Positions 1-64,000 of a DNA stretch of 64,000 nucleotides are shown here, one piece after another. The stretch covers positions 558,001-622,000 of the forward strand of contig NZ_CANMEZ010000001.1 in NCBI RefSeq assembly GCF_947496985.1, given 5' to 3'. Within the stretch, counting starts at the first letter, position 1; each line of letters opens with the position of its first letter. A model generated the notes under the pieces. That model was not told where the DNA came from. It did no database searches and saw nothing but the letters and a program-made list of their open reading frames with translations. Source of the stretch: an uncultured Kordia sp. (GTDB lineage: Bacteria; Bacteroidota; Bacteroidia; Flavobacteriales; Flavobacteriaceae). A program made the translations under genes and the position numbers.

Positions 1-194
1 TTGATTATACAGGTGATAAGGGATATTTTAGAATTGAAAACACACAAAAGGATATTGAATCATATTTTATTTTATCCGATTCTGAACTCGTTTAGGACAC
101 TTTATATACATTCTGGATTCAACATGGAGAAGCAGAAGTATATTCTTTTATAGAAGGAAATAATGATACTGTTTTTATTGATTATGACAAATAA
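1..194 (+). pseudogene. 3' end of a gene interrupted by an in-frame TAG
   Basis: Reading from base 3, the frame is open and protein-like (DYTGDKGYFRIENTQK and onward to SDSELV) until a TAG at 93-95. The same frame then continues open and equally protein-like (DTLYTFWIQHGEAEVY, then NNDTVFIDYDK) to a TAA at 192-194. That final stop overlaps the ATG at 184 of the next gene by 11 bases, the usual geometry of coupled genes, which suggests 192-194 is the ancestral end. The simplest reading is a nonsense mutation (for example AAG to TAG) or a sequencing error. The family is not recognised and the 5' part lies outside the window. A true stop at 93-95 followed by fortuitous coding-like sequence is less likely but possible. 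Confidence 0.5.
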
Positions 195-648
195 ATACTC
201 TTTCTTTTGCTTAATTATTCTTCTTTTTTCGTGTAAAACAAAACAATTTTTGAAGTCGTCACCTGTAATTGTTTATAAAGATATTCCACACATTGAAGAT
301 GAAGGAAAATCTATTAAAAATAAAAGCTATTTATATTTTAAAGTTTCCGATGAACAAGGAAATTCATTAACATCTGTGGCATCCAAATTGATTGCCGATA
401 GTACATCTTGTTATATTACGTATTCAGATTTTGATGGTTTAGCACAACTTAGTTTTGATCAAAGCAAGATTACTTCAACTAGTTATTTGGAAATAGTTTT
501 TAAAGGATTTAGCAAAAAAAGGATTCCAGTTGCTAGTCTTAAAAAAGAGCAATTACAATTCATACAACTAAAAAAAGGAGATTCCATCGTTAGTGAAGAA
601 GCATATAAGATGTATTATTTTCAAATTCGAAGTTGTTGGAATTGGTAA
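184..648 (+). CDS. small putative lipoprotein, unknown function
   Basis: The start is placed at the ATG at 184 rather than 163, because it gives a compact signal peptide (MTNKYSFFCLIILLFSCKTK) with a lipobox LFSC and Cys17 as the likely lipidated residue. The mature part of about 137 residues is rich in beta-strand-type sequence (YLYFKVSDEQGNSLTSVAS, later YLEIVFKGFSKKRIPV). This resembles the small beta-sandwich folds (carboxypeptidase-regulatory type) common in Bacteroidota surface proteins, but I cannot name a family. It overlaps the end of the broken upstream gene by 11 bases, so the two were probably co-transcribed. It converges with the patatin gene. Confidence 0.6.
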   Translation: MTNKYSFFCLIILLFSCKTKQFLKSSPVIVYKDIPHIEDEGKSIKNKSYLYFKVSDEQGNSLTSVASKLIADSTSCYITYSDFDGLAQLSFDQSKITSTSYLEIVFKGFSKKRIPVASLKKEQLQFIQLKKGDSIVSEEAYKMYYFQIRSCWNW

Positions 649-663
649 TTTGTTATCATCACC

Positions 664-2889
664 TTAAAACCAAAAACCAACACTAAAATACAATTGATCT
701 TTCTCCACATCTGGCGACCAAGAGTATTTTACTTGCAATGGCCCAAAGAAGGTTTCAAAACCATATCCAAATGCATATCCATTGAAATCGGGCTTGCTTA
801 ACCATTCTCCATTATCAAATATGTTTTCGCCTGCGTTGGCATAGTTTGCACTAAAGTTTAGATGGTGTTTTGGATAAAAGTTGTAATCAAGTACAAAGGA
901 TGCTTTTACAAAACTATCACCTGCAAAACTCAGAAAATCATATCCTAAAAACGGAGTGTAATTGTTAATGTAATTGTTCCCAAAACCGCCTAACACAAAA
1001 TCTAAAGAGTTTGTCCCTGGCGCTCCTAATTTAAATCCGCCTTCCGTTGATATGTTTAAAGATATATTGTTAATTAACGGCGTTGCATATCCTAATTTTG
1101 CTTTTGCCAATGAAAATAAGTCAAAATTTTTATTATAGTCTGAGGAGAAAAGATACCAGTGAAAATCTCCTGAGAAGAACACTCCTTTTGACGGGAAATA
1201 TTTGTTATCGTATGTATCTAGTTTTAGGAATCCAAACGTACTTACGAAGTCACTTCGTTCAAAAATGGTTTCTTCTTCATTTTCTCCGCTAATGGTTTCT
1301 GAAGCAATTTTTAAGCGCTTGTGTTCAGCTCCAATTCCAAATACAAATTCTTCTCGCACTACTGTTTGTATGTATAATTGATTAGTAAAGTCTGACACTT
1401 CTACATCAATTCTATTTAAATCAGGATTTGTTTCATCATCACTTACTAGATCGAAGTCAACGCCTCTTTCAAAAGTATTGAATCGCGATTTTAGCCCAAT
1501 ACTCCAATAATATCCTTTGTCAATATAGTATTCAAAATTGTATCGTATGTTATCTCCAATGATAAAATCGAGCGAAGCTACGTCGTTGTTAAATAATACA
1601 TTTTTCTTCGTCACATTGATTAAACCACCAGTTTTATAAACATCATCATAATGTGCTGCCAAACGCAAAAACGTGTTACTCGGTCTCTCTCTTAGATTAA
1701 GAATAATGTCTTCCGTACCATCTTCATTTTTCCACGCCTTGTAACGAATTCCTGTAAAGTTTCCCGTAGCAGCTAGGTTACTGATTCCTTCCGTAAATTT
1801 TTTGAACGGAATAGTGTCTGGCGTTTTGAATCGTAGTTTTCCACGCACGTATGAACGTGTGTACTTATCATTTCCACGCAAGTGTACATAATTTATTCGA
1901 ATTGAATCTTGCGGAATGATTGGTTTTCTATTTGGCTTCTGTGTTTGCTTTGCAGCAATTTCTTGTAATGCTTTTATATTGTCTCTACCAGCTGCTTCTC
2001 CTCGTTCTATTAATTCACTTCCTTTATCAAAAGAGATCACACTGAATCCTTTTATGTTAGGACGAATGTATACATCTGTTTGTTTACTTTTTTGCTTCAT
2101 GTCATTGATCGTACGGAAGTTGTTGATTTGAGACAAAATTCCCATCGCAGACTTTAGTTTTTCGCGTCCAGCCAAACCATCTTGCACATCTACACCAATG
2201 ATTATATCTGGATTTTTTGCTTTGATTTCATCTATTGGATAGTTATTCGTTACACCACCATCAATCAATAATCGATCGCCCATTTCAATAGGTTCAAATA
2301 GTGATGGAAACGCGCCACTTGCTGTAATTGCATCTGGCAAATATCCTTTATCCAACACAACTTGCTCTCCTTTTTCAATGTCTGAAGCTATACATAGAAA
2401 TGGAATTGGTAAGTTGTTGAAATCATTTACATCTTTTACATGTAATAATAATTGTGCTAACTTATTGTATACATTTTGTCCTTTTGAAATAGAGGAAGGA
2501 AAGGCTACTTTGAAATTGTCAAACGGTAAAGTGATTGCATAGCGTTCTGCGTCTTCTTTTTCATAGAATGTTTTTGCAGAACGTGGCAATTCGTCCTGAA
2601 TTAATACATCTAAATCTGTTTTACGAAAGATAGAGTCTATTTGTTTTCCTGAATAACCAGAAGCATATAATGAACCAATGATTGCACCCATGCTTGTTCC
2701 GCCAATATAATCTACACGAACTCCTAGACTATCAATAATTTTAAGTGTTCCAATATGTGCTAATCCTTTTGCACCACCACCACTTAAGACCAAACCAACG
2801 GTGAAGTCTTGCTTCTTTTTTTCTACATTTTGTGCAGAAACAAAAGAAATATTTAGTATTAGTATGCAGATATAGATCCACTTGCTCAT
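664..2889 (-). CDS. patatin-like phospholipase with C-terminal outer-membrane beta-barrel
   Basis: A 741-residue protein with a signal peptide (cleavage near residue 20, ...FVSAQ). The patatin domain follows: the oxyanion-hole glycine motif GGGAKG at about 37-42, nucleophile Ser66 in GTSMG, and the partner Asp210 in DGG. After it come a POTRA-like segment (about 325-390) and a barrel that ends in ...LYFSVGFWF, with a terminal aromatic residue as in BamA/Omp85 barrels. The order patatin, POTRA, barrel matches the type Vd (PlpD-like) autotransporters and the related Bacteroidota family, so the predicted role is lipid hydrolysis at the cell envelope. The gene lies 11 bases downstream of uvrC on the same strand and is probably co-transcribed with it. 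Confidence 0.9.
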   Translation of the reverse strand: MSKWIYICILILNISFVSAQNVEKKKQDFTVGLVLSGGGAKGLAHIGTLKIIDSLGVRVDYIGGTSMGAIIGSLYASGYSGKQIDSIFRKTDLDVLIQDELPRSAKTFYEKEDAERYAITLPFDNFKVAFPSSISKGQNVYNKLAQLLLHVKDVNDFNNLPIPFLCIASDIEKGEQVVLDKGYLPDAITASGAFPSLFEPIEMGDRLLIDGGVTNNYPIDEIKAKNPDIIIGVDVQDGLAGREKLKSAMGILSQINNFRTINDMKQKSKQTDVYIRPNIKGFSVISFDKGSELIERGEAAGRDNIKALQEIAAKQTQKPNRKPIIPQDSIRINYVHLRGNDKYTRSYVRGKLRFKTPDTIPFKKFTEGISNLAATGNFTGIRYKAWKNEDGTEDIILNLRERPSNTFLRLAAHYDDVYKTGGLINVTKKNVLFNNDVASLDFIIGDNIRYNFEYYIDKGYYWSIGLKSRFNTFERGVDFDLVSDDETNPDLNRIDVEVSDFTNQLYIQTVVREEFVFGIGAEHKRLKIASETISGENEEETIFERSDFVSTFGFLKLDTYDNKYFPSKGVFFSGDFHWYLFSSDYNKNFDLFSLAKAKLGYATPLINNISLNISTEGGFKLGAPGTNSLDFVLGGFGNNYINNYTPFLGYDFLSFAGDSFVKASFVLDYNFYPKHHLNFSANYANAGENIFDNGEWLSKPDFNGYAFGYGFETFFGPLQVKYSWSPDVEKDQLYFSVGFWF

Positions 2890-2900
2890 GAGTAAACGAC

Positions 2901-4691
2901 TTATTTTTTATGAAAATTCTCGTATATTTTTTTCGCTCTACTGTCACCAATTACTGCAGCAATTTCTTCACGTGATGCTGTGGCAATTCGTTTGACAGAT
3001 TTAAATTTCTTTAATAATTCTACTATTGTTTTTTCACCAATTCCGGCAATAGTTTCCAACTCTGAATTTAACGCACTATTGCTTCTTTTATTTCTATGAA
3101 ATGTAATTCCAAATCGGTGCGCTTCATTTCGTAAATGCTGAATTATTTTGAGTGATTCACTTTTTTTATCTAAATATAACGGAATTGAATCGCCTGGATA
3201 GTAAATTTCTTCCAAGCGTTTTGCAATTCCGATGATTGCAATTTTTCCACGTAAATTTAAAGCATCTAAACTTTTTAACGCAGAAGATAGCTGTCCTTTT
3301 CCACCATCAATGACAATTAATTGTGGTAAAGGTTGCTTTTCTTCAACTAATCTTTTGTATCTGCGATAAACAACTTCTTCCATAGAAGCAAAATCATCTG
3401 GTCCTACAACTGTTTTTATGTTGAAATGCCTGTACTCTTTTTTACTTGGTTTTCCATTTTTGAAAACAACGCAAGCAGCTACAGGATGTGTTCCTTGAAT
3501 GTTAGAGTTATCAAAACATTCTATATGTCGTGGTTCTTCTGACAGGCGTAAATCTTTTTGCATTTGTGACATAATTCGATTTACATGCTTATCAGGATCT
3601 GTTAACTTTATTTGCTTGAAACGTTCTTGACGGTAATATTTTGCATTTCGTAATGAAAGATCTAAGATTCGTTTTTTATCTCCAAGCTTTGGAATTGTGA
3701 TTTTAAACTTTCCACCTAGTTCTACTTCAAAAGGCACATATAATTCTTTGGAATTGGTTTTGAAACGCTGATGAATTTCGGTGATTGCCAATTCTAATAA
3801 GTCCTTGTCTGTTTCGTCTAGCTTTTTCTTAATTTCCATCGTGTGTGAACGCACAATAGAACCTAACGATAGTTGTAAATAGTTGATGTAACCAAAGCTT
3901 TCATCAGACACTATGGAAAACACATCTACATTGCTGATTTTAGGATTTACAATGGTTGATTTTGCTTGGTAGTTTTCTAAGATTTCTATTTTTTCTTTTA
4001 CTTTTTGTGCATCTTCAAATTCCATCGCTACTGCATGTTCTTTCATTTGCGTTTTGAACTGCAACAAGGAATCTTTGAAGTTTCCTTTTAAGATTTCACG
4101 AATCGCTCTGATTTCTTCATCATAACTTTGAATCGTTTGATAGCCTTCGCAAGGACCTTTACAGTTTCCTAAGTGATACTCTAAACAGACTTTGTATTTG
4201 CCTGCGTTTATTTTTTCTTGCGATAAGTCGTAGTTACACGTTCGTAATGGATATAATCCTTTGATTAAATCTAATAAGGTTCGAACCGTTTTCACACTTG
4301 TATACGGACCAAAGTATTCAGAACCATCTTTGATCATTCTACGGGTTTGAAATACTCTTGGAAAGCGTTCATTTTTGATACAAATCCACGGATACGACTT
4401 GTCATCTTTTAACAATACATTGTAACGTGGCTTATATTTTTTGATAAGATTGTTCTCTAATAACAACGCATCTGTTTCCGTTGCCACCACAATATGCTTG
4501 ATAGAATCAATTTTTTTAACCAATACTTTTGTCTTACCATATTCATGGTTTTTGGTAAAGTATGATAACACACGCTTTTTCAGATTTTTTGCTTTCCCTA
4601 CATATAGAATTTTCCCTTCTTTATCATAGTATTGATATACACCAGGATTGGTTGGAAGTATTTTAAGTTGTAGTGCTAATGCTTCGGTCAT
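2901..4691 (-). CDS. uvrC: excinuclease ABC subunit C
   Basis: UvrC (596 residues) makes both incisions around DNA lesions with UvrA and UvrB in nucleotide excision repair. The GIY-YIG nuclease domain is at the N-terminus (GVYQYY at 17-22, YVGKAKNLKKR from 30). A UVR segment that contacts UvrB lies near 200-235 (EHAVAMEFEDAQKVKEKIEIL). The RNase H-like nuclease carries ECFDNSNIQGTHPVAACVVF, and paired helix-hairpin-helix motifs close the protein (ETIAGIGEKTIVELLKKF). The length is normal. Upstream on the same strand is a good Bacteroidota promoter match; the patatin gene follows 11 bases downstream. Confidence 0.98.
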   Translation of the reverse strand: MTEALALQLKILPTNPGVYQYYDKEGKILYVGKAKNLKKRVLSYFTKNHEYGKTKVLVKKIDSIKHIVVATETDALLLENNLIKKYKPRYNVLLKDDKSYPWICIKNERFPRVFQTRRMIKDGSEYFGPYTSVKTVRTLLDLIKGLYPLRTCNYDLSQEKINAGKYKVCLEYHLGNCKGPCEGYQTIQSYDEEIRAIREILKGNFKDSLLQFKTQMKEHAVAMEFEDAQKVKEKIEILENYQAKSTIVNPKISNVDVFSIVSDESFGYINYLQLSLGSIVRSHTMEIKKKLDETDKDLLELAITEIHQRFKTNSKELYVPFEVELGGKFKITIPKLGDKKRILDLSLRNAKYYRQERFKQIKLTDPDKHVNRIMSQMQKDLRLSEEPRHIECFDNSNIQGTHPVAACVVFKNGKPSKKEYRHFNIKTVVGPDDFASMEEVVYRRYKRLVEEKQPLPQLIVIDGGKGQLSSALKSLDALNLRGKIAIIGIAKRLEEIYYPGDSIPLYLDKKSESLKIIQHLRNEAHRFGITFHRNKRSNSALNSELETIAGIGEKTIVELLKKFKSVKRIATASREEIAAVIGDSRAKKIYENFHKK

Positions 4692-4777
4692 GTATCTAGT
4701 ATCTGTACTGAGATGTTAGTATTGAGTTTTTTTGCGCTTTGCTTTTGAGGTTTGGAAAAAAGAAAAATACCTTTTCA

Positions 4778-4808
4778 CAAATTTAGCAGCATTTATTCCA
4801 AAAACAAA
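4778..4808 (-). promoter_or_regulatory. predicted promoter of uvrC, TTTG-N19-TAAATTTG
   Basis: On the minus strand TTTG (4808-4805) is followed by exactly 19 bases and TAAATTTG (4785-4778). This matches the Bacteroidota consensus with a -33 TTTG and a -7 TAnnTTTG. It lies about 87 bases upstream of the uvrC ATG. Confidence 0.6.
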
Positions 4809-4830
4809 GTAATAGCATTTCTACATTTTT

Positions 4831-4838
4831 TATTTTTG
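4831..4838 (+). promoter_or_regulatory. candidate -7 box of the cyclo-ligase gene (TATTTTTG)
   Basis: TATTTTTG fits TAnnTTTG and sits 16 bases before the ATG at 4855, implying a very short leader. I do not see a clear -33 element at the right distance, so this is only a partial match. Confidence 0.35.
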
Positions 4839-4854
4839 TGTTAAAACTGTATTC

Positions 4855-5418
4855 ATGTCAAAATCTACCTTACGAAAGAAGTACAAAACGTTACGAAATT
4901 CGCTAACTCCTGAACAGTTAGATGATTTTAGTATGTCAATTGCTAATAGTTTATTAAATCTTCCTATTTGGGAGAAACGTTATTATCATTTGTTTTTGAC
5001 AATTACTGAACAGAAAGAAGTAGATACCGAGTTTATTTTGAATATTTTGGCAGGAAAAGATAAAGATATCATCTTATCTAAAAGTAATTTTGAAGACAAT
5101 TCCTTGACACATTTTCTGCTTACAGACAACACTGTAATTAAGAAAAACGCATATCATATTCCCGAACCTATTGATGGCATTGAAGTTCCTTCCAGCAAGA
5201 TTGATGTCGTTTTTGTGCCTTTGTTAGCATATGATACTAAAGGTAACCGAATTGGCTACGGAAAAGGGTTTTACGATCGTTTTTTAGCAAATTGCAACTC
5301 TGATGTGATTAAGATTGGTTTGTCATTTTTTCCTCCTGAAACAACTTTGTTTGAAGTTGATGTTAATGATATTGGTTTGGATTTTTGTGCAACGCCTGAA
5401 GAGGTTTTTGAGTTTTAA
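4855..5418 (+). CDS. fau: 5-formyltetrahydrofolate cyclo-ligase
   Basis: This enzyme converts 5-formyltetrahydrofolate to 5,10-methenyltetrahydrofolate using ATP, returning a storage folate to one-carbon metabolism. At 187 residues it has the usual length. Family marks visible are the N-terminal basic segment RKKYKTLRNSL (about 7-17), and the phosphate-binding motif GYGKGFYDR at about 134-142, preceded by VVFVPLLAYDTKGNRI. The gene is divergent from uvrC and stands alone; a hairpin-type repeat follows it. Confidence 0.95.
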   Translation: MSKSTLRKKYKTLRNSLTPEQLDDFSMSIANSLLNLPIWEKRYYHLFLTITEQKEVDTEFILNILAGKDKDIILSKSNFEDNSLTHFLLTDNTVIKKNAYHIPEPIDGIEVPSSKIDVVFVPLLAYDTKGNRIGYGKGFYDRFLANCNSDVIKIGLSFFPPETTLFEVDVNDIGLDFCATPEEVFEF

Positions 5419-5430
5419 TACCATTTCTTA

Positions 5431-5463
5431 TTGTCACATTGAGCGCAGTCGAAATGTAGTCGG
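5431..5463 (+). repeat. dispersed intergenic repeat (GAGCGCAGTCGA type)
   Basis: The stretch reads GTCACATTGAGCGCAGTCGA followed by AATGTAGTC. An almost identical copy occurs at 37236-37268. ACATT (436-440 in the local numbering, i.e. 5436-5440) can pair with AATGT at 5453-5457. The core is a motif I recall as common between genes in flavobacterial genomes. No coding potential. Confidence 0.55.
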
Positions 5464-5706
5464 TAACCTTTTTAACTCTTTTATTCTGGCAGATATTTTT
5501 AGTTTTCTCGTTGAAAAACTAAAACCGCACAAATTTTACTAAATTTTCTCCAAGGCTTCAAAAATTTTTAACGTAAAATCTTTTCTATACTTCAGAAAAA
5601 CAAGATAAACTAACCATCATTCATAATACTAAATTAAAAACATACCAGCTATTAAATAAATACCTTAATTGTCGTTACTGATTATATATATTCAAATACG
5701 CAAGAT

Positions 5707-6360
5707 TTAGTAAATCCCGGTGTATTCTTCTTCAGTAGTGGCTTTTACTTCTTTCTCCTTCTTCGGAAATGCTCGTTTGTTAAAGATAATCAACAGTAAA
5801 ACACCAACTGTAATAGCAGAGTCTGCAATGTTGAATACAGGATCAAAGAAGGTAAAACGTTGTCCTCCATACCAAGGCAACCATTCTGGCAACGTAGTAT
5901 CAATCATAGGAAAATAGAGCATATCTACTACATGTCCGTGAAATACAGGTGCGTATCCACCAGCTTCAGGTAAAAATGTAGCAACTCCACTAACTTGTGA
6001 ACTTTCACTAAATAAAACTCCATAAAATACAGAGTCAATGATGTTTCCAAATGCGCCTGCAAAAATAAGTGCGATGGCAACTATGAGTACACGAGAAGCG
6101 TTTTTCTTTACTTCTGTATGCAGCCAATATCCTATTGCAGAGATTGCAAATAGTCTGAATAACGTTAATAATAATTTTCCGTAGCTACCGGGCAATTCAA
6201 CTCCCCAAGCCATTCCTCTGTTTTCAACAAAGAGAATTTTAAACCAGCCAAAAACATCTACTGATTCGCCTAGTACAAAGTTTGTTTTGATATATATTTT
6301 GCTGATTTGATCAATGAGTAAGACCAAAACAATGATTCCAATAGCTTTTTTTAATGACAT
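5707..6360 (-). CDS. lspA: lipoprotein signal peptidase (signal peptidase II)
   Basis: LspA is an inner-membrane aspartyl protease that removes signal peptides from diacylated prolipoproteins, fitting the many lipoproteins of this lineage. It has four predicted membrane segments. The catalytic aspartates are probably Asp146 in HGHVVD and Asp180 in FNIADSAITVG; the conserved GNIID is at 105-109. At 217 residues it is about 50 longer than the E. coli enzyme. The extra part lies mainly between GNIID and VVD (SESSQVSGVATFLPEAGGY), a periplasmic insertion I recognise from Bacteroidota LspA, plus a charged C-terminal tail. It lies downstream of ileS and the DksA-like gene, a common flavobacterial order. 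Confidence 0.96.
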   Translation of the reverse strand: MSLKKAIGIIVLVLLIDQISKIYIKTNFVLGESVDVFGWFKILFVENRGMAWGVELPGSYGKLLLTLFRLFAISAIGYWLHTEVKKNASRVLIVAIALIFAGAFGNIIDSVFYGVLFSESSQVSGVATFLPEAGGYAPVFHGHVVDMLYFPMIDTTLPEWLPWYGGQRFTFFDPVFNIADSAITVGVLLLIIFNKRAFPKKEKEVKATTEEEYTGIY

Positions 6361-6414
6361 ATGTCGTACAATTTCCGTTTGAAAATTCTAATAGTTGGCT
6401 AAAATAAGAATATT

Positions 6415-7035
6415 TTACGCTTTATCAGCAGAATATGTAATCTTTCCATTGTCTGCTTTTAATTCTATTTTTCTTCCTTTTTTATAGAAGATTACATGCT
6501 GATTCGTATTTACTTCCAAAGTTGGTTTTCTACGATTAATGTAATGAATGTTCCCTTTTTTTGTTTGAATTTCCGCCTCGCTTGTAAAGTTGGTTAATGT
6601 AAAGTTTCCTGAAATTAGAATTGCCTGAACTTTTTTGTACTGTCCTTTGATATGCACTTGCGTTCCATCGCCTTCTAATTGTATTTTTAGTTTTTTTGGA
6701 ATGTAGATATCTATTACTACCGAAAAGACCTTGTGCGCACTTAATTTATCGTTTGGGATTTCGAAATTTTCCGCTAATTCACACGAAAGTTGTATTTGTT
6801 TGTTTTTCGTTGCGGTTATTATGTTTAAATCGCGAAAGTATTCGCCTTCCATTTTGGTTTCAATCTTAATTACTTTATCATTTGTGCTGATAATATTGAG
6901 CTGAAATATTTTATCCGTATTGATTCGAATTTCGTCTATTTCATGAATAGAAAAGGTTTGCTGTGTTACTTTTTGGGCAAAACAAGATATGCTTGTCAGC
7001 AGGAAGAATGTTAGGATATACTTTATTTTAAACAT
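6415..7035 (-). CDS. exported protein of unknown function, DUF4097/adhesin-head-like
   Basis: A 206-residue protein with a signal peptide (MFKIKYILTFFLLTSISCFA, likely cleaved near 20). The mature part alternates short hydrophobic strands and polar turns (IQLEGDGTQVHIKGQYKKVQ, then AILISGNFTLTNFTSEAEIQ), a pattern seen in right-handed beta-helix or DUF4097/DUF2807-type periplasmic proteins. No catalytic motif is visible. It sits between the DksA-like gene and lspA on the same strand, so it may belong to the same transcript, although a terminator (7132-7156) separates it from the DksA-like gene. Confidence 0.6.
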   Translation of the reverse strand: MFKIKYILTFFLLTSISCFAQKVTQQTFSIHEIDEIRINTDKIFQLNIISTNDKVIKIETKMEGEYFRDLNIITATKNKQIQLSCELAENFEIPNDKLSAHKVFSVVIDIYIPKKLKIQLEGDGTQVHIKGQYKKVQAILISGNFTLTNFTSEAEIQTKKGNIHYINRRKPTLEVNTNQHVIFYKKGRKIELKADNGKITYSADKA

Positions 7036-7131
7036 TTACGATATCATTTACGCTAAATTTCGATACAAATTTGTTGTGCAAATTCACTCAATCTGACGCA
7101 ATACTATTGAACTTTTTTGAATATAAAGCAA

Positions 7132-7156
7132 AAAAAGCGCTCAATGAGCGCTTTTT
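7132..7156 (-). terminator. intrinsic terminator after the DksA-like gene
   Basis: An 11-bp stem AAAAAGCGCTC / GAGCGCTTTTT with a three-base loop lies 17 bases past the stop of the DksA-like gene. Its A/T flanks would serve both strands. It should reduce transcription into the downstream exported-protein gene. Confidence 0.75.
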
Positions 7157-7173
7157 GTATGATGGTATGCTTT

Positions 7174-7554
7174 TTATTTTTGCATGTTTTTTGCTTCAAT
7201 ACTTAATGTAGCATGTGGTACTAATTTAAGACGCTCAGGATTAATCAATTTTCCAGTAACTCTACAAATTCCGTACGTTTTGTTTTCAATACGGATGAGT
7301 GCATTTTTAAGGTCACGGATAAACTTTTCTTGTCGAATAGCCAATTGCATGTTTTTCTCCTTTGACATTGTCACAGATCCTTCTTCAAATGCTTTGAATG
7401 TTGGCGACGTATCGTCCGTACCATTGTTATGGTCGTTCATATACGAGCTTTTTAATAATTCCAAGTCTTTGTTCGCCTGATCTATTTTGTCTTGAATGAT
7501 TATTTTGAATTCTTCAAGCTGCTTGTCTGAGTATCTTATTTTAGTGTCTTCCAT
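7174..7554 (-). CDS. DksA/TraR-family protein with a degenerate zinc finger
   Basis: A 126-residue protein with an N-terminal coiled-coil-type region and a C-terminal segment aligned with the DksA zinc finger (NKTYGICRVTGKLINPERLK, then LVPHATLSIEAK). DksA-type proteins bind the RNA polymerase secondary channel and modulate the stringent response. Only the first of the four zinc-binding positions is a Cys (Cys97); the others are Thr100, Ser118 and Ala121. The acidic coiled-coil tip may be HNNGTDDTSP (42-51). This Cys-poor form is, as far as I recall, typical of flavobacterial homologues. It lies six bases downstream of ileS. Confidence 0.85.
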   Translation of the reverse strand: MEDTKIRYSDKQLEEFKIIIQDKIDQANKDLELLKSSYMNDHNNGTDDTSPTFKAFEEGSVTMSKEKNMQLAIRQEKFIRDLKNALIRIENKTYGICRVTGKLINPERLKLVPHATLSIEAKNMQK

Positions 7555-7560
7555 GATGTG

Positions 7561-10500
7561 TTACATTTTTTTAATAAATAATGTGGTGTTTACGTCATCG
7601 AAAGCAATTTCTATTCCATTTTCTAGTTTATCTACAAATACTAATTCTTCTGTAAGCGTTTCTACTTTTATGTACGTTAAATTAGTTTTTATGGCATCTA
7701 CTAAATGTTCATCTTTTTGTAGTGATACATGTATTTTGTCTGTGACTTCAAATCCTGAATCTTTACGTAAGTTTTGAATTCTATTTACAAGTTCTCTTGC
7801 GATTCCTTCTTTTCGTAATTCTTCAGTAATTGTTACATCTAGCGCTACAGTTATTCCTCCCGAATTGGCGACTAACCAACCTTCGATATCTTGAGAAGTT
7901 ATTTCAACTTCTGTAATGTCTAAAATACTATTTTTTCCGTTAATTTCTACAGGGATTTTTCCTGTTTTTTCAATTTCGGCTATTTCTTCTTGTCCAAACT
8001 GCATAATTACAGCCGCTGCCGCTTTCATATCTTTCCCAAATTTTGGTCCAAGAACTTTAAAATTTGGCTTTATTTGCTTTACTAATATTCCTGAAGCATC
8101 ATCTAGCAATTCAATTTCTTTGACATTTACTTCAGATTTTATTAATTCGGCTACAGCCAAAATTTCCTCTTTCGTTTGCGCATCTAATACAGGAATCATA
8201 ATTCGTTGTAATGGTTGACGCACTTTTATCTTTTCTTTAGCTCTTAACGATAATACTAAGGAAGATATTGTTTGCGCGTTTTCCATTTTACGCTCTAATG
8301 ATTTGTCAATGTACGCTTCATCATATTTTGGAAACTTAGCCAAATGTACACTTTCAAAGTTTTCTGTAGTTGTCGTTTTCGTTAAGTCTTTGTAAAGTCT
8401 GTCCATATAGAAAGGTGCAATTGGCGCTCCTAACTTGGCAACATTTAACATACATGTGTATAATGTTTGGTATGCAGATATTTTATCGTGTTGATAATCG
8501 CCTTTCCAAAATCTTCTTCTACTTAAACGTACAAACCAGTTACTTAGGTATTCTTGAACAAATTCAGAGATTGCTCTGGCTGCCCTTGTAGGTTCGTATT
8601 CTTCGTAAAATTGATCTACTTTTTTGATAAGTGTATGTAACTCAGAAAGTATCCAACGATCTATTTCTGGACGCTCTGCTAATGGAATGTCAGCTTCACT
8701 ATATGTAAAGTTGTCAATATTCGCATATAAACAAAAGAATGAATATGTGTTGTATAGTGTTCCGAAGAATTTACGACGTACTTCTGCAATTCCTTCTAAA
8801 TCAAATTTTAGGTTGTCCCAAGGATTGGCATTTGAAATCATGTACCAACGCGTTGCATCTGGTCCGTATTTGTCTAATGTTTCAAATGGATCGACTGCAT
8901 TTCCAAGACGTTTAGACATTTTTTGTCCGTCTTTATCAAGTACTAAACCATTTGATACAACATTTTTATAGGCAACCGAATCAAAAACCATACTTCCTAT
9001 CGCGTGAAGCGTATAGAACCAACCACGAGTTTGATCGACACCTTCGGCAATGAAGTTTGCAGGATAGCTTTCGTTATTGTCGATGAGTTCTTTGTTTTCA
9101 AACGGATAGTGCCATTGTGCATATGGCATAGAACCAGAATCGAACCAAACATCAATTAAATCACTTTCGCGTTTCATAGGTTTCCCAGAAGGTGATACTA
9201 ATGTAATTCCGTCAACAATATGTTTGTGTAAATCTACTTTATCATAGTTTTCCTCAGACATGTTTCCTACTTCAAACGAAGCATATACATCTTCTGTTTC
9301 AACACCTGCATCGATGGCTTTTTGGATTTCTGATTTTAATTCGGCTAACGAACCAATCATCAATTCTTCTTTTCCGTCTTCAGTACGCCATATTGGCAAT
9401 GGAATTCCCCAGAAGCGTGAACGAGATAAATTCCAATCGTTTGCTCCTGCAATCCAGTTTCCAAAACGCCCTTCCCCTGTTGATTTTGGTTTCCAGTTGA
9501 TGGTTTGGTTTAATGCATACATGTTATCTTTTACATCCGTGATTTTGATAAACCAAGAATCTAACGGATAGTATAAGATTGGTTTGTCCGTACGCCAGCA
9601 ATTTGGGTAACTATGGACATATTTTTCTACTTTGAATGCTTTATTCTCAGTTTTTAGTTTGATGGCTAATTCGACATCAACTGATTTTTCAGGAGCATTT
9701 TCAGTATAGTATTCGTTTTTGACATATTTTCCAGCAAATTCGCCCATTTCTGGTCTAAATTTACCTTGTAAATCTACTAACGGAACTAAGTTATCGTTTT
9801 CATCTTTTACTAGTAATGGTGGAACTTCTGGAGTTGCTTGTTTCGCAACCAACGCATCATCTTGCCCAAAAGTAGGCGCTGTATGTACGATTCCTGTTCC
9901 ATCTTCCGTAGTCACAAAGTCTCCAGAGATCACTCTGAAAGCATTTTCAGGATTTTCATATGGCAATGCATAGTCTAACAATTGCTCATATTTGATGCCT
10001 ACTAAGTCGCTTCCTTTGTGATTAGAAATTACTCTGAAAGGAATTTTCCCATTAATAGTCTTAATATCAGAGTTTTTAATAGAGGTTATATCATCTAAAT
10101 CCAAATCATATCCTAATCCTTTTAGAAAATCTAGCTTCTCATTGTCAGAGAGTTTATTTTTGTCCACAAAGACATGCCAGAGATTTTCCCAATCAGGTTG
10201 AGCCACATTTTTTCCTAAAATAAGCGAAAGTCTTTCGTTTGCATCTAATCCTCCTTTTTCCTTGATAGATTCATTAAAGTTACTGAAGTCAGAACCTTTT
10301 AAAACTTTAAAATATTTTTTACCTGCAAATTGTTTTCCAACTAAGTTTTTAGCTAACACTACATTGATTGGCTCAAATGTGTATTGATTGAACGTTTTTA
10401 CAACAACATAATCGATTTTTGGCCCAACCGTTAATGCCGTGTTTGATGGTAATGTCCAAGGTGTTGTTGTCCATGCTAAGAAATGTACATCTCCTTCAAC

Positions 10501-11181
10501 GCTTTGTAACGCTTCTGGCAATGTTTCTTTAATGGTTTTGAATTGTGCAACAACTGTTGTATCCGTTACATCTTGATAGGTTCCAGGTTGGTTTAATTCG
10601 TGTGAACTTAATCCTGTTCCTGCTTTTGGTGAATAGGGTTGGATTGTGTATCCTTTGTACATTAATCCTTTGTCATAGATTTCCTTTAACAACCACCAAA
10701 CACTTTCCATGTATTTTGATTTGTACGTGATATACGGATCGTCCATATTAACCCAGTATCCTGTTCGGCGTGTCATGTTGTTCCAGATATCTGTGTAACG
10801 CATGACCGCTTTTTTACAAGCTTCGTTGTACTCAACAACAGATATTTTTTTCCCAATGTCTTCTTTGGTGATTTGCAATTCTTTTTCAACACCTAGTTCT
10901 ATTGGAAGTCCATGTGTATCCCAACCTGCCTTACGTTTTACTTGATATCCTTTTTGCGTTTTATAACGACAGAAAATATCTTTAATCGCTCTGGCTAATA
11001 CGTGGTGAATTCCTGGTAATCCGTTTGCTGACGGTGGTCCTTCGAAAAATACGAATGATTCAGCGCCTTCTCTTGAACTTATACTTTTTTCAAAGATGTT
11101 ATTTTCTTCCCAATAGTTTAATATTTCGTCTGCAACTACTGGTAAGTCTAGTCCTTTGTATTCTCTAAATTTATTAGCCAT
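7561..11181 (-). CDS. ileS: isoleucyl-tRNA synthetase
   Basis: IleS charges tRNA-Ile and edits mischarged valine. The class I signature is GIHH at 57-60 (within PPSANGLPGIHHVLAR) and KMSKR is at 754-758. The editing (CP1) domain shows WTTTPWTLPSN near 238-248 and GTGIVHTAPTFGQDD near 428-442. At 1206 residues it is longer than I expect for this clade. The extra sequence seems to lie at about 295-385 in the editing domain, a lysine- and aspartate-rich stretch including SLILGKNVAQPDWENLWHVF. No zinc-ribbon cysteines are obvious at the C-terminus, fitting the long, eukaryote-like IleS form. It leads the run ileS, DksA-like, exported protein, lspA. Confidence 0.97.
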   Translation of the reverse strand: MANKFREYKGLDLPVVADEILNYWEENNIFEKSISSREGAESFVFFEGPPSANGLPGIHHVLARAIKDIFCRYKTQKGYQVKRKAGWDTHGLPIELGVEKELQITKEDIGKKISVVEYNEACKKAVMRYTDIWNNMTRRTGYWVNMDDPYITYKSKYMESVWWLLKEIYDKGLMYKGYTIQPYSPKAGTGLSSHELNQPGTYQDVTDTTVVAQFKTIKETLPEALQSVEGDVHFLAWTTTPWTLPSNTALTVGPKIDYVVVKTFNQYTFEPINVVLAKNLVGKQFAGKKYFKVLKGSDFSNFNESIKEKGGLDANERLSLILGKNVAQPDWENLWHVFVDKNKLSDNEKLDFLKGLGYDLDLDDITSIKNSDIKTINGKIPFRVISNHKGSDLVGIKYEQLLDYALPYENPENAFRVISGDFVTTEDGTGIVHTAPTFGQDDALVAKQATPEVPPLLVKDENDNLVPLVDLQGKFRPEMGEFAGKYVKNEYYTENAPEKSVDVELAIKLKTENKAFKVEKYVHSYPNCWRTDKPILYYPLDSWFIKITDVKDNMYALNQTINWKPKSTGEGRFGNWIAGANDWNLSRSRFWGIPLPIWRTEDGKEELMIGSLAELKSEIQKAIDAGVETEDVYASFEVGNMSEENYDKVDLHKHIVDGITLVSPSGKPMKRESDLIDVWFDSGSMPYAQWHYPFENKELIDNNESYPANFIAEGVDQTRGWFYTLHAIGSMVFDSVAYKNVVSNGLVLDKDGQKMSKRLGNAVDPFETLDKYGPDATRWYMISNANPWDNLKFDLEGIAEVRRKFFGTLYNTYSFFCLYANIDNFTYSEADIPLAERPEIDRWILSELHTLIKKVDQFYEEYEPTRAARAISEFVQEYLSNWFVRLSRRRFWKGDYQHDKISAYQTLYTCMLNVAKLGAPIAPFYMDRLYKDLTKTTTTENFESVHLAKFPKYDEAYIDKSLERKMENAQTISSLVLSLRAKEKIKVRQPLQRIMIPVLDAQTKEEILAVAELIKSEVNVKEIELLDDASGILVKQIKPNFKVLGPKFGKDMKAAAAVIMQFGQEEIAEIEKTGKIPVEINGKNSILDITEVEITSQDIEGWLVANSGGITVALDVTITEELRKEGIARELVNRIQNLRKDSGFEVTDKIHVSLQKDEHLVDAIKTNLTYIKVETLTEELVFVDKLENGIEIAFDDVNTTLFIKKM

Positions 11182-11244
11182 TTTTTCTGCTGTATATTGG
11201 ATTTGCGAAATTAATGAATTTCATTGAATTGTAATGTGTTAAAC

Positions 11245-11281
11245 AAAAAAAGACCACTTGGTTTTCAAGTGGTCTTTTTTT
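11245..11281 (-). terminator. intrinsic terminator after the T9SS cargo gene
   Basis: Stem AGACCACTTG (11251-11260) pairs with CAAGTGGTCT (11266-11275), extended by A and T runs on both sides, so it can end transcription in either direction. It lies just after the stop of the large cargo gene on the minus strand. Confidence 0.85.
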
Positions 11282-11298
11282 ATACGTTCGTTTCTGTG

Positions 11299-14200
11299 TT
11301 ATTGGATGACTAGTTTTTTACTAATTTTTCCTTTTTCAGAACTGATACTTATAATGTAAATACCGCTTGCTTTGTCATTGATTGGAATTCGAATGGTGTT
11401 GTTGCTTATTCCTTCTTTTAATGACATTATTTGTTGCCCAAGAATTGTATGCATATCAATTCCTTTTAACTGAACACCTGTATTATTTGCAATCACAAGT
11501 TCTTTTGTTTCGTTGTCTGTATACATAACTATTCCATTTTCAAGAACTTCCTCATCTATACTTAATTGATCTTCTGGTTCAAAAACTAATACATAACGAT
11601 CGTTTGTTTCTCCTGCCGGAAGCGTTACACTGAAATCACTTTCTCTAAGGTCATGTGTTTGTCCAGTAACTAGGTCTTTTATGAAAATCCCTAAACCATC
11701 GTCAATATTTTCTAATTGATCAATATTAATTGTACCAACTCCACCATTTTGAGAAACTAAACCAATAGCAACTTCTCTATCTTCATGGAATTTATATACT
11801 GTTTGAATTACATATTTACCTCCTTCTAAAGACCAATACATATCATTCTCAGTAACTCCAATTGATTCTCCTTCTTCACCTCTTGCTACAGCATCAGAAG
11901 CTCTTCTATCAGAAGTTAATGATATTTGTCTGTGATATCCTTGTGAATTTGTATACCCAAGGCGAATTCTTTCTCTGTTATCTTTTCTAATACCATATTG
12001 CTCATAGATATCATCCAATGTTAATGGTTCATCTTCTGGAGTATTTGTTTCGGTATTATCCGTTGCAACTACATTGTTATTTGCAGGATTTGGAATTTCT
12101 CCGATATTAAAACCTGAATCTTCAGTTGTTCCTCTCATAAAGGTTGAGAATTCAAATGTTCCGATGTATTCTGGCAAGAATAATCTTTGTGAGTTATTAA
12201 ATTCTATTGTTGTCGTTACTCCATTCCCCGCATTGTTATCACCTTGCACGAAGAATCCTTGTCCTACAGGAATATATCGTGTTGGTGTTTTTGTCGCTGA
12301 GCCTGCTGCACTAACTGATGGATGTGACATTCCTGGCACTCCACCACCCATAGATGTATATGTTGCATATCCTCCTTGGTATTCTACAAATACGTGTGTT
12401 CCTCCACCCCAATGTTCCCAAAAGTATAATGTTCCTTCCATATTTGGGTTATCTGCTAAAAATTCATTCGCATCTAGTGCGCTTGGATATGGATTTCCTA
12501 CTAAGTATAGGTTTGTATCACCTAGAGGCCCTACTGAAATATCACCGTTATTTGGTTTTCCTCTAAATATGTAGTTTTGTTCATCTCTTTCAGCTGCTAT
12601 TGGAGATGTTCCTTTCATTGTATAGCCTTCTCCTGCAGATATAGCACCTGTGTTACGAACAAATTGCCAAGCATTGTAATCTTCATCTGCTCCGTTTACA
12701 AACTTATAAATCCATCGCGTACTGATTGTTATTGGCGGACCAACAGTTCCATTTTCATCTGCTGTCCATGTAATTGTAGCAGGTGAGGCAGGTGTTGTTC
12801 CATCAAGCAATACAGCTCCTAATGTAAAATCTTGATTATTTGCTGAAGTATTTATATTACTTACTGGCGATGACCAATAGTTATATGTAAATCTGCTCGC
12901 CGTTCCTTGTTGATCTCTTTCAAGATAACCTGCACTTGAGGTCGCTAAATCACTATTTTCTTGTTGTACAAATTGACTTTCACCATTTAAATCCATGATA
13001 CCATCTAATTCGGCATACCATGTATTTGTATGTGCTAATCCTGATCCTGCTGTAAAAGCAAATGGAGAAGGGTTTGTAATAACTGGGTTTGTACCAGTTA
13101 ATGTAAGTGTACTTCCTGAGTCTACAAATAAACCAAGTGTTGTATAACTTGCATTTGCAACTACATTATCAGACACTCTTACAATTGCCCAATTTCTAGA
13201 ACCAGCCGATGGCGTATCCCAAATAGAACCATTTACCCATGTAGCATCATCTTCCCAGTTTCCGTCTGCTGTGGAGATATATGGCAATGGAGCAGTTTGT
13301 GCTTCTAATGAAGCTATATTTTTCATAAAGGCATCATTATTGCCTGTTGACTGATCTTCTACACGATTTCCTTTGATGTCGGACATATTATAGTATGCTA
13401 TTAATGATGACCAAGGTACATTTGCATTTGTTGTAAAGTCTTCAATATCTTTAGGAATTATAGTTCCTCTAACATTGGAGCCATTTATTTGTACCTCTTG
13501 ATAAATCATTTGTCGCATCTGATCTTCCGTAAGTGCTACATTAAAGATTTTTACTTCATCTATAGAACCTTGAAAATAATCAGAACTTCCTTCAACTCCC
13601 ATTCGGAAAGGATTCGTATTTGGCGATATTGGATCAATACTTCCTCCACCAATAGATACTCCATTCAGATAAAATCTTGCAAAACCTGACCCTGTATCTA
13701 CAATTACTGCAAAATGAACCCAGTCACGTGTGGTTGCACTTGTAGGCGAAGATACAGATACTGTTTGTCCTTCTTGAATTGAAAGTAAATCAGATCCTAA
13801 GAAAAATTCAAATTGATCAGTTACTCCTAATATTCTTCTATTTGTAACTGTTGCAACTTGTCCAGGATTTTTCACCCATCCCATTACTGTATAATCTGTT
13901 AATCCTTCTGTTGCTGGTGTTTTATCTTCAACATAATCATCTACTCCATCAAAAAATAATGCATTTGAACCTGTTACTTGTTGCGGCTCTGCCAATGTAA
14001 AAAACTGACCATTTGCAAGGTTTACACCTGTAAATGTTAACACACCTCCAACATTAGTTCCTGCATAGTTTTCGTAGTTATTAAAAGTTGCATCATCAGC
14101 AATATATAGTTCTAAGTCGTCAAGATTAGTAAGTCCGCTAGAGCTCATGTCAAAGTCTAACTTTATAGAACCTACATCGGAAACACTTTCACGTGCTAAC

Positions 14201-16194
14201 CAAACTTTGTTTAACATTCCTAATGTTCTTGCTGGTAATGTTGATGTCTGAATTGTTTCTCCAAGACCATTATTCCCTACAATTAGGTAACTTTGATTAG
14301 AAGAAAAACTTCCGCTTTCCACTTCCATTGTTAAAATGTCCGCAGGAGCTATGTTGACACTTCTTGATCTCGTTTGCATTAATGCAGAGTTATCATCACG
14401 TGCAACACCAAATACATTGTATCCGTATCCTGCATTTACACTACCATCCCAAATTGTATTTCCACTTGAATCTAAGTAGTCTTCACTTGTACCAGCATAT
14501 CCAAAAGGAGATGCTGTGTTTGTTGTACTATTCCAATTTTCATCATTAGACCCTAACGTAGTTCCATATTTGATTGCTAAGTACGATTCAATTTTTTGTC
14601 TTTCTAATACTGATATTGCCCTATCAAACATTATTATTTCAGCAATATCTCCACTAAATAAATATCCTGAGTCAGTATTATTTGCATTTCTTCGGGCACC
14701 AACTAACACATCAACATTTGCTGAACCGTTGTCTGCTCCGTTATCTAAAAACTCTGGATCAGTAACTCCATTTACAAAGGTGTTTAGTCTTAGAAATGGA
14801 TCTGCATTTGTAGAAACAATTCCCGTTGTAATTTTAGGTTCATTTAGAGCGTATATAGTTCCAAAACGCTCTGCTGTATTTCCAGTATCTCTACCTAAGG
14901 TATAGTGCACCACACGATCTGTTTGCCCCAACCATAGTTGATAATTTCTTCTGTTATTGTTAGCTTTCGATATTACCGTTCCTGTACTTCCTCCTCCAGA
15001 TTCAAACACTGCAATAAGTGTCATTTCTTCTGTTAGCGGATCTATATCTAGTTCTGTTTGATTACCTAAATTCAAAAATTCGCTTCCTGTAAATCTTAGC
15101 ACAGGATTAAAATTTAATCCATCTGTTACTAATTGCGCATCAGACGTTCCTTCTGAAGCTGCTGTAAATGAGTTTGCAGATTGATCTGCCCAACTATCAA
15201 CATCGGTTCCTGTAAGCGAAGTTCCTACATCAGCTTTTAACCATAATTCTAGGTCTAAAGACACACTTCCAGGACTTACAAAAGGTAATGCTCCTGTTCC
15301 TGTAATATCAAATGTAAAAGATTGTTCAGCTACATCAGGATCATTATTTGCAATAACTACTTCTGCCGAAGCAACTCCAACTGCTGTGGGAGAGAAGGTT
15401 ATTTGAAAAGTTGTTGATTCTCCTGCGGAAAGTATCAAGTCTGCAGGTTGTGATGCAATGGTAAAAGCTGCATTACTTCCACTAGCAAAACTTATTGCTG
15501 GATTTGATAGTGTTAAATCTGTTGCTGACGTACCTGTGTTTTCAATAGTGAATGTTCTAGTAATCATATCAGTACTGATAGTACCACTTCCAAAGTCTGT
15601 ATCATCGGCTACTGAGGTAGTTGTTGAACCATCTGTGATTTCTAGACCGTTACCACTTACAAAAATATCTGGCGGCGTTACTGGTATTACAATGTTTACC
15701 GTATAATCTTCTACTTCTCCGAAGTTAAATGTTCCACAAGCAGTAGTTATCAGATCACCTGGATTATTAAAATATTGCATTCGAACACGCATGCGTGTAT
15801 TTCCTGCTAACGCTGTTAGTGGAACTGTAAAGTTTCCTGTTACAGTAGTTACTTGACTAGCTCCATCTAAAAAAATCTGTTCTGTAGCATTATCAAAAAC
15901 ATTGTCTTGATTGTAATCAATCCAAACTGCAACTCCTTCATCATAAACAGTTCCTGTCCAAAATTTTGTTACTGAGACAGAACTTGATACTCCAGCTGTC
16001 AAATTAAAAGGACCCAACCCAGTTAAATCAGTATATCCTACACCGGGTGAAGTTGTATCTAAATTTAATGATGTTGCGTTGAGTTGAACTTCACTTATAT
16101 ATTCGTCACCAACATTATTTCCTGAAGAGGTACACTGTGCTTTGACAAAAGCGAAGGATAGCATTAATGCTATTATTAAGTAAGTTTTTTTCAT
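11299..16194 (-). CDS. large T9SS cargo protein with GEVED and two LamG-like domains
   Basis: A 1631-residue secreted protein. Domains in order: signal peptide (to about residue 19, ...FVKAQ); GEVED domain (FGEVEDYTVNI near 155-165); an ASH/choice-of-anchor-D-like domain with NTGTSATDLTLSN and FSPTAVGVASAEVVIANNDP; a first LamG-like lectin fold beginning LDLELWLKADVG with WADQSAN; a DUF8202-like section; a second LamG with FFDGVDDYVE and GSIDEVKIFNVALTEDQ; a long low-complexity section; and a C-terminal sorting domain with GIYIISISSEKGKISKKLVIQ. The tail predicts export by T9SS and surface attachment. LamG domains suggest glycan or protein binding; no catalytic domain is seen. Confidence 0.9.
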   Translation of the reverse strand: MKKTYLIIALMLSFAFVKAQCTSSGNNVGDEYISEVQLNATSLNLDTTSPGVGYTDLTGLGPFNLTAGVSSSVSVTKFWTGTVYDEGVAVWIDYNQDNVFDNATEQIFLDGASQVTTVTGNFTVPLTALAGNTRMRVRMQYFNNPGDLITTACGTFNFGEVEDYTVNIVIPVTPPDIFVSGNGLEITDGSTTTSVADDTDFGSGTISTDMITRTFTIENTGTSATDLTLSNPAISFASGSNAAFTIASQPADLILSAGESTTFQITFSPTAVGVASAEVVIANNDPDVAEQSFTFDITGTGALPFVSPGSVSLDLELWLKADVGTSLTGTDVDSWADQSANSFTAASEGTSDAQLVTDGLNFNPVLRFTGSEFLNLGNQTELDIDPLTEEMTLIAVFESGGGSTGTVISKANNNRRNYQLWLGQTDRVVHYTLGRDTGNTAERFGTIYALNEPKITTGIVSTNADPFLRLNTFVNGVTDPEFLDNGADNGSANVDVLVGARRNANNTDSGYLFSGDIAEIIMFDRAISVLERQKIESYLAIKYGTTLGSNDENWNSTTNTASPFGYAGTSEDYLDSSGNTIWDGSVNAGYGYNVFGVARDDNSALMQTRSRSVNIAPADILTMEVESGSFSSNQSYLIVGNNGLGETIQTSTLPARTLGMLNKVWLARESVSDVGSIKLDFDMSSSGLTNLDDLELYIADDATFNNYENYAGTNVGGVLTFTGVNLANGQFFTLAEPQQVTGSNALFFDGVDDYVEDKTPATEGLTDYTVMGWVKNPGQVATVTNRRILGVTDQFEFFLGSDLLSIQEGQTVSVSSPTSATTRDWVHFAVIVDTGSGFARFYLNGVSIGGGSIDPISPNTNPFRMGVEGSSDYFQGSIDEVKIFNVALTEDQMRQMIYQEVQINGSNVRGTIIPKDIEDFTTNANVPWSSLIAYYNMSDIKGNRVEDQSTGNNDAFMKNIASLEAQTAPLPYISTADGNWEDDATWVNGSIWDTPSAGSRNWAIVRVSDNVVANASYTTLGLFVDSGSTLTLTGTNPVITNPSPFAFTAGSGLAHTNTWYAELDGIMDLNGESQFVQQENSDLATSSAGYLERDQQGTASRFTYNYWSSPVSNINTSANNQDFTLGAVLLDGTTPASPATITWTADENGTVGPPITISTRWIYKFVNGADEDYNAWQFVRNTGAISAGEGYTMKGTSPIAAERDEQNYIFRGKPNNGDISVGPLGDTNLYLVGNPYPSALDANEFLADNPNMEGTLYFWEHWGGGTHVFVEYQGGYATYTSMGGGVPGMSHPSVSAAGSATKTPTRYIPVGQGFFVQGDNNAGNGVTTTIEFNNSQRLFLPEYIGTFEFSTFMRGTTEDSGFNIGEIPNPANNNVVATDNTETNTPEDEPLTLDDIYEQYGIRKDNRERIRLGYTNSQGYHRQISLTSDRRASDAVARGEEGESIGVTENDMYWSLEGGKYVIQTVYKFHEDREVAIGLVSQNGGVGTINIDQLENIDDGLGIFIKDLVTGQTHDLRESDFSVTLPAGETNDRYVLVFEPEDQLSIDEEVLENGIVMYTDNETKELVIANNTGVQLKGIDMHTILGQQIMSLKEGISNNTIRIPINDKASGIYIISISSEKGKISKKLVIQ

Positions 16195-16364
16195 GTGTAA
16201 AAGTAATTAAGGCGCAATAAATTTACTTTTTTTAGCTTAAATTAACTAATGTTAACCTAAATAGAATAAGTTAATTTAGATAAAAACATATAAATAGTCG
16301 ATAAATGTAGTGCTAAATTTCACAAGGCATCATATTTAACAATCTTTTTCTTTCTGTTTTTTTG

Positions 16365-18785
16365 TTAGAAGGAACAATTTAATCCTAAAATCAAGTTACG
16401 TCCTGGCGCTGTAATTCCCGAAGAATAAGACCTGTAGCGCTGATCTGTAATATTTTCTAAAGATGCTGTAAAATTAATTTTTTTGGTAATTTCGATACTA
16501 GATCTTGCACTTAAAGTAAGCCAAGAAGGTGCATATGGGTTTCCACTTTCATCTACTGCATATAAGTATGCTTTGCTACGTTCTGAAGGGGCTAAATTTT
16601 CAAATGTTATTGATCCATTGTAATTGGTAAATACATCAAGTTTTAATTTTTCATTTTTGTATATTAAGTGAAAGTTTCCAAATATTGGCGAAACATGTCG
16701 TAATGGAACTTTTGTACCGTCTGCTTGTTCTTCTTCACCTCTTGGAATAGTTAAATCGGCAGTTAATTTGATATTTTTAGTCATTTTTGCTTTAACACCA
16801 AATTCAAACCCATATGTAAATACTTTTGAAGCATTTTGAATGGCTTGCACATTGCTTAATTCTCCATTGTAAACAATCTCTGTTTCTCCGTTTAAGTTGT
16901 AGTCTTTACGAATTAAAGCATCGTCTAATAAAGTATAAAAAGCTGTAAAACTAAAATCGAATTTATCCCCAACACGCTTTTGAATTCCTATTTCAGCATT
17001 GTATGCATATTCGGGCATTAAATCTGGGTTTGGCACTACTACAGAACCAGGCTCAGAGTCGAATACTTTTCCGATATCATCAATGTTTGGCGCTCTAAAT
17101 GCTGTTCCTAAGTTTGCGGTTATTTGCCAATTATTTGGAACCCAACTAAAGCCTATACTTCCTGTAAAAGCGCCTGTATTTGTTGTTGCTTCCGTGAATG
17201 GAAACGGGAAGAATGTTGTATCAAAATCAGTATCTATAAGTATGTGATTGTACCTCAACCCTGATTGAATAGTAAATTCTGGATGAAGTTTGTATTCTGC
17301 ACTCATGTATGCTGCCATGGATTGCCATGTAGCACCATCAGGATAACGTGAAGGTGCATCTGTAATTTCGCCAGTTTCTATGTTTCTATCATGTCCGTCA
17401 GAATGCACTTTATTGTACACATATTCTAAACCATAGAATACTTTTATTTTTGGGTTGAATCGTTTTTCAAAATCTAGATTTGAAGAAATTGCATCTACTT
17501 TTTCTTCTGTTGTATTTAGAATTACATCCTGAAATAAACGATTGTTTCTACTTTCTTGAAAATGTTGATAAGCATTGGCAAACTTAACATTGTCATAGAA
17601 TGTATTATTTCCTTTTTTCTGCGTTTGCAAATTCCCCATAAACCATTTTTGCGGCCCATAGAACCAATCACCATAACGCAACGTACCGTTCCTGTACTGA
17701 ATAAGCCTGTCGTATCGTGGATAGTTTGATGTTTCTGAATAATGTAATCCTAGATCAAATTCCCAAATATCATCTGGCACTAATTTTATTTTCTGAGAAA
17801 GATTTAATTGACTATACCCTGTAAATCGCTGAATTAAAGGATTTTCATTTGGAATCACGGTATCTTCTCCATTCACTTGTGTAACTAATTCAGGTCTTAG
17901 GTAGCGATCATTTCCATTTCGCCCCATGCGCAAATCATCAAAATCAGAATAACTGATACTTGTATGAAATCCCCACTTTTTTATTCCTATGTTAAAATCG
18001 GCATGACCTGTTTTTTCTTCATTAGCAGACGCATAGCGCACACCAGCATTTCCAGAAAAGATTGTTTTTTCATTCCACGATAATTGTGGTGATTTTGTAT
18101 AGAAATTCATCACACCACCAATAGCATCACTTCCATAGATTACAGAGCCTGGGCCAAGAATCACTTCCGTATTACTTACATTAAAAGGATCAATTGCTAT
18201 TACATTTTGAATGTTTCCACCTCTAAATATAGCATTGTTCATTCGTACACCATCAACAGAAAGTAATAATCGATTTGTAGAAAATCCCCTAATCATTGGA
18301 CTTCCACCACCAAGTTGGCTTTTTTGAACATATATTTTACCACTTTTTTCAAGCAAGTCTGCTGCCGTTTGCGGAGCTGTGTATGCAATATCTTGATTCG
18401 TTATACTGACAATTTTTTTAGGCACTTCCTCTTTGTCTTGTTCCCATTTAGACACAGAAAGGACAATTTTTGACAGTTCTTCTGTTTTTTTATCGAGATA
18501 TACTATGTTTTTGTTTTGAATGATTGTCGCTTTGGTTAGCGTAACTGGAAGGTAGGAGATATGCTGAAACGTAATTTTTTCATCGGTTCCAAAAGAGGAT
18601 ATATCTATTTTTCCTCTAGCGTTCGTAATTCCGCCTTTAGATTTACCTGCATTGTATACTTCAACACTAGAAATATTTCTATCGTTGGTAATATCTTTTA
18701 CTTGAATTTCTTGACCAAAAAGAGCTGTTGAAAAAATAAAAGAAATTAGAAACGCAATACCTTTTATTTTATTTAAATACTTCAT
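16365..18785 (-). CDS. TonB-dependent outer-membrane receptor (haemoglobin/transferrin type)
   Basis: The start is set at the ATG at 18785, preceded by GGAAG, because it gives a signal peptide (KIKGIAFLISFIFSTALFGQ); the frame stays open 27 codons further upstream with no export signal. The 806-residue product has a carboxypeptidase-regulatory-like domain after the signal, a plug (about 115-240, with GGGSPMIRGFSTNRLLLSVDG and SVIYGSDAIGGVMNFYT), and a 22-strand-type barrel ending in ...ILGLNCSF. The plug style resembles the haemoglobin/transferrin/lactoferrin receptor family, so iron or haem uptake is a reasonable guess, but the substrate is not determined. Its start overlaps the end of recO by 17 bases, so translation may be coupled. 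Confidence 0.9.
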   Translation of the reverse strand: MKYLNKIKGIAFLISFIFSTALFGQEIQVKDITNDRNISSVEVYNAGKSKGGITNARGKIDISSFGTDEKITFQHISYLPVTLTKATIIQNKNIVYLDKKTEELSKIVLSVSKWEQDKEEVPKKIVSITNQDIAYTAPQTAADLLEKSGKIYVQKSQLGGGSPMIRGFSTNRLLLSVDGVRMNNAIFRGGNIQNVIAIDPFNVSNTEVILGPGSVIYGSDAIGGVMNFYTKSPQLSWNEKTIFSGNAGVRYASANEEKTGHADFNIGIKKWGFHTSISYSDFDDLRMGRNGNDRYLRPELVTQVNGEDTVIPNENPLIQRFTGYSQLNLSQKIKLVPDDIWEFDLGLHYSETSNYPRYDRLIQYRNGTLRYGDWFYGPQKWFMGNLQTQKKGNNTFYDNVKFANAYQHFQESRNNRLFQDVILNTTEEKVDAISSNLDFEKRFNPKIKVFYGLEYVYNKVHSDGHDRNIETGEITDAPSRYPDGATWQSMAAYMSAEYKLHPEFTIQSGLRYNHILIDTDFDTTFFPFPFTEATTNTGAFTGSIGFSWVPNNWQITANLGTAFRAPNIDDIGKVFDSEPGSVVVPNPDLMPEYAYNAEIGIQKRVGDKFDFSFTAFYTLLDDALIRKDYNLNGETEIVYNGELSNVQAIQNASKVFTYGFEFGVKAKMTKNIKLTADLTIPRGEEEQADGTKVPLRHVSPIFGNFHLIYKNEKLKLDVFTNYNGSITFENLAPSERSKAYLYAVDESGNPYAPSWLTLSARSSIEITKKINFTASLENITDQRYRSYSSGITAPGRNLILGLNCSF

Positions 18786-19488
18786 GTAACACTTCCATTG
18801 ATTTTGGTTGCCTAAACCCTTGCAAATGTAATTTAAAATATTGAATGAATATCGCAAGAATTTCATTTCTTCTGAAAGAAGACAACATTATGGTATGCTG
18901 TGTATCAAATTTTGTGCCCAACAGCTGTTTAAAGGATGTTAAAGTTTCCCCTGTAACGCATTCATTTAAAGTGATATCATCAAAAAACTGCCCTTCTTGC
19001 AAATCAAAATAATTTTTATGCATGTTTTCTGTTTCAGGGTAAAACCCAAAGTATTTTGTTAATCGTACCAAAAATAACAAGTGAAAGTTTGCAATTTCAT
19101 CATGAATATCTAGCCATTGTAGCGCATTTTCTATAAATCTGAATAACGCATCATTTTTTTCTTCTTCTTGAATGGAATAATTGAGTACTTCTGACAAGAA
19201 TAGTACAATAGCGCTTTTGAAAATATTGGTATGTATAGATGTGTACGGATATACTGATTTTACATCTTTTATGTATTCTAAACTTCCTTTGTTTTTATGA
19301 TTGGCAACTATTTCTAATTGCATTAATGGTTGAAAGTACGCTATTTTGAGTTTCCCTTTTTTTGATTTGAGAATTCCGCGAAGCAAGTAACTTTTTATTC
19401 CGTCTGACTCGGTAAAACATTTTACAATTACACCTGCATCACCATATTTTATGGTTGAAATTACAATTGCTTTTGTAGTGACTAACAT
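18769..19488 (-). CDS. recO: DNA repair protein RecO
   Basis: RecO works with RecF and RecR to load RecA on gapped DNA. The 239-residue product has the OB-fold N-terminus (TTKAIVISTIKYGDAGVIVK, then FTESDGIKSYLLRG) and the helical C-terminal part. The zinc-binding cysteine cluster present in many RecO proteins is not visible; only isolated Cys residues remain, as in other Bacteroidota RecO as far as I know. It sits five bases downstream of porZ and overlaps the receptor gene, giving a tight trio of otherwise unrelated functions. Confidence 0.93.
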   Translation of the reverse strand: MLVTTKAIVISTIKYGDAGVIVKCFTESDGIKSYLLRGILKSKKGKLKIAYFQPLMQLEIVANHKNKGSLEYIKDVKSVYPYTSIHTNIFKSAIVLFLSEVLNYSIQEEEKNDALFRFIENALQWLDIHDEIANFHLLFLVRLTKYFGFYPETENMHKNYFDLQEGQFFDDITLNECVTGETLTSFKQLLGTKFDTQHTIMLSSFRRNEILAIFIQYFKLHLQGFRQPKSMEVLHEVFK

Positions 19489-19493
19489 AACAT

Positions 19494-21800
19494 TTAACGA
19501 ACAACCATTACTTTGGTTACTTTGGTTTCAGAACCATCTTCATTAGCTATTAGAATTAAATATACTCCGGAAGCAACTTTGTGTCGTCCAAAAGCTGTTA
19601 AGTCCCACAGTAATGTTCCGCCTTCAGAAGTAGCTTCGTACACCAAGTTTCCTTCAATATCTGTAATTTTAACAATTGCATTATTGGTAAGCCCCGTAAT
19701 TGACAAGTTTCCACTAAATCCTGGACGAACAGGGTTTGGAAATGCATATACATTTTCTAGGCTTTCTTTTGGTCCTGTAGCCGTTCCTTGAAATGAAACG
19801 ATTCCTTTAGTAGTTCCCATGTATATACGCCCTGATTCTGAATCAATTTCTATATCAGTAATTGTATTACTTGGTAATGGTGAATTGTCTTTTGTAAAAT
19901 GCGCTAAGGTTTCGGTTGCATCTGGTGACATGAAAAACACACCTGATGAGGACGTTGCAATCCATTTATTGTTAGATCCATCAACCTCAATATCTGTTAC
20001 TTGTTGTTGAAATAGTAATTCTTTTGGCACACCATCTTCTTCAACAATGATAATTTCGTTTGTTTGTGGATTGTTATCATTGAAAATATTATCTGCACCA
20101 AAATATACACGAATTCCATTGCTCGTTCCAATCCAGAGATTCCCTGTTTTGTCTAACGCTAGTGCTCTAACATCTGTAGATGGTAAGTTTCCTTCTTCTT
20201 CTTCTATCATTGATATAAAACGCGATCCTTGACTACGCGTTTCATCAAAAGCCAATACTCCGTGTGATTGCGTTGCAATATATTTAATTCCACCATCTGT
20301 AATTTCAAGCTTAGAGAGTGCGTTTTCTCCATTTAAAAAATCTCCAATAATCTCTGACACTGGAAAAGATTCCCATTGACCTCCACTTCTTAATACTTTG
20401 ACTCCATTATCAACTTTAGATGTTAACACCCATAAATCACCATTGTTGTCGTATTTAGTTTCACCAATTCGAATATCTATATATGTTGGAATACCAATAT
20501 CTAAGGATTCTAAATCACTATTGGTTGTATTCAATATGTTTACTGGCTCGTTATCTTCTATTTGCAGTATTCCTGAAAAGAATGAACTTACAAATACCTG
20601 GCTTGTGTTAGAAGGATTTACAGTAACATGCACCAAACTTTTTGCATCAAATTCTTCAGTATATGGTATATTTACCCAAGACATCTCTTGCAAATGACTA
20701 ACTCCTCTATTATCTAACGGATAAGGATTGTAACCTACATTGTAATCTCCATATACAACCCATAATTCATTTGGTATTGCCTTTAGCGCAAATGTATTAT
20801 TTAGCAAAGGTCCGTCAGGCAATATTTGAGTTGCCGTCGTAGGCGTTGGAAAAGCAGCTTCTAACATTCCTTCTGCTTTCGTACCTAAATATATAACATT
20901 ATTCAGAATCATCGCTGCATTAAATTCTATGTCTGGATATTCTTCTAAAGCATCTATTTCTAAGATTTCCACAAGTTGATCATCATACACATGAACCTTA
21001 TCTTCATTCACGACAACCATATACGATCCGTTTACTCTTAAATCTTCAAGAGGTCTTGGATATTGCGCTACTTGCGTTTGTAATGAAAAACTATTTCCAT
21101 TGTATTTATAAAGTCTTCTGTTAGTATTTACTGCATATAAATCGTCACCAAAAGCAATAACTCCTGCCCAGTTGAAGTTTATCACAGATTCCCACTGATC
21201 AAAATCGATTAAGTTATCGTTATTGATCATTGCTCTAAAAATACCTGAATCTGTAGCTGCATAAATGTACTCGCCAAAAATGGTAATTTGTCTTACTTCT
21301 ATTTGGCTACCATTTGCCCCAATAAAGTACGTATCACCAAATTCCAATGCATTTATATCATATAATGAAATTCCAAAGTTTGTTGAAATATATAGGATTC
21401 CGTTGTACTCTAGGATATGGTTTAGTCTTTTTCTATTTGGCGGAATTGTAGGCTTGTTTACGATATCCACTACTTTTTGCACTTGTTTTGTGTCTTCAAA
21501 ATATATTTCTATAAGACCGTTTTCGTATCCAAGTATATATTTCTGAGCGGCTTCACTAAAATATGCTGTCGTAATACTTTCTCCTGAAAGACCATTTATT
21601 GTAGATACTTTATTTATTTCATTTGATTGTAAGTCATAAGTGAAAAATGCATTTTCAGAAGCTCCATATATTTTTTCAGAACTAAATGATAGGTCAATTA
21701 CATTGTTATATGAATAATGTCCTTGCCAAGAATTTTCAAAAGATTGTCCATTAACTGATATACAACAGAGCAGTAATAGCAAATACAAACTTCTTTTCAT
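19494..21800 (-). CDS. porZ: type IX secretion system protein PorZ
   Basis: PorZ is a surface component of the T9SS attachment machinery that helps deliver the lipopolysaccharide anchor to cargo proteins. The 768-residue product has a signal peptide (MKRSLYLLLLLCCISVNGQ) and two beta-propellers built from two-component-regulator-type repeats (SGESITTAYF, LWIGTSNGIRVYF, SNTITDIEIDSESGRIYMGT). It ends in a sorting domain with NPVRPGFSGNLSITGL and ASGVYLILIANEDGSETKV. Position next to recO is, as far as I recall, typical of flavobacterial porZ. A candidate -7 box lies about 40 bases upstream. Confidence 0.88.
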   Translation of the reverse strand: MKRSLYLLLLLCCISVNGQSFENSWQGHYSYNNVIDLSFSSEKIYGASENAFFTYDLQSNEINKVSTINGLSGESITTAYFSEAAQKYILGYENGLIEIYFEDTKQVQKVVDIVNKPTIPPNRKRLNHILEYNGILYISTNFGISLYDINALEFGDTYFIGANGSQIEVRQITIFGEYIYAATDSGIFRAMINNDNLIDFDQWESVINFNWAGVIAFGDDLYAVNTNRRLYKYNGNSFSLQTQVAQYPRPLEDLRVNGSYMVVVNEDKVHVYDDQLVEILEIDALEEYPDIEFNAAMILNNVIYLGTKAEGMLEAAFPTPTTATQILPDGPLLNNTFALKAIPNELWVVYGDYNVGYNPYPLDNRGVSHLQEMSWVNIPYTEEFDAKSLVHVTVNPSNTSQVFVSSFFSGILQIEDNEPVNILNTTNSDLESLDIGIPTYIDIRIGETKYDNNGDLWVLTSKVDNGVKVLRSGGQWESFPVSEIIGDFLNGENALSKLEITDGGIKYIATQSHGVLAFDETRSQGSRFISMIEEEEGNLPSTDVRALALDKTGNLWIGTSNGIRVYFGADNIFNDNNPQTNEIIIVEEDGVPKELLFQQQVTDIEVDGSNNKWIATSSSGVFFMSPDATETLAHFTKDNSPLPSNTITDIEIDSESGRIYMGTTKGIVSFQGTATGPKESLENVYAFPNPVRPGFSGNLSITGLTNNAIVKITDIEGNLVYEATSEGGTLLWDLTAFGRHKVASGVYLILIANEDGSETKVTKVMVVR

Positions 21801-21836
21801 TATTGTTTATTTTATTGATTCCGGTTAATGAAATAA

Positions 21837-21844
21837 CAAATGTA
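21837..21844 (-). promoter_or_regulatory. candidate -7 box of porZ (TACATTTG)
   Basis: TACATTTG on the minus strand fits TAnnTTTG and would start transcripts about 30 bases before the porZ ATG. A second match, TATATTTG, lies at 21902-21909. Neither has a clear -33 TTTG at 19 bases, so the choice is open. Confidence 0.35.
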
Positions 21845-21951
21845 TAGATACCAAATGTTGTAATTTCACCAATATGTTTCGTGTATTTTAGAATATTTCA
21901 TCAAATATATTTAATAATAACGTAAATGAATTGTTTATCATATATTATTGT

Positions 21952-21990
21952 AATAAAAAAAGCTCCCTATAAATAGGAAGCTTTCTTTTT
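21952..21990 (-). terminator. intrinsic terminator after gdhA
   Basis: AGCTCCCTAT pairs with ATAGGAAGCT around a short loop, with one mismatch, and on the minus strand ends in a T run. It lies 23 bases past the gdhA stop. Confidence 0.75.
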
Positions 21991-22012
21991 ATTTAGTTTT
22001 AACGGTAATAAT

Positions 22013-23356
22013 TTACACAACTCCTTGTGCGATCATAGCATCAGCTACTTTTACAAAACCTGCAATATTTGCACCTTTTACGTAGTCAATGTATCCGTTT
22101 TCATCTGTACCGTACTCTTCACAAGCTTGATGAATATCAATCATAATTTGCTTCAACTTAGCGTCAACTTCTTCACGCGTCCAATTGTAACGTAATGAGT
22201 TTTGTGTCATTTCTAAACCAGACGTTGCAACTCCACCAGCATTTGATGCTTTTCCTGGCGCAAATAATATTTTTGCTTCGTGGAATGCTTCAATAGCTTC
22301 TGGTGTAGAAGGCATATTTGCTCCTTCACTTACACATACACATCCGTTAGCTATCAATGTTTTTGCTTCGTCTCCGTTTAATTCATTTTGTGTAGCACAT
22401 GGCAATGCAATATCACAGGCAACTCCCCAAGGTCTTTCCCCTTTGTGGAATGTTGCAGAAGGATATTGATTTACATATTCATGAATTCTACCTCTTTTTA
22501 CATTCTTTAATTCCATGACGAATGCTAACTTATCAGCATCTATTCCGTCAGCATCATGAATGTATCCAGAAGAATCAGACATTGTTACTACTTTTCCACC
22601 TAATTCTGTTGCTTTTTCTGCTGCGTATTGCGCAACATTTCCAGATCCAGAGATTACCACAGTTTTTCCTTCAAAAGAAGTTCCTTGTGTTCCTAACATA
22701 CTTTGAGCAAAGTATACATTTCCGTATCCTGTTGCTTCTGGGCGAATTAATGATCCTCCCCAAGTAATTCCTTTTCCTGTCAATACTCCTGTGAATTCAT
22801 TTCTCAGTTTCTTGTACATTCCGAACATGTATCCGATTTCACGTCCACCAACACCTATATCTCCTGCAGGAACATCTGTGTTTGGCCCAATATGTCTAAA
22901 TAACTCCGACATAAAAGCTTGACAGAAACGCATAATTTCTAAATCAGATTTTCCTTTTGGATTGAAATCCGATCCACCTTTTCCACCACCCATTGGTAAT
23001 GTTGTAAGACTATTTTTAAATACTTGCTCAAAGGCTAAGAATTTAAGAATACTTAAGTTTACACTTGGATGAAAACGCAACCCTCCTTTGTATGGTCCAA
23101 TTGCAGAATTCATTTCAATTCTGTATCCTCGGTTTACTTGAGTTTCACCTTTATCGTCTACCCAAGGAACTCTGAACATTACTACACGCTCAGGCTCTAC
23201 CATTCTTTCGAGTATTTTTGTTCCGTTATATTTTTCTTTTCCTTCAATATAAGGGATTACAGCTTCGGCAACTTCCTGAACTGCTTGTAGAAATTCAGCT
23301 TCGTGACCATTTGTCTGCTTTACCAAGTCTAAAAAGTCTTTTATTTTTGCTTCCAT
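22013..23356 (-). CDS. gdhA: NADP-specific glutamate dehydrogenase
   Basis: The enzyme makes glutamate from 2-oxoglutarate and ammonium, normally when ammonium is plentiful. At 447 residues it has the length of the hexameric NADPH-type enzymes. Catalytic Lys126 is in PMGGGKGGSDFNPKGKSD; the substrate-binding K90 region is IGPYKGGLRFHP; the Rossmann fold shows VVISGSGNVAQYAAEKA. It complements the GOGAT route encoded at 44939-50911. A candidate -7 box TATATTTG is upstream and a terminator follows. Confidence 0.97.
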   Translation of the reverse strand: MEAKIKDFLDLVKQTNGHEAEFLQAVQEVAEAVIPYIEGKEKYNGTKILERMVEPERVVMFRVPWVDDKGETQVNRGYRIEMNSAIGPYKGGLRFHPSVNLSILKFLAFEQVFKNSLTTLPMGGGKGGSDFNPKGKSDLEIMRFCQAFMSELFRHIGPNTDVPAGDIGVGGREIGYMFGMYKKLRNEFTGVLTGKGITWGGSLIRPEATGYGNVYFAQSMLGTQGTSFEGKTVVISGSGNVAQYAAEKATELGGKVVTMSDSSGYIHDADGIDADKLAFVMELKNVKRGRIHEYVNQYPSATFHKGERPWGVACDIALPCATQNELNGDEAKTLIANGCVCVSEGANMPSTPEAIEAFHEAKILFAPGKASNAGGVATSGLEMTQNSLRYNWTREEVDAKLKQIMIDIHQACEEYGTDENGYIDYVKGANIAGFVKVADAMIAQGVV

Positions 23357-23405
23357 AAACGAAGTTTGATTAACAAATTTTTATTAATATCATTATTTGA
23401 CCGTA

Positions 23406-23413
23406 CAAATATA
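23406..23413 (-). promoter_or_regulatory. candidate -7 box of gdhA (TATATTTG)
   Basis: TATATTTG on the minus strand fits TAnnTTTG and would give a leader of about 45 bases before the gdhA ATG. The region where a -33 TTTG should lie is a T/A run with no clean match. Confidence 0.4.
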
Positions 23414-23565
23414 CATTTAATTAAAAAAAAATACCTTTTTTTTTACAATTTGATAATACGAATACGTTTTCGCTTTATATGGCGTTATTTTAATATAAAT
23501 ACTACAACTTAACTTAATAAAGAATACTTAATACAGTTTTTATTTTTTTGTTTTAACGGTTTTTA

Positions 23566-23573
23566 TATATTTG
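23566..23573 (+). promoter_or_regulatory. candidate -7 box of the outer-membrane protein gene (TATATTTG)
   Basis: TATATTTG fits TAnnTTTG and lies 30 bases before the ATG at 23604. It overlaps the longest possible start (a TTG at 23571), which argues for the shorter start. A TTTG lies 15 bases upstream, closer than the ideal 19. Confidence 0.4.
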
Positions 23574-23603
23574 CTGAGTAGCCTCAAAAAATCTTGGTTA
23601 GAC

Positions 23604-24392
23604 ATGTTTAAAAAAATCTATCCTATTTTCCTTCTTCTGTTGTTAACTTTTGTTGGCACAGCTAATGCCCAATTCGGATTTTCTCATGAATTAGGGTTTG
23701 TCATAGGACCTAATGCGTTTCAGTCAGATTACGGTGAACGTAGTGATTTTGAGACGAATATAGGAAATGTTGGACTCGAATTCGGAATTGTACATTACCT
23801 CAACTTTTCATATCGCGCAGAGTGTAATTGCTTTACTAGGTACACTTATTTCAATGATCATTTTAAAGTTAGAAACGAATTAACATATACAACTGTTAAT
23901 TTAGAACACTTTGGAAGATATGTAGGTGATGATAAAGTTTCTTTAGTTGCTGATCAATTACGTGCCATGACTGGAAGTACACGTGTATTAAATTTAGGAA
24001 CACAGCTAGAATTTTTCCCTAGAAGTATTCGTGAGTTTGAAAGTGGCGGTTATTTATTAGCTCCTTATGCAGCTTTAGGTGTTCAGTATAATTACTTTAC
24101 ACCAAGTGTAGAATCTGATTTAGGACGACTTACAGATCCTGGCGTACTTCCTGTAAAATATCAAAATGCTTATCAAAATGAATCTGCATCAACTTGGTCA
24201 ATTGTAGCAAGTGTTGGAACACGCTATAAGTTTACAGAAACATCCGATTTATTACTCGATTTACGTTGGAGGTATTATTTTTCAAACTGGGTTGACGGAT
24301 TAAATCCTGATGAAAATTTATATCCTGAAAATAAAGCAAATGATTGGGGATTCATTATTAATGTAGGATACATTTACTATTTGAATTTCTAA
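23604..24392 (+). CDS. outer-membrane-type protein, THC0290_0291 family
   Basis: The start at 23604 gives a signal peptide (MFKKIYPIFLLLLLTFVGTA, cleaved near NAQ). The 262-residue product is built of alternating strands with aromatic girdles (FGFSHELGFVIGP, LEFGIVHYLNFSYRAECNC, LLDLRWRYYF) and ends in YIYYLNF, like a small outer-membrane beta-barrel. I recognise it as the flavobacterial family named THC0290_0291, whose function is unknown to me. It stands alone with its own promoter candidate and terminator. Confidence 0.75.
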   Translation: MFKKIYPIFLLLLLTFVGTANAQFGFSHELGFVIGPNAFQSDYGERSDFETNIGNVGLEFGIVHYLNFSYRAECNCFTRYTYFNDHFKVRNELTYTTVNLEHFGRYVGDDKVSLVADQLRAMTGSTRVLNLGTQLEFFPRSIREFESGGYLLAPYAALGVQYNYFTPSVESDLGRLTDPGVLPVKYQNAYQNESASTWSIVASVGTRYKFTETSDLLLDLRWRYYFSNWVDGLNPDENLYPENKANDWGFIINVGYIYYLNF

Positions 24393-24407
24393 ACATACAT
24401 ATTTTAC

Positions 24408-24442
24408 AAAAAAAAGCCATTCTGTTGAGAATGGCTTTTTTT
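24408..24442 (+). terminator. intrinsic terminator after the outer-membrane protein gene
   Basis: AAGCCATTCT (24414-24423), loop GTTG, AGAATGGCTT (24428-24437), followed by a T run on the plus strand. It lies 21 bases past the stop. Confidence 0.9.
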
Positions 24443-24835
24443 ATGCCCATTTTACACCTGTGCAGCGCATGTTTTACACAGCAGCAAAAAATCTAAGCAC
24501 CTGTGCAAAGTAATTTGTACTCCTGTGCTCAGATTTTGAGCTAAGGAGCAAAGTATTTTTACCTCAGTTCGTCATTCTAAACTGTTTTTTCTTTGAATTT
24601 TGAACTCGTTATCTCTGAATTTGTCGAAGCAGGCGCGCTTTTAAAAATCTAACTATCAGTAGTTTAAGCGATAGCAGTTTTTACTTAGAAATAAGCTTCT
24701 TCATATGCATTTTCACCTTTTTCCTTGATAAAAATCAAGTTTAGCTTAGCAAAGAAGAAAACTTAGAATATTAAATATAAAAGAAAGGATTAACAATTTT
24801 TCAGTGGTGAATTTCTCAATACTCACAACTCAATA
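24443..24835. other. non-coding interval with imperfect repeats
   Basis: No gene is seen. CACCTGTGC occurs at 24456 and 24499 with a variant CTCCTGTGC near 24521. AATCTAAGCAC (24490-24500) can pair with GTGCTCAGATT (24525-24535) with one mismatch. CTCAATACT is repeated at 24815-24823 and 24829-24837. Confidence 0.5.
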
Positions 24836-25975
24836 CTAACCTATAGCTTGCGCTAAATCCGAAATTAAATCATCGATATCTTCAATACCAACACTTAATC
24901 TAATTAACGAATCTACAACACCTACTTTTTCTCGTTCTTCTTTAGGAATGCTTGCATGTGTCATACTTGCCGGATGACCCGCTAAAGATTCAACACCACC
25001 TAAAGATTCTGCTAATGTGAAAACTTTTAGACTTTCTACAATTTTAATGGCTTGTTCGTAATTACTTCCTTTAGTTACAAAAGAAATCATGCCTCCAAAA
25101 TCGTCCATTTGTTTTTTTGCAATGTCGTGATTTGGATGATTAGAAAACCCTGGCCAATACACTTTTTCTACTTTCGGATGCTGCTCCAAATATTCAGCAA
25201 TTGCTTTTCCATTTTCGCAATGGCGTTGCATACGCACATGCAATGTTTTAATTCCTCTTAATGCCAAGAAACTATCCATTGGTCCACAAATAGCGCCACT
25301 CGCATTTTGAATAAAGTAGAGTTTGTCTGCAATTTCTTTGTCTTTTACAACCAAAGCACCCATTACTAAATCACTATGTCCTCCAATATATTTTGTTGCT
25401 GAATGCATTACAATATCGGCACCTAAATCCAAGGGTCTTTGCAAATAAGGCGTTGCAAAAGTATTATCAACTGCCAGCATAACATTATGTTTTTTAGCAA
25501 CTGCAGCAGTTGCTTCGATATCAATAATATTCATCATTGGGTTCGTTGGTGTTTCTACCCAAAGCAATCTTGTATTTTTGTTTATATACGATTCAATATT
25601 TGCAGCATTCTCCATACCGATGAAATGAAATTTTATTCCATAATTTTCAAATATCTTCGTAAATAATCGATAGGTCCCTCCATATAAATCATTTGTAGAA
25701 ATTACTTCATCTCCAGTTTTTAATAGTTTTAGTATTGCATCAATTGCCGCCAAACCCGATCCGAAAGCCAATCCATAATTTCCATTTTCAATACTTGCCA
25801 ATCCATTTTCTAAAGCAGTACGCGTAGGATTGTGGGTTCGTGAATATTCATATCCTTTATGTCCACCTGGCGTACTTTGCGCATAGGTAGATGTTTGGTA
25901 AATTGGTGGCATAACTGCTCCATAAGCTTTGTCTGGCTGTTGTCCACCATGTATTGTTTTTGTATTAAATTTCAT
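24836..25975 (-). CDS. metB: cystathionine gamma-synthase-type PLP enzyme
   Basis: A 379-residue member of the Cys/Met-metabolism PLP family. The PLP lysine is in HSATKYIGGHSD, the PLP-binding YEYSRTHNPTR and ETPTNPMMNIIDI are present, and the length is that of MetB. The predicted reaction joins an activated homoserine with cysteine to give cystathionine in methionine synthesis; closely related cystathionine gamma-lyases cannot be excluded by sequence. It is divergent from the M1 peptidase gene and has no methionine-gene neighbours here. Confidence 0.85.
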   Translation of the reverse strand: MKFNTKTIHGGQQPDKAYGAVMPPIYQTSTYAQSTPGGHKGYEYSRTHNPTRTALENGLASIENGNYGLAFGSGLAAIDAILKLLKTGDEVISTNDLYGGTYRLFTKIFENYGIKFHFIGMENAANIESYINKNTRLLWVETPTNPMMNIIDIEATAAVAKKHNVMLAVDNTFATPYLQRPLDLGADIVMHSATKYIGGHSDLVMGALVVKDKEIADKLYFIQNASGAICGPMDSFLALRGIKTLHVRMQRHCENGKAIAEYLEQHPKVEKVYWPGFSNHPNHDIAKKQMDDFGGMISFVTKGSNYEQAIKIVESLKVFTLAESLGGVESLAGHPASMTHASIPKEEREKVGVVDSLIRLSVGIEDIDDLISDLAQAIG

Positions 25976-26071
25976 GTGTTCTGTTCTTTATATATGACAC
26001 AAATTTTTAGTTTCATTTGTTAGTTTTCCAATTATAGATGTACCTTTATGAATACTTAATTTTTAGTCGAA

Positions 26072-27721
26072 ATGATGCATAAAAATAACAATTCTCTCCT
26101 ATATCTTGTCGGTTTGCTTATGTTAGTTTGCACGCAAGTGGTTGCACAAAATTTCACCAAACAAGATACATTGCGCGGTTCTATTACGACAGAACGTGCT
26201 TGGTGGGATTTGACACATTATCATTTAGATATTGAAGTAAAACCAACTCAACAAACAATTTCTGGAAGTAATACGATTCAGTATAAAGTAGTTTCTTCTA
26301 ATAAAAAGACACTTCAAATTGATTTACAATCGCCTTTACAAATTACGAAAGCAGTTCAGAATGGTACCGAATTAGAAGTTACTCATGATGGAAATGCGCA
26401 CTTTATTCATCTCGCGGAAGCGCAACAATTAGGAAAAGTATATAGTGTAATAGTTTTTTATGAAGGAAAACCTAAAGTTGCTAAAAACCCACCTTGGGAT
26501 GGCGGAATTACATGGAAAAAAGACAATAACGGATTGCCTTTTATAGCTTCTTCTTGCCAAGGATTGGGCGCAAGTGTTTGGTGGCCATGCAAAGATCATA
26601 TGTACGATGAAGTAGATAGCATGAAGATTAGTGTAACCGTTCCGAAAAACTTGATGAACGTTTCTAATGGGCGTTTAATTAAGACTGAAAAACGTGATGA
26701 AAACACAAAAACTTATCATTGGAATGTACAAAACCCAATTAATAATTATGGTATAAATATTAATATTGGAGATTATGTTCACTTTGGTGAAAAGTACACA
26801 GGTGAAAAAGGTGTTTTAGATATGGATTATTATGTATTGCGTGATAATTTAGCGAAAGCAAAAGAACAATTTAAAGATGCTAAACGCACTATGGAAGCCC
26901 TTGAACACTGGTTTGGTCCGTATCCGTTTTATGAAGACAGTTACAAGTTGATTGAAGCACCATATTTAGGCATGGAACATCAGAGTTCGGTAACGTATGG
27001 AAATGGTTATAAAAATGGTTATCAAGGCAAAGATTTAAGCAAAACGGGTTGGGGAATGAAGTTTGATTTTATTATTGTACACGAATCAGGACACGAATGG
27101 TTTGCCAATAATATTACCAATATTGACATTGCTGATATGTGGATTCATGAGAGTTTTACTGCCTATTCAGAGAATTTGTTTTTGAACTATTTTTATGGAA
27201 AAAAAGCAAGCGCTGCGTATGTAATTGGCACGCGAAAAAAAATTCAAAACGATAAACCTATTATTGGAATTTATAATGTAAATCATAGCGGCTCTGACGA
27301 TATGTATTATAAAGGAGCAAATATGTTGCATACGATTCGCCAAATTATTGATAATGATGAAAAATGGCGTCAAATTTTACGCGGATTGAACAGCGACTTT
27401 TATCATCAAACAGTGACAACCGAGCAGATTGAAAATTATATTAGTGAGAAATCTGGAATTGATTTATCTTCTGTATTTGATCAATATTTACGAATAACGG
27501 ACATTCCTGTTTTTTCTTATGCTATTGAAGGGAATGTTTTAAAATACCGTTGGCGAAACTGTGTAGATCATTTCAATATGCCCGTAAAAGTGGTTTTAAA
27601 CAAACAAGAAATTTGGTTAACACCGACAACTTCTTGGAATACTAAAATGCAAATGAATGCTATAAAATCTTTTGAAGTAAATGAAAACTTTTATGTAAAA
27701 ACTGAAGATAATTCTAAGTGA
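26072..27721 (+). CDS. M1-family zinc aminopeptidase, exported
   Basis: A 549-residue protein with an N-terminal signal (LLYLVGLLMLVCTQVVAQ). The zinc motif HESGH is at 337-341 with the third ligand Glu360 in WIHES, giving the canonical HExxH-x18-E of family M1. The exopeptidase-type motif upstream reads GMEHQS, a variant of GxMEN. It lacks the long C-terminal helical domain of ERAP-like enzymes and ends soon after the catalytic domain, which is usual for the short bacterial forms. Probable role: periplasmic release of N-terminal amino acids from peptides. Two adjacent ATG codons are possible starts. Confidence 0.92.
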   Translation: MMHKNNNSLLYLVGLLMLVCTQVVAQNFTKQDTLRGSITTERAWWDLTHYHLDIEVKPTQQTISGSNTIQYKVVSSNKKTLQIDLQSPLQITKAVQNGTELEVTHDGNAHFIHLAEAQQLGKVYSVIVFYEGKPKVAKNPPWDGGITWKKDNNGLPFIASSCQGLGASVWWPCKDHMYDEVDSMKISVTVPKNLMNVSNGRLIKTEKRDENTKTYHWNVQNPINNYGININIGDYVHFGEKYTGEKGVLDMDYYVLRDNLAKAKEQFKDAKRTMEALEHWFGPYPFYEDSYKLIEAPYLGMEHQSSVTYGNGYKNGYQGKDLSKTGWGMKFDFIIVHESGHEWFANNITNIDIADMWIHESFTAYSENLFLNYFYGKKASAAYVIGTRKKIQNDKPIIGIYNVNHSGSDDMYYKGANMLHTIRQIIDNDEKWRQILRGLNSDFYHQTVTTEQIENYISEKSGIDLSSVFDQYLRITDIPVFSYAIEGNVLKYRWRNCVDHFNMPVKVVLNKQEIWLTPTTSWNTKMQMNAIKSFEVNENFYVKTEDNSK

Positions 27722-27826
27722 TTTAAATTGAAAATTCAGAGTCAAGCTCAGCTAATACTACATAACTGAGCTCTCCTTATTTTTTAACACAAACGCCGAA
27801 ACAAACTAACTAAACAATTCAGTTAG

Positions 27827-29707
27827 TTACATGCTTTGAACGAAGTCTGTAAATACTTCTTTATGATGATCTAAGTCCATGTTTGCAGAAAGCGCTACAC
27901 GTGCAATATAATCTTTGTCACCTTCTTTGGTTGTTCCTTGTGTTGACGTTGCTGGGATTGTCCAATAACAACCTTTAAGCTGCCCGTAACTTACACAGTA
28001 TTTACTTTCATCAGGAATTTCGGTAATCATTAATTTGATTAATTTATGATTTAAAGCTCTTTTGTAAGCTTCTCTTTCTTCATCCGTATTTCCTTTTGTC
28101 GGAAGATCTAATGAAAATACAGAAGGCGTAAATCCTTGATTTGCCAATTCTTCAGAAACAAAATTTATTTTTGCCTTTGGTAATACCTTTTGAATAAAGT
28201 TTACGAATTCACGTGTATTCGTGTACGCATCGGCAATTCTTTGATTCATTGAAGGTAATTGCTTTGCTAATATTTCATATTGTAACGTAGTCGCTTCATT
28301 GTCGCACAATTGCAAGTGTGTTTCAATCTTTGTCATTAAACTAGCAGCTTTTTCATTTCCAACACAATAACCCGCCGTACACAAACCTCCACTTGGAAAT
28401 TTTGATCCACTTGCATATGAAATAGCCCTAACTGTTGAAAGTATTTCGCCTACCGCTAAGAAAAGTACATTAGGACAAAAAGTCTGATCTAAGATAAAAA
28501 CAGGATCAATAGCTACGTTACCATTTTTAGTTGCGCGTTCTTTTTCTAAAGCCTCTTTTAGTTTGACTAAATCCGGAACTTCGACTCTTGGATTTGTTGG
28601 AATTTCAGCAATGATGTATGGAACAGCATCTTCAGCGGCAACTTTATCCAGTACTGTATTGATACTTTTTACCATATCATTATCACCATCTACAGGCAAA
28701 TCTACTACTTCAACATTGTCAATACATGCTGCAACACGTCTTGCCTGATCATTCGTTCCACCGTAACAATTTGGAGGTACAATAAATTTAATATCTTTTC
28801 CTTTATGATTTTCTAATGCATCGTGCACAAGTCCCATCATAATGGCATATTGAATAGACAATCCGCTAGAACCTACTTGCGGATTTATATTGGTGCCTGT
28901 AATTTCTTTTATTGACGCTAACACTGATGATTTATTTTCACTCAACTTAGCAACAGTATTCGCTTCCGCATTGTTTTGCACTTTTTGAATAGAAGAATCT
29001 GCTATGAGTGCTTTTAAAGCAATTAAACAATTAGCAGGTGTCATTGCAATGGTTTCTCTTCTACGAACATGTTGAATTTCTGAAATATAACGCTCATTTT
29101 CTTCGCCATTGACTAGCAAAATACTACCAAGCGAATTATAGGATTTAATGTAGAAATCAATATTTGAATTAAGATCAAAACTAGCTATCGTTTCTTCTTC
29201 TGAATAGAAAATAGTACTTCCATCAAAAGCAGGAATTTTTGATTTATTTTCAATTTGTTTTACTTCAAACTGGTAACCATAAATGTTTTTCAATAGCTCA
29301 GTATTGAAAGCATTTGGCAATGCATCTGTGTAAACAATTTGCGTCTTTTTATTATCTAATAAGTTTCTTCTCAGAATTGCCAGAATAGGCGTTGTATTTG
29401 ACGAAAAACTAATGACGTTTTGAGCATTGACATTATGCAAATTAGCAATTCCCCATTCTAACACACATGATAATGGATGTCCTAAACGAATGTAATCATA
29501 AGCTGTTGGTAACTCATTAAGTGTTGTAGCTTCAGCATTATTGTTTTTATATAAATTTTCAAACTGTTCTAAAAACTCAACTTTAGCTAATTTTTCAGTA
29601 TAAATATCTAGACGATGCGTTGTTAATTTTAACCAATTTTCTGGCATATTCTTTACTACATCATTGATATAATTGAGCACTTTAGTGTCTTGCATAATTT
29701 CCTTCAT
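27827..29707 (-). CDS. large PLP-dependent enzyme of the Cys/Met-metabolism fold
   Basis: A TTG further upstream is open in frame, but ATG at 29707 (or 29695) is the likelier start, giving about 626 residues. The C-terminal half shows fold-type I PLP motifs: AEIPTNPRVEVPDL, comparable with ETPTNP of MetB-type enzymes, and a probable PLP lysine Lys436 in YASGSKFPSGG. The N-terminal 250 residues (with AYDYIRLGHPLSCVLEWGIANL) match nothing I can name. The family is generally annotated only as a PLP-dependent transferase or lyase; the substrate is unknown. It is roughly 250 residues longer than cystathionine gamma-synthase. Confidence 0.75.
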   Translation of the reverse strand: MKEIMQDTKVLNYINDVVKNMPENWLKLTTHRLDIYTEKLAKVEFLEQFENLYKNNNAEATTLNELPTAYDYIRLGHPLSCVLEWGIANLHNVNAQNVISFSSNTTPILAILRRNLLDNKKTQIVYTDALPNAFNTELLKNIYGYQFEVKQIENKSKIPAFDGSTIFYSEEETIASFDLNSNIDFYIKSYNSLGSILLVNGEENERYISEIQHVRRRETIAMTPANCLIALKALIADSSIQKVQNNAEANTVAKLSENKSSVLASIKEITGTNINPQVGSSGLSIQYAIMMGLVHDALENHKGKDIKFIVPPNCYGGTNDQARRVAACIDNVEVVDLPVDGDNDMVKSINTVLDKVAAEDAVPYIIAEIPTNPRVEVPDLVKLKEALEKERATKNGNVAIDPVFILDQTFCPNVLFLAVGEILSTVRAISYASGSKFPSGGLCTAGYCVGNEKAASLMTKIETHLQLCDNEATTLQYEILAKQLPSMNQRIADAYTNTREFVNFIQKVLPKAKINFVSEELANQGFTPSVFSLDLPTKGNTDEEREAYKRALNHKLIKLMITEIPDESKYCVSYGQLKGCYWTIPATSTQGTTKEGDKDYIARVALSANMDLDHHKEVFTDFVQSM

Positions 29708-29840
29708 TAGATAAGTTGGCAAGTTACATTAATTAGACTTTTTTTAAAAGCGTTACGGGACGTTTTGTCGAAGTAATCTTTGTATTCTTACATTAATAAT
29801 ATAGCTTTAAAATAGAATATTCAGCATTACCATTTTACAA

Positions 29841-31082
29841 CTATTTCTTTTGCAACTTCTTAACCAAGGTTCCAACAGTTAACCCTTGAATTAGGATAGA
29901 AAATATTACTACAACATACGTTATCACTAAAAATAAGTCGCGGTGCATTTCCGCTGTTAATCCTAAAGCAAGCGCTATAGAGATTCCACCACGCAATCCA
30001 CCCCAAGTCATAATAAGATTTGTTTTTGGGACAAAATCGAGTCGTTTTTCAAAGAATTTTATTGGGAATAATAAAGATATATATCTACAAGCTAACACTA
30101 TTGGAATGGCAACTAATCCGGCAACCACATATTTTACTTCAAAGACAATTACTAACATTTCCATTCCTATCAATACAAATAAAATTGTGTTTAATAGGAT
30201 ATCTATTAACTCCCAAAATTTATCTACATAGGTTTCTGTTACTCTTGACATCGCCGTTCCACGAACTGTGTCATTTCCAACAATCAATCCGGCAGTAACC
30301 ATTGCTAACGGAGCAGATACGTGTAATTTATGTGCAATTGCAGTTCCTGCCATTACAGCGGCTAATGTAATGATAACTTCAATATCATAATCGTCAATCG
30401 ATTTTAATAATCTATAGGTAATCCAACCTAAAAAACCTCCTAATGCAATTCCTCCAATCACTTCCAAACCAAACAATTTGGCAACATCTGCAACGCTTAC
30501 GTTTCCAGCTCCTGAGGACGCAATTTGAAATATAGTTAGAAAAATAACCACACCAACACCATCATTAAACAAAGATTCGCCCACAATTTTGACTTCTAGT
30601 TTTTTAGGAACACCTGCCTTTTTTAAGATTCCCAACACCGCAATTGGATCCGTTGGAGATATTAATGCACCAAAGAGTAAACAATAGATAAAGTTAACTT
30701 CTAAACCTGTCAACATTAATACATAATACATGACAATTCCTACCAAAAATGTTGAAGCCAATACGCCTAAAGTTGCAAATACTAATACTGGCCAACGCTG
30801 TACTTTTAGTTGTTCAAAGTTGGTATGTAACGCACCTGCAAAGAGTAAAAAACTCAGCATAATATCGAGTAATACACTTTTAAAATCTATTTGTGTGATG
30901 ATATATTTTTCCGCATTTAGTAGCGTTGCATCAAAATAACTTAACCCAAATACCGCAAGCGTAAATACAATGGTTATTAACATTAAACCAATTGTATTCG
31001 GAAGTTTTAAGAAACGAACATTGATGTATCCAAAAATTGCAGCTAGCGAAACAAGGATTGTAATGATTAAAAAATAGTCCAT
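29841..31082 (-). CDS. sodium:proton antiporter, CPA1/NhaP type
   Basis: A 413-residue inner-membrane protein with about 11-12 hydrophobic segments. The family signatures are [20 protein letters not shown] and [21 protein letters not shown], the latter holding the ND pair typical of electroneutral CPA1 exchangers, plus [20 protein letters not shown]. It would exchange Na+ (or K+) for H+, a common need for marine bacteria. There is no large cytoplasmic C-terminal domain. Its ATG lies one base from the stop of the DinB gene on the same strand, so the two are probably co-transcribed. Confidence 0.92.
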
Positions 31083-31083
31083 A

Positions 31084-31539
31084 TTATAATGCTTTTTTAA
31101 GTGCTAAAATGTATCCAAAATGAATACCTTCATGAACATTGTTAAATTCAATAGCTTCCTCTACACTATTTAAAACAATTCCTGTGCTAATCGTATATTC
31201 ATTGAATGTTTTGAAAATTTTGGCTTCCAAATCTTTTTCTAACTGAAGTAGTAAGCTGTCCATCAAGGTTGTGATTTCATTTACTTCTGCTTGCGTCACA
31301 TTGCCTTCAGGCTTTGTTTTATTTTTATATTTCAAAATCATTTCTTCTGAAACATACGTTGGCAAACCTGACAATCTGTACACTAATAATTGTTGTGTCA
31401 CCAAAATATGAGCAATATTCCAAATGATATTGTTTGAGAATCCTTCTGGTATTTTATTTAAGTCATCTAGTGATAATTCTGTTAAAAATCGTTTTATAAC
31501 TGCTCTGTTCTTTTGTGTAATCGTTCGTGTAAAATTCAT
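31084..31539 (-). CDS. DinB-family protein
   Basis: The start at 31539 ([19 protein letters not shown]) is chosen because other flavobacterial members begin just before the RKNRAFLAKFL-like segment; the frame is open 19 codons further upstream. The 151-residue product is all-helical and carries candidate metal-binding histidines in IWNIAHIL and [10 protein letters not shown], as in DinB/YfiT four-helix-bundle proteins. These are metal-dependent thiol transferases or hydrolases in some cases; here the substrate is unknown. It precedes the antiporter gene and is divergent from the ArsC-like gene. Confidence 0.82.
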
Positions 31540-31643
31540 TTGGTATAATTTTCTTAAAAGTAGTATTTTTTTAGTCGAAATGAATTTTCTTTGCATAAGT
31601 TTTACAACACATTTGTATCATCTTTTTTTAAAATTTCAAACCT

Positions 31644-31994
31644 GTGAAGAAAATATATCATTTAAAGACCTGTAATACGTGTCAGCGAATCCTTAAAGAA
31701 ATTCAACCAACTTCCGATTTTGTGCTTCAAGGAATTAAAGAAGAGGAAATTACCGTAAAACAATTGGAAGAAATGCATGCCCTTTCAGGTAGCTACGAAG
31801 CTTTGTTTAGCAAACGTGCACAGTTGTATAAAAAAATGGATTTAAAGAATCAAAATTTGACTGAGGAAGATTACAAACAGTATATTTTAGAACATTATAC
31901 TTTTTTAAAGCGTCCAGTAATTATTGTAGATGATCAAATTTTCATTGGAAATTCTGCAAAAACTGTCGCAGCTGCCAAAGAAGCCATTTCATAA
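31644..31994 (+). CDS. ArsC/Spx-like thioredoxin-fold protein
   Basis: A 116-residue protein starting at GTG (no ATG is available downstream and a stop lies shortly upstream). It contains the active-site-type motif CNTCQRIL at about 10-17 and the ArsC-like signature LKRPVIIVDDQIFIG. It therefore resembles the glutaredoxin-dependent arsenate reductase family and the YffB-like reductases, but there is no ars operon here, so arsenate is not an assured substrate. Its stop is immediately followed by the EamA gene start, and the next gene overlaps in turn, so the three genes form an operon. Confidence 0.85.
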   Translation: MKKIYHLKTCNTCQRILKEIQPTSDFVLQGIKEEEITVKQLEEMHALSGSYEALFSKRAQLYKKMDLKNQNLTEEDYKQYILEHYTFLKRPVIIVDDQIFIGNSAKTVAAAKEAIS

Positions 31995-32891
31995 ATGATG
32001 TCAAAAAAAAACTTTGCTTTTGTTGCAGCCTTTATGGTTCAAGTGTTTTATGGCGTTACATTTACATTTGCTGCTGATGTACTAAAAGGCGGTTATATAA
32101 AACCGTTCGGATTTATTTTGCTGCGCGTAGTTGGTGCTGCTGTTTTATTTTGGATTTTTAGCATTTTTGCTCCTAAAGAAAAGATTGACAGAAAAGATTA
32201 TATCACCTTCTTTTTAGCGTCTATTTTCGGAATTGCACTTAACATGCTTACCTTTTTTAAAGGACTCAAATACACAACACCTATTCATGCTTCGGTAATT
32301 ATGGTAGTTGTACCAATTATTGTACTTATACTATCTGCAATTTTTCTAAAAGAAAAGATTATCCCTAAAAAGATAATCGGAATTATTTTAGGACTTTCAG
32401 GCGCTGTTGTATTAAGTGTTTATGGTAAGTCTGCAGTAGGTTCAGATAATATTTTGCTTGGAAATTTCTTGGTATTCATCAATGCGGTTTCTTATAGTAT
32501 TTACATCATTATTATTAAAAAGTTAAGCGTAAAGTATCATCCATTTACGTTTATTAAATGGTTGTTTTTATTTGGAAGCATCTTAGTATTACCATTCGGT
32601 TTTTCAGAATTAAAAGCAGTTGATTGGACCACATTTTCACCATATATTATTTTCGAAACTTTATTTGTAATTATTGGTGCTACCTTTGCGACATATTTAC
32701 TAAACCCATTAGCACTGAAACAGTTAAAAGCATCTACTGTAAGTACATTTTTGTACATTCAACCTGTAATTGCAGGGATTTTTGCTATAATTATGGGTAG
32801 TGATTCCCTAAATTTCATTAAAATTGTAGCGGCTTCGTTGATTTTTGCTGGAGTCTATCTCGTTTCAATGAACAAAGCCAAGGCTAGCTAA
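31995..32891 (+). CDS. EamA/DMT-superfamily transporter
   Basis: A 298-residue membrane protein with ten predicted membrane segments in two EamA repeats (MVQVFYGVTFTFAADVLKGG, and later NAVSYSIYIIIIKKLSVKYH). Proteins of the drug/metabolite transporter superfamily move small molecules such as amino acids or metabolites; the substrate cannot be told from sequence. The ATG follows the upstream stop directly, and its own TAA overlaps the ATG of the GNAT gene (TAATG), indicating translational coupling. Confidence 0.9.
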   Translation: MMSKKNFAFVAAFMVQVFYGVTFTFAADVLKGGYIKPFGFILLRVVGAAVLFWIFSIFAPKEKIDRKDYITFFLASIFGIALNMLTFFKGLKYTTPIHASVIMVVVPIIVLILSAIFLKEKIIPKKIIGIILGLSGAVVLSVYGKSAVGSDNILLGNFLVFINAVSYSIYIIIIKKLSVKYHPFTFIKWLFLFGSILVLPFGFSELKAVDWTTFSPYIIFETLFVIIGATFATYLLNPLALKQLKASTVSTFLYIQPVIAGIFAIIMGSDSLNFIKIVAASLIFAGVYLVSMNKAKAS

Positions 32892-34033
32892 TGAGTAATA
32901 CAAACGCACTTTTTTTTAATGCCGTAAATGATATTCCGCAAGAATATTGGCAACAATTACAATGCACAGAAAACACATATTATACACCTGAATTTTTGCA
33001 TGCATACGAAATTGCAAACGATGATATTGTGTGTAGATATATTGTTATTGTGAATAAAAAGCAAGAAGCCACAGCGTTTGCCATTACACAATTAGTAACG
33101 ATTCCAATAGAAACTATTACACAAAACATTAAGATCTCTGATACGTTTAAAAAACGACTTAACGGATTGTTTTGTAATAGTACTGCACGTATTTTATTTT
33201 GTGGAAATATCTTTTTGAGTGGTGAGTATGGAACTTTTATAAAAGATGGAGAAGATATCAATATAATGTTTCATGCACTTGCAAAAGCATTGAAAAAGTT
33301 GATGAAAAACACCAAAAGGTTACAAGCTGTCTTTGTAAAAGACTTTAAAAAATCGTCCTTAACACTTACAGATCAATTACAAGATTATAAATATGCCCCC
33401 ATGAAAGTGGAACCAAATATGATCATTACATTACAACCTGAATGGAAATCTTTTGATGATTATAAAAATGCTTTAAAATCTAAATATAGAGTCAAAGCGA
33501 ATAAGGCAGATAAAAAAAGTAAAAATCTTATCGTAAAGCAGTTTACTGCACAAGAAATAGAAAATCACAAAAGTGAACTGCAAGCATTGTATGAAAACAC
33601 GATTGCCAACGCCAATTTCAATGCGCAAGTATTAAATTTAAATACTTATACACACTTAAAAGCAAGCTATGGTGATCAATTTATTGTAAAAGGATATTTC
33701 TTAGAAGATAAACTCATTGGTTTCTTGTCTGCCATGGTAAATCAGGAAAACTTGGATGCACATTTTATCGGATTGGATTATTCTATGAATAAAGAATATG
33801 CTATTTATCCACGTATTTTAAATGACTATGTACGTTTAGGAATTCAGCACCAGGCAACACGTATCAATTTGGGAAGAACTGCTTCTGAAATTAAAAGTAC
33901 ACTTGGCGCGAAACCACAAGATTTGACCTGCTACATTCGTCATAAAAAACCACTTTTAAACGCTGCCATGCGACCTTTCATCAAAAACATTAAGATCAAA
34001 TCTTTTAAAGAGCATAAGCCTTTTAAAGAGTAA
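32891..34033 (+). CDS. GNAT/FemAB-like acetyltransferase, unknown substrate
   Basis: A 380-residue protein. The region from about 230 on (ENTIANANFNAQVLNLNTYT, FIVKGYFLEDKLIGFLSAMV, LDYSMNKEYAIYPRILNDYV) has the strand-helix pattern of GNAT or FemAB folds, as in the BioF2-like acetyltransferase group. The N-terminal half is another poorly conserved domain. No substrate is evident. It is the last gene of the ArsC-EamA-GNAT operon and converges with gapN. Confidence 0.65.
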   Translation: MSNTNALFFNAVNDIPQEYWQQLQCTENTYYTPEFLHAYEIANDDIVCRYIVIVNKKQEATAFAITQLVTIPIETITQNIKISDTFKKRLNGLFCNSTARILFCGNIFLSGEYGTFIKDGEDINIMFHALAKALKKLMKNTKRLQAVFVKDFKKSSLTLTDQLQDYKYAPMKVEPNMIITLQPEWKSFDDYKNALKSKYRVKANKADKKSKNLIVKQFTAQEIENHKSELQALYENTIANANFNAQVLNLNTYTHLKASYGDQFIVKGYFLEDKLIGFLSAMVNQENLDAHFIGLDYSMNKEYAIYPRILNDYVRLGIQHQATRINLGRTASEIKSTLGAKPQDLTCYIRHKKPLLNAAMRPFIKNIKIKSFKEHKPFKE

Positions 34034-34065
34034 TTTAGACTTGCTTGGGTATTCTTAAAACAACA

Positions 34066-34106
34066 TGAAAAAAAGCACTAAACTTTATATATAAAGTTTA
34101 GTGCTT
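34066..34106 (-). terminator. perfect 34-base palindrome, terminator of the gapN end
   Basis: AAGCACTAAACTTTATA at 34073-34089 is followed by its exact reverse complement to 34106. On the minus strand a run of seven T follows, so it suits the end of the ilv-gapN transcript; the plus-strand T run is short. It may also act weakly for the GNAT operon. Confidence 0.85.
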
Positions 34107-34111
34107 GATGT

Positions 34112-34140
34112 GAGATGCTGAATCAAGTTCAGCATGACGC
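34112..34140 (+). repeat. dispersed hairpin element (GAGAT-stem-ATGAC type), copy 1
   Basis: GAG, stem ATGCTGAA (34115-34122), loop TCAAG, stem TTCAGCAT (34128-34135), then GACG. It is one of six similar elements in this window with different but self-complementary stems. Confidence 0.65.
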
Positions 34141-34145
34141 TCTGC

Positions 34146-35723
34146 TTACAGAATATAATCAGTACTTACAAAATTGGAAGCTCTGGTTTGTAACAATTCG
34201 GTTAAAATTGCATTGTTATACTCGTTGTCTTTTGAAGCCACAAAGGTTCTGATTGAAAACGAACGCAACGCATCATGTACACTTAATGTAGCCACCGCAG
34301 AATCTTTTCTTCCCGTAAACGGATATACATCTGGTCCACGCTGACACGAACTGTTTAAGTTTACACGACATACCAAGTTAACCAAGGTATCAATCAACGG
34401 CGCTAAGGTGTTTACATCTTTTCCAAACAAACTTACTTGCTGACCGTAGTTGGAAGCTGCCATATCATCCAAAGGTTCTTCAATATCTGAAAAAGGAATT
34501 ATTGGAATTACAGGTCCAAATTGTTCTTCTTCATATACACGCATCGCTTTCGTTACCGGATATAATACTGCTGGAAAAATATAATTTTCAGTTGTTTTCC
34601 CTCCTTTTTTATTAATGATTTTTGCACCTTTTTCGGTAGCATCATCTATCAATTCTTGAATGTATGCAGGTTTATCAGGTTCTGGCAATGGTGTTAATTT
34701 TGCGCCAGCTTCCCAAGGATTTCCAAATTGTAACGCATCAACTTTTTCAGAAAAACGCTTGTTAAACTCATCCACAATAGCTTCATGCACATATAATACT
34801 TTCAAAGCCGTACAACGTTGCCCATTGAACGAAGTGGTTCCCGCAATACATTCGCTGATTGCTAAATCTAAATCTGCATCTTTGAGTACAATTGCTGGAT
34901 TTTTAGCTTCTAAGCCTAATACCATTCGCAAACGGTTACTTTTTGGATGTACACTTTGCAAAGCATTGGCAGATTTACTGTTTCCTATTAAAGCCAAGAC
35001 ATCTACACGACCATCTTTCATAATTGGCGATGCAACGGTTCTTCCACGTCCGTAGATAATATTTACAACACCTTTTGGAAAGCTATTTTGAAACGCTTCC
35101 AATAAAGGAGAGAGTAATAAAACACCAAACTTTGCAGGTTTGAAAATGGTTGTATTTCCCATAATAATGGCAGGAATCAACAAGGCAAAAGTTTCGTTTA
35201 ACGGATAGTTATACGGTCCAAGACATAATACAACACCTAATGGTCCACGACGAATGTGCGCGTTGACGCCACCGTGTTTTTCAAACTTGGCACTATCACG
35301 ATCCATTTGTGTATAATCTTCAATGGTATCGTAAATGTATTCAACCGTTCTGTCAAATTCTTTTTCAGAATCGGCTAAGTTTTTACCTATTTCCCACATT
35401 AAAAGCTTTACAATTTCATCGCGTTTGGTTTTCATTTGTTCTACAAATTTTTCCATACACGCAATTCTGTCTACAACTTTCATTGTTGGCCACAAACCTT
35501 GTCCTTTGCTATAGGCATTAACGGCTGCGTCTAGTGCTTCTAGCGCTTCCGTTTCTCCTAACGTAGGAATGGTTCCGAGTAATGTGGGTTGATAGGTTTC
35601 AGTAGAAGAAATGGTAGAATACACTTCAGATGTTGTACCTGTCCATTCTTTTAATTTACCATCTACTAAATATGTATTTTGAGTTATTGTTTCTTTTATT
35701 TGATACTGTTCGGGAATGTTCAT
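34146..35723 (-). CDS. gapN: NADP-dependent glyceraldehyde-3-phosphate dehydrogenase, non-phosphorylating
   Basis: An aldehyde dehydrogenase of 525 residues resembling GapN, which oxidises glyceraldehyde 3-phosphate directly to 3-phosphoglycerate and reduces NADP+. Visible marks are [18 protein letters not shown] with the oxyanion-type Asn, catalytic Glu in [20 protein letters not shown], catalytic Cys in [19 protein letters not shown], and [14 protein letters not shown]. It lies ten bases downstream of ilvA on the same strand, so it is probably transcribed with it. The context suggests NADPH supply for ketol-acid reductoisomerase, an inference. Other aldehyde dehydrogenase subfamilies are possible. 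Confidence 0.85.
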
Positions 35724-35733
35724 AAGGTTTTTT

Positions 35734-36999
35734 TTAAACTAAGAATTGAAATAAATCGGGTTTATCATTTAAGTAGTCGCCGTAAAAGTTTCTTAATTTC
35801 ATTTTCGTGATTAATGCTTCTAAATCATCCGCATTTTTTAATTGCAATCCTACAACTGCTGCGCCGTTCTCACGATTGGTTTTTTTGGTATATTCAAAAT
35901 GTGTAATGTCGTCTGTTGGACCTAATATTTCTGCAACAAATTCGCGCAAAGCTCCTGCGCGCTGTGGAAATTTGATAATGAAGTAATGTTTTAAGTTTGC
36001 ATATAATAATGCACGTTCTTTGATTTCGGCGGTTCGTGTAATATCATTATTACTTCCACTTACAACACAGACAACATTTTTATCTTTTATTTCAGTTGCA
36101 TATTGCGATAATGCGCCTATACTTAAAGCTCCTGCAGGTTCAACAACAATTGCTTGTCGGTTGTATAAATCTAAAATTGTTTGACAAACTTCGCCTTCAT
36201 CAACCGTAATCATTTGGTGTAAATTTTCTTTACAGATGGCAAAGTTTAAATCGCCAACACGCTTTACAGCAGCTCCATCTACAAAATTTTCAATACTTTT
36301 TAGCCTGGTATTTCTATCTTTTTGAATTGATGTTGACATCGATGGCGCACCTTTGGGTTCTACACCAATAATTTTTGTTTTTGGAGATAACATTTTGAAT
36401 ACTGAAGACAATCCGGCAGATAATCCGCCACCGCCAACAGGCACAAACACATAATCAATTGGAGTTTCAAGCTGATTTAGTATTTCTAAACCAATAGTAG
36501 CTTGTCCTTCAATGACTTTTTTATCGTTAAACGGATGAATAAATGTTTTGTTTAATCGTTCCGATGCTGAGATTGCGGCATCATATGCATCATCAAATGT
36601 ATCGCCAATTAATACAACCTCAACATAGTCTTCTCCAAACATTTTGACTTGTTCAATCTTTTGATTTGGTGTTGGTGTTGGCATGAATATCGTTCCTTTT
36701 ATTTGTAATAATTTACACGATATGGCAACACCTTGTGCATGATTTCCAGCACTTGCACACACAATTTCATTTTCAACTTGACTTGAAGTCAACGATGCTA
36801 TTTTGTTGTATGCACCACGAATTTTATACGATCGAACTTGTTGTAAATCTTCTCGCTTTAAGTAGACATTACAATTCCATTGTTTTGAATAATAGTCGTT
36901 ATAACTCAAAGGCGTTACCGAAGCAATGCCTTTGAGTGTTTTTGCAGCTGTTTTAATGGCTGCTAACGTTGGAGCGTATGTTTTTGTGGTTGTTTGCAA
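35734..36999 (-). CDS. ilvA: threonine dehydratase (biosynthetic)
   Basis: IlvA deaminates threonine to 2-oxobutanoate, the first step specific to isoleucine. The PLP lysine is in [19 protein letters not shown]; a glycine-rich phosphate loop is [14 protein letters not shown]; the C-terminal regulatory ACT-like domain begins near [20 protein letters not shown]. There is one ACT-like domain (421 residues) rather than the two of E. coli IlvA. The start is a TTG: no ATG lies nearby, and the residues after it align with where family members begin. Feedback control by isoleucine is expected from the ACT domain. Confidence 0.93.
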
Positions 37000-37054
37000 A
37001 GTGTTTTTTTATAATTATTTTTAACTATTATTGGTTCTTTTAATTTCATTTTTT

Positions 37055-37186
37055 CTTGATAAAAAACGAACCAAAAAATCAAGTCTGTGTATAGGAAATT
37101 GCTACACACCATTCTCTAGCCAAGCTACATGCTTGAAGCTGCGATTCGCAATTCCGCTTGCTAGTTCATTATTTCTGAACACAGAC
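37055..37186 (+). repeat. two-copy structured intergenic element, copy A
   Basis: The element starts with CTTGAT (37055-37060) pairing with ATCAAG (37078-37083) around an A-rich loop. A larger closure follows: GTCTGTGT (37083-37090) pairs with ACACAGAC (37179-37186). Between them are GAAATTGCTA, CATGCTTGAAGC and GCAATTC. The second copy is at 44777-44908 and differs by compensating changes in both stems. It lies between ilvC and ilvA with no coding potential. Confidence 0.7.
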
Positions 37187-37235
37187 AGTACATACTCAAA
37201 ACCAATAGAACTTAGCTTTAAAGTATTATCCTTCT

Positions 37236-37268
37236 TTGTCACATCGAGCGCAGTCGAGATACAGTCAG
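37236..37268 (+). repeat. dispersed intergenic repeat (GAGCGCAGTCGA type), second copy
   Basis: TTGTCACATCGAGCGCAGTC followed by GAGATACAGTC, nearly the same as 5431-5463. It sits immediately after the ilvC stop on the minus strand. Confidence 0.55.
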
Positions 37269-37270
37269 GT

Positions 37271-38773
37271 CTATACGGTAACAGCCTTTTCTGTTTTCAC
37301 AGTTGTTTTTATTGTTTTCATAGCTGTCATTGCGGCTCTGAGTCGTTTTCCAACAGCTTCTATTGGATGATTTCGAATGGCATCATTTACAGCAATTAAA
37401 TCTAAGTTGTCTACTGCATTTGAACTTGAAAATGGTTTTCCAATCACTTCCGTAGAAACGTCTTTGATAAAATCTTCAAGCAATGGTTTGCATGCATGAT
37501 CGAATAAGTAGCAACCATATTCGGCTGTATCAGAAATTACTCGATTCATTTCAAATAGTTTTTTACGCGCAATTGTATTTGCGATTAATGGTAATTCGTG
37601 CAACGATTCGTAATAAGCAGAATCTTCAATAATTCCTGCACTTACCATCGTTTCAAATGCTAGTTCTACACCAGATTTTACAAAGGCAACTAATAATACT
37701 CCATGATCGAAGTATTCTTGTTCCGAGATATGATCTGTGGTCAAAGCCGTTTTTTCAAAAGCAGTTTCTCCTGTTGCTGCACGCCATTTGAGTAAGTTTT
37801 TATCATCATTTGCCCAATCTTCCATCATCGTTTTTGAAAAATGACCCGAAATAATATCGTCCATATGTTTTTCAAATAATGGTTTCATAATGGTTTTTAA
37901 TTCTTCCGAAAGTTCAAATGCTTTCAGTTTTGCAGGATTCGATAAACGATCCATCATATTGGTAATTCCCCCATGTTTCAACGCTTCTGTGATAGTTTCC
38001 CAACCTAGTTGAATCAATTTTGCAGCATAATCAGCGTCAATTCCGTCAGCGACCATTTTATCAAAAGCTAATATTGAACCTGTTTGCAATACACCGCAAA
38101 GTATGGTTTGTTCTCCCATTAAATCACTTTTCACTTCTGCTATAAAAGATGATTCTAATACACCAGCTCTGTGTCCACCAGTGGCAACTGCATAGGCTTT
38201 TGCTTGTGCCCAACCTTTGTTTTCTGGATCATTTTCTGGATGCACAGCAATAAGTGTCGGCACGCCAAATCCTCGTTTATATTCTTCACGCACTTCCGTT
38301 CCTGGACATTTTGGCGCTACCATAATTACCGTGATATCTTCACGAATTTTAGTGCCTTCTTCTACAATATTGAAACCGTGCGAATAACTTAAGGTTGCTC
38401 CTTTTTTCATTAAAGGCATAACCGCTTTCACAACATTTGTATGTTGCTTGTCTGGTGTAAGATTTAAGACTAAATCTGCTGTTGGAATCAACTGTTTGTA
38501 GGTTCCAACTTTAAAACCGTGCGATGTTGCATTTTGATATGAATTACGTTCTTCATCAATAGCTGCTTGGCGTAATGCATATGAAATATCTAATCCTGAA
38601 TCGCGCATGTTTAGTCCTTGATTTAAACCTTGTGCACCACAACCTACAATGACAATTTTTTTATCTGTAAGTGCTTTGACTCCTTCTCCAAACTCGGAAG
38701 CATCCATAAATCTACATTTTCCTAGTTGTGCGAGTTGTTCTCGTAATGATAGTGTATTAAAGTAATTTGACAT
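37271..38773 (-). CDS. ilvC: ketol-acid reductoisomerase (long, class II form)
   Basis: IlvC rearranges and reduces acetolactate or acetohydroxybutyrate with NADPH and Mg2+. The 500-residue length and the layout match the E. coli-type class II enzyme with a duplicated C-terminal domain. Marks: Rossmann motif [20 protein letters not shown] near 34-53, NADPH-type [36 protein letters not shown], and the metal-binding region with [11 protein letters not shown]. It follows ilvN by about 100 bases; the next 271 bases before ilvA carry two repeat elements. Confidence 0.97.
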
Positions 38774-38877
38774 GATTTCTTTTTTTTGAAGTAAGAGTCA
38801 AGACTACAAGAATCTGGACTTTGCTTACTCGTATGTGTTTTTGTTTGTTTTATTTAAATTCGTCTAGAATTTTGGTT

Positions 38878-39411
38878 TTAATGATTGAATGCTTCTTCAA
38901 GCATTTTTGATATTTTCATTTCTTCTTTGCTGACTGCAATTCGTCCAGAACGTGTAAATTGCATGATTCCAAAGAAACTGAGTTCTCGGTATAATAGTTC
39001 GATTTCTTCTTTACGTCCTGATTTTTCTATGACAAAAAATTGCTTGTTTACCGTGACGATTCGCGCATTGCTATCTTTTATAATATTTTGAATTTGACGT
39101 TCATCAAACAATAAATCAGATTTCATTTTAAAGATGCTCGATTCTTGATATATGATTTCTTCTTCTGTATGATAATATGCTTTAATGACTTCAACTTGCT
39201 TTTCTATTTGACCGATGATTTTTTTCATTTGTTCTTCGGTCAGATTCACAACTATGGTCCATTTTGAAACGTTTTCAATTTCTGAAACAGACGAGTTAAT
39301 GCTTTCAATATTGATATGTCTTCGTTGGAATATTGCTGAAATTCTATTCAACAATCCGATGTTATTTTCGGTATATACCGAAACCGTAAATTGTTTGCTT
39401 TCTTGTTCCAT
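38878..39411 (-). CDS. ilvN: acetolactate synthase small (regulatory) subunit
   Basis: The 177-residue regulatory subunit binds valine and tunes the catalytic subunit IlvB. The N-terminal ACT domain reads FTVSVYTENNIGLLNRISAI, then FQRRHINIESINSS; the C-terminal half carries the second conserved domain (LLYRELSFFGIMQFTRSGRIAV). It follows ilvB by 116 bases and precedes ilvC, the usual order. Confidence 0.95.
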   Translation of the reverse strand: MEQESKQFTVSVYTENNIGLLNRISAIFQRRHINIESINSSVSEIENVSKWTIVVNLTEEQMKKIIGQIEKQVEVIKAYYHTEEEIIYQESSIFKMKSDLLFDERQIQNIIKDSNARIVTVNKQFFVIEKSGRKEEIELLYRELSFFGIMQFTRSGRIAVSKEEMKISKMLEEAFNH

Positions 39412-39527
39412 ATTTTTAAAAGATTATAGAATCTAGATGTTAGAACATAGACAGTTTTGAGTAATAAAAATCTCTTTTCCCTGTCTATATTCTCGGTTCT
39501 ATATTCTTGACTCCTTTTTTTATTAAA

Positions 39528-41261
39528 TTAACTCAATCTTATGTCTGAAACCGATGCTCCTGTTGGAATCATTGGAAATACGTTATCTTCTTTTTCTACG
39601 CATACTTCTAAGAAATATGCTTCTTTGCTTTCCATCATTTCTTGTACTGCTTCCGCTAATTCTTCTCGTTTGGTTACACGTCGTGCATTTAAATGATATC
39701 CTTTAGCAATAGCTACAAAATCAGGATTTGTCATTTCGGTAGATGCGTAGCGTTTGTCAAAAAATAATTGTTGCCACTGACGTACCATTCCTAGAAAATC
39801 ATTGTTTAAAACCACAATTTTCACGGCTGCTTTTTGCTGAAAAATGGTTCCTAATTCTTGAATGGTCATTTGATAACCACCATCTCCGCACACACAAACT
39901 ACTTCACGTTCGGGCGCTGCCATTTTTGCTCCAATTGCTGCAGGCAAACCAAATCCCATCGTTCCTAAACCACCAGAAGTAATGTTACTTTTTGTTTGGT
40001 TGAAGTTTGCATAACGACAGGCAATCATTTGATGCTGACCAACATCAGAAACAATGGCTGCTTCACCTTTACTTTGAATGTTGATTTCTTTCATTACTTC
40101 ACCCATTGTCAACCCTTCTTTAGTAGGATGTAAATCGTTTTTGATGACTTTTTCATATTCTATTGCATACAAATCATCAAATGCGCGTCTCCATATAGAA
40201 TGTGACTTTTTACGGATGTATGGTAAAATTCCTGCTAAACTCGCTTTGGCATCGCCTAAAACAGCTACATCAGTTTTTACATTTTTGTCAACTTCCGCAG
40301 GATCTATTTCAAAGTGAATCACTTTTGCTTGTTTGGCATATGTTGCAAGGTTTCCTGTTACACGATCATCGAAACGCATTCCGATAGCGATTAATACATC
40401 ACATTCGTTTGTCAACACATTTGGCGCATAGTTTCCATGCATTCCAACCATTCCAACATTTAGTGGATGTGCTGTAGGAATTGCAGAAACACCTAGAATG
40501 GTCCATGCAGATGGAATTCCAGCTTTTTCAATAAACGCTTTAAATTCGGCTTCAGCCTTGCCTAAAATCACGCCTTGTCCCCAAACAACCATAGGTTTTT
40601 TTGCAGCATTAATTAATTTTGCAGCAGCTTTTAACGAGTTTTCATCTGTTTCAGGAACTGCTTTGTAACTACGAACACCTTTGCATTTTTCATATGAAAA
40701 GTCAAATTCTTCAAATTGCGCATCTTTTGTAATGTCAATCAATACAGGACCTGGACGACCACTTTTAGCAATGTAAAATGCTTTTGCCATGACTTCTGGA
40801 ATTTCAGAAGCTTTCGTAATTTGATGATTCCATTTGGTTACTGGCGTAGAGATTCCAACAATATCTGTTTCCTGAAACGCATCACTTCCTAGTAAATGTG
40901 AAGCGACTTGCCCAGTAATGCAAACCATTGGTGTAGAATCAATTTGCGCATCCGCTATACCTGTAATTAGGTTGGTAGCTCCTGGACCTGATGTTGCAAT
41001 TGCCACACCAACTTCTCCAGAGATTCGTGCGTATCCTTGTGCTGCATGTGTAGCACCTTGTTCGTGACGTGTGAGTACATGATGAATTTGATCTTGATAT
41101 TTGTATAATTCATCATATACGGGCATAATTGCGCCACCAGGATAACCGTATAATGTACTTACACCTTCTGCCAACAGACATCGTACGATAGCTTCGCTAC
41201 CTGAGATACGTTCAGTTTTTTGAAGTGTTTCTTGTGTTTGTTTTATGGTGTTTGTTTCCAT
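39528..41261 (-). CDS. ilvB: acetolactate synthase large (catalytic) subunit
   Basis: IlvB is a thiamine-diphosphate enzyme (577 residues) that condenses two pyruvates, or pyruvate and 2-oxobutanoate. The catalytic Glu is in LTRHEQGATHAAQGYAR, the cofactor-binding motif is GDGGYQMTIQELGTI ending in NN (VVLNNDFLGMVRQWQ), and a FAD-binding middle domain is present. Its start lies 90 bases from the ilvD stop, an interval that holds two hairpin repeats. Confidence 0.97.
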   Translation of the reverse strand: METNTIKQTQETLQKTERISGSEAIVRCLLAEGVSTLYGYPGGAIMPVYDELYKYQDQIHHVLTRHEQGATHAAQGYARISGEVGVAIATSGPGATNLITGIADAQIDSTPMVCITGQVASHLLGSDAFQETDIVGISTPVTKWNHQITKASEIPEVMAKAFYIAKSGRPGPVLIDITKDAQFEEFDFSYEKCKGVRSYKAVPETDENSLKAAAKLINAAKKPMVVWGQGVILGKAEAEFKAFIEKAGIPSAWTILGVSAIPTAHPLNVGMVGMHGNYAPNVLTNECDVLIAIGMRFDDRVTGNLATYAKQAKVIHFEIDPAEVDKNVKTDVAVLGDAKASLAGILPYIRKKSHSIWRRAFDDLYAIEYEKVIKNDLHPTKEGLTMGEVMKEINIQSKGEAAIVSDVGQHQMIACRYANFNQTKSNITSGGLGTMGFGLPAAIGAKMAAPEREVVCVCGDGGYQMTIQELGTIFQQKAAVKIVVLNNDFLGMVRQWQQLFFDKRYASTEMTNPDFVAIAKGYHLNARRVTKREELAEAVQEMMESKEAYFLEVCVEKEDNVFPMIPTGASVSDIRLS

Positions 41262-41277
41262 AGTTTTTTATTGTTTT

Positions 41278-41303
41278 AGATTCCTGTCTACACAGGAATG
41301 ACA
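41278..41303 (+). repeat. dispersed hairpin element, copy 2
   Basis: Stem ATTCCTGT (41280-41287), loop CTAC, stem ACAGGAAT (41292-41299), then GACA. It lies between ilvD and ilvB inside the operon. Confidence 0.65.
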
Positions 41304-41315
41304 ACTAGTTTTTTA

Positions 41316-41344
41316 TGAGATTCCCACTTTCGTGGGAATGATGA
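41316..41344 (+). repeat. dispersed hairpin element, copy 3
   Basis: GAG, stem ATTCCCAC (41320-41327), loop TTTC, stem GTGGGAAT (41332-41339), then GATG. Immediately adjacent to copy 2 and just past the ilvD stop. Confidence 0.65.
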
Positions 41345-41351
41345 ATTCTAA

Positions 41352-43031
41352 TTAGAACTCATCAGTTACGCAACCTTTGGATGCGGATGAAACCGTTTTT
41401 GCATATTTGTATAATACACCGCGTTCAAATTTGAGTTCTGGTGCTTTCCATTGTTTTCTACGTTCTTGAAGTTCTTCTTCGTAGACTTCTAATCGTATCG
41501 TGTTCGTTTCTGCATCAATTGTGATGATGTCTCCATCTTTTACCAGTGCAATTGTTCCGCCTTCTTGTGCTTCTGGTGTAATGTGTCCGACGACAAAACC
41601 ATGTGTTCCTCCTGAGAAACGTCCGTCTGTAATGAGTGCGACATCTTTCCCTAAACCTGCACCCATAATTGCGGCTGTTGGCTTGAGCATTTCTGGCATT
41701 CCTGGTCCGCCTTTTGGCCCTTCGTAGCGAATGACGACTACATCTCCTTTTTCTACTTTTCCATCACGGATTCCGTCGTTTGCTTCGTATTCTCCTTCAA
41801 AAACTTTGGCTTTTCCAGAGAATTTTAATCCTTCTTTTCCTGTTATTTTTGCCACACTTCCGTCACTTGCTAAGTTTCCATATAGCATACGTAAGTGTCC
41901 TGATATTTTGATTGGATTTTCAATGGGTTTGATCACATCTTGACCTTCTTTTAAGTCATCAACATCTAATAAGTTTTCAGCAATCGTTTTTCCTGTTACC
42001 GTCATACAATCGCCGTGAATTAATCCTTTTTTAAGGAGATATTTTAATACCGCAGGAATTCCACCAACCGCATGTACATCTTCCATTAAGTATTTTCCAC
42101 TTGGTTTTAAGTCAGCTAGAAATGGCGTTGTATCACTTATTTCTTGAAAGTCTTTGAGTGTGAAATCGATTTGTGCAGCTCTGGCAATTGCCAAAAAGTG
42201 TAATACCGCATTTGTTGATCCACCCAAAATCGTGACCAAACGAACTGCATTTTCTAATGATTTTCGCGTGATGATATCCGATGGTTTGATGTCTTTTTCT
42301 AGTAGTACTCGCATCGCTTCTCCCGCTGCAACAGATTCTTGCTTTTTAGCATCACTTAATGCAGGATTTGAAGAGTTAAAAGGTAAAGTCATTCCTAAAG
42401 CTTCTATAGCAGAAGCCATGGTGTTTGCTGTATACATTCCGCCACAAGCGCCAGCACCTGGACATGCTTTTTCAACAATACTTTGGTATTCCGTTTCGTC
42501 CATTGTACCCGCAACTTTACTTCCCCAAGCTTCAAACGCGGAAACAACATCGAGTTTTTTTCCATTGTGGCAACCAGAATCGATTGTTCCGCCATAGACC
42601 AAAATGCTTGGGCGATTTAAGCGAATCATTGCCATTAAAGCACCTGGCATGTTTTTATCGCAACCTACAACCGTAATTAATCCATCATAACTCATGGCTT
42701 GCACAACCGTTTCCATAGAATCGGCAATGATATCACGTGAAGGCAACGAATAGCGCATACCTGGAGTTCCCATAGAGATTCCGTCACTTACACCAATCGT
42801 ATTGAAGATTAGTCCAACCACATCTTCATTTTTGGTTCCTTGCTTTGCCAGTTTTGCCAAATCGTTTAAGTGCATGTTACATGGATTTCCTTCGTAACCT
42901 GTACTTGCAATTCCGATAATAGGTTTGAAAAAGTCTTCTTTTGTCAAACCGATTGCATGTAGCATGGCTTGCGCCGCTGGTTGCGTAGGATCTTGTGTGA
43001 CTGTTTTGCTGTATTTATTCAGATTGTTCAT
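41352..43031 (-). CDS. ilvD: dihydroxy-acid dehydratase
   Basis: IlvD dehydrates dihydroxy acids to the keto acids of valine and isoleucine and uses an iron-sulfur cluster. The 559-residue product has the cluster cysteines in [15 protein letters not shown] and [17 protein letters not shown], and the later signature [20 protein letters not shown]. Its start overlaps the ilvE stop by four bases (ATGA type), so the two genes are translationally coupled. Confidence 0.97.
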
Positions 43032-43927
43032 CCTGCTTTTGATAGTTTTTTAGCGCGTTCGCAAAGCACTTCTTGTTTGTATATTTTCATTAGTTTGTAA
43101 CCCAGAGACGATTCCCACGAAAGTGGAAATGTATATGCATCTAAAGACGCCAACCCAACTACTTCTGCGGCAGTTCCTGTAAAGAATGCACTGTCTGCTT
43201 GTTTTAACTCTGCTAACGTAAATTCTGTTTCTTCTACTGAGAAACCTTCTTCTTTGCAGATTTCTATGATGGTTGAACGTGTAATTCCTGCCATGATATG
43301 TCCGCGTTTTGGCGTGTAGAGTTTTCCATCTTTTTCCATGAATACGTTGGCTCCAGAACATTCTGCTACGTTTCCGTTCATGTCTAATAGTAATGCTTCG
43401 TCATATCCTGCATTTTTGGCTTCGTTTGTTGATAGAATTGAATTAGTATAGTGTCCTGTAACTTTCGCTTCTACAAAGCACGATTTTGGATTTGGACGTT
43501 CAAAACGAGATGTTTTTACTTTTAGGAGTTTGTCGCCCATGTATTTTCCCCATTCCCAACATTGAATCGTTAAAAATGATTCGTCGGACGTTAGCAAGCT
43601 CATGTTTGCGCCTGTTGTCAGTATTGGTCGAATGTATGCGTCTTGTAAGTTGTTTTTTTCTAGTAGTTTGTAGGTGATGTTTACTAATTCTTCAATAGAA
43701 TAGTTGAACGGAATTCCCATGACCTCAGCTCCATATTGAAGGCGTTCGTAATGTTCTCTGGCTTTGAATATTTTTGTGCCAAATTTTGTTTTGTACGCTC
43801 TGATTCCTTCAAATACACCATTTCCATAGTGCAATGCTTGACTGTACATGTTTCCAGCCGCGCTTTCTGGATGCATGTATGTACCGTTGTGATAGATGAT
43901 ACTGTCTTTAGTATAATACATTTTCAT
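43028..43927 (-). CDS. ilvE: branched-chain amino acid aminotransferase
   Basis: IlvE transfers the amino group of glutamate to the branched 2-keto acids. The 299-residue fold-type IV PLP protein shows [20 protein letters not shown] near the N-terminus, the probable PLP lysine in [14 protein letters not shown], and the phosphate-binding GIT(R)ST segment ([18 protein letters not shown]). It is the first structural gene of the ilv run. About 290 bases upstream begins the tandem attenuator region. ATG at 43927 or the one two codons later are both possible starts. Confidence 0.95.
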
Positions 43928-44138
43928 AGTTATTATTATTCGAAATTAATTTTATTGTTTTTTTTTGTGTATTCTGTTTTGATGATTCCCCTAGAATCAA
44001 TTGTTAATTTTTTTATTTAATATACTGATTATTAGGTTATTACTATTATTCAAATACAATGCTCAACGTGTTGTTTTTTACTGTGTTTTTTGTTATTTAT
44101 TCTTTGTTTTTCGTCGTTTCGATTGTTTTTTGGTTTTT

Positions 44139-44177
44139 TATGAGATCCCGCTCTTTAGCGGGATTAGTTCAACTTAC
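44139..44177 (+). repeat. dispersed hairpin element, copy 4
   Basis: GAG, stem ATCCCGCT (44145-44152), loop CTTT, stem AGCGGGAT (44157-44164), then TAGTTCAACTTAC. It lies past terminator B of the ilv leader and closely resembles copy 5 at 44393-44430 in sequence and flanks. Confidence 0.65.
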
Positions 44178-44221
44178 AGTTTTAAGCGCATCCTTCGGAT
44201 TTCTTAAAACTGAGTTTCACT

Positions 44222-44255
44222 AAAAAAAGCCTGTATCGCAATTGATACAGGCTTT
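44222..44255 (-). terminator. ilv attenuator terminator B (proximal module)
   Basis: On the minus strand AAAGCCTGTATC (44255-44244) pairs with GATACAGGCTTT (44237-44226), followed by seven T (44228-44222). It lies 29 bases past the stop of leader peptide 2. TTGATAC at 44282-44276, just past that stop, can pair with GTATCAA (44248-44242) in the terminator's first arm, giving a 7-bp antiterminator. Confidence 0.8.
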
Positions 44256-44283
44256 ATATTTTTATATAGCAAATCGTATCAAC

Positions 44284-44343
44284 TCAGGTGGAGTTCATAA
44301 TTATAATGACGATGACGATAATGCTGATTATGGTTTGATTCAT
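44284..44343 (-). CDS. ilv leader peptide 2 (proximal), MNQTIISIIVIVIIIMNST
   Basis: A 19-codon reading frame, too short for usual gene finding: ATG at 44343, TGA at 44286-44284. Eight of 19 codons are Ile (ATA, ATC and ATT all used) and two are Val; there is no Leu. An intrinsic terminator follows at once, and ilvE lies about 360 bases downstream on the same strand. This is the classic arrangement of ribosome-mediated attenuation: stalling at Ile or Val codons when the charged tRNA is scarce would favour an antiterminator and let transcription into ilvEDBNC proceed. Homology to a known Rfam or leader family was not tested. Spelled out by codon reading of the minus strand. Confidence 0.85.
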   Translation of the reverse strand: MNQTIISIIVIVIIIMNST

Positions 44344-44392
44344 TGTTTTGTTTGTTGTTTGAAAAAATATAAAAGTTTCTTTACTGTTTTTT

Positions 44393-44430
44393 ATAAGATC
44401 TCGCTCTTCAGCGGGATGAGTTCAACTCAC
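44393..44430 (+). repeat. dispersed hairpin element, copy 5
   Basis: AAG, stem ATCTCGCT (44398-44405), loop CTTC, stem AGCGGGAT (44410-44417, one G-T pair), then GAGTTCAACTCAC. It separates terminator A from leader peptide 2. Confidence 0.65.
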
Positions 44431-44452
44431 ATTTTTTGGTGTGATTTGAAAT

Positions 44453-44482
44453 AAAAAAAGCCTTCCGATAAAGGAAGGCTTT
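44453..44482 (-). terminator. ilv attenuator terminator A (distal module)
   Basis: On the minus strand AAAGCCTTCC (44482-44473), loop TTTATC, GGAAGGCTTT (44466-44457), then seven T. It starts 34 bases past the stop of leader peptide 1. CGATAAGGAA, which spans that stop (44522-44513), can pair with TTCCTTTATCG in the first arm with one bulged base, an antiterminator-type alternative. Confidence 0.8.
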
Positions 44483-44516
44483 GTAATTTTTATAGTGAAA
44501 TTATAGATAGCATTCC

Positions 44517-44579
44517 TTATCGTTGTGAGCGAATCACAATGACGTTGATAGCAATGATATTTATAATTTGTTTGTTCAT
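44517..44579 (-). CDS. ilv leader peptide 1 (distal), MNKQIINIIAINVIVIRSQR
   Basis: A 20-codon frame on the minus strand: ATG at 44579, TAA at 44519-44517. Seven codons are Ile and two are Val. The upstream sequence (AAACTTTTA, A-rich) resembles that of leader 2, and the two modules are spaced 236 bases ATG to ATG, so they look like a tandem duplication. Terminator A follows. The last codons (GTC ATT GTG ATT CGC TCA CAA) form a hairpin TTGTGA / TCACAA that resembles the dispersed repeats. The function as an attenuator is inferred from this layout. Confidence 0.8.
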   Translation of the reverse strand: MNKQIINIIAINVIVIRSQR

Positions 44580-44776
44580 TTGTTATATCAAATATTGTAA
44601 AAGTTTTTTTAGATTCCTAATGTATTGTTGAAAAATATTGTTGTTTTTTCTGTCTTTGCAGGGAATTTTGTTATCAATTATAGATTTATTTCTTCTTAAA
44701 TATGTTTTAATATAATCTGTTTAAAAAAAATTATAATTTAAGATTACAAGACAGTCATTTAGTAACACTCATTTTT
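44580..44776. other. AT-rich interval holding the presumed ilv promoter
   Basis: The ilv leader promoter should lie here or just downstream of gltD, since leader 1 begins at 44579. I find no clean TTTG-N19-TAnnTTTG match; the nearest is an AATATTTG ten bases before the leader ATG, which is too close to serve. No gene is seen. Confidence 0.3.
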
Positions 44777-44908
44777 GTCTTGACACAAAAACGAGTCAAA
44801 AAAGTCAAGACGATCTATAGGAAATTGCTATGCAACATTCGCTCATGCACTTCATGCTTAAAGCTTCGCTTTGCAATTCTGTTTTTCGCTCATTATTTCT
44901 TAAGATCG
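44777..44908 (+). repeat. two-copy structured intergenic element, copy B
   Basis: GTCTTGAC (44777-44784) pairs with GTCAAGAC (44804-44811); CGATCT (44811-44816) pairs with AGATCG (44903-44908). Interior blocks shared with copy A include TATAGGAAATTGCTA, CATGCTTAAAGC, GCAATTC and TCATTATTTCT. It lies just past the gltD stop on the minus strand. Confidence 0.7.
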
Positions 44909-44938
44909 CCATTTTAGAAATCATTAAAAAAATTTAAC

Positions 44939-46405
44939 CTAAATACGTGGCAAATCACTATTATCTTTTAGTGGAAGGTTTGAAGTTCCCATTAGAAAGG
45001 CATCTACATGATGTGCCGCTTGGCGACCTTCTGAGATTGCCCAAACGATTAATGATTGTCCTCTGCGCATATCGCCAGCCGTAAATATTCCTGATTGATT
45101 GGTGGCATAGTTTTTTGTCGTCGCTTTGATATTGTTTCTGAAATCCATTTCGAGTTCAAACTCGTCTGCTAAGGTTTTTTCGGCTCCTGTAAAACCTAAT
45201 GCTAGTAATACTAAGTCACATTCCCAATGCTTTTCTGTACCTGATATTTCTTTGAGTTGTGGACGTTCTCCTTCTTTGAAAATCCATTCGACTTCTACCG
45301 TTTTTAAACCTGTTAGATTTCCTTTTTTGTCTTTTATAAATTCTTTTGTGGAGATGCTAAAGAAACGCTCTACACCTTCTTGATGTGATGATGTTTCTTT
45401 GAGTTTCATTGGCCAATATGGCCACGGTTGATGTGCAGGACGACCAATAGTTGGTTTGCTCAAAATTTCAAAGTTTGTGACGGATATTGCACCATGACGA
45501 TTGCTGGTTCCGATACAATCTGAACCTGTATCGCCACCGCCAATTACGATGACTTTTTTATCTTTTGCTGAAATGATTTGATCAAAGTTTAGCAAACCAT
45601 CTACATATTGATTGTTCTTTTTTAAGAAATCCATTGCTTGATGTACACCTTTTGCATCTGCTCCGTCTATTGGAATGGTTCTTCGGATGGTTGCGCCTCC
45701 GCACAGCAATATGGCATCAAAATTTTCTTTTAATTGACTCGCTTTTACATTTACACCAACATGCGCATTTGTTTTAAACGTAATTCCTTCTTCTTGTAAA
45801 ACCTTGATACGTCTGTCAATGATTTGTTTTTCCATTTTAAAATCAGGAATTCCATAACGCAATAAACCACCAACTTTTTCGTCTCGTTCAAAAACAGTGA
45901 CTGAATGACCTGCACGATTGAGTTGTTGTGCTGCCGCTAAACCTGCTGGTCCAGAACCAATGATTGCAACCGTTTTTTCAGTTCGTATTGTTGGCGGTTT
46001 TGCAATAATCCAACCTTCTGCGAAAGCGGTTTCTACAATGTTTTTTTCAATGTTTTCAATACTTACCGGATCTTCATTAATACCTAATACACAGGCTTCT
46101 TCACACGGAGCTGGACATAAACGACCTGTAAACTCTGGAAAGTTATTGGTAGCGTGTAAAATTGCTGCTGCTTCTTTCCATTTTCCTTTGTATACTTTAT
46201 CATTAAAGTCTGGAATTAGATTTCCTAACGGACAGCCACTATGGCAAAACGGAATGCCGCAATCCATACAACGTGCACCTTGATTTTTGAGTTCAGTTTC
46301 TTCTAATGGAATTGTAAATTCTTTGTAATTTTTGATACGTTCCGTTGCAACTTGATATGCTTCATCTTGACGTTTGTGCTCTAAAAATCCTGTTATTTTT
46401 CCCAT
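44939..46405 (-). CDS. gltD: glutamate synthase (NADPH) small subunit
   Basis: GltD passes electrons from NADPH through FAD and iron-sulfur clusters to the large subunit. The 488-residue product has an N-terminal cysteine-rich domain (CMDCGIPFCHSGCPLGNLIP near 47-66, then CPAPCEEAC), a FAD-binding motif VAIIGSGPAGLAAAQQLNRAG and an NADPH-binding motif KVIVIGGGDTGSDCIGTSNR. It lies three bases downstream of gltB and the pair forms an operon. Confidence 0.97.
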   Translation of the reverse strand: MGKITGFLEHKRQDEAYQVATERIKNYKEFTIPLEETELKNQGARCMDCGIPFCHSGCPLGNLIPDFNDKVYKGKWKEAAAILHATNNFPEFTGRLCPAPCEEACVLGINEDPVSIENIEKNIVETAFAEGWIIAKPPTIRTEKTVAIIGSGPAGLAAAQQLNRAGHSVTVFERDEKVGGLLRYGIPDFKMEKQIIDRRIKVLQEEGITFKTNAHVGVNVKASQLKENFDAILLCGGATIRRTIPIDGADAKGVHQAMDFLKKNNQYVDGLLNFDQIISAKDKKVIVIGGGDTGSDCIGTSNRHGAISVTNFEILSKPTIGRPAHQPWPYWPMKLKETSSHQEGVERFFSISTKEFIKDKKGNLTGLKTVEVEWIFKEGERPQLKEISGTEKHWECDLVLLALGFTGAEKTLADEFELEMDFRNNIKATTKNYATNQSGIFTAGDMRRGQSLIVWAISEGRQAAHHVDAFLMGTSNLPLKDNSDLPRI

Positions 46406-46408
46406 ATC

Positions 46409-49400
46409 TTATACCGTTTCAAGTTGTTCTTGTTCTAATCGCACTAATGCTTTTCTATATTCTTCAGGCAATACTTTTATGAATTTCGGAAGGTAGATTT
46501 CCCAGCTTTCTAGTATTCGTTTTCCTAATGGACTTGATGTAGCTTCGTAATGATTTTCTATGAGTTGTTTTAATGTTGCTTTGTCTTCTTCCAATTCAAT
46601 TGGATCAATGTTTAACTCGGCTCCATTACAGTTTTGCAGAAATGTGTTTTCGATATCTAATACATAGGCAATTCCACCGCTCATTCCCGCGCCAAAGTTT
46701 CGTCCAACTTTTCCAAGAATAACAGCAACTCCGCCAGTCATATATTCGCATCCATGATCACCAATTCCTTCTACAACTGCTTTTGCTCCTGAGTTTCGAA
46801 CACAGAAACGTTCTCCTGCTTTTCCATTGATGTATACTTCGCCAGAAGTTGCTCCGTACAACGTTACGTTTCCTGTAATGATATTATCTTCGGGAATTAT
46901 GGTTGATGCCGATGGTACTTTTATGATGAGTTTTCCGCCAGAAAGTCCTTTCCCTAAGTAATCATTCGTATTCCCATGAACTGTCATACGAATTCCTTTG
47001 GTTGTAAATGCACCAAAACTTTGTCCCGCAGCACCTGTAAAATCTATATTAATGGTATCTTCTGGCAAACCTTCTGCACCATATATTTTTGAGATTTCAT
47101 TGCTTACAATCGCGCCAACAGCTCTATCAATATTGGTTATGTCTAGTTGTAAATCTGTTCGTTGTCTTCTAAACAATGCTTGATGCGCTTGTTTGATGAT
47201 TTTGAAATCTAAATGTGTTTCTAGGTTGTGATCTTGCGTTTCTGTATTGTACACTTTTACATTGTCTGCAACTTCTACTTTATGTAAAATAGGCGTTAAG
47301 TCGATTCCAGTAGTTTTGTAATGTTCAATGGCTTTGTTTCTGTTTAATTTATGTACTTGCCCAACCATTTCGTTGACTGTTTTGAATCCGAGTTTTGCCA
47401 TAATTTCTCGTAATTCTTGTGCGACGAAATACATATAATTTACTACATGTTCTGGCTTTCCTTTGAATTTTTTACGCAATGCTGGATTCTGCGTTGCAAT
47501 TCCAACAGGACAGGTATTCAAGTGACATACACGCATCATGATACAACCTGAAGCTACTAATGGTGCTGTTGCAAAACCAAATTCTTCTGCGCCAAGCAAA
47601 CATGCAATGGCAACATCACGACCTGTTTTTAGTTGTCCATCACATTCTAGAACCACTCTATTTCGTAAATCGTTCATGACTAAGGTTTGTTGCGCTTCGG
47701 CAATTCCTAATTCCCAAGGCAAGCCTGCATGTTTTAATGATGTTAATGGAGAAGCTCCTGTTCCGCCGTCAAAACCAGAGATGAGTATGACATCTGCTTT
47801 TGCTTTGGCAACTCCTGCCGCGACTGTTCCTACACCAACTTCTGAAACTAATTTTACATTGATACGTGCTTCACGATTTGCAGATTTTACATCATATATT
47901 AGTTGTGATAAATCTTCTATGGAATAGATATCGTGATGAGGCGGTGGCGAAATGAGTCCAACATATGGTGTAGAGTTTCGTGTTTTTGCTATTTCATGAT
48001 TTACTTTTGGACCTGGCAATTGTCCGCCTTCGCCAGGTTTTGCACCTTGTGCAATTTTTATTTGAATTTCATTTGCGCTTGTGAGATAGTTTGACGTCAC
48101 ACCAAAACGTCCTGAAGCGACTTGTTTGATGGCTGAATTTTTCCAATCGCCTTGTGAGCTTTTGTAGAAACGTTCTTGATCTTCTCCACCTTCACCAGAA
48201 TTAGATTTTCCACCAATTCTGTTCATTGCAATGGCCAAGTTTTCATGTGCTTCTTTACTGATAGAACCATATGACATAGCGCCAGTTTTGAAACGTTTTA
48301 CGATTTCTGTCCAAGGCTCTACCTCTTCTAACGGAATTGGGTCAAATTGATCAAATTCAAATAAACCTCTGATTGTCATTAGATTTTTAGACTGATTGTT
48401 TACCAATTCAGAGTATTCTTTGAAAGTTGATGCTTTGTTCGTTCGAACAGATTCTTGCAGTTTTGCTACCGTTAACGGATTGAACATATGTTTTTCTTGT
48501 CCACGTCGCCATCTGTATTCTCCACCAACTTCAATTTCTGCGTTGACATCATTGACTTGAAATGCTTTTTTGTGACGTTTTACTATTTCGCGTTCTATTT
48601 CGCGTAAGCCAATACCTTGAATACGTGTTGGTGTGTTTGGAAAGTATTTTTTGACTGTTGTAGCATTGATTCCGATACATTCAAATAGTTGCGAACCTCG
48701 ATAAGAGTTTAAGGTTGAGATTCCTATTTTGTTCATCACTTTTAGAATTCCTTTTCCAATTGCTTTGTTGTAATTTTTAATGGCTGGTAAGTATTCTAAA
48801 TCCGTTATATCACCATTTAGCACTTGCTTTTCTACAATTTCGTTTACGATGTACGGATTTACGGCACTTGCTCCAAAACCAAATAGCAATGCAAAATGAT
48901 GTACTTCTCTTGGTTCTGCCGATTCAATAATTAAGCTAATTCTTGAACGCTTTTTGAGTTTATGCAATGCATGATTAACATAGGAACATGCCAATAATGC
49001 AGGAATTGGCGCATGTTTTTCATCTACATATCTATCAGATAGAATGATAATATTTGCTCCATTATTTATAGCTTTGGAAGCTTTATGCATTAGGTTTTCT
49101 AATGCAACTTCAAGTTCATTTAATCCTCTGTTTACTTCATATAACATTGATATGGAAGCTACTTTGAAGTTTGGATTGCTATCGTAGTTTCTAATTTTAT
49201 CTAAATCGTGTTTAGAGATGACTGGATTTTGAATTTTTAGCTTTTTACAATGTGCTGCATTGATGTCAAATAGATTCACATCACTTCCAAGTGTGAGGCT
49301 GATGTCTGTGATTAATTCTTCACGAACACCATCTAACGGAGGATTCGTAACCTGTGCAAATAGTTGTTTGAAGTAGTTGTAGACTAATTGCGGTCTTTCC

Positions 49401-50911
49401 GAAAGAATGGCAATTGGCGTGTCGCTTCCCATAGATCCGATTGGTTCTTTGGCATTTTGCGCCATTGGACGAATGATTGTATTTAAATCTTCTTGTGTAT
49501 ATCCAAAAACAACTTCCCGTTTTTTGAGTTCAATTTCGTCATATTTGATTGGTCCTTTTTTTGCTGAAATATTTCGCAGGTGTACCAAATTTTCATCAAG
49601 CCATTTTCTGTATGGATATTTAGAAGCTATTTCTTCTTTGAGTTCTTCATCATTTACAATTCTGCCTTCATTCATGTCTACTAAAAACATTTTTCCTGGT
49701 TCTAAACGACCATGAAATTCAACATTTTCAGGTTTGATATCTACAACTCCAGTTTCGGAAGACATGATTACGTTTCCATTTTTAGTAACTGTGTAACGTG
49801 AAGGACGCAATCCATTTCTATCTAAAACGGCACCAATAAAGTTACCATCTGTAAACGGAATAGACGCTGGTCCATCCCATGGTTCCATCAGGCAAGCATT
49901 GTATTCATAAAATGCTTTTTTAGCATCAGACATGTTTGGATTTTTCTCCCAAGCTTCCGGCACTAACATCATCATGGCTTCTGGCAATGAACGACCTGTC
50001 ATGAGTAATAATTCTACGACCATGTCTAAAGTTGCAGAATCTGACTTTCCTTTTAGTATTGTTGGAATTATTTTTTTGATGTCTTCTCCAAATAATGGAC
50101 TTTCCATAATTTCTTCTCGAGAAAACATACGAGACACATTTCCGCGAAGCGTATTTATTTCTCCATTATGACAAATATATCGGAAAGGTTGTGCTAAATC
50201 CCACGTTGGAAATGTATTGGTTGAAAATCGTTGGTGTACTAGTGCTAAACGTGTATCTAATACGGAGTCATATAAATCTAAGTAATATTCATTGATATGT
50301 TCAGGCTTTAGTAAACCTTTAAAAATGATAATTTTTGTTGATAAACTTGGCACATAGAAGAACTGTGATTCAGACAGTTTAGAGTCATATATAATATGCT
50401 CTGTGATTTTACGCGCAGCAAATAGTTTTAGGTTAAAGTCTTTATCCGATTGTTTTTTATTTGCTTTCCCAATGAATAATTGTTTTACAAACGGTTCTGT
50501 TTCTTTAGCAATTTCTCCTAAAATCTTGCTATTTACAGGCACATCTCTCCAACCAATAAGTTCAAGATCTTGATTTTTAATTTCTTTTTCAAAGACTTCA
50601 ATACAGAATTCACGTTGATTCGTTTTTTGGGGAAGAAATACATTACTTACCGCGTATTCGCCAGCATTTGGTAATTTGAAGTCACAGAATTTCTTAAAAA
50701 ACGTATGAGGAATATCAATTAAAATACCTGCACCATCTCCTGTGACACCATCTGAACTTACTGCACCACGATGCTCAAGTTTTACTAAAATTTCAAGTGC
50801 TTTATGAATGATATCGTTTGAACGTTTCCCTGTTAAACTACAGATAAATCCTGCTCCGCAATTATCATGTTCAAATTCTGGCAAATAGAGTCCTTGTTTC
50901 TTTAACATCAT
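46409..50911 (-). CDS. gltB: glutamate synthase (NADPH) large subunit
   Basis: GltB (1500 residues) makes two glutamates from glutamine and 2-oxoglutarate. The start is the ATG at 50911 (or 50908); the TTG one codon earlier is unlikely. The catalytic Cys follows a short propeptide of about 17 residues (EFEHDNCGAGFICSL). The FMN-binding synthase domain shows GEGGEDQERF and DGGTGASPLTSLKHAGLPW; the 3Fe-4S cysteines are in GCIMMRVCHLNTCPVGIAT; the GXGXG beta-helix domain ends the protein (GATSGEVYINGKAGERFCVR). Together with gltD it forms the ammonium-limited glutamate route, divergent from the porin-amt pair. Confidence 0.97.
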   Translation of the reverse strand: MMLKKQGLYLPEFEHDNCGAGFICSLTGKRSNDIIHKALEILVKLEHRGAVSSDGVTGDGAGILIDIPHTFFKKFCDFKLPNAGEYAVSNVFLPQKTNQREFCIEVFEKEIKNQDLELIGWRDVPVNSKILGEIAKETEPFVKQLFIGKANKKQSDKDFNLKLFAARKITEHIIYDSKLSESQFFYVPSLSTKIIIFKGLLKPEHINEYYLDLYDSVLDTRLALVHQRFSTNTFPTWDLAQPFRYICHNGEINTLRGNVSRMFSREEIMESPLFGEDIKKIIPTILKGKSDSATLDMVVELLLMTGRSLPEAMMMLVPEAWEKNPNMSDAKKAFYEYNACLMEPWDGPASIPFTDGNFIGAVLDRNGLRPSRYTVTKNGNVIMSSETGVVDIKPENVEFHGRLEPGKMFLVDMNEGRIVNDEELKEEIASKYPYRKWLDENLVHLRNISAKKGPIKYDEIELKKREVVFGYTQEDLNTIIRPMAQNAKEPIGSMGSDTPIAILSERPQLVYNYFKQLFAQVTNPPLDGVREELITDISLTLGSDVNLFDINAAHCKKLKIQNPVISKHDLDKIRNYDSNPNFKVASISMLYEVNRGLNELEVALENLMHKASKAINNGANIIILSDRYVDEKHAPIPALLACSYVNHALHKLKKRSRISLIIESAEPREVHHFALLFGFGASAVNPYIVNEIVEKQVLNGDITDLEYLPAIKNYNKAIGKGILKVMNKIGISTLNSYRGSQLFECIGINATTVKKYFPNTPTRIQGIGLREIEREIVKRHKKAFQVNDVNAEIEVGGEYRWRRGQEKHMFNPLTVAKLQESVRTNKASTFKEYSELVNNQSKNLMTIRGLFEFDQFDPIPLEEVEPWTEIVKRFKTGAMSYGSISKEAHENLAIAMNRIGGKSNSGEGGEDQERFYKSSQGDWKNSAIKQVASGRFGVTSNYLTSANEIQIKIAQGAKPGEGGQLPGPKVNHEIAKTRNSTPYVGLISPPPHHDIYSIEDLSQLIYDVKSANREARINVKLVSEVGVGTVAAGVAKAKADVILISGFDGGTGASPLTSLKHAGLPWELGIAEAQQTLVMNDLRNRVVLECDGQLKTGRDVAIACLLGAEEFGFATAPLVASGCIMMRVCHLNTCPVGIATQNPALRKKFKGKPEHVVNYMYFVAQELREIMAKLGFKTVNEMVGQVHKLNRNKAIEHYKTTGIDLTPILHKVEVADNVKVYNTETQDHNLETHLDFKIIKQAHQALFRRQRTDLQLDITNIDRAVGAIVSNEISKIYGAEGLPEDTINIDFTGAAGQSFGAFTTKGIRMTVHGNTNDYLGKGLSGGKLIIKVPSASTIIPEDNIITGNVTLYGATSGEVYINGKAGERFCVRNSGAKAVVEGIGDHGCEYMTGGVAVILGKVGRNFGAGMSGGIAYVLDIENTFLQNCNGAELNIDPIELEEDKATLKQLIENHYEATSSPLGKRILESWEIYLPKFIKVLPEEYRKALVRLEQEQLETV

Positions 50912-51349
50912 CAAATAATTTTAGGGGTTTTTACTCCTTTATTTATTGTCTAATATAGAAGCAAGAATTTTATAATAAAAAAAGGGAAAGCACTTTTCGT
51001 AAATCGATAATTAAAACCTTTTTAAATGATAAATCAGCAATTTTAAGCGCATATTCTAACAAAAATGCAATTGAAATTATCTTATTTTAAAACATCAATT
51101 ATTACGAAAACGTTTGCGAAAAAGTCATTTTATTGAAAAATAGTTATTGATTTTATTAAAATAATAACAATTATGCAAAATCGAAATTATTAATTTGTTA
51201 AAAAAGCAAACAAAAAAAGTATAACCCTAAAAAAATTAGGGTATAAATTAAAATATTCATAAAAATTAAACTTTTACCCCTATTTTTTACAGGGTTAATT
51301 CAAATTTTACATAGTTTCGAAAGTAACTAACAGTCAATTTTCGAGATTT
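50912..51349. promoter_or_regulatory. shared control region of gltBD and porin-amt
   Basis: A 438-base gene-free interval between divergent nitrogen-assimilation operons. It holds a 14-base near-palindrome CGAAAACGTTTGCG (51105-51118, one mismatch) and two dyads of the form CCCTA-N8-AGGG (51225-51241 and 51278-51294). I see no unambiguous TTTG-N19-TAnnTTTG promoter for either side. Confidence 0.5.
51225..51294. promoter_or_regulatory. pair of CCCTA-N8-AGGG dyads upstream of porin-amt
   Basis: CCCTAAAAAAATTAGGG (51225-51241) and CCCTATTTTTTACAGGG (51278-51294) are the same length with identical arms but different spacers. Their centres are 53 bases apart, close to five turns of B-DNA, so dimers bound at both would sit on one face. 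They end 56 bases before the porin ATG. The role as operators is inferred. Confidence 0.45.
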
Positions 51350-52336
51350 ATGAAAAATTTATTTACACTAATGTTACTTTTAACAACTTTTGTTTTAAGT
51401 GCACAAGAAAAGTCAGATGCTCCTGAAAAAAAATTCACTTTTGGAGGAAGTTTAGACGCGTATTACAGAACAAATTTTACTGCGCCAAATGACGAAAATC
51501 AAATTGCACCTGCAACTTCTTTTGCTGATACAGCAGGTTTCTCTTTAGGCATGGGAAATATTATCGCTTCTTATGAAAAAGGGAAAGTTGGTGCCGTTGC
51601 CGATTTAGTTTTTGGTCCAAGAGGAGAAGCAGCAAGTGCTACCGAATTAAATCAGTTATACGCTTATTACAACATAAGTGAAAACACAAAACTTACTTTA
51701 GGAAAATTTAATACATTTTTAGGCTACGAAGTGATTGCTCCAACAGGAAACTTCAACTATAGTACATCTTATTTATTTTCAAACGGACCTTTTTCTCATA
51801 CTGGTTTAAAAGCCGATTTTACACTTTCTGAAGATTTTAGCTTAATGCTTGGTGTATTTAATCAAACAGATGTTACCGAATTCAATCCTGATGGAAGTTA
51901 CGCCGTTGGTGCACAATTAGGTTACAGCGGTCAATTTTTGAACTTATTATATGACAAAGCAGGATTAGGCTTTGAAATAGATTATACAGGTGGTTTTGAT
52001 GCTACTAAAGATTTCTTTATAGGAATTAATGCTGCGTATGCAGATAATAAAGGTGAAGGTTTTTACGGTGCAGCTATTTATCCTCAATATAAAACAACGG
52101 AAGCTTTAACTGTTGGTTTAAGAGGTGAGTACTTCCAAACACAAAGCGATGCCACACCTGATGATCCAAGCATTTTTTCTATAACACTTACGGGAAGTTA
52201 TGTTGTTGAAGAAGATCTGATTATCAAACCTGAATTTCGACTTGATAGTGGTTCTGAAGACATTTTTATTGACACCGATTTAATGGCAACTAAAAGTTTA
52301 GGTTCTTTTGTTCTTGCCGCTATATATCAATTTTAA
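51350..52336 (+). CDS. outer-membrane porin, OmpL-like barrel
   Basis: A 328-residue protein with a signal peptide (MKNLFTLMLLLTTFVLSAQ) and about 14-16 amphipathic strands (SLGMGNIIASYEKGKVGAVA, ELNQLYAYYNISENTKLTLG, ...) ending in SFVLAAIYQF with the terminal Phe typical of barrels. It resembles the putative OmpL-like beta-barrel porin families of Bacteroidota. It lies 25 bases upstream of amt and is almost certainly co-transcribed, so it may let ammonium or another small nitrogen compound through the outer membrane. Confidence 0.85.
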   Translation: MKNLFTLMLLLTTFVLSAQEKSDAPEKKFTFGGSLDAYYRTNFTAPNDENQIAPATSFADTAGFSLGMGNIIASYEKGKVGAVADLVFGPRGEAASATELNQLYAYYNISENTKLTLGKFNTFLGYEVIAPTGNFNYSTSYLFSNGPFSHTGLKADFTLSEDFSLMLGVFNQTDVTEFNPDGSYAVGAQLGYSGQFLNLLYDKAGLGFEIDYTGGFDATKDFFIGINAAYADNKGEGFYGAAIYPQYKTTEALTVGLRGEYFQTQSDATPDDPSIFSITLTGSYVVEEDLIIKPEFRLDSGSEDIFIDTDLMATKSLGSFVLAAIYQF

Positions 52337-52361
52337 CTAACAAATATTAAACATAATTACG

Positions 52362-53666
52362 ATGGATAATTTTTTAACAATTTTACCAAACCTAATTGCA
52401 ATTCAAGAAGTTGTACCTGCTTCCACTAAAGACCTTGAAGCAGCAATAGAGGCAATTAATACAGACATGGGAATGCTATGGATGTTACTTTCAGGTATCT
52501 TAGTATTCTTTATGCAAGCTGGTTTTACTCTTGTAGAATCAGGTATGACGCGTTCTAAAAATGCAGTTAATATTGCAATGAAAAATGTTCTTGACATCTG
52601 TGTTGGGTCATTAACTTATTGGATTGTTGGATATTCGTTAATGTATGGAGATACGTCTAACGGTTGGTTCTTTTGGAGTGGTTTATTCCAAGGAGAAGGC
52701 GCTGACTTATTCTTTCAAACTATGTTTGCTGCTACTGCTGCTACAATTGTTTCAGGAGCTATTGCAGGTAGAACAAAATATTCTACATATATCATTTTCT
52801 CTTTAGTAATGACAGCAGTTATTTATCCTATTTCTGGAGGATGGCAATGGCAAGGCGAAGGCTGGTTAACCAAACTTGGTTTTATTGACTTTGCAGGATC
52901 GTCTATTGTACATTCTGTTGGTGGTTGGGCTGCCTTAGTAGCTGCTATTTTAGTAGGTCCACGTATTGGTAAATTTGTAGATGGGAAAGTAATGCCGATT
53001 CCTGGACACAATCAAATTATGGCAACTTTAGGTGTGTTTATCCTTTGGTTAGGATGGTTTGGTTTTAACGGTGGATCGCAACTTGCTTGGGGCGGAGCTG
53101 ATGCAATCGGTGCTTCTAATGTAGTTTTAATTACCAATTTAGCTGCAGCTGCAGGCGGTTTAGCAGCATTAATCACTACATGGATATGGTATGGAAAACC
53201 TCACTTAGCACAAACGTTAAATGGTGCGCTTGCTGGTTTGGTAAGTATTACAGCCGGTTGTGGAAACATGACTAGTGGTGGCGCTGTATTAGCTGGTTTA
53301 ATCGGTGGTATTTTAGTGGTAGTTTCTATCGAATTTATTGAGAAGAAACTTAAAATTGACGATGCCATTGGTGCCGTTTCTGTACACGGTGTTGTTGGTG
53401 CTTGGGGAACATTAGTTATTGGTCTTTGGGGCGTTGATGGTGATAAAGGCATTGGTCTTTTTAATGGAGGTGGCGCTTCACAATTAGGATCACAAGCTAT
53501 TGGTGTTTTAGCGTATGCTGCTTGGGCAATTACTTTATCGTTTATCGTTTTATTTACACTTAAGAAAACAATTGGCTTGCGTGTTAGTGCAGAAATAGAA
53601 GAGAAAGGTTTAGACTTAGCTGAGCATGGGACAATTGCATATCCTGGAAAGCGTGATAGAGGTTAA
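52362..53666 (+). CDS. amt: ammonium transporter
   Basis: A 434-residue Amt/Mep/Rh-family protein with about 11 membrane segments. The pore twin histidines are probably in SSIVHSVGGWAALVAAI and VSVHGVVGAWGTLVIGLW, and the family mark FAGSSIVHSVGG is present. A short N-terminal periplasmic segment precedes the first helix. No glnK gene lies next to it, unlike in many bacteria; GOGAT is divergent instead. A strong terminator follows. Confidence 0.96.
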   Translation: MDNFLTILPNLIAIQEVVPASTKDLEAAIEAINTDMGMLWMLLSGILVFFMQAGFTLVESGMTRSKNAVNIAMKNVLDICVGSLTYWIVGYSLMYGDTSNGWFFWSGLFQGEGADLFFQTMFAATAATIVSGAIAGRTKYSTYIIFSLVMTAVIYPISGGWQWQGEGWLTKLGFIDFAGSSIVHSVGGWAALVAAILVGPRIGKFVDGKVMPIPGHNQIMATLGVFILWLGWFGFNGGSQLAWGGADAIGASNVVLITNLAAAAGGLAALITTWIWYGKPHLAQTLNGALAGLVSITAGCGNMTSGGAVLAGLIGGILVVVSIEFIEKKLKIDDAIGAVSVHGVVGAWGTLVIGLWGVDGDKGIGLFNGGGASQLGSQAIGVLAYAAWAITLSFIVLFTLKKTIGLRVSAEIEEKGLDLAEHGTIAYPGKRDRG

Positions 53667-53708
53667 CACAAGAAAACATAATAATTTCTTTCCATATATT
53701 TAATTGTT

Positions 53709-53746
53709 AAAAACCTTCGAAGCGAAAGTTTCGAAGGTTTTGTATT
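53709..53746 (+). terminator. intrinsic terminator after amt
   Basis: AAAACCTTCGA (53710-53720) pairs with TCGAAGGTTTT (53731-53741) around a GCGAAAG-type loop, with a T-rich 3' flank. Confidence 0.85.
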
Positions 53747-53822
53747 TTATGCAATTAGTGCTTACCATTATAAATGGCATTAAATTTGTACTTTTAAACA
53801 TATCATTTTAATGATTTCTATT

Positions 53823-54530
53823 ATGAAAAAAATCACATACACTTTTATCTTATTACTTTTTTGTGTTGCTTTTGGAAATGCGCAAACATGGAAACAATTG
53901 CGTGGTGGCGGACAAGGAACAGCTATTTATAATGACAATGGAACTGCTTGGGTAATTGGAATGCGTAACAGTATTTTTTCATATAACGGAAGTAGATGGC
54001 AAGAATATCCAGGACGTGGAAAAGCTATAGATATTGCGGTACATAATGGAACACCTTATATTATCGGATTGAATAATGGAATTTGGAAAGGAACAGGTTC
54101 TGGCTGGGTTCCCATGCCTGGGAATGGACTCGGAAAACGAATTTACAGTGATAATGGTCAATTATGGATTATTGGTATAAACAATAATATATTTTCATTT
54201 GATGGCAGAAACTGGAATTTATATCCTGGTTATGGAAAAGCTGTAGATATTGCTGCGCATCGTGGAATTCCTTATATCATAGCCGAAGATGGAAGTATTT
54301 GGCGAGGAAACGGAATGGGTTGGATACAACTTCGTGGAAGAGGAATTGGACAAAAGATTACTTGTGATCGAGATGGAACCGTTTGGGTTATAGGAGTTAA
54401 TAACGGAATTTTTCGTCACAGATTTAATAGATGGGTCGAATATGGACGTGGCGGAAAAGCAGTCGATATTTCTGTCTACAGAGGAATTCCTTATATTATT
54501 GGGTTGAATAATGGAATTTGGAAAGGATAA
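53823..54530 (+). CDS. exported tectonin-like repeat protein
   Basis: The start at 53823 gives a signal peptide (MKKITYTFILLLFCVAFGNAQ); the ATG 12 bases upstream is less likely. The mature part of about 214 residues is six repeats of about 36 residues in alternating A and B types. A repeats carry AxxWVIGxxNxIF (TAWVIGMRNSIFSY, LWIIGINNNIFSF, VWVIGVNNGIFRH), B repeats carry GKAxDIAxHxGxPYIIGLNNGIWKG. The protein stops exactly at the end of a B repeat. This is a tectonin-type beta-propeller, a fold that binds glycans or lipopolysaccharide in known members. Binding is inferred. Confidence 0.78.
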   Translation: MKKITYTFILLLFCVAFGNAQTWKQLRGGGQGTAIYNDNGTAWVIGMRNSIFSYNGSRWQEYPGRGKAIDIAVHNGTPYIIGLNNGIWKGTGSGWVPMPGNGLGKRIYSDNGQLWIIGINNNIFSFDGRNWNLYPGYGKAVDIAAHRGIPYIIAEDGSIWRGNGMGWIQLRGRGIGQKITCDRDGTVWVIGVNNGIFRHRFNRWVEYGRGGKAVDISVYRGIPYIIGLNNGIWKG

Positions 54531-54558
54531 AAAAAGAGGCTTAATTAAGCCTCTTTTT
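54530..54558. terminator. bidirectional terminator between convergent genes
   Basis: A perfect palindrome AAAAAGAGGCTTAA / TTAAGCCTCTTTTT lies between the tectonin-like gene stop and the DUF1761 gene stop, with T runs for both directions. Confidence 0.9.
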
Positions 54559-54578
54559 AATTTATATAGAATAGATTT

Positions 54579-55010
54579 TTATGTCCAAGCATTCACAATT
54601 CCGCCCATAATGGCAAAAGTAACCATCCAATAACCGACATTGATTAACATGTATTTGAATGATTTTTGCTCAAATAAAGCATTGGTAACCAAAGCTGGCA
54701 TTGCAATAAATAATGCTACTGATATTCCATGCACAACTCCATGACCAAAGGTTAAAAACTTGTCTTGCCCGTGTGGGTCTCCTGGTTCGCCACCTGTAAG
54801 CACTGATATTGCGTAGATAAAAAATACCGCAAAAAAAGCGAGTACAACGCTGAGTCCAAATCGTAAAGGCATGCCTTTTTGTGCTTGCTCTTCGGTTATT
54901 CCTGTTTCTTTCATCCAAGCTTTTCCAAATAAAGGTCCATACCATACGAATCCAATCACAAGTGTAGACAAAGCTGCCACCACAAGTGCAATCCAATTAA
55001 TGTTTTCCAT
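54579..55010 (-). CDS. DUF1761 membrane protein
   Basis: A 143-residue protein with about four hydrophobic segments (NWIALVVAALSTLVIGFVWY, FGLSVVLAFFAVFFIYAISV, VHGISVALFIAMPALVTNAL, YWMVTFAIMGGIVNAW). The opening WIALVVAALSTLVIGFVWYGPLFGKAWMK is the DUF1761 signature as I know it. Its function is unknown. It stands alone between convergent and divergent neighbours. Confidence 0.8.
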   Translation of the reverse strand: MENINWIALVVAALSTLVIGFVWYGPLFGKAWMKETGITEEQAQKGMPLRFGLSVVLAFFAVFFIYAISVLTGGEPGDPHGQDKFLTFGHGVVHGISVALFIAMPALVTNALFEQKSFKYMLINVGYWMVTFAIMGGIVNAWT

Positions 55011-55075
55011 AATTTTTGATGTTAGTTAATAAAGGTTGTTTTAAATATACTTCTTTTTAACTAACAATCAAATAG

Positions 55076-55552
55076 TTACTTTAAATTTTCAGGCTTTTTC
55101 CCAAAACGACGTGTATCTTCTTTGGTTAATATTTTAAAGGTTTTTGCACGAGGCACATTACGCAAAGTAGTATTAAATTCTTCTGGCAAACCGATTAGTT
55201 GACGTGTTTTTAAATCAATCCAAGCACCCATCATTTCACAGCTTGCAAAGTTTTTTCCATTCGCATCATAAAAATTATGTAGAAATTCAAAGAACATTCC
55301 ATCTTCACTTAACCCTCCAACTTCTAAAGATACTTTTACAGGTTTCCCAGGAAAGGCTTCTTTGAAATAGTACATGTGTTCATAAAACACAACAGGTCCT
55401 ATATTGTGTTTAGCTAGTTCTCTTTGTGAAAAACCATTTTCAATAAGAAACCCCATACGTGTATGGCTCATGAAATTTATGTATGCTGAGTTTGCTAAAT
55501 GTCTATTTGCATCTAAATCACTCCAACGGATGTCAAATTCTTTAAAATACAT
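55076..55552 (-). CDS. acyl-CoA thioesterase, hotdog fold
   Basis: A 158-residue 4HBT-type protein. The catalytic region reads FDIRWSDLDANRHLANSAYI (residues 5-24), with the Asp and the NxH-N signature of the YbgC/FadM thioesterases. It would hydrolyse acyl-CoA or a related thioester; the exact acyl group is unknown. The gene is divergent from the alpha/beta hydrolase by about 30 bases. Confidence 0.88.
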   Translation of the reverse strand: MYFKEFDIRWSDLDANRHLANSAYINFMSHTRMGFLIENGFSQRELAKHNIGPVVFYEHMYYFKEAFPGKPVKVSLEVGGLSEDGMFFEFLHNFYDANGKNFASCEMMGAWIDLKTRQLIGLPEEFNTTLRNVPRAKTFKILTKEDTRRFGKKPENLK

Positions 55553-55584
55553 TGTATATTTATTTTTTATTTATCAAAAATAGC

Positions 55585-56547
55585 ATGCCAATATTAAATA
55601 CGTATTACGATCCGCCACTTATTTTTAAAAACGGTCATATTTCAACAGTATATTCAGGTTTGTTTCGAACTGGCGCAAAAATTGAACAAAAAAGAGAACG
55701 ACTTACGTTAAGTGATAGTGATTTTGTCGATTTAGATTGGAGTTTCGCCAAGAAAAAAACCAACAAACTCATTATTCTATTGCATGGTTTGGAAGGAAAT
55801 GCGCAACGTGCGTACATTACACGATCTGCAAAGTTGTTTAATGATCATAATTACGACGCCATTGCGATGAATTTTAGAAGTTGTAGTGGAGAACCCAATC
55901 GTTTGTATCGTTCGTATAATGCTGGTGCAACGGAAGATTTACGCGAAGTTGTAACACATGTATTGAACAATCATACTAAATATAATCATATTATTATTAA
56001 AGGATTTAGTTTAGGCGGAAATATGTTATTGAAATATTTAGGCGAGCCTATTCGTGTTCCAAAAGAAGTAAAAGCAGGCATTGCTATTTCTGTTCCGTGT
56101 TCATTGCATGGTTCATTACAACAAATGGAAAAGCTTGAAAATCGTTTATATAGCAATCGTTTTATTAAACATTTACAAGGAAAGCTCATGGAAAAACAGC
56201 GTGCTTTTCCATCTTTATTAAGTGTAGAAGATATTAAAAATGCTGATACTTTGTTAAAGATTGACAATTTGTATTCTTCCAAAGCACATGGTTATAAAGA
56301 CGCTATGGATTATTATACAAAATGCTCATCGTTACAGTTTTTAAAATATATCAAAACGCCAACATTGGTTATTAATGCGCTTAATGACTCTTTTTTGTCA
56401 CAGGATTGTTTTCCAATTAAAGAAGCTGAAGCGAATAATGATTTGTATTTAGAAATGCCAAAGTATGGCGGGCATGTTGGCTTTTTTGAATTTGGTCAAA
56501 TTTATCATACGGAAGCACAAGCATTGAGTTTTGCTACTTCGGTCTAA
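55585..56547 (+). CDS. alpha/beta hydrolase of the YheT family
   Basis: The start at 55585 (MPILNTYYDPPLIFKNGHIS) is chosen over the upstream ATG because it matches the family start. The 320-residue product has HGLEGNAQRAYI, FRSCSGEPNRLYRSYNAGAT (a YheT hallmark), the nucleophile elbow GFSLGGNMLLKYLG, an acid in NALNDSFL and the His in KYGGHVGFFEF. Substrates of YheT-type hydrolases are not well defined. Its 3' end overlaps the end of the convergent prsW gene by 14 bases. Confidence 0.9.
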   Translation: MPILNTYYDPPLIFKNGHISTVYSGLFRTGAKIEQKRERLTLSDSDFVDLDWSFAKKKTNKLIILLHGLEGNAQRAYITRSAKLFNDHNYDAIAMNFRSCSGEPNRLYRSYNAGATEDLREVVTHVLNNHTKYNHIIIKGFSLGGNMLLKYLGEPIRVPKEVKAGIAISVPCSLHGSLQQMEKLENRLYSNRFIKHLQGKLMEKQRAFPSLLSVEDIKNADTLLKIDNLYSSKAHGYKDAMDYYTKCSSLQFLKYIKTPTLVINALNDSFLSQDCFPIKEAEANNDLYLEMPKYGGHVGFFEFGQIYHTEAQALSFATSV

Positions 56548-57211
56548 AATTTGAATTTTGCTGATGCAGCCGAATGGCTTTTTGTGATAGTAACAATCCA
56601 ACAGCTAAAGATACAAACGCACCAATAGAAATTCCTGGAATGTAATTGATAAATAAGAAGAAGTCATAAATCCCGTGAAAACAAGTTGCTAACGCTAACC
56701 CTATAAGGTTAAATTTTACTCTGTAGCGAGAAAACTTGGCTTTTCCCATGTAGTATCCCATAATAATCCCGAAAGTTGCATGCGCAGGAACTGCCGTAAA
56801 AGCTCTGTATAATGCAACTTCAACACCGCCCTGAAACGCATATGCTAAGTTTTCCGTCACGGCAAAACCCATAGAAACCATTACAGCATACATGATGCCG
56901 TCATACGGTTCGTCAAACTCTTTGTGTCGTTGTGCAAAGTAGCGTACAAAAATATATTTGCTAAACTCTTCTACTAAGGCAACTACAATAAATGCTTTGC
57001 AAAATTGAATCCAAATAACTTGTTTATCTATATCTGGATAATATTGTGAAACGAATAAATGCGAAACAGAAGCAATTAAAATACTACCTATAGCACCCAA
57101 CAAAAAACAAATAAATAACAAGTACTTTGGTTCCTTATCATATTTATCACTGTAATAAATATAAATTATAATCAAAAGCGCTGGTGCAATGGATAATAAT
57201 ACTAAAGGCAT
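56534..57211 (-). CDS. PrsW-family intramembrane metalloprotease
   Basis: A 225-residue membrane protein with seven or eight hydrophobic segments. The family motifs are present: EEFSK in VVALVEEFSKYIFVRYF, FAVTENLAYAF, and two later histidines in VPAHATFGIIMG and ATCFHGIYDFFL. In Bacillus, PrsW cleaves an anti-sigma factor; here the substrate is unknown. It stands alone and overlaps the convergent hydrolase gene at the 3' end. Confidence 0.88.
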   Translation of the reverse strand: MPLVLLSIAPALLIIIYIYYSDKYDKEPKYLLFICFLLGAIGSILIASVSHLFVSQYYPDIDKQVIWIQFCKAFIVVALVEEFSKYIFVRYFAQRHKEFDEPYDGIMYAVMVSMGFAVTENLAYAFQGGVEVALYRAFTAVPAHATFGIIMGYYMGKAKFSRYRVKFNLIGLALATCFHGIYDFFLFINYIPGISIGAFVSLAVGLLLSQKAIRLHQQNSNFRPK

Positions 57212-57315
57212 TCGGTAGTTTTGTCAAAAATAAAAAAACGAAAGATATAATGAAGTATTTCTCTTAGTTTAACTTAAGATTTAGACATAAACTTTGTCGA
57301 AATAAAATTTTGCGC

Positions 57316-57708
57316 CTATTTTTTATTTAACCAAAATTCTCTGAATAAAGGAGTAACTCTCCAACAATCATTAATGTCTTCATTATCCCAACAACACCAA
57401 TAAAAAATAGTGTATTTATGCAATTCAAAGTCTTTTATTAATAGAGGTTTAATCTCTTTCCACTTTTCTTGTATTAGTTCTTCTGTAGCTTGATCTGTTA
57501 ATGATTGTATTATCATTTCCAGCAATGAAAATTTGGTGTCTTCATTAATAACAGTAGTACCGTAAGCACTAATATATTCATCTATTCTTGTCGGCTCAGC
57601 AATTATATACGTCCAATCTTGATCGTGTTCATTAATTTTATAATTGAATAGTGTTGCCAACTCATCCCAATTTTTTCCAAATCTAAATTCAGGTTCTTTA
57701 ATTTTCAT
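57316..57708 (-). CDS. small cytoplasmic protein of unknown function
   Basis: A 130-residue acidic protein without a signal peptide or membrane segment (WDELATLFNYKINEHDQDWT, YTIFYWCCWDNEDINDCWRV). The general look, acidic with scattered tryptophans and a short size, is seen in many solitary flavobacterial genes, including some immunity-type proteins, but no toxin gene is adjacent and I do not recognise a family. Confidence 0.55.
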   Translation of the reverse strand: MKIKEPEFRFGKNWDELATLFNYKINEHDQDWTYIIAEPTRIDEYISAYGTTVINEDTKFSLLEMIIQSLTDQATEELIQEKWKEIKPLLIKDFELHKYTIFYWCCWDNEDINDCWRVTPLFREFWLNKK

Positions 57709-57760
57709 GTATAAATGTTGTCAACCACAGAGATTCTGCTTACTTCTAATACAACTAAGC

Positions 57761-57910
57761 TTATTTTAGCATAGGTTTAATTGAAGTTAAAGCTACAATT
57801 TTCCCATCCAACATCAAAGTTGCCCAAAGGATTTGTACTAAATAGTAAACGCATACTCGTTCATCATTTATATAGTCTATGAAATATTCGGCGAAAGCCA
57901 AAAAATAATT
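57761..57910 (-). pseudogene. possible remnant of a gene 3' end
   Basis: A 49-codon open stretch with no ATG at its beginning, ending in TAA at 57763-57761. It reads LAFAEYFIDYINDERVCVYY, then LVQILWATLMLDGKIVALTS and IKPMLK. The composition is protein-like and the end looks like a natural C-terminus, but the length could arise by chance in AT-rich DNA. A TTG at 57901 could start a 46-residue peptide. No family recognised. Confidence 0.25.
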
Positions 57911-57988
57911 TTATTAAATGTCCTGAAAACATTTAGAATAGCTATCCAGAAACGTAAGCAATGTCAGTAAATTTACTATTTTTGCCGT

Positions 57989-58849
57989 ATGATAAAGTCT
58001 ATGACCGGTTTCGGAAAGTCTGTAGAACAACTTCCGTCAAAAAAAATAACAATTGAATTAAAGTCACTGAATAGTAAGAGCTTGGATTTGAACGCTCGAA
58101 TTCCTTCTTATTATAGAGAAAAAGAGTTGTCAATGCGAAAATTAATCGCGTCTTCTTTACTAAGAGGAAAGGTTGATTTTTCGTTATATGTAGAAGTGAC
58201 TGCTGAAGAAACATCTACAGTAATTAACAAAGCTGTTGTTACTGAATACATGAATCAAATGCGTCAAATAGAGCAGAGTGCTAGTGATTTAGATTTGTTA
58301 AAAATGGCCGTTAGAATGCCAGACGCCTTAAAAACAGAGCGCGAAGAGATTGACGAAAGTGAATATGAAGTAATTCTTACTGCATTAAATCATGCAATTA
58401 AAGAATTAAACGAATACAGAATCGCTGAAGGAAAAGTGTTAGAAGAAGACTTTTTATTACGCATCAATAATATTTCTACTTTATTAAACGATGTTATCGG
58501 AATTGACGATGAACGAATGACTTCTGTAAAGCAACGACTTCGCAAAGCGTTAGACGATTTGAAAGAACAAGTTGATGAAAATCGCTTTGAACAAGAGTTG
58601 ATTTATTATTTGGAGAAATTTGACATAACAGAAGAGAAGGTTCGTTTGGCAAATCACTTAGATTATTTTTCAAAGTCATTACACTCTGAAAAATCTAACG
58701 GAAAAAAATTAGGTTTCATTACACAAGAAATTGGTCGTGAAATCAATACTATAGGTTCTAAATCTAACTATGCACCTATGCAACAATTGGTTGTTCAGAT
58801 GAAGGATGAACTGGAAAAAATTAAAGAACAACTATTAAACGTTCTGTAA
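57989..58849 (+). CDS. YicC/YloC-family endoribonuclease
   Basis: A 286-residue protein of the conserved YicC family, some members of which are endoribonucleases. It begins MIKSMTGFGK, the family hallmark, and ends near ESKSNYAPMQQLVVQMKDELEKIKEQ, also typical (IGSKSN). It is coupled to gmk: its TAA overlaps the gmk ATG. The order yicC-gmk-nadD is common in Bacteroidota. Confidence 0.92.
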   Translation: MIKSMTGFGKSVEQLPSKKITIELKSLNSKSLDLNARIPSYYREKELSMRKLIASSLLRGKVDFSLYVEVTAEETSTVINKAVVTEYMNQMRQIEQSASDLDLLKMAVRMPDALKTEREEIDESEYEVILTALNHAIKELNEYRIAEGKVLEEDFLLRINNISTLLNDVIGIDDERMTSVKQRLRKALDDLKEQVDENRFEQELIYYLEKFDITEEKVRLANHLDYFSKSLHSEKSNGKKLGFITQEIGREINTIGSKSNYAPMQQLVVQMKDELEKIKEQLLNVL

Positions 58850-59430
58850 TGAAAAGAGGGAAGTTAATTGTATTTGCAGCACCGTCTGGCGCAGGAAAAA
58901 CGACTATTGTGCATCACTTATTAGGAATTCCAGAGTTAAACTTAGAATTTTCTATTTCGGCAGCTTCACGCGAAAAGCGCGGAAATGAAGTTGACGGAAA
59001 AGATTATTATTTTTTATCCCCTAAAGATTTTAGACAGAAGATCAAGAATAAAGAGTTTTTAGAATGGGAAGAAGTATATCCTGAAAACTATTACGGTACA
59101 TTACAAACGGAAGTTGACCGTATTTGTGATGCCGGAAGGAATGTTATTTTTGATATTGATGTTGTAGGCGCATTGCGAATTAAAGGAAAATTTCCCAAAG
59201 AAACCTTGACCGTTTTTGTGGAACCACCACATATCAATGAATTAATTCAACGTTTGAAGAATAGAAAAACCGAAAGTCAAGAAAAAATTAATATGCGCAT
59301 TGCAAAAGCTCCTGCTGAAATGGCAAATGCACCACAATTTGATGTTAGAATTATGAACGACGATTTAGCAACTGCTAAAGCAGAAGCTGAAAAAGTTGTT
59401 GCTAATTTTATTGGTATTGAAAAAAAGTAA
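58849..59430 (+). CDS. gmk: guanylate kinase
   Basis: Gmk phosphorylates GMP to GDP. The 193-residue product has the P-loop APSGAGKTT near 11-19, SAASREKRGNEVDGKDYYFL for GMP binding, and IFDIDVVGALRIKGKFP. It overlaps the yicC stop and is followed after four bases by nadD. Confidence 0.97.
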   Translation: MKRGKLIVFAAPSGAGKTTIVHHLLGIPELNLEFSISAASREKRGNEVDGKDYYFLSPKDFRQKIKNKEFLEWEEVYPENYYGTLQTEVDRICDAGRNVIFDIDVVGALRIKGKFPKETLTVFVEPPHINELIQRLKNRKTESQEKINMRIAKAPAEMANAPQFDVRIMNDDLATAKAEAEKVVANFIGIEKK

Positions 59431-59434
59431 TGGA

Positions 59435-60016
59435 ATGAAAGTTGGTTTGTATTTTGGCACGTTTAATCCTATTCATATTGGACATTTGGCAATTGCCAAT
59501 CATATGGCAGAATATAGTGATTTAGACGCTATTTGGATGGTTGTAACACCACATAACCCATTTAAAAAGAAAAGTACATTATTGGATAACCATCATCGCT
59601 ATGAGATGGTTACTATTGCTACAGAAGAATATCCTAAAATTCAGCCAAGTAATATTGAATTTAAGTTACCTCAACCTAATTATACAGTACATACTTTAGC
59701 TCATTTACAAGAAAAATATCCGCAACATGAGTTTTGTCTCATTATGGGTGAAGATAATTTAAAAGGATTGCACAAGTGGAAAAACTATGAAGTGATACTT
59801 CAAAATCATGATGTGTACGTATATCCAAGAATTTCAACTGGAACCGTAGAACATCAATTTACAGATCATCCAAAAATACACAAAGTAACAGCGCCAATTA
59901 TGGAAATTTCTTCTACATTTATTAGAAATGCAATTAAAGAAAAGAAGAATATAAAACCTTTGTTACCTAAAAACGTTTGGGATTATATTGATTTGATGAA
60001 TTTTTACAAGAAGTAA
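59435..60016 (+). CDS. nadD: nicotinate-nucleotide adenylyltransferase
   Basis: NadD makes deamido-NAD from nicotinate mononucleotide and ATP. The start at 59435 gives MKVGLYFGTFNPIHIGHLAI, the standard family N-terminus; the frame is open 13 codons upstream inside gmk. The nucleotidyltransferase motif HIGH is at 14-17 and ISSTFIRNAIKEKKNIKPLL near the end completes the site. Length 193 is normal. Confidence 0.96.
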   Translation: MKVGLYFGTFNPIHIGHLAIANHMAEYSDLDAIWMVVTPHNPFKKKSTLLDNHHRYEMVTIATEEYPKIQPSNIEFKLPQPNYTVHTLAHLQEKYPQHEFCLIMGEDNLKGLHKWKNYEVILQNHDVYVYPRISTGTVEHQFTDHPKIHKVTAPIMEISSTFIRNAIKEKKNIKPLLPKNVWDYIDLMNFYKK

Positions 60017-60406
60017 TTAGTTCAATACTTTATCATAAAAGTATTCTTCCCCTTTTTCTACATCACCTAAAACTAAGACGTCGTCATCACTTTCATTTAT
60101 GTCTCTTAATTCATAATAACTTAGCGTTTCACCGTTTTCATCTGACATTTCAAGAAATAACCCGCTATCTTCACTATTTTTATCATACGCTGTAGAAATA
60201 TTGTAAGCGCATTTTTTATATTCTTTACCTATGTAATAATATTTACAAATCCCATCTTTAGAAAATTCTAATTTGTAATCAGGATCTGATTGTGAAATCC
60301 ACGTTCCAATGATTTCTTTTTTGGGAGTTGTAAAGGAAGTAATTCCCATTAAAATTAAAAGGATTAAAGAAAGTGGTAAGATGATTAATGCGCGTTTGCT
60401 TCTCAT
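60017..60406 (-). CDS. small membrane-anchored or exported protein, lipocalin-like
   Basis: The ATG at 60406 is preferred to a GTG nine bases upstream. The 129-residue product has one N-terminal hydrophobic segment (ALIILPLSLILLILMGITSF) and a body IIGTWISQSDPDYKLEFSKD that resembles the opening of lipocalin-like or META-type small domains (the GTW motif). Function unknown. It converges with nadD; the two stops are adjacent. Confidence 0.55.
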   Translation of the reverse strand: MRSKRALIILPLSLILLILMGITSFTTPKKEIIGTWISQSDPDYKLEFSKDGICKYYYIGKEYKKCAYNISTAYDKNSEDSGLFLEMSDENGETLSYYELRDINESDDDVLVLGDVEKGEEYFYDKVLN

Positions 60407-60497
60407 GACATTCACTGTTTAGACAGCAATATTAGGAGATTTAAGCAGTACGGAACAAGGGGACTTTTCCCCTTTTTTGTAGGTTTTTAGACGTAAA

Positions 60498-60534
60498 ACA
60501 AAAAAACTCCTCAAAATTGAGGAGTTTTTGTGGC
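60498..60534 (-). terminator. intrinsic terminator after the LysM gene
   Basis: AAAAACTCCTCAA (60502-60514) pairs with TTGAGGAGTTTTT (60517-60529); a T-rich stretch follows on the minus strand, which is the strand of the LysM gene. Confidence 0.85.
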
Positions 60535-60542
60535 TTTTTTAT

Positions 60543-61049
60543 TTAATCAAGTCCTGGAATTCGTAATACTTGCCCTGGATATATTAGGTTTGGATCTTTT
60601 AACATTGGCTTGTTAGCTTCAAATATCACAGGATATTTCATCGCATTTCCATAATATTGTTTTGCTATTTTACCTAAAGTATCACCTTTAGCTACTGTAT
60701 GAAATTGTGCTTCTGGCTCTACATGCTCAACTTCCATTCTGTCATCAACCATAGCAATACCTTGTGTATTTCCAACTACCAAAATTACTTTTTCTTTTGT
60801 AGCTTGGTCATGTGCTTTTCCGGAAATAACTGCTGTATCTCCTTCAAGTGAAACTTCTAAGTTTTCTACATGTAAATCTAAATCTCCAATTGTTTCTTTA
60901 ATTGATGCTTCTGCATTTGCTCTGGCAATTGCCGCCGCTTCTGCAACTTCTGCAGCTTTTTCTGCCGCAACTTCCGCTGCTTCTTCTGCTGTTGTTTTTC
61001 CACCAAATAATTTAGCTCCAGCATCTTTGATAAATGAAAATAATCCCAT
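60543..61049 (-). CDS. lysM: BON-LysM protein, YgaU/Kbp type
   Basis: A 168-residue protein with an Ala/Glu-rich helix (EEAAEVAAEKAAEVAEAAAI, about 22-41), a BON domain (about 50-105, with LEVSLEGDTAVISGKAHDQA) and a C-terminal LysM domain (about 114-165, FHTVAKGDTLGKIAKQYYGN). This layout matches E. coli YgaU (Kbp), a potassium-responsive protein, though the binding role here is inferred. No signal peptide is seen, as in YgaU. Confidence 0.9.
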   Translation of the reverse strand: MGLFSFIKDAGAKLFGGKTTAEEAAEVAAEKAAEVAEAAAIARANAEASIKETIGDLDLHVENLEVSLEGDTAVISGKAHDQATKEKVILVVGNTQGIAMVDDRMEVEHVEPEAQFHTVAKGDTLGKIAKQYYGNAMKYPVIFEANKPMLKDPNLIYPGQVLRIPGLD

Positions 61050-61242
61050 AATTCTTTTTGTTTTTTATTATTGTTAATTGAGGTTTTCTATTGTGTTGTT
61101 AAAGTACGAATTATCATGCAATTTGCAAAGATTGCATACTATTTATACAACTTTACGATGTACTGCAAAAAGTCTCTATAACGTGTAAAATAATTTGGTT
61201 TTGAAGTGGTTTTCATATCATAAATAAAGTTCAGTTGACTTT
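61050..61242. other. interval upstream of the LysM gene without recognised genes
   Basis: AT-rich sequence that should contain the LysM promoter. I see no clear TAnnTTTG box with a spaced TTTG, no RNA gene and no reading frame of interest. Confidence 0.4.
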
Positions 61243-61283
61243 AAAAAAGATTCCTTCCTGCGAAGGAATTAATTCAACTCACA
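61243..61283 (+). repeat. dispersed hairpin element, copy 6
   Basis: GATTCCTTC (61249-61257), loop CTGC, GAAGGAATT (61262-61270), then AATTCAACTCAC. The 3' flank is the same as in copies 4 and 5 at the ilv leader. It lies just past the terminator of the lipoprotein gene. Confidence 0.65.
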
Positions 61284-61294
61284 CTATTATAAAT

Positions 61295-61336
61295 TAAAAA
61301 AGAAACAGTTTTTACACGAATGCAAAAACTGTTTCT
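61295..61336 (-). terminator. intrinsic terminator after the lipoprotein gene
   Basis: AGAAACAGTTTTT (61301-61313) pairs with AAAAACTGTTTCT (61324-61336), with T residues following on the minus strand. It lies 36 bases past the stop of the lipoprotein gene. Confidence 0.85.
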
Positions 61337-61371
61337 AAACTAAATAACCAACCAAAGTCTTTAAGTCTTTA

Positions 61372-62316
61372 TTACTTTTTAAAGTCGTCCTTATTGAACA
61401 CTTTATTTTTTATTTTTTTACGTTTTTTATCTGTTTGCTTCGATTTTGCAAAGCTTCCATCTGAAGAAGATCGTAAGTACTGAATGTATCCTCTTCCTTC
61501 AAACTCATAGGTTGTTCCCGAATCTGGGTGAAATAATTGTATGGTTCCGTCATCTATAACGCTTAATTCGAAGTATTCATTGTCTAGGTAATCATAATCT
61601 AATGTTAAAACTTTTAAATACGGATCATTTTCCACATCATAAATCGTATAAATTCCTTCGTAATCGTATACTAAGTTTGCAATTGGTGTATCAACCGTAT
61701 CTCTAGATGAAAGGAACGTATCATCGTTTCCACCTGATAAAAACGTTAAGAAATTTTCTTCATCAAATGCATTCAACATTCCAGCTTGACTGGTATATAC
61801 TTTTTTCCAAGCTGTAAATTCTTGTAAAAAGTAGTGAATGTTATCATAGAATACGAAATCGTAATCAAAGTTTGAACGTTGATATCCTGTTAAATAATAA
61901 CTTGTATTTGTTGATGTATCTACCAAACGGATTCTATTAATTCCTAATTGATCTACACGTAATGGATAATATCCATCAATATCATGATTTATGTCTACAA
62001 ACGTAAAATCTGTTCCGTATGCTCCAACATCAATTCCATAACCGTTTCCATTGTTCCCAATTCCTGAGATATTGTTATTTGCATACAAGGTTCCATTTCT
62101 GAACGAAACTGTAAATGCACGTTGCAAAAAAGGAACTTCTCCGTTTCCTGTTGTTTCATTAATATTTACGTACCAAAGTTCATACGAATCTAAAAGTTCT
62201 GCTAAGCTAATGCCCGGTTCGTCAATGATAGGATCTTCTACCAGTACTTCTGTATAACATGAACTTAATAGTGTACTAAATAATGTAATCGATAAGAGTA
62301 GTTTTAGCGTCTTCAT
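61372..62316 (-). CDS. lipoprotein of unknown function
   Basis: A 314-residue protein with a lipoprotein signal (MKTLKLLLSITLFSTLLSSC, lipobox LSSC at 17-20). The mature part is rich in Asp, Tyr and Asn (FVDINHDIDGYYPLRVDQLG, LVYDYEGIYTIYDVENDPYL) and ends in a lysine-rich tail (KQTDKKRKKIKNKVF). I recall homologues in many Flavobacteriaceae, but no tested function. It is divergent from gpsA. Confidence 0.75.
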   Translation of the reverse strand: MKTLKLLLSITLFSTLLSSCYTEVLVEDPIIDEPGISLAELLDSYELWYVNINETTGNGEVPFLQRAFTVSFRNGTLYANNNISGIGNNGNGYGIDVGAYGTDFTFVDINHDIDGYYPLRVDQLGINRIRLVDTSTNTSYYLTGYQRSNFDYDFVFYDNIHYFLQEFTAWKKVYTSQAGMLNAFDEENFLTFLSGGNDDTFLSSRDTVDTPIANLVYDYEGIYTIYDVENDPYLKVLTLDYDYLDNEYFELSVIDDGTIQLFHPDSGTTYEFEGRGYIQYLRSSSDGSFAKSKQTDKKRKKIKNKVFNKDDFKK

Positions 62317-62444
62317 AAGCCAATCGTTTTAATGTTGATATAAATACTACTTTCAAAACGCATGCCAAAAAAGTAAAACCTTGATTTTCAAGCATACCAT
62401 AAGAGTAATATTTTATGTATTTTTGGATTATGGATATCTATTGT

Positions 62445-63452
62445 ATGGACAAAGAATTAAAATATGCTGTTTTTGGCGCAGGAAGTTGGGCAACTGCAAT
62501 TGTAAAAATGCTGTGTGAAAATTTAGATGAAGTTGGTTGGTACATGCGAAGCGTTTATACAAAAGAACATTTGCTAAAAGAACAACACAATCCTAGTTAT
62601 TTGAGTTCGGTTGAATTTAATGTTGATAAGCTAAAAATTAGCAATGATATTAATGAAATTGCAACGTATGCTGATGTTTTAATTTTTGTGATTCCATCTG
62701 CTTTTATTTATGGAGAATTGCAAAAATTTAATGCAGATATAGATATTTCTAATAAAATAGTAGTTTCTGCCGTGAAAGGAATTATTCCTGAATCGGGATT
62801 GTTAGTAGGAGAGCATCTTCATGATATTTATAAAATTCCGTTTGAGAATATTGCTGTGATTGCAGGACCTTGTCACGCTGAAGAAGTTGCACTTGAACGT
62901 TTGTCGTACTTAACAATTTCATGTGCTGATGAAGCTAAAGCTCAAAATATAGCTGATAAATTATCTAGCAGTTATATTAAAACAAAAGTTAGTGATGATG
63001 TTATTGGTACTGAATATGCCGTAATGTTGAAAAACATTTACGCTATTGCTGCTGGAATTGCACATGGATTGGGTTATGGAGATAATTTCCAAAGTGTTTT
63101 GATGAGTAATGCCATTCGTGAAATGAAACGTTTTATTAAGAAGGTTCATAAAATGAAACGTAACATTAATAATTCTGCCTATTTAGGCGATTTATTAGTA
63201 ACTGGTTATTCCGTTTTTTCTCGAAATCGTATGTTCGGAAATATGGTAGGAAAAGGCTATACTGTAAAGTCTGCCCAAATGGAAATGAATATGGTTGCTG
63301 AAGGTTATTACGCTACAAAAAGTGCATATTTGTTGAATCAGAAGAATGATAAAAAGACAAATATGCCAATTATTGATGCGGTGTATTCAATTTTATATCA
63401 GAATAAAGATCCTAAGAAAGTATTTAAAAAATTAACTGATAAATTGGATTAG
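62445..63452 (+). CDS. gpsA: glycerol-3-phosphate dehydrogenase (NAD(P)+)
   Basis: GpsA reduces dihydroxyacetone phosphate to sn-glycerol 3-phosphate for phospholipid synthesis. The start at 62445 (MDKELKYAVFGAGSWATAIV) places the GxGxxx nucleotide-binding motif at the N-terminus; the frame is open ten codons upstream. Other marks are IAVIAGPCHAEEVALERLSY and the catalytic lysine region EYAVMLKNIYAIAAGIAHGL. Length 335 is normal. Confidence 0.95.
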   Translation: MDKELKYAVFGAGSWATAIVKMLCENLDEVGWYMRSVYTKEHLLKEQHNPSYLSSVEFNVDKLKISNDINEIATYADVLIFVIPSAFIYGELQKFNADIDISNKIVVSAVKGIIPESGLLVGEHLHDIYKIPFENIAVIAGPCHAEEVALERLSYLTISCADEAKAQNIADKLSSSYIKTKVSDDVIGTEYAVMLKNIYAIAAGIAHGLGYGDNFQSVLMSNAIREMKRFIKKVHKMKRNINNSAYLGDLLVTGYSVFSRNRMFGNMVGKGYTVKSAQMEMNMVAEGYYATKSAYLLNQKNDKKTNMPIIDAVYSILYQNKDPKKVFKKLTDKLD

Positions 63453-63483
63453 CTTTTCAATGTGTTATATCATAACAAAATGG

Positions 63484-63879
63484 TTATTTAACTAAAATCC
63501 CCTTTGTATTCATTAACGGAAGTGGTTGAAATGCATTTTTATTAATCGTGTTTTTTCTGAACAAATACTTTTTATCATACATTTTTCCATCCTGAAAAAA
63601 GGTAACTCTAAATTCATTGTTTAATGAAAATACATCTTCTTGTAACCATTCTGCTTTTGCATAAGATTTTGCAGGTAGTTTGTCTAGTTTATGACGCATT
63701 AATGACGTTTCTCTCTCTGCATCGTATCCGCGAGAAACAATCAATATCATTTCCAAATCAACATCGTTTTCATTGATGATATAGGCGTTCCAATCGTCTG
63801 TTTTGTATATTTCATTGTATTCTTCTACAACAGCCATATATACACCTTCTACTTTAGGAATTTCAATATCTTTTTTCAT
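63484..63879 (-). CDS. conserved cytoplasmic protein of unknown function
   Basis: A 131-residue acidic protein without signal or membrane segment (VEEYNEIYKTDDWNAYIINE, NNEFRVTFFQDGKMYDKKYL). I recall similar solitary proteins in Flavobacteriaceae but no characterised family. It converges with gpsA. Confidence 0.6.
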   Translation of the reverse strand: MKKDIEIPKVEGVYMAVVEEYNEIYKTDDWNAYIINENDVDLEMILIVSRGYDAERETSLMRHKLDKLPAKSYAKAEWLQEDVFSLNNEFRVTFFQDGKMYDKKYLFRKNTINKNAFQPLPLMNTKGILVK

Positions 63880-63907
63880 ACTTAATTACTGATAAAGTTC
63901 TTAAATT

Positions 63908-63992
63908 ACGTCATTCCGAGACTTTGAGAAAAGCTGTGATAATCTGTTTTATAGTAATAGATTACTTCGCTGCAAACTTCTCGTAATGACGT
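63908..63992. repeat. 85-base palindromic intergenic element
   Basis: The ends ACGTCATTCCGAG (63908-63920) and CTCGTAATGACGT (63980-63992) pair with one mismatch, and an inner pair AATCT (63941-63945) / AGATT (63959-63963) folds inside. The GTCATTCC end resembles the flank of the smaller hairpin family, so this may be a two-armed or composite form of the same element. Confidence 0.6.
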
Positions 63993-64000
63993 TATATTGT

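Follow-up and report, generated by a model that had tools for sequence, protein, structure and literature searches.

Predicted isoleucine/valine leader-peptide attenuators in series upstream of ilvE in Kordia and related Flavobacteriaceae

Introduction

In the enterobacterial attenuators (ilvL, trpL, hisL and thrL) a leader peptide rich in the regulated amino acids precedes a terminator (3:4) with an alternative pairing (2:3), and region 2 is masked by the ribosome when it reaches the leader stop. The locus described here, upstream of ilvE in an uncultured Kordia sp., resembles these systems in its short Ile/Val-rich leaders, its terminators, the 2:3 alternative and the predicted masking of region 2 at the stop. 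Unlike them, it has two such units in a row without a clear 1:2 protector hairpin, its first leader is predicted to be nearly leaderless, and it matches no Rfam leader family at gathering score. Single Bacteroidota attenuators may already be covered by Vitreschak et al. 2004, whose abstract reportedly names Bacteroidetes/Chlorobi, and by Lopatovskaya et al. 2010.

The nearest known case is the leader of Salmonella mgtCBR, for which tandem attenuators have been described; there they answer different signals (ATP and proline) with additive effect and form, in their authors' words, a 'singular example' (PMC3641672, available text). As in mgtCBR, two short frames, here predicted to share one leader mRNA, are each tied to an attenuation-like decision, one of the mgtCBR frames being rich in Pro codons; unlike mgtCBR as that text presents it, both leaders here are rich in the same codons and have an intrinsic terminator each, in front of other genes and in another phylum. 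Tandem homologous riboswitches, reported to give more 'digital' control, likewise sense one signal with repeated units within a single leader. They differ in binding a ligand (or, in the T box, uncharged tRNA), and the words 'leader peptide' do not occur in the available text of that source (PMC9481103).

Other systems share single elements with this locus. The ilvB-II uORF of Corynebacterium and the ilvB-OMG motif also place a frame rich in branched-chain amino acid codons upstream of ilv genes, and attenuation has been proposed for them, but each is a single frame, found in Corynebacterium and, for ilvB-OMG, in 'various bacterial phyla' (PMC10272879, available text). In F. psychrophilum, a member of the same family as the Kordia sp., leader-peptide attenuation has been suggested for amino acid biosynthesis operons; in the main text, as far as available, 'ilv' is absent and 'tandem' is used for other things (PMC9723704). 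The rimP leader of some Gammaproteobacteria has, like our locus, a second terminator in tandem upstream of the first and a potential antiterminator, but the available text mentions no amino-acid leader peptide (PMC2965389). The two leader peptides of ermB act translationally, according to the available text of PMC8274638.

Results

Two leader-terminator modules precede ilvE

The DNA analysed (the window) is a stretch of 64,000 nucleotides. Between the gltD stop (44939) and the ilvE start (43927), its minus strand holds two leader frames rich in Ile and Val, with an intrinsic terminator behind each (Table 1). A first-pass annotation made from the sequence had reported both frames, and its codon and residue counts match ours. 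It had also placed an intrinsic terminator with a seven-T run after each leader; both are present, the hairpins starting 32 nt (terminator 1) and 28 nt (terminator 2) past the leader stops and each followed by seven T. A simple terminator scan returned four sites, which are the two hairpins read on both strands, against an average of 0.3 in shuffled sequence. The segments near the leader stops that had been proposed to pair with the terminators were found as well and are somewhat longer, region 2 being CGATAAGGAATGCTA in module 1 and GAGTTGATACGATTTGCTA in module 2.

Table 1. Features of the ilv upstream region and of the downstream genes in the window
Feature	Position	Strand	Description	Support
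gltD	44939-46405	same as modules	upstream of modules	
Probable sigma-A -7 box	44589..44596	(-)	AATATTTG, one mismatch to TAnnTTTG; ends 9 nt before leader 1	
Leader peptide 1	44517..44579	(-)	MNKQIINIIAINVIVIRSQR*, 20 codons, 7 Ile, 2 Val, no Leu	
Region 2 of module 1 (antiterminator arm)	44508..44522	(-)	overlaps leader stop	pairing against shuffles
Intrinsic terminator 1 (type 1)	44455..44484	(-)	AAAGCCTTCC..GGAAGGCTTTTTTT	terminator scan, genus alignment
Leader peptide 2	44284..44343	(-)	MNQTIISIIVIVIIIMNST*, 19 codons, 8 Ile, 2 Val, no Leu	
Region 2 of module 2 (antiterminator arm)	44267..44285	(-)	begins inside leader stop	pairing against shuffles
Intrinsic terminator 2 (type 2)	44226..44255	(-)	GCCTGTATC..GATACAGGC	terminator scan
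ilvE	43028..43927	(-)	class IV aminotransferase, predicted first regulated gene	PF01063
ilvD	41352..43031	(-)		PF00920/PF24877
ilvB	39528..41261	(-)	acetolactate synthase large subunit	PF02775/PF00205/PF02776
ilvN	38878..39411	(-)	acetolactate synthase small subunit	PF10369/PF22629
ilvC	37271..38773	(-)	ketol-acid reductoisomerase	PF07991/PF01450
ilvA	35734..36999	(-)	threonine dehydratase with regulatory domain	PF00291/PF00585

Pfam assignments give the downstream gene order ilvE, ilvD, ilvB, ilvN, ilvC, ilvA, which is the operon that the annotation had claimed, and an aldehyde dehydrogenase gene follows ilvA. The annotation had further argued that leaders without Leu fit an operon without leu genes. 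The absence of Leu holds in the present genome, but it is weak evidence of specificity, because Leu makes up about 5% of the residues in the leaders of the family.

Two further sequence features of the region were looked at. A segment that can form a TCCCGCT..AGCGGGA hairpin follows each terminator (44388-44430 and 44132-44172); it has three hits in the genome with one mismatch allowed, and similar text stands behind the terminators of some relatives in the genus. We rejected a reading of the type-2 terminator as a repeat spread over the genome, since its exact stem core matches nowhere else in this genome.

Paired modules recur in a constant order across the family

We collected 139 ilv upstream regions of the family, comprising 11 from genomes of the window's genus, 28 loci and 100 further stretches. 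The gene ilvD was found in 195 of 239 genomes, and the family regions were taken from among the matches listed. Two of the first 30 ilvD loci belong to the genus and were counted there, and the genomes G253, G204, G202 and G019 were represented by the ilvE locus instead; 120 further ilvD places were listed, of which 100 were used and 20 left out. The further stretches span 2460 bases each (one, at a contig end, 1627) and the other 39 regions 1560 bases, so that leaders farther upstream would be missed. For a module to be called, the detector required an ATG frame 12-36 codons long in which Ile+Val reach at least 28% and Ile+Val+Leu at least 35%, with an intrinsic terminator 8-60 nt further on.

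With this detector, which was tuned on these data and run at identical settings on the controls, 30 regions had two modules, 42 had one and 67 had none, compared with 1, 5 and 133 on the reverse strands of the same regions. When only the last 1100 nt were searched, the counts were 26, 40 and 73, and no module at all turned up in 278 dinucleotide shuffles of these segments (two per region). An earlier, stricter detector, which was loosened after it had missed long terminator loops, gave 28 pairs, 36 singles and 75 regions with none, against no pairs and 3 singles on the reverse strands. In the comparison with other Flavobacteriaceae that the first-pass annotation had proposed, Ile/Val-rich frames before terminators recur both in the family pairs and in all 11 genomes of the genus.

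The order of the modules is constant: in 30 of 30 pairs, spread over 17 genera (by genus codes), the terminator of the GCCTTCC type (type 1) comes first and that of the GCCTGTATC type (type 2) second. The single modules comprise 27 of type 1, 13 of type 2 and 2 others, and since singles of both types exist, each module can stand alone. Among the 67 module-less regions, 17 contain a match to either terminator motif, some of them clearly by chance, and 50 contain neither; L002 and L154 are near relatives by the ilvD tree without a module. That tree (87 rows, quick method) requires 28 state changes overall and at least 10 for the tandem, of which the starred branches force 6. The distribution is scattered, and the tree does not separate gain from loss; an ancestral pair is suggested by the constant order and terminator types. 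As a separate observation, GCCTTCC and GCCTGTATC, the words of the two terminator types, seem to be kept across genera more strictly than base pairing would require by itself.

In the following counts of composition, promoter boxes and pairing, the window genome alone represents its genus, and two modules of another terminator type were dropped. Ile and Val together make up 43% of all residues in the 47 type-1 leaders and 44% in the 33 type-2 leaders, the leaders having been selected for at least 28%. Separately, Ile accounts for a fraction of 0.304 in both types and Val for 0.124 in type 1 and 0.138 in type 2. These near-equal fractions led us to reject the possibility that the modules sense different amino acids, and with it an assignment to the mgtCBR type, in which the two units answer different signals. 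The equal make-up of both leader types speaks against a two-input logic and for a repeated decision on one signal.

A promoter-like box precedes first but not second leaders

Promoters of F. psychrophilum carry a sigma-A -7 box at -12 to -5; the median 5' UTR is 24 bp, 5.5% of mRNAs are leaderless, and the organism is without Shine-Dalgarno sequences (PMC9723704, available text). In the window, the AATATTTG box predicts a 5' UTR of about 5 nt for leader 1. The TTTG, with at most one mismatch to the box, stands before leader 1 in 11 of 11 genus genomes, and in the last 40 nt before leader 2 it occurs in 0 of 11. Across the family, using a pattern drawn up after inspecting the upstream sequences, we found that 42/60 first or only leaders, as opposed to 1/20 second leaders, have a promoter-like box whose end lies 3-10 nt before the ATG. 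The narrower pattern TANNNTTG, searched in the last 35 nt, was present in 7 of 20 first leaders of a pair, in 12 of 27 (type 1) and 10 of 13 (type 2) single leaders and in none of 20 second leaders, on a background of 2-5%; pooled, this amounts to 29/60 first or only leaders versus 0/20 second leaders.

With the box at -12 to -5, the predicted 5' UTR of most first or only leaders is about 0-6 nt long, which would make them nearly leaderless, unlike second leaders. Since second leaders nearly always lack the box that most first or only leaders have, a single transcript probably carries both modules, with leader 2 on the read-through transcript of leader 1 and started internally.

Alternatively, the modules might not be in series at all, leader 2 having its own promoter so that two separately started transcripts are each attenuated once. 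Such a transcript seems to exist in relatives, given that type-2 modules stand alone in 13 of 139 regions, mostly (10/13) with a promoter-like box in the last 35 nt, and a promoter for leader 2 could also sit further upstream in the spacer. We nevertheless regard separate transcripts as unlikely: besides the near-absence of the box before second leaders, the stretch before leader 2 does not align within the genus, whereas the block upstream of leader 1 is conserved over roughly 60-80 nt.

Both modules are retained within the genus

The genus sample comprises 11 genomes. All 11 have both modules in the same order, before ilvE in 10, as the first-pass annotation would lead one to expect, and directly before ilvD in G003 (L090), where this ilvE was not found. 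Leader 1 has 20 codons (60 nt) without indels in 11 of 11; leader 2 has 15-20 codons (45-60 nt) in 11 of 11, its length changing only in frame. The distance between the leader starts ranges from 160 to 441 nt, and the inter-module spacer does not align, whereas the modules align well. The variable columns at codon positions one to three number 7, 7 and 10 in leader 1 and 6, 4 and 15 in leader 2. Of the codon variants in leader 1, 7 are synonymous and 20 non-synonymous; for leader 2 the figures are 15 and 22. The residues appear loosely constrained, which fits codon sensing and is no positive proof that leader 1 is translated.

These data bear on the possibility that only one module functions and that the other survives by chance as the leftover of a duplication or an inserted terminator. 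Single modules are common enough to show that one suffices in many species. A chance remnant is quite improbable, however, when both modules persist in every genus genome while the spacer between them decays, when the type 1-then-type 2 order recurs in 17 genera, and when terminator, antiterminator and frame are intact in both.

Region 2 can pair with the terminator and lies where a ribosome at the stop would mask it

Pairing of region 2 with the 5' arm of the terminator was stronger than in shuffled spacers (p<=0.05) in 58 of 80 modules (31/47 type 1, 27/33 type 2) and remained above p 0.05 in 16/47 and 6/33, in a test whose shuffles preserve base composition only and whose related genomes are not independent. 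In the window, the pairing energy was -11.6 kcal/mol in module 1 (shuffle mean -3.3; p=0.003) and -11.5 kcal/mol in module 2 (shuffle mean -5.2; p=0.01). At the median, region 2 reaches from position -3 or -6 to position +11 or +12, counted from the end of the leader stop, a stretch that a ribosome at the stop would cover.

We then folded the window modules as transcripts ending at the terminator loop at 37 C, assuming that the ribosome covers 12 nt, counted from the first base of its A site. For A-site positions from codon 5 to codon 16, the expected number of 2:3 pairs was 9.7-12.0 in module 1 and 9.5-10.7 in module 2; with the A site at the stop it fell to 0.1 and 1.2, respectively, and the picture was the same at 22 C. 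Codons 5-16 include every Ile/Val codon of the window leaders, and the last four codons of both are free of Ile and Val. The same trend holds in the family, where Ile/Val account for 337/555 core residues of type-1 leaders but 22/141 in the last three codons, and for 215/322 against 10/99 in type-2 leaders. With Ile and Val depleted in the last codons, the sensing codons end where masking by the ribosome begins.

Equilibrium folding of the whole module with a ribosome mask was uninformative: the terminator dominated at every ribosome position, with a lowest probability of 0.78, and this folding was replaced by that up to the terminator loop. Because the complete hairpin always favours the terminator, the switch must be kinetic and decided during transcription, as is assumed for attenuation generally. 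In the folding without any ribosome the 2:3 pairing forms in both window modules. A TTGTGA/TCACAA hairpin in module 1 abuts region 2 and does not block it, and neither window module showed a protector hairpin that would prevent ribosome-free 2:3 pairing; failure to start the leader should therefore give read-through.

The leaders might instead work without codon-dependent stalling, through nascent-peptide arrest, free peptides, or control of the terminators by a protein or small RNA, and the recurrence of the GCCTTCC and GCCTGTATC words across genera could mean an extra ligand. We hold this to be very improbable, since the peptide sequences vary except for their richness in Ile and Val and region 2 lies over the leader stop in both types. 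An Rfam search returned no family at gathering score in the window; the best match below the cut-off, located over module 1, was the Phe leader (attenuator), with 39.8 bits against a cut-off of 55 (E 6.6e-05), and no T box or riboswitch was among the 14 Rfam matches at E<=1 in 43900-44950.

Hardly credible is a reading of terminator 1 as the end of a gltB-gltD operon with a chance frame before it: gltD does lie upstream on the same strand, and its end was seen in 23 of 139 regions, 19 of them with one or two modules, but its stop is about 450 nt before terminator 1 with the conserved promoter-like block and the leader in between, 53 of 72 module-bearing regions show no gltD in the stretch examined, and a module is missing from 4 of the 23 regions that contain gltD.

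Modules occur beyond this pair type

Around ilvD in 80 loci of named records, we detected one module in 44, two in 7 and none in 29, compared with one in 4 and none in 76 on the reverse strands. Single modules were present in Flavobacterium, Chitinophaga, Pedobacter, Chryseobacterium and others. Gaetbulibacter and Lutibacter have the type 1-then-type 2 pair, Tenacibaculum has a variant first hairpin followed by type 2, and pairs with other terminators were found in an Aquimarina, a Cyclobacteriaceae MAG, a Chryseobacterium and a MAG named Ignavibacteriae. Type labels in the 80-locus survey, the tree and the 18 loci below are loose outside the pair type: L130 and L132 carry the label 1 because of CCCTTCTC hairpins, and L008 has the label 'o' on its first hairpin.

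Of 18 family loci found by ilvE, several from genomes that overlap the 139, 10 had a pair of modules, 3 a single module and 1 a triple, while 4 had none; on the reverse strands a single module was seen in 2 and none in 16. One of the four without a module, L140, lies at a contig start with no sequence before the gene. The detector found three Ile/Val leader-terminator modules in a row upstream of ilvE in L139 (G270). L135 (G103) is also a triple when two scans are taken together, its middle leader falling just below the detector threshold. Over all these surveys, modules seem to have been stacked on more than one occasion. In the triples the last two modules are, by eye, near copies of each other, and the first resembles Flavobacterium leaders.

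A leader search within 1.5 kb of the leuA-like gene, two homoserine dehydrogenase genes and hisG of the window's genome gave one candidate, before hisG (L280): a His leader, MTFTQLHHHHFHTGNQAR, with a terminator 31 nt later, which we predict to be a single His attenuator.

Discussion

The first-pass annotation had proposed two ribosome-mediated attenuators in series, and the constant order and terminator types, the antiterminators over the leader stop and the box before the first leader only all strongly support it. We conclude with considerable confidence that two leader-peptide transcription attenuators act in series on one ilvEDBNC-ilvA transcript. Computation establishes the anatomy of the modules, their conservation, the antiterminator pairing and the lack of a promoter-like box before leader 2. 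Transcription would begin a few nucleotides before leader 1, and the leader would then be translated. When Ile- and Val-tRNA are charged, the ribosome would proceed to the leader stop and cover region 2, the terminator would form, and the transcript would end at about 44455. A ribosome stalled on an Ile or Val codon would leave region 2 free to pair with region 3, the terminator's 5' arm, and RNA polymerase would continue. Leader 2 would then take a second, independent round of the same decision, which requires a ribosome loaded at an internal start, and only co-transcribed messages that pass both modules would reach ilvE. We infer that the response to Ile and Val supply would be steeper through the multiplied read-through of the two modules, which is a model.

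The recurrence of the pair in many related genera looks like a selected arrangement and not an accident. Taking a broader view, we favour, with some reservation, the idea that serial attenuation is old and recurrent in Bacteroidota, where two decisions on the same amino acids, or three at some loci, would multiply into a steep response with low leak, the first being read from a nearly leaderless mRNA and the next from internal starts. On this account the type 1-then-type 2 pair may be ancestral to much of the family and may have been lost module by module, and other pairs and triples may have arisen separately.

The claim that such an arrangement had not been described for Bacteroidota needs dividing. 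It stands for the serial array, in that we found no report of serial leader peptides for the same amino acid signal among the open-access matches listed; it does not stand for attenuation as such, which has been suggested in flavobacteria (PMC9723704, available text). Single Ile/Val modules are of a known kind and occur widely in Bacteroidota; the novelty lies in their conserved arrangement in series for the same amino acids, as a variant of that kind. The finding is real, and our reading of it is very likely right.

If this reading is true, the locus would provide, as far as the open-access matches listed show, the first conserved example in which ribosome-sensing attenuators for the same amino acids stand in series, and it would operate in bacteria without Shine-Dalgarno sequences, as stated for F. 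psychrophilum (PMC9723704, available text). It also shows a route to annotating leader peptides and control regions that ordinary gene finders miss because they are so short. Relatives that naturally carry module 1 alone, module 2 alone, the pair or a triple would provide a ready-made set on how the number of modules relates to the sharpness, leak and threshold of the response.
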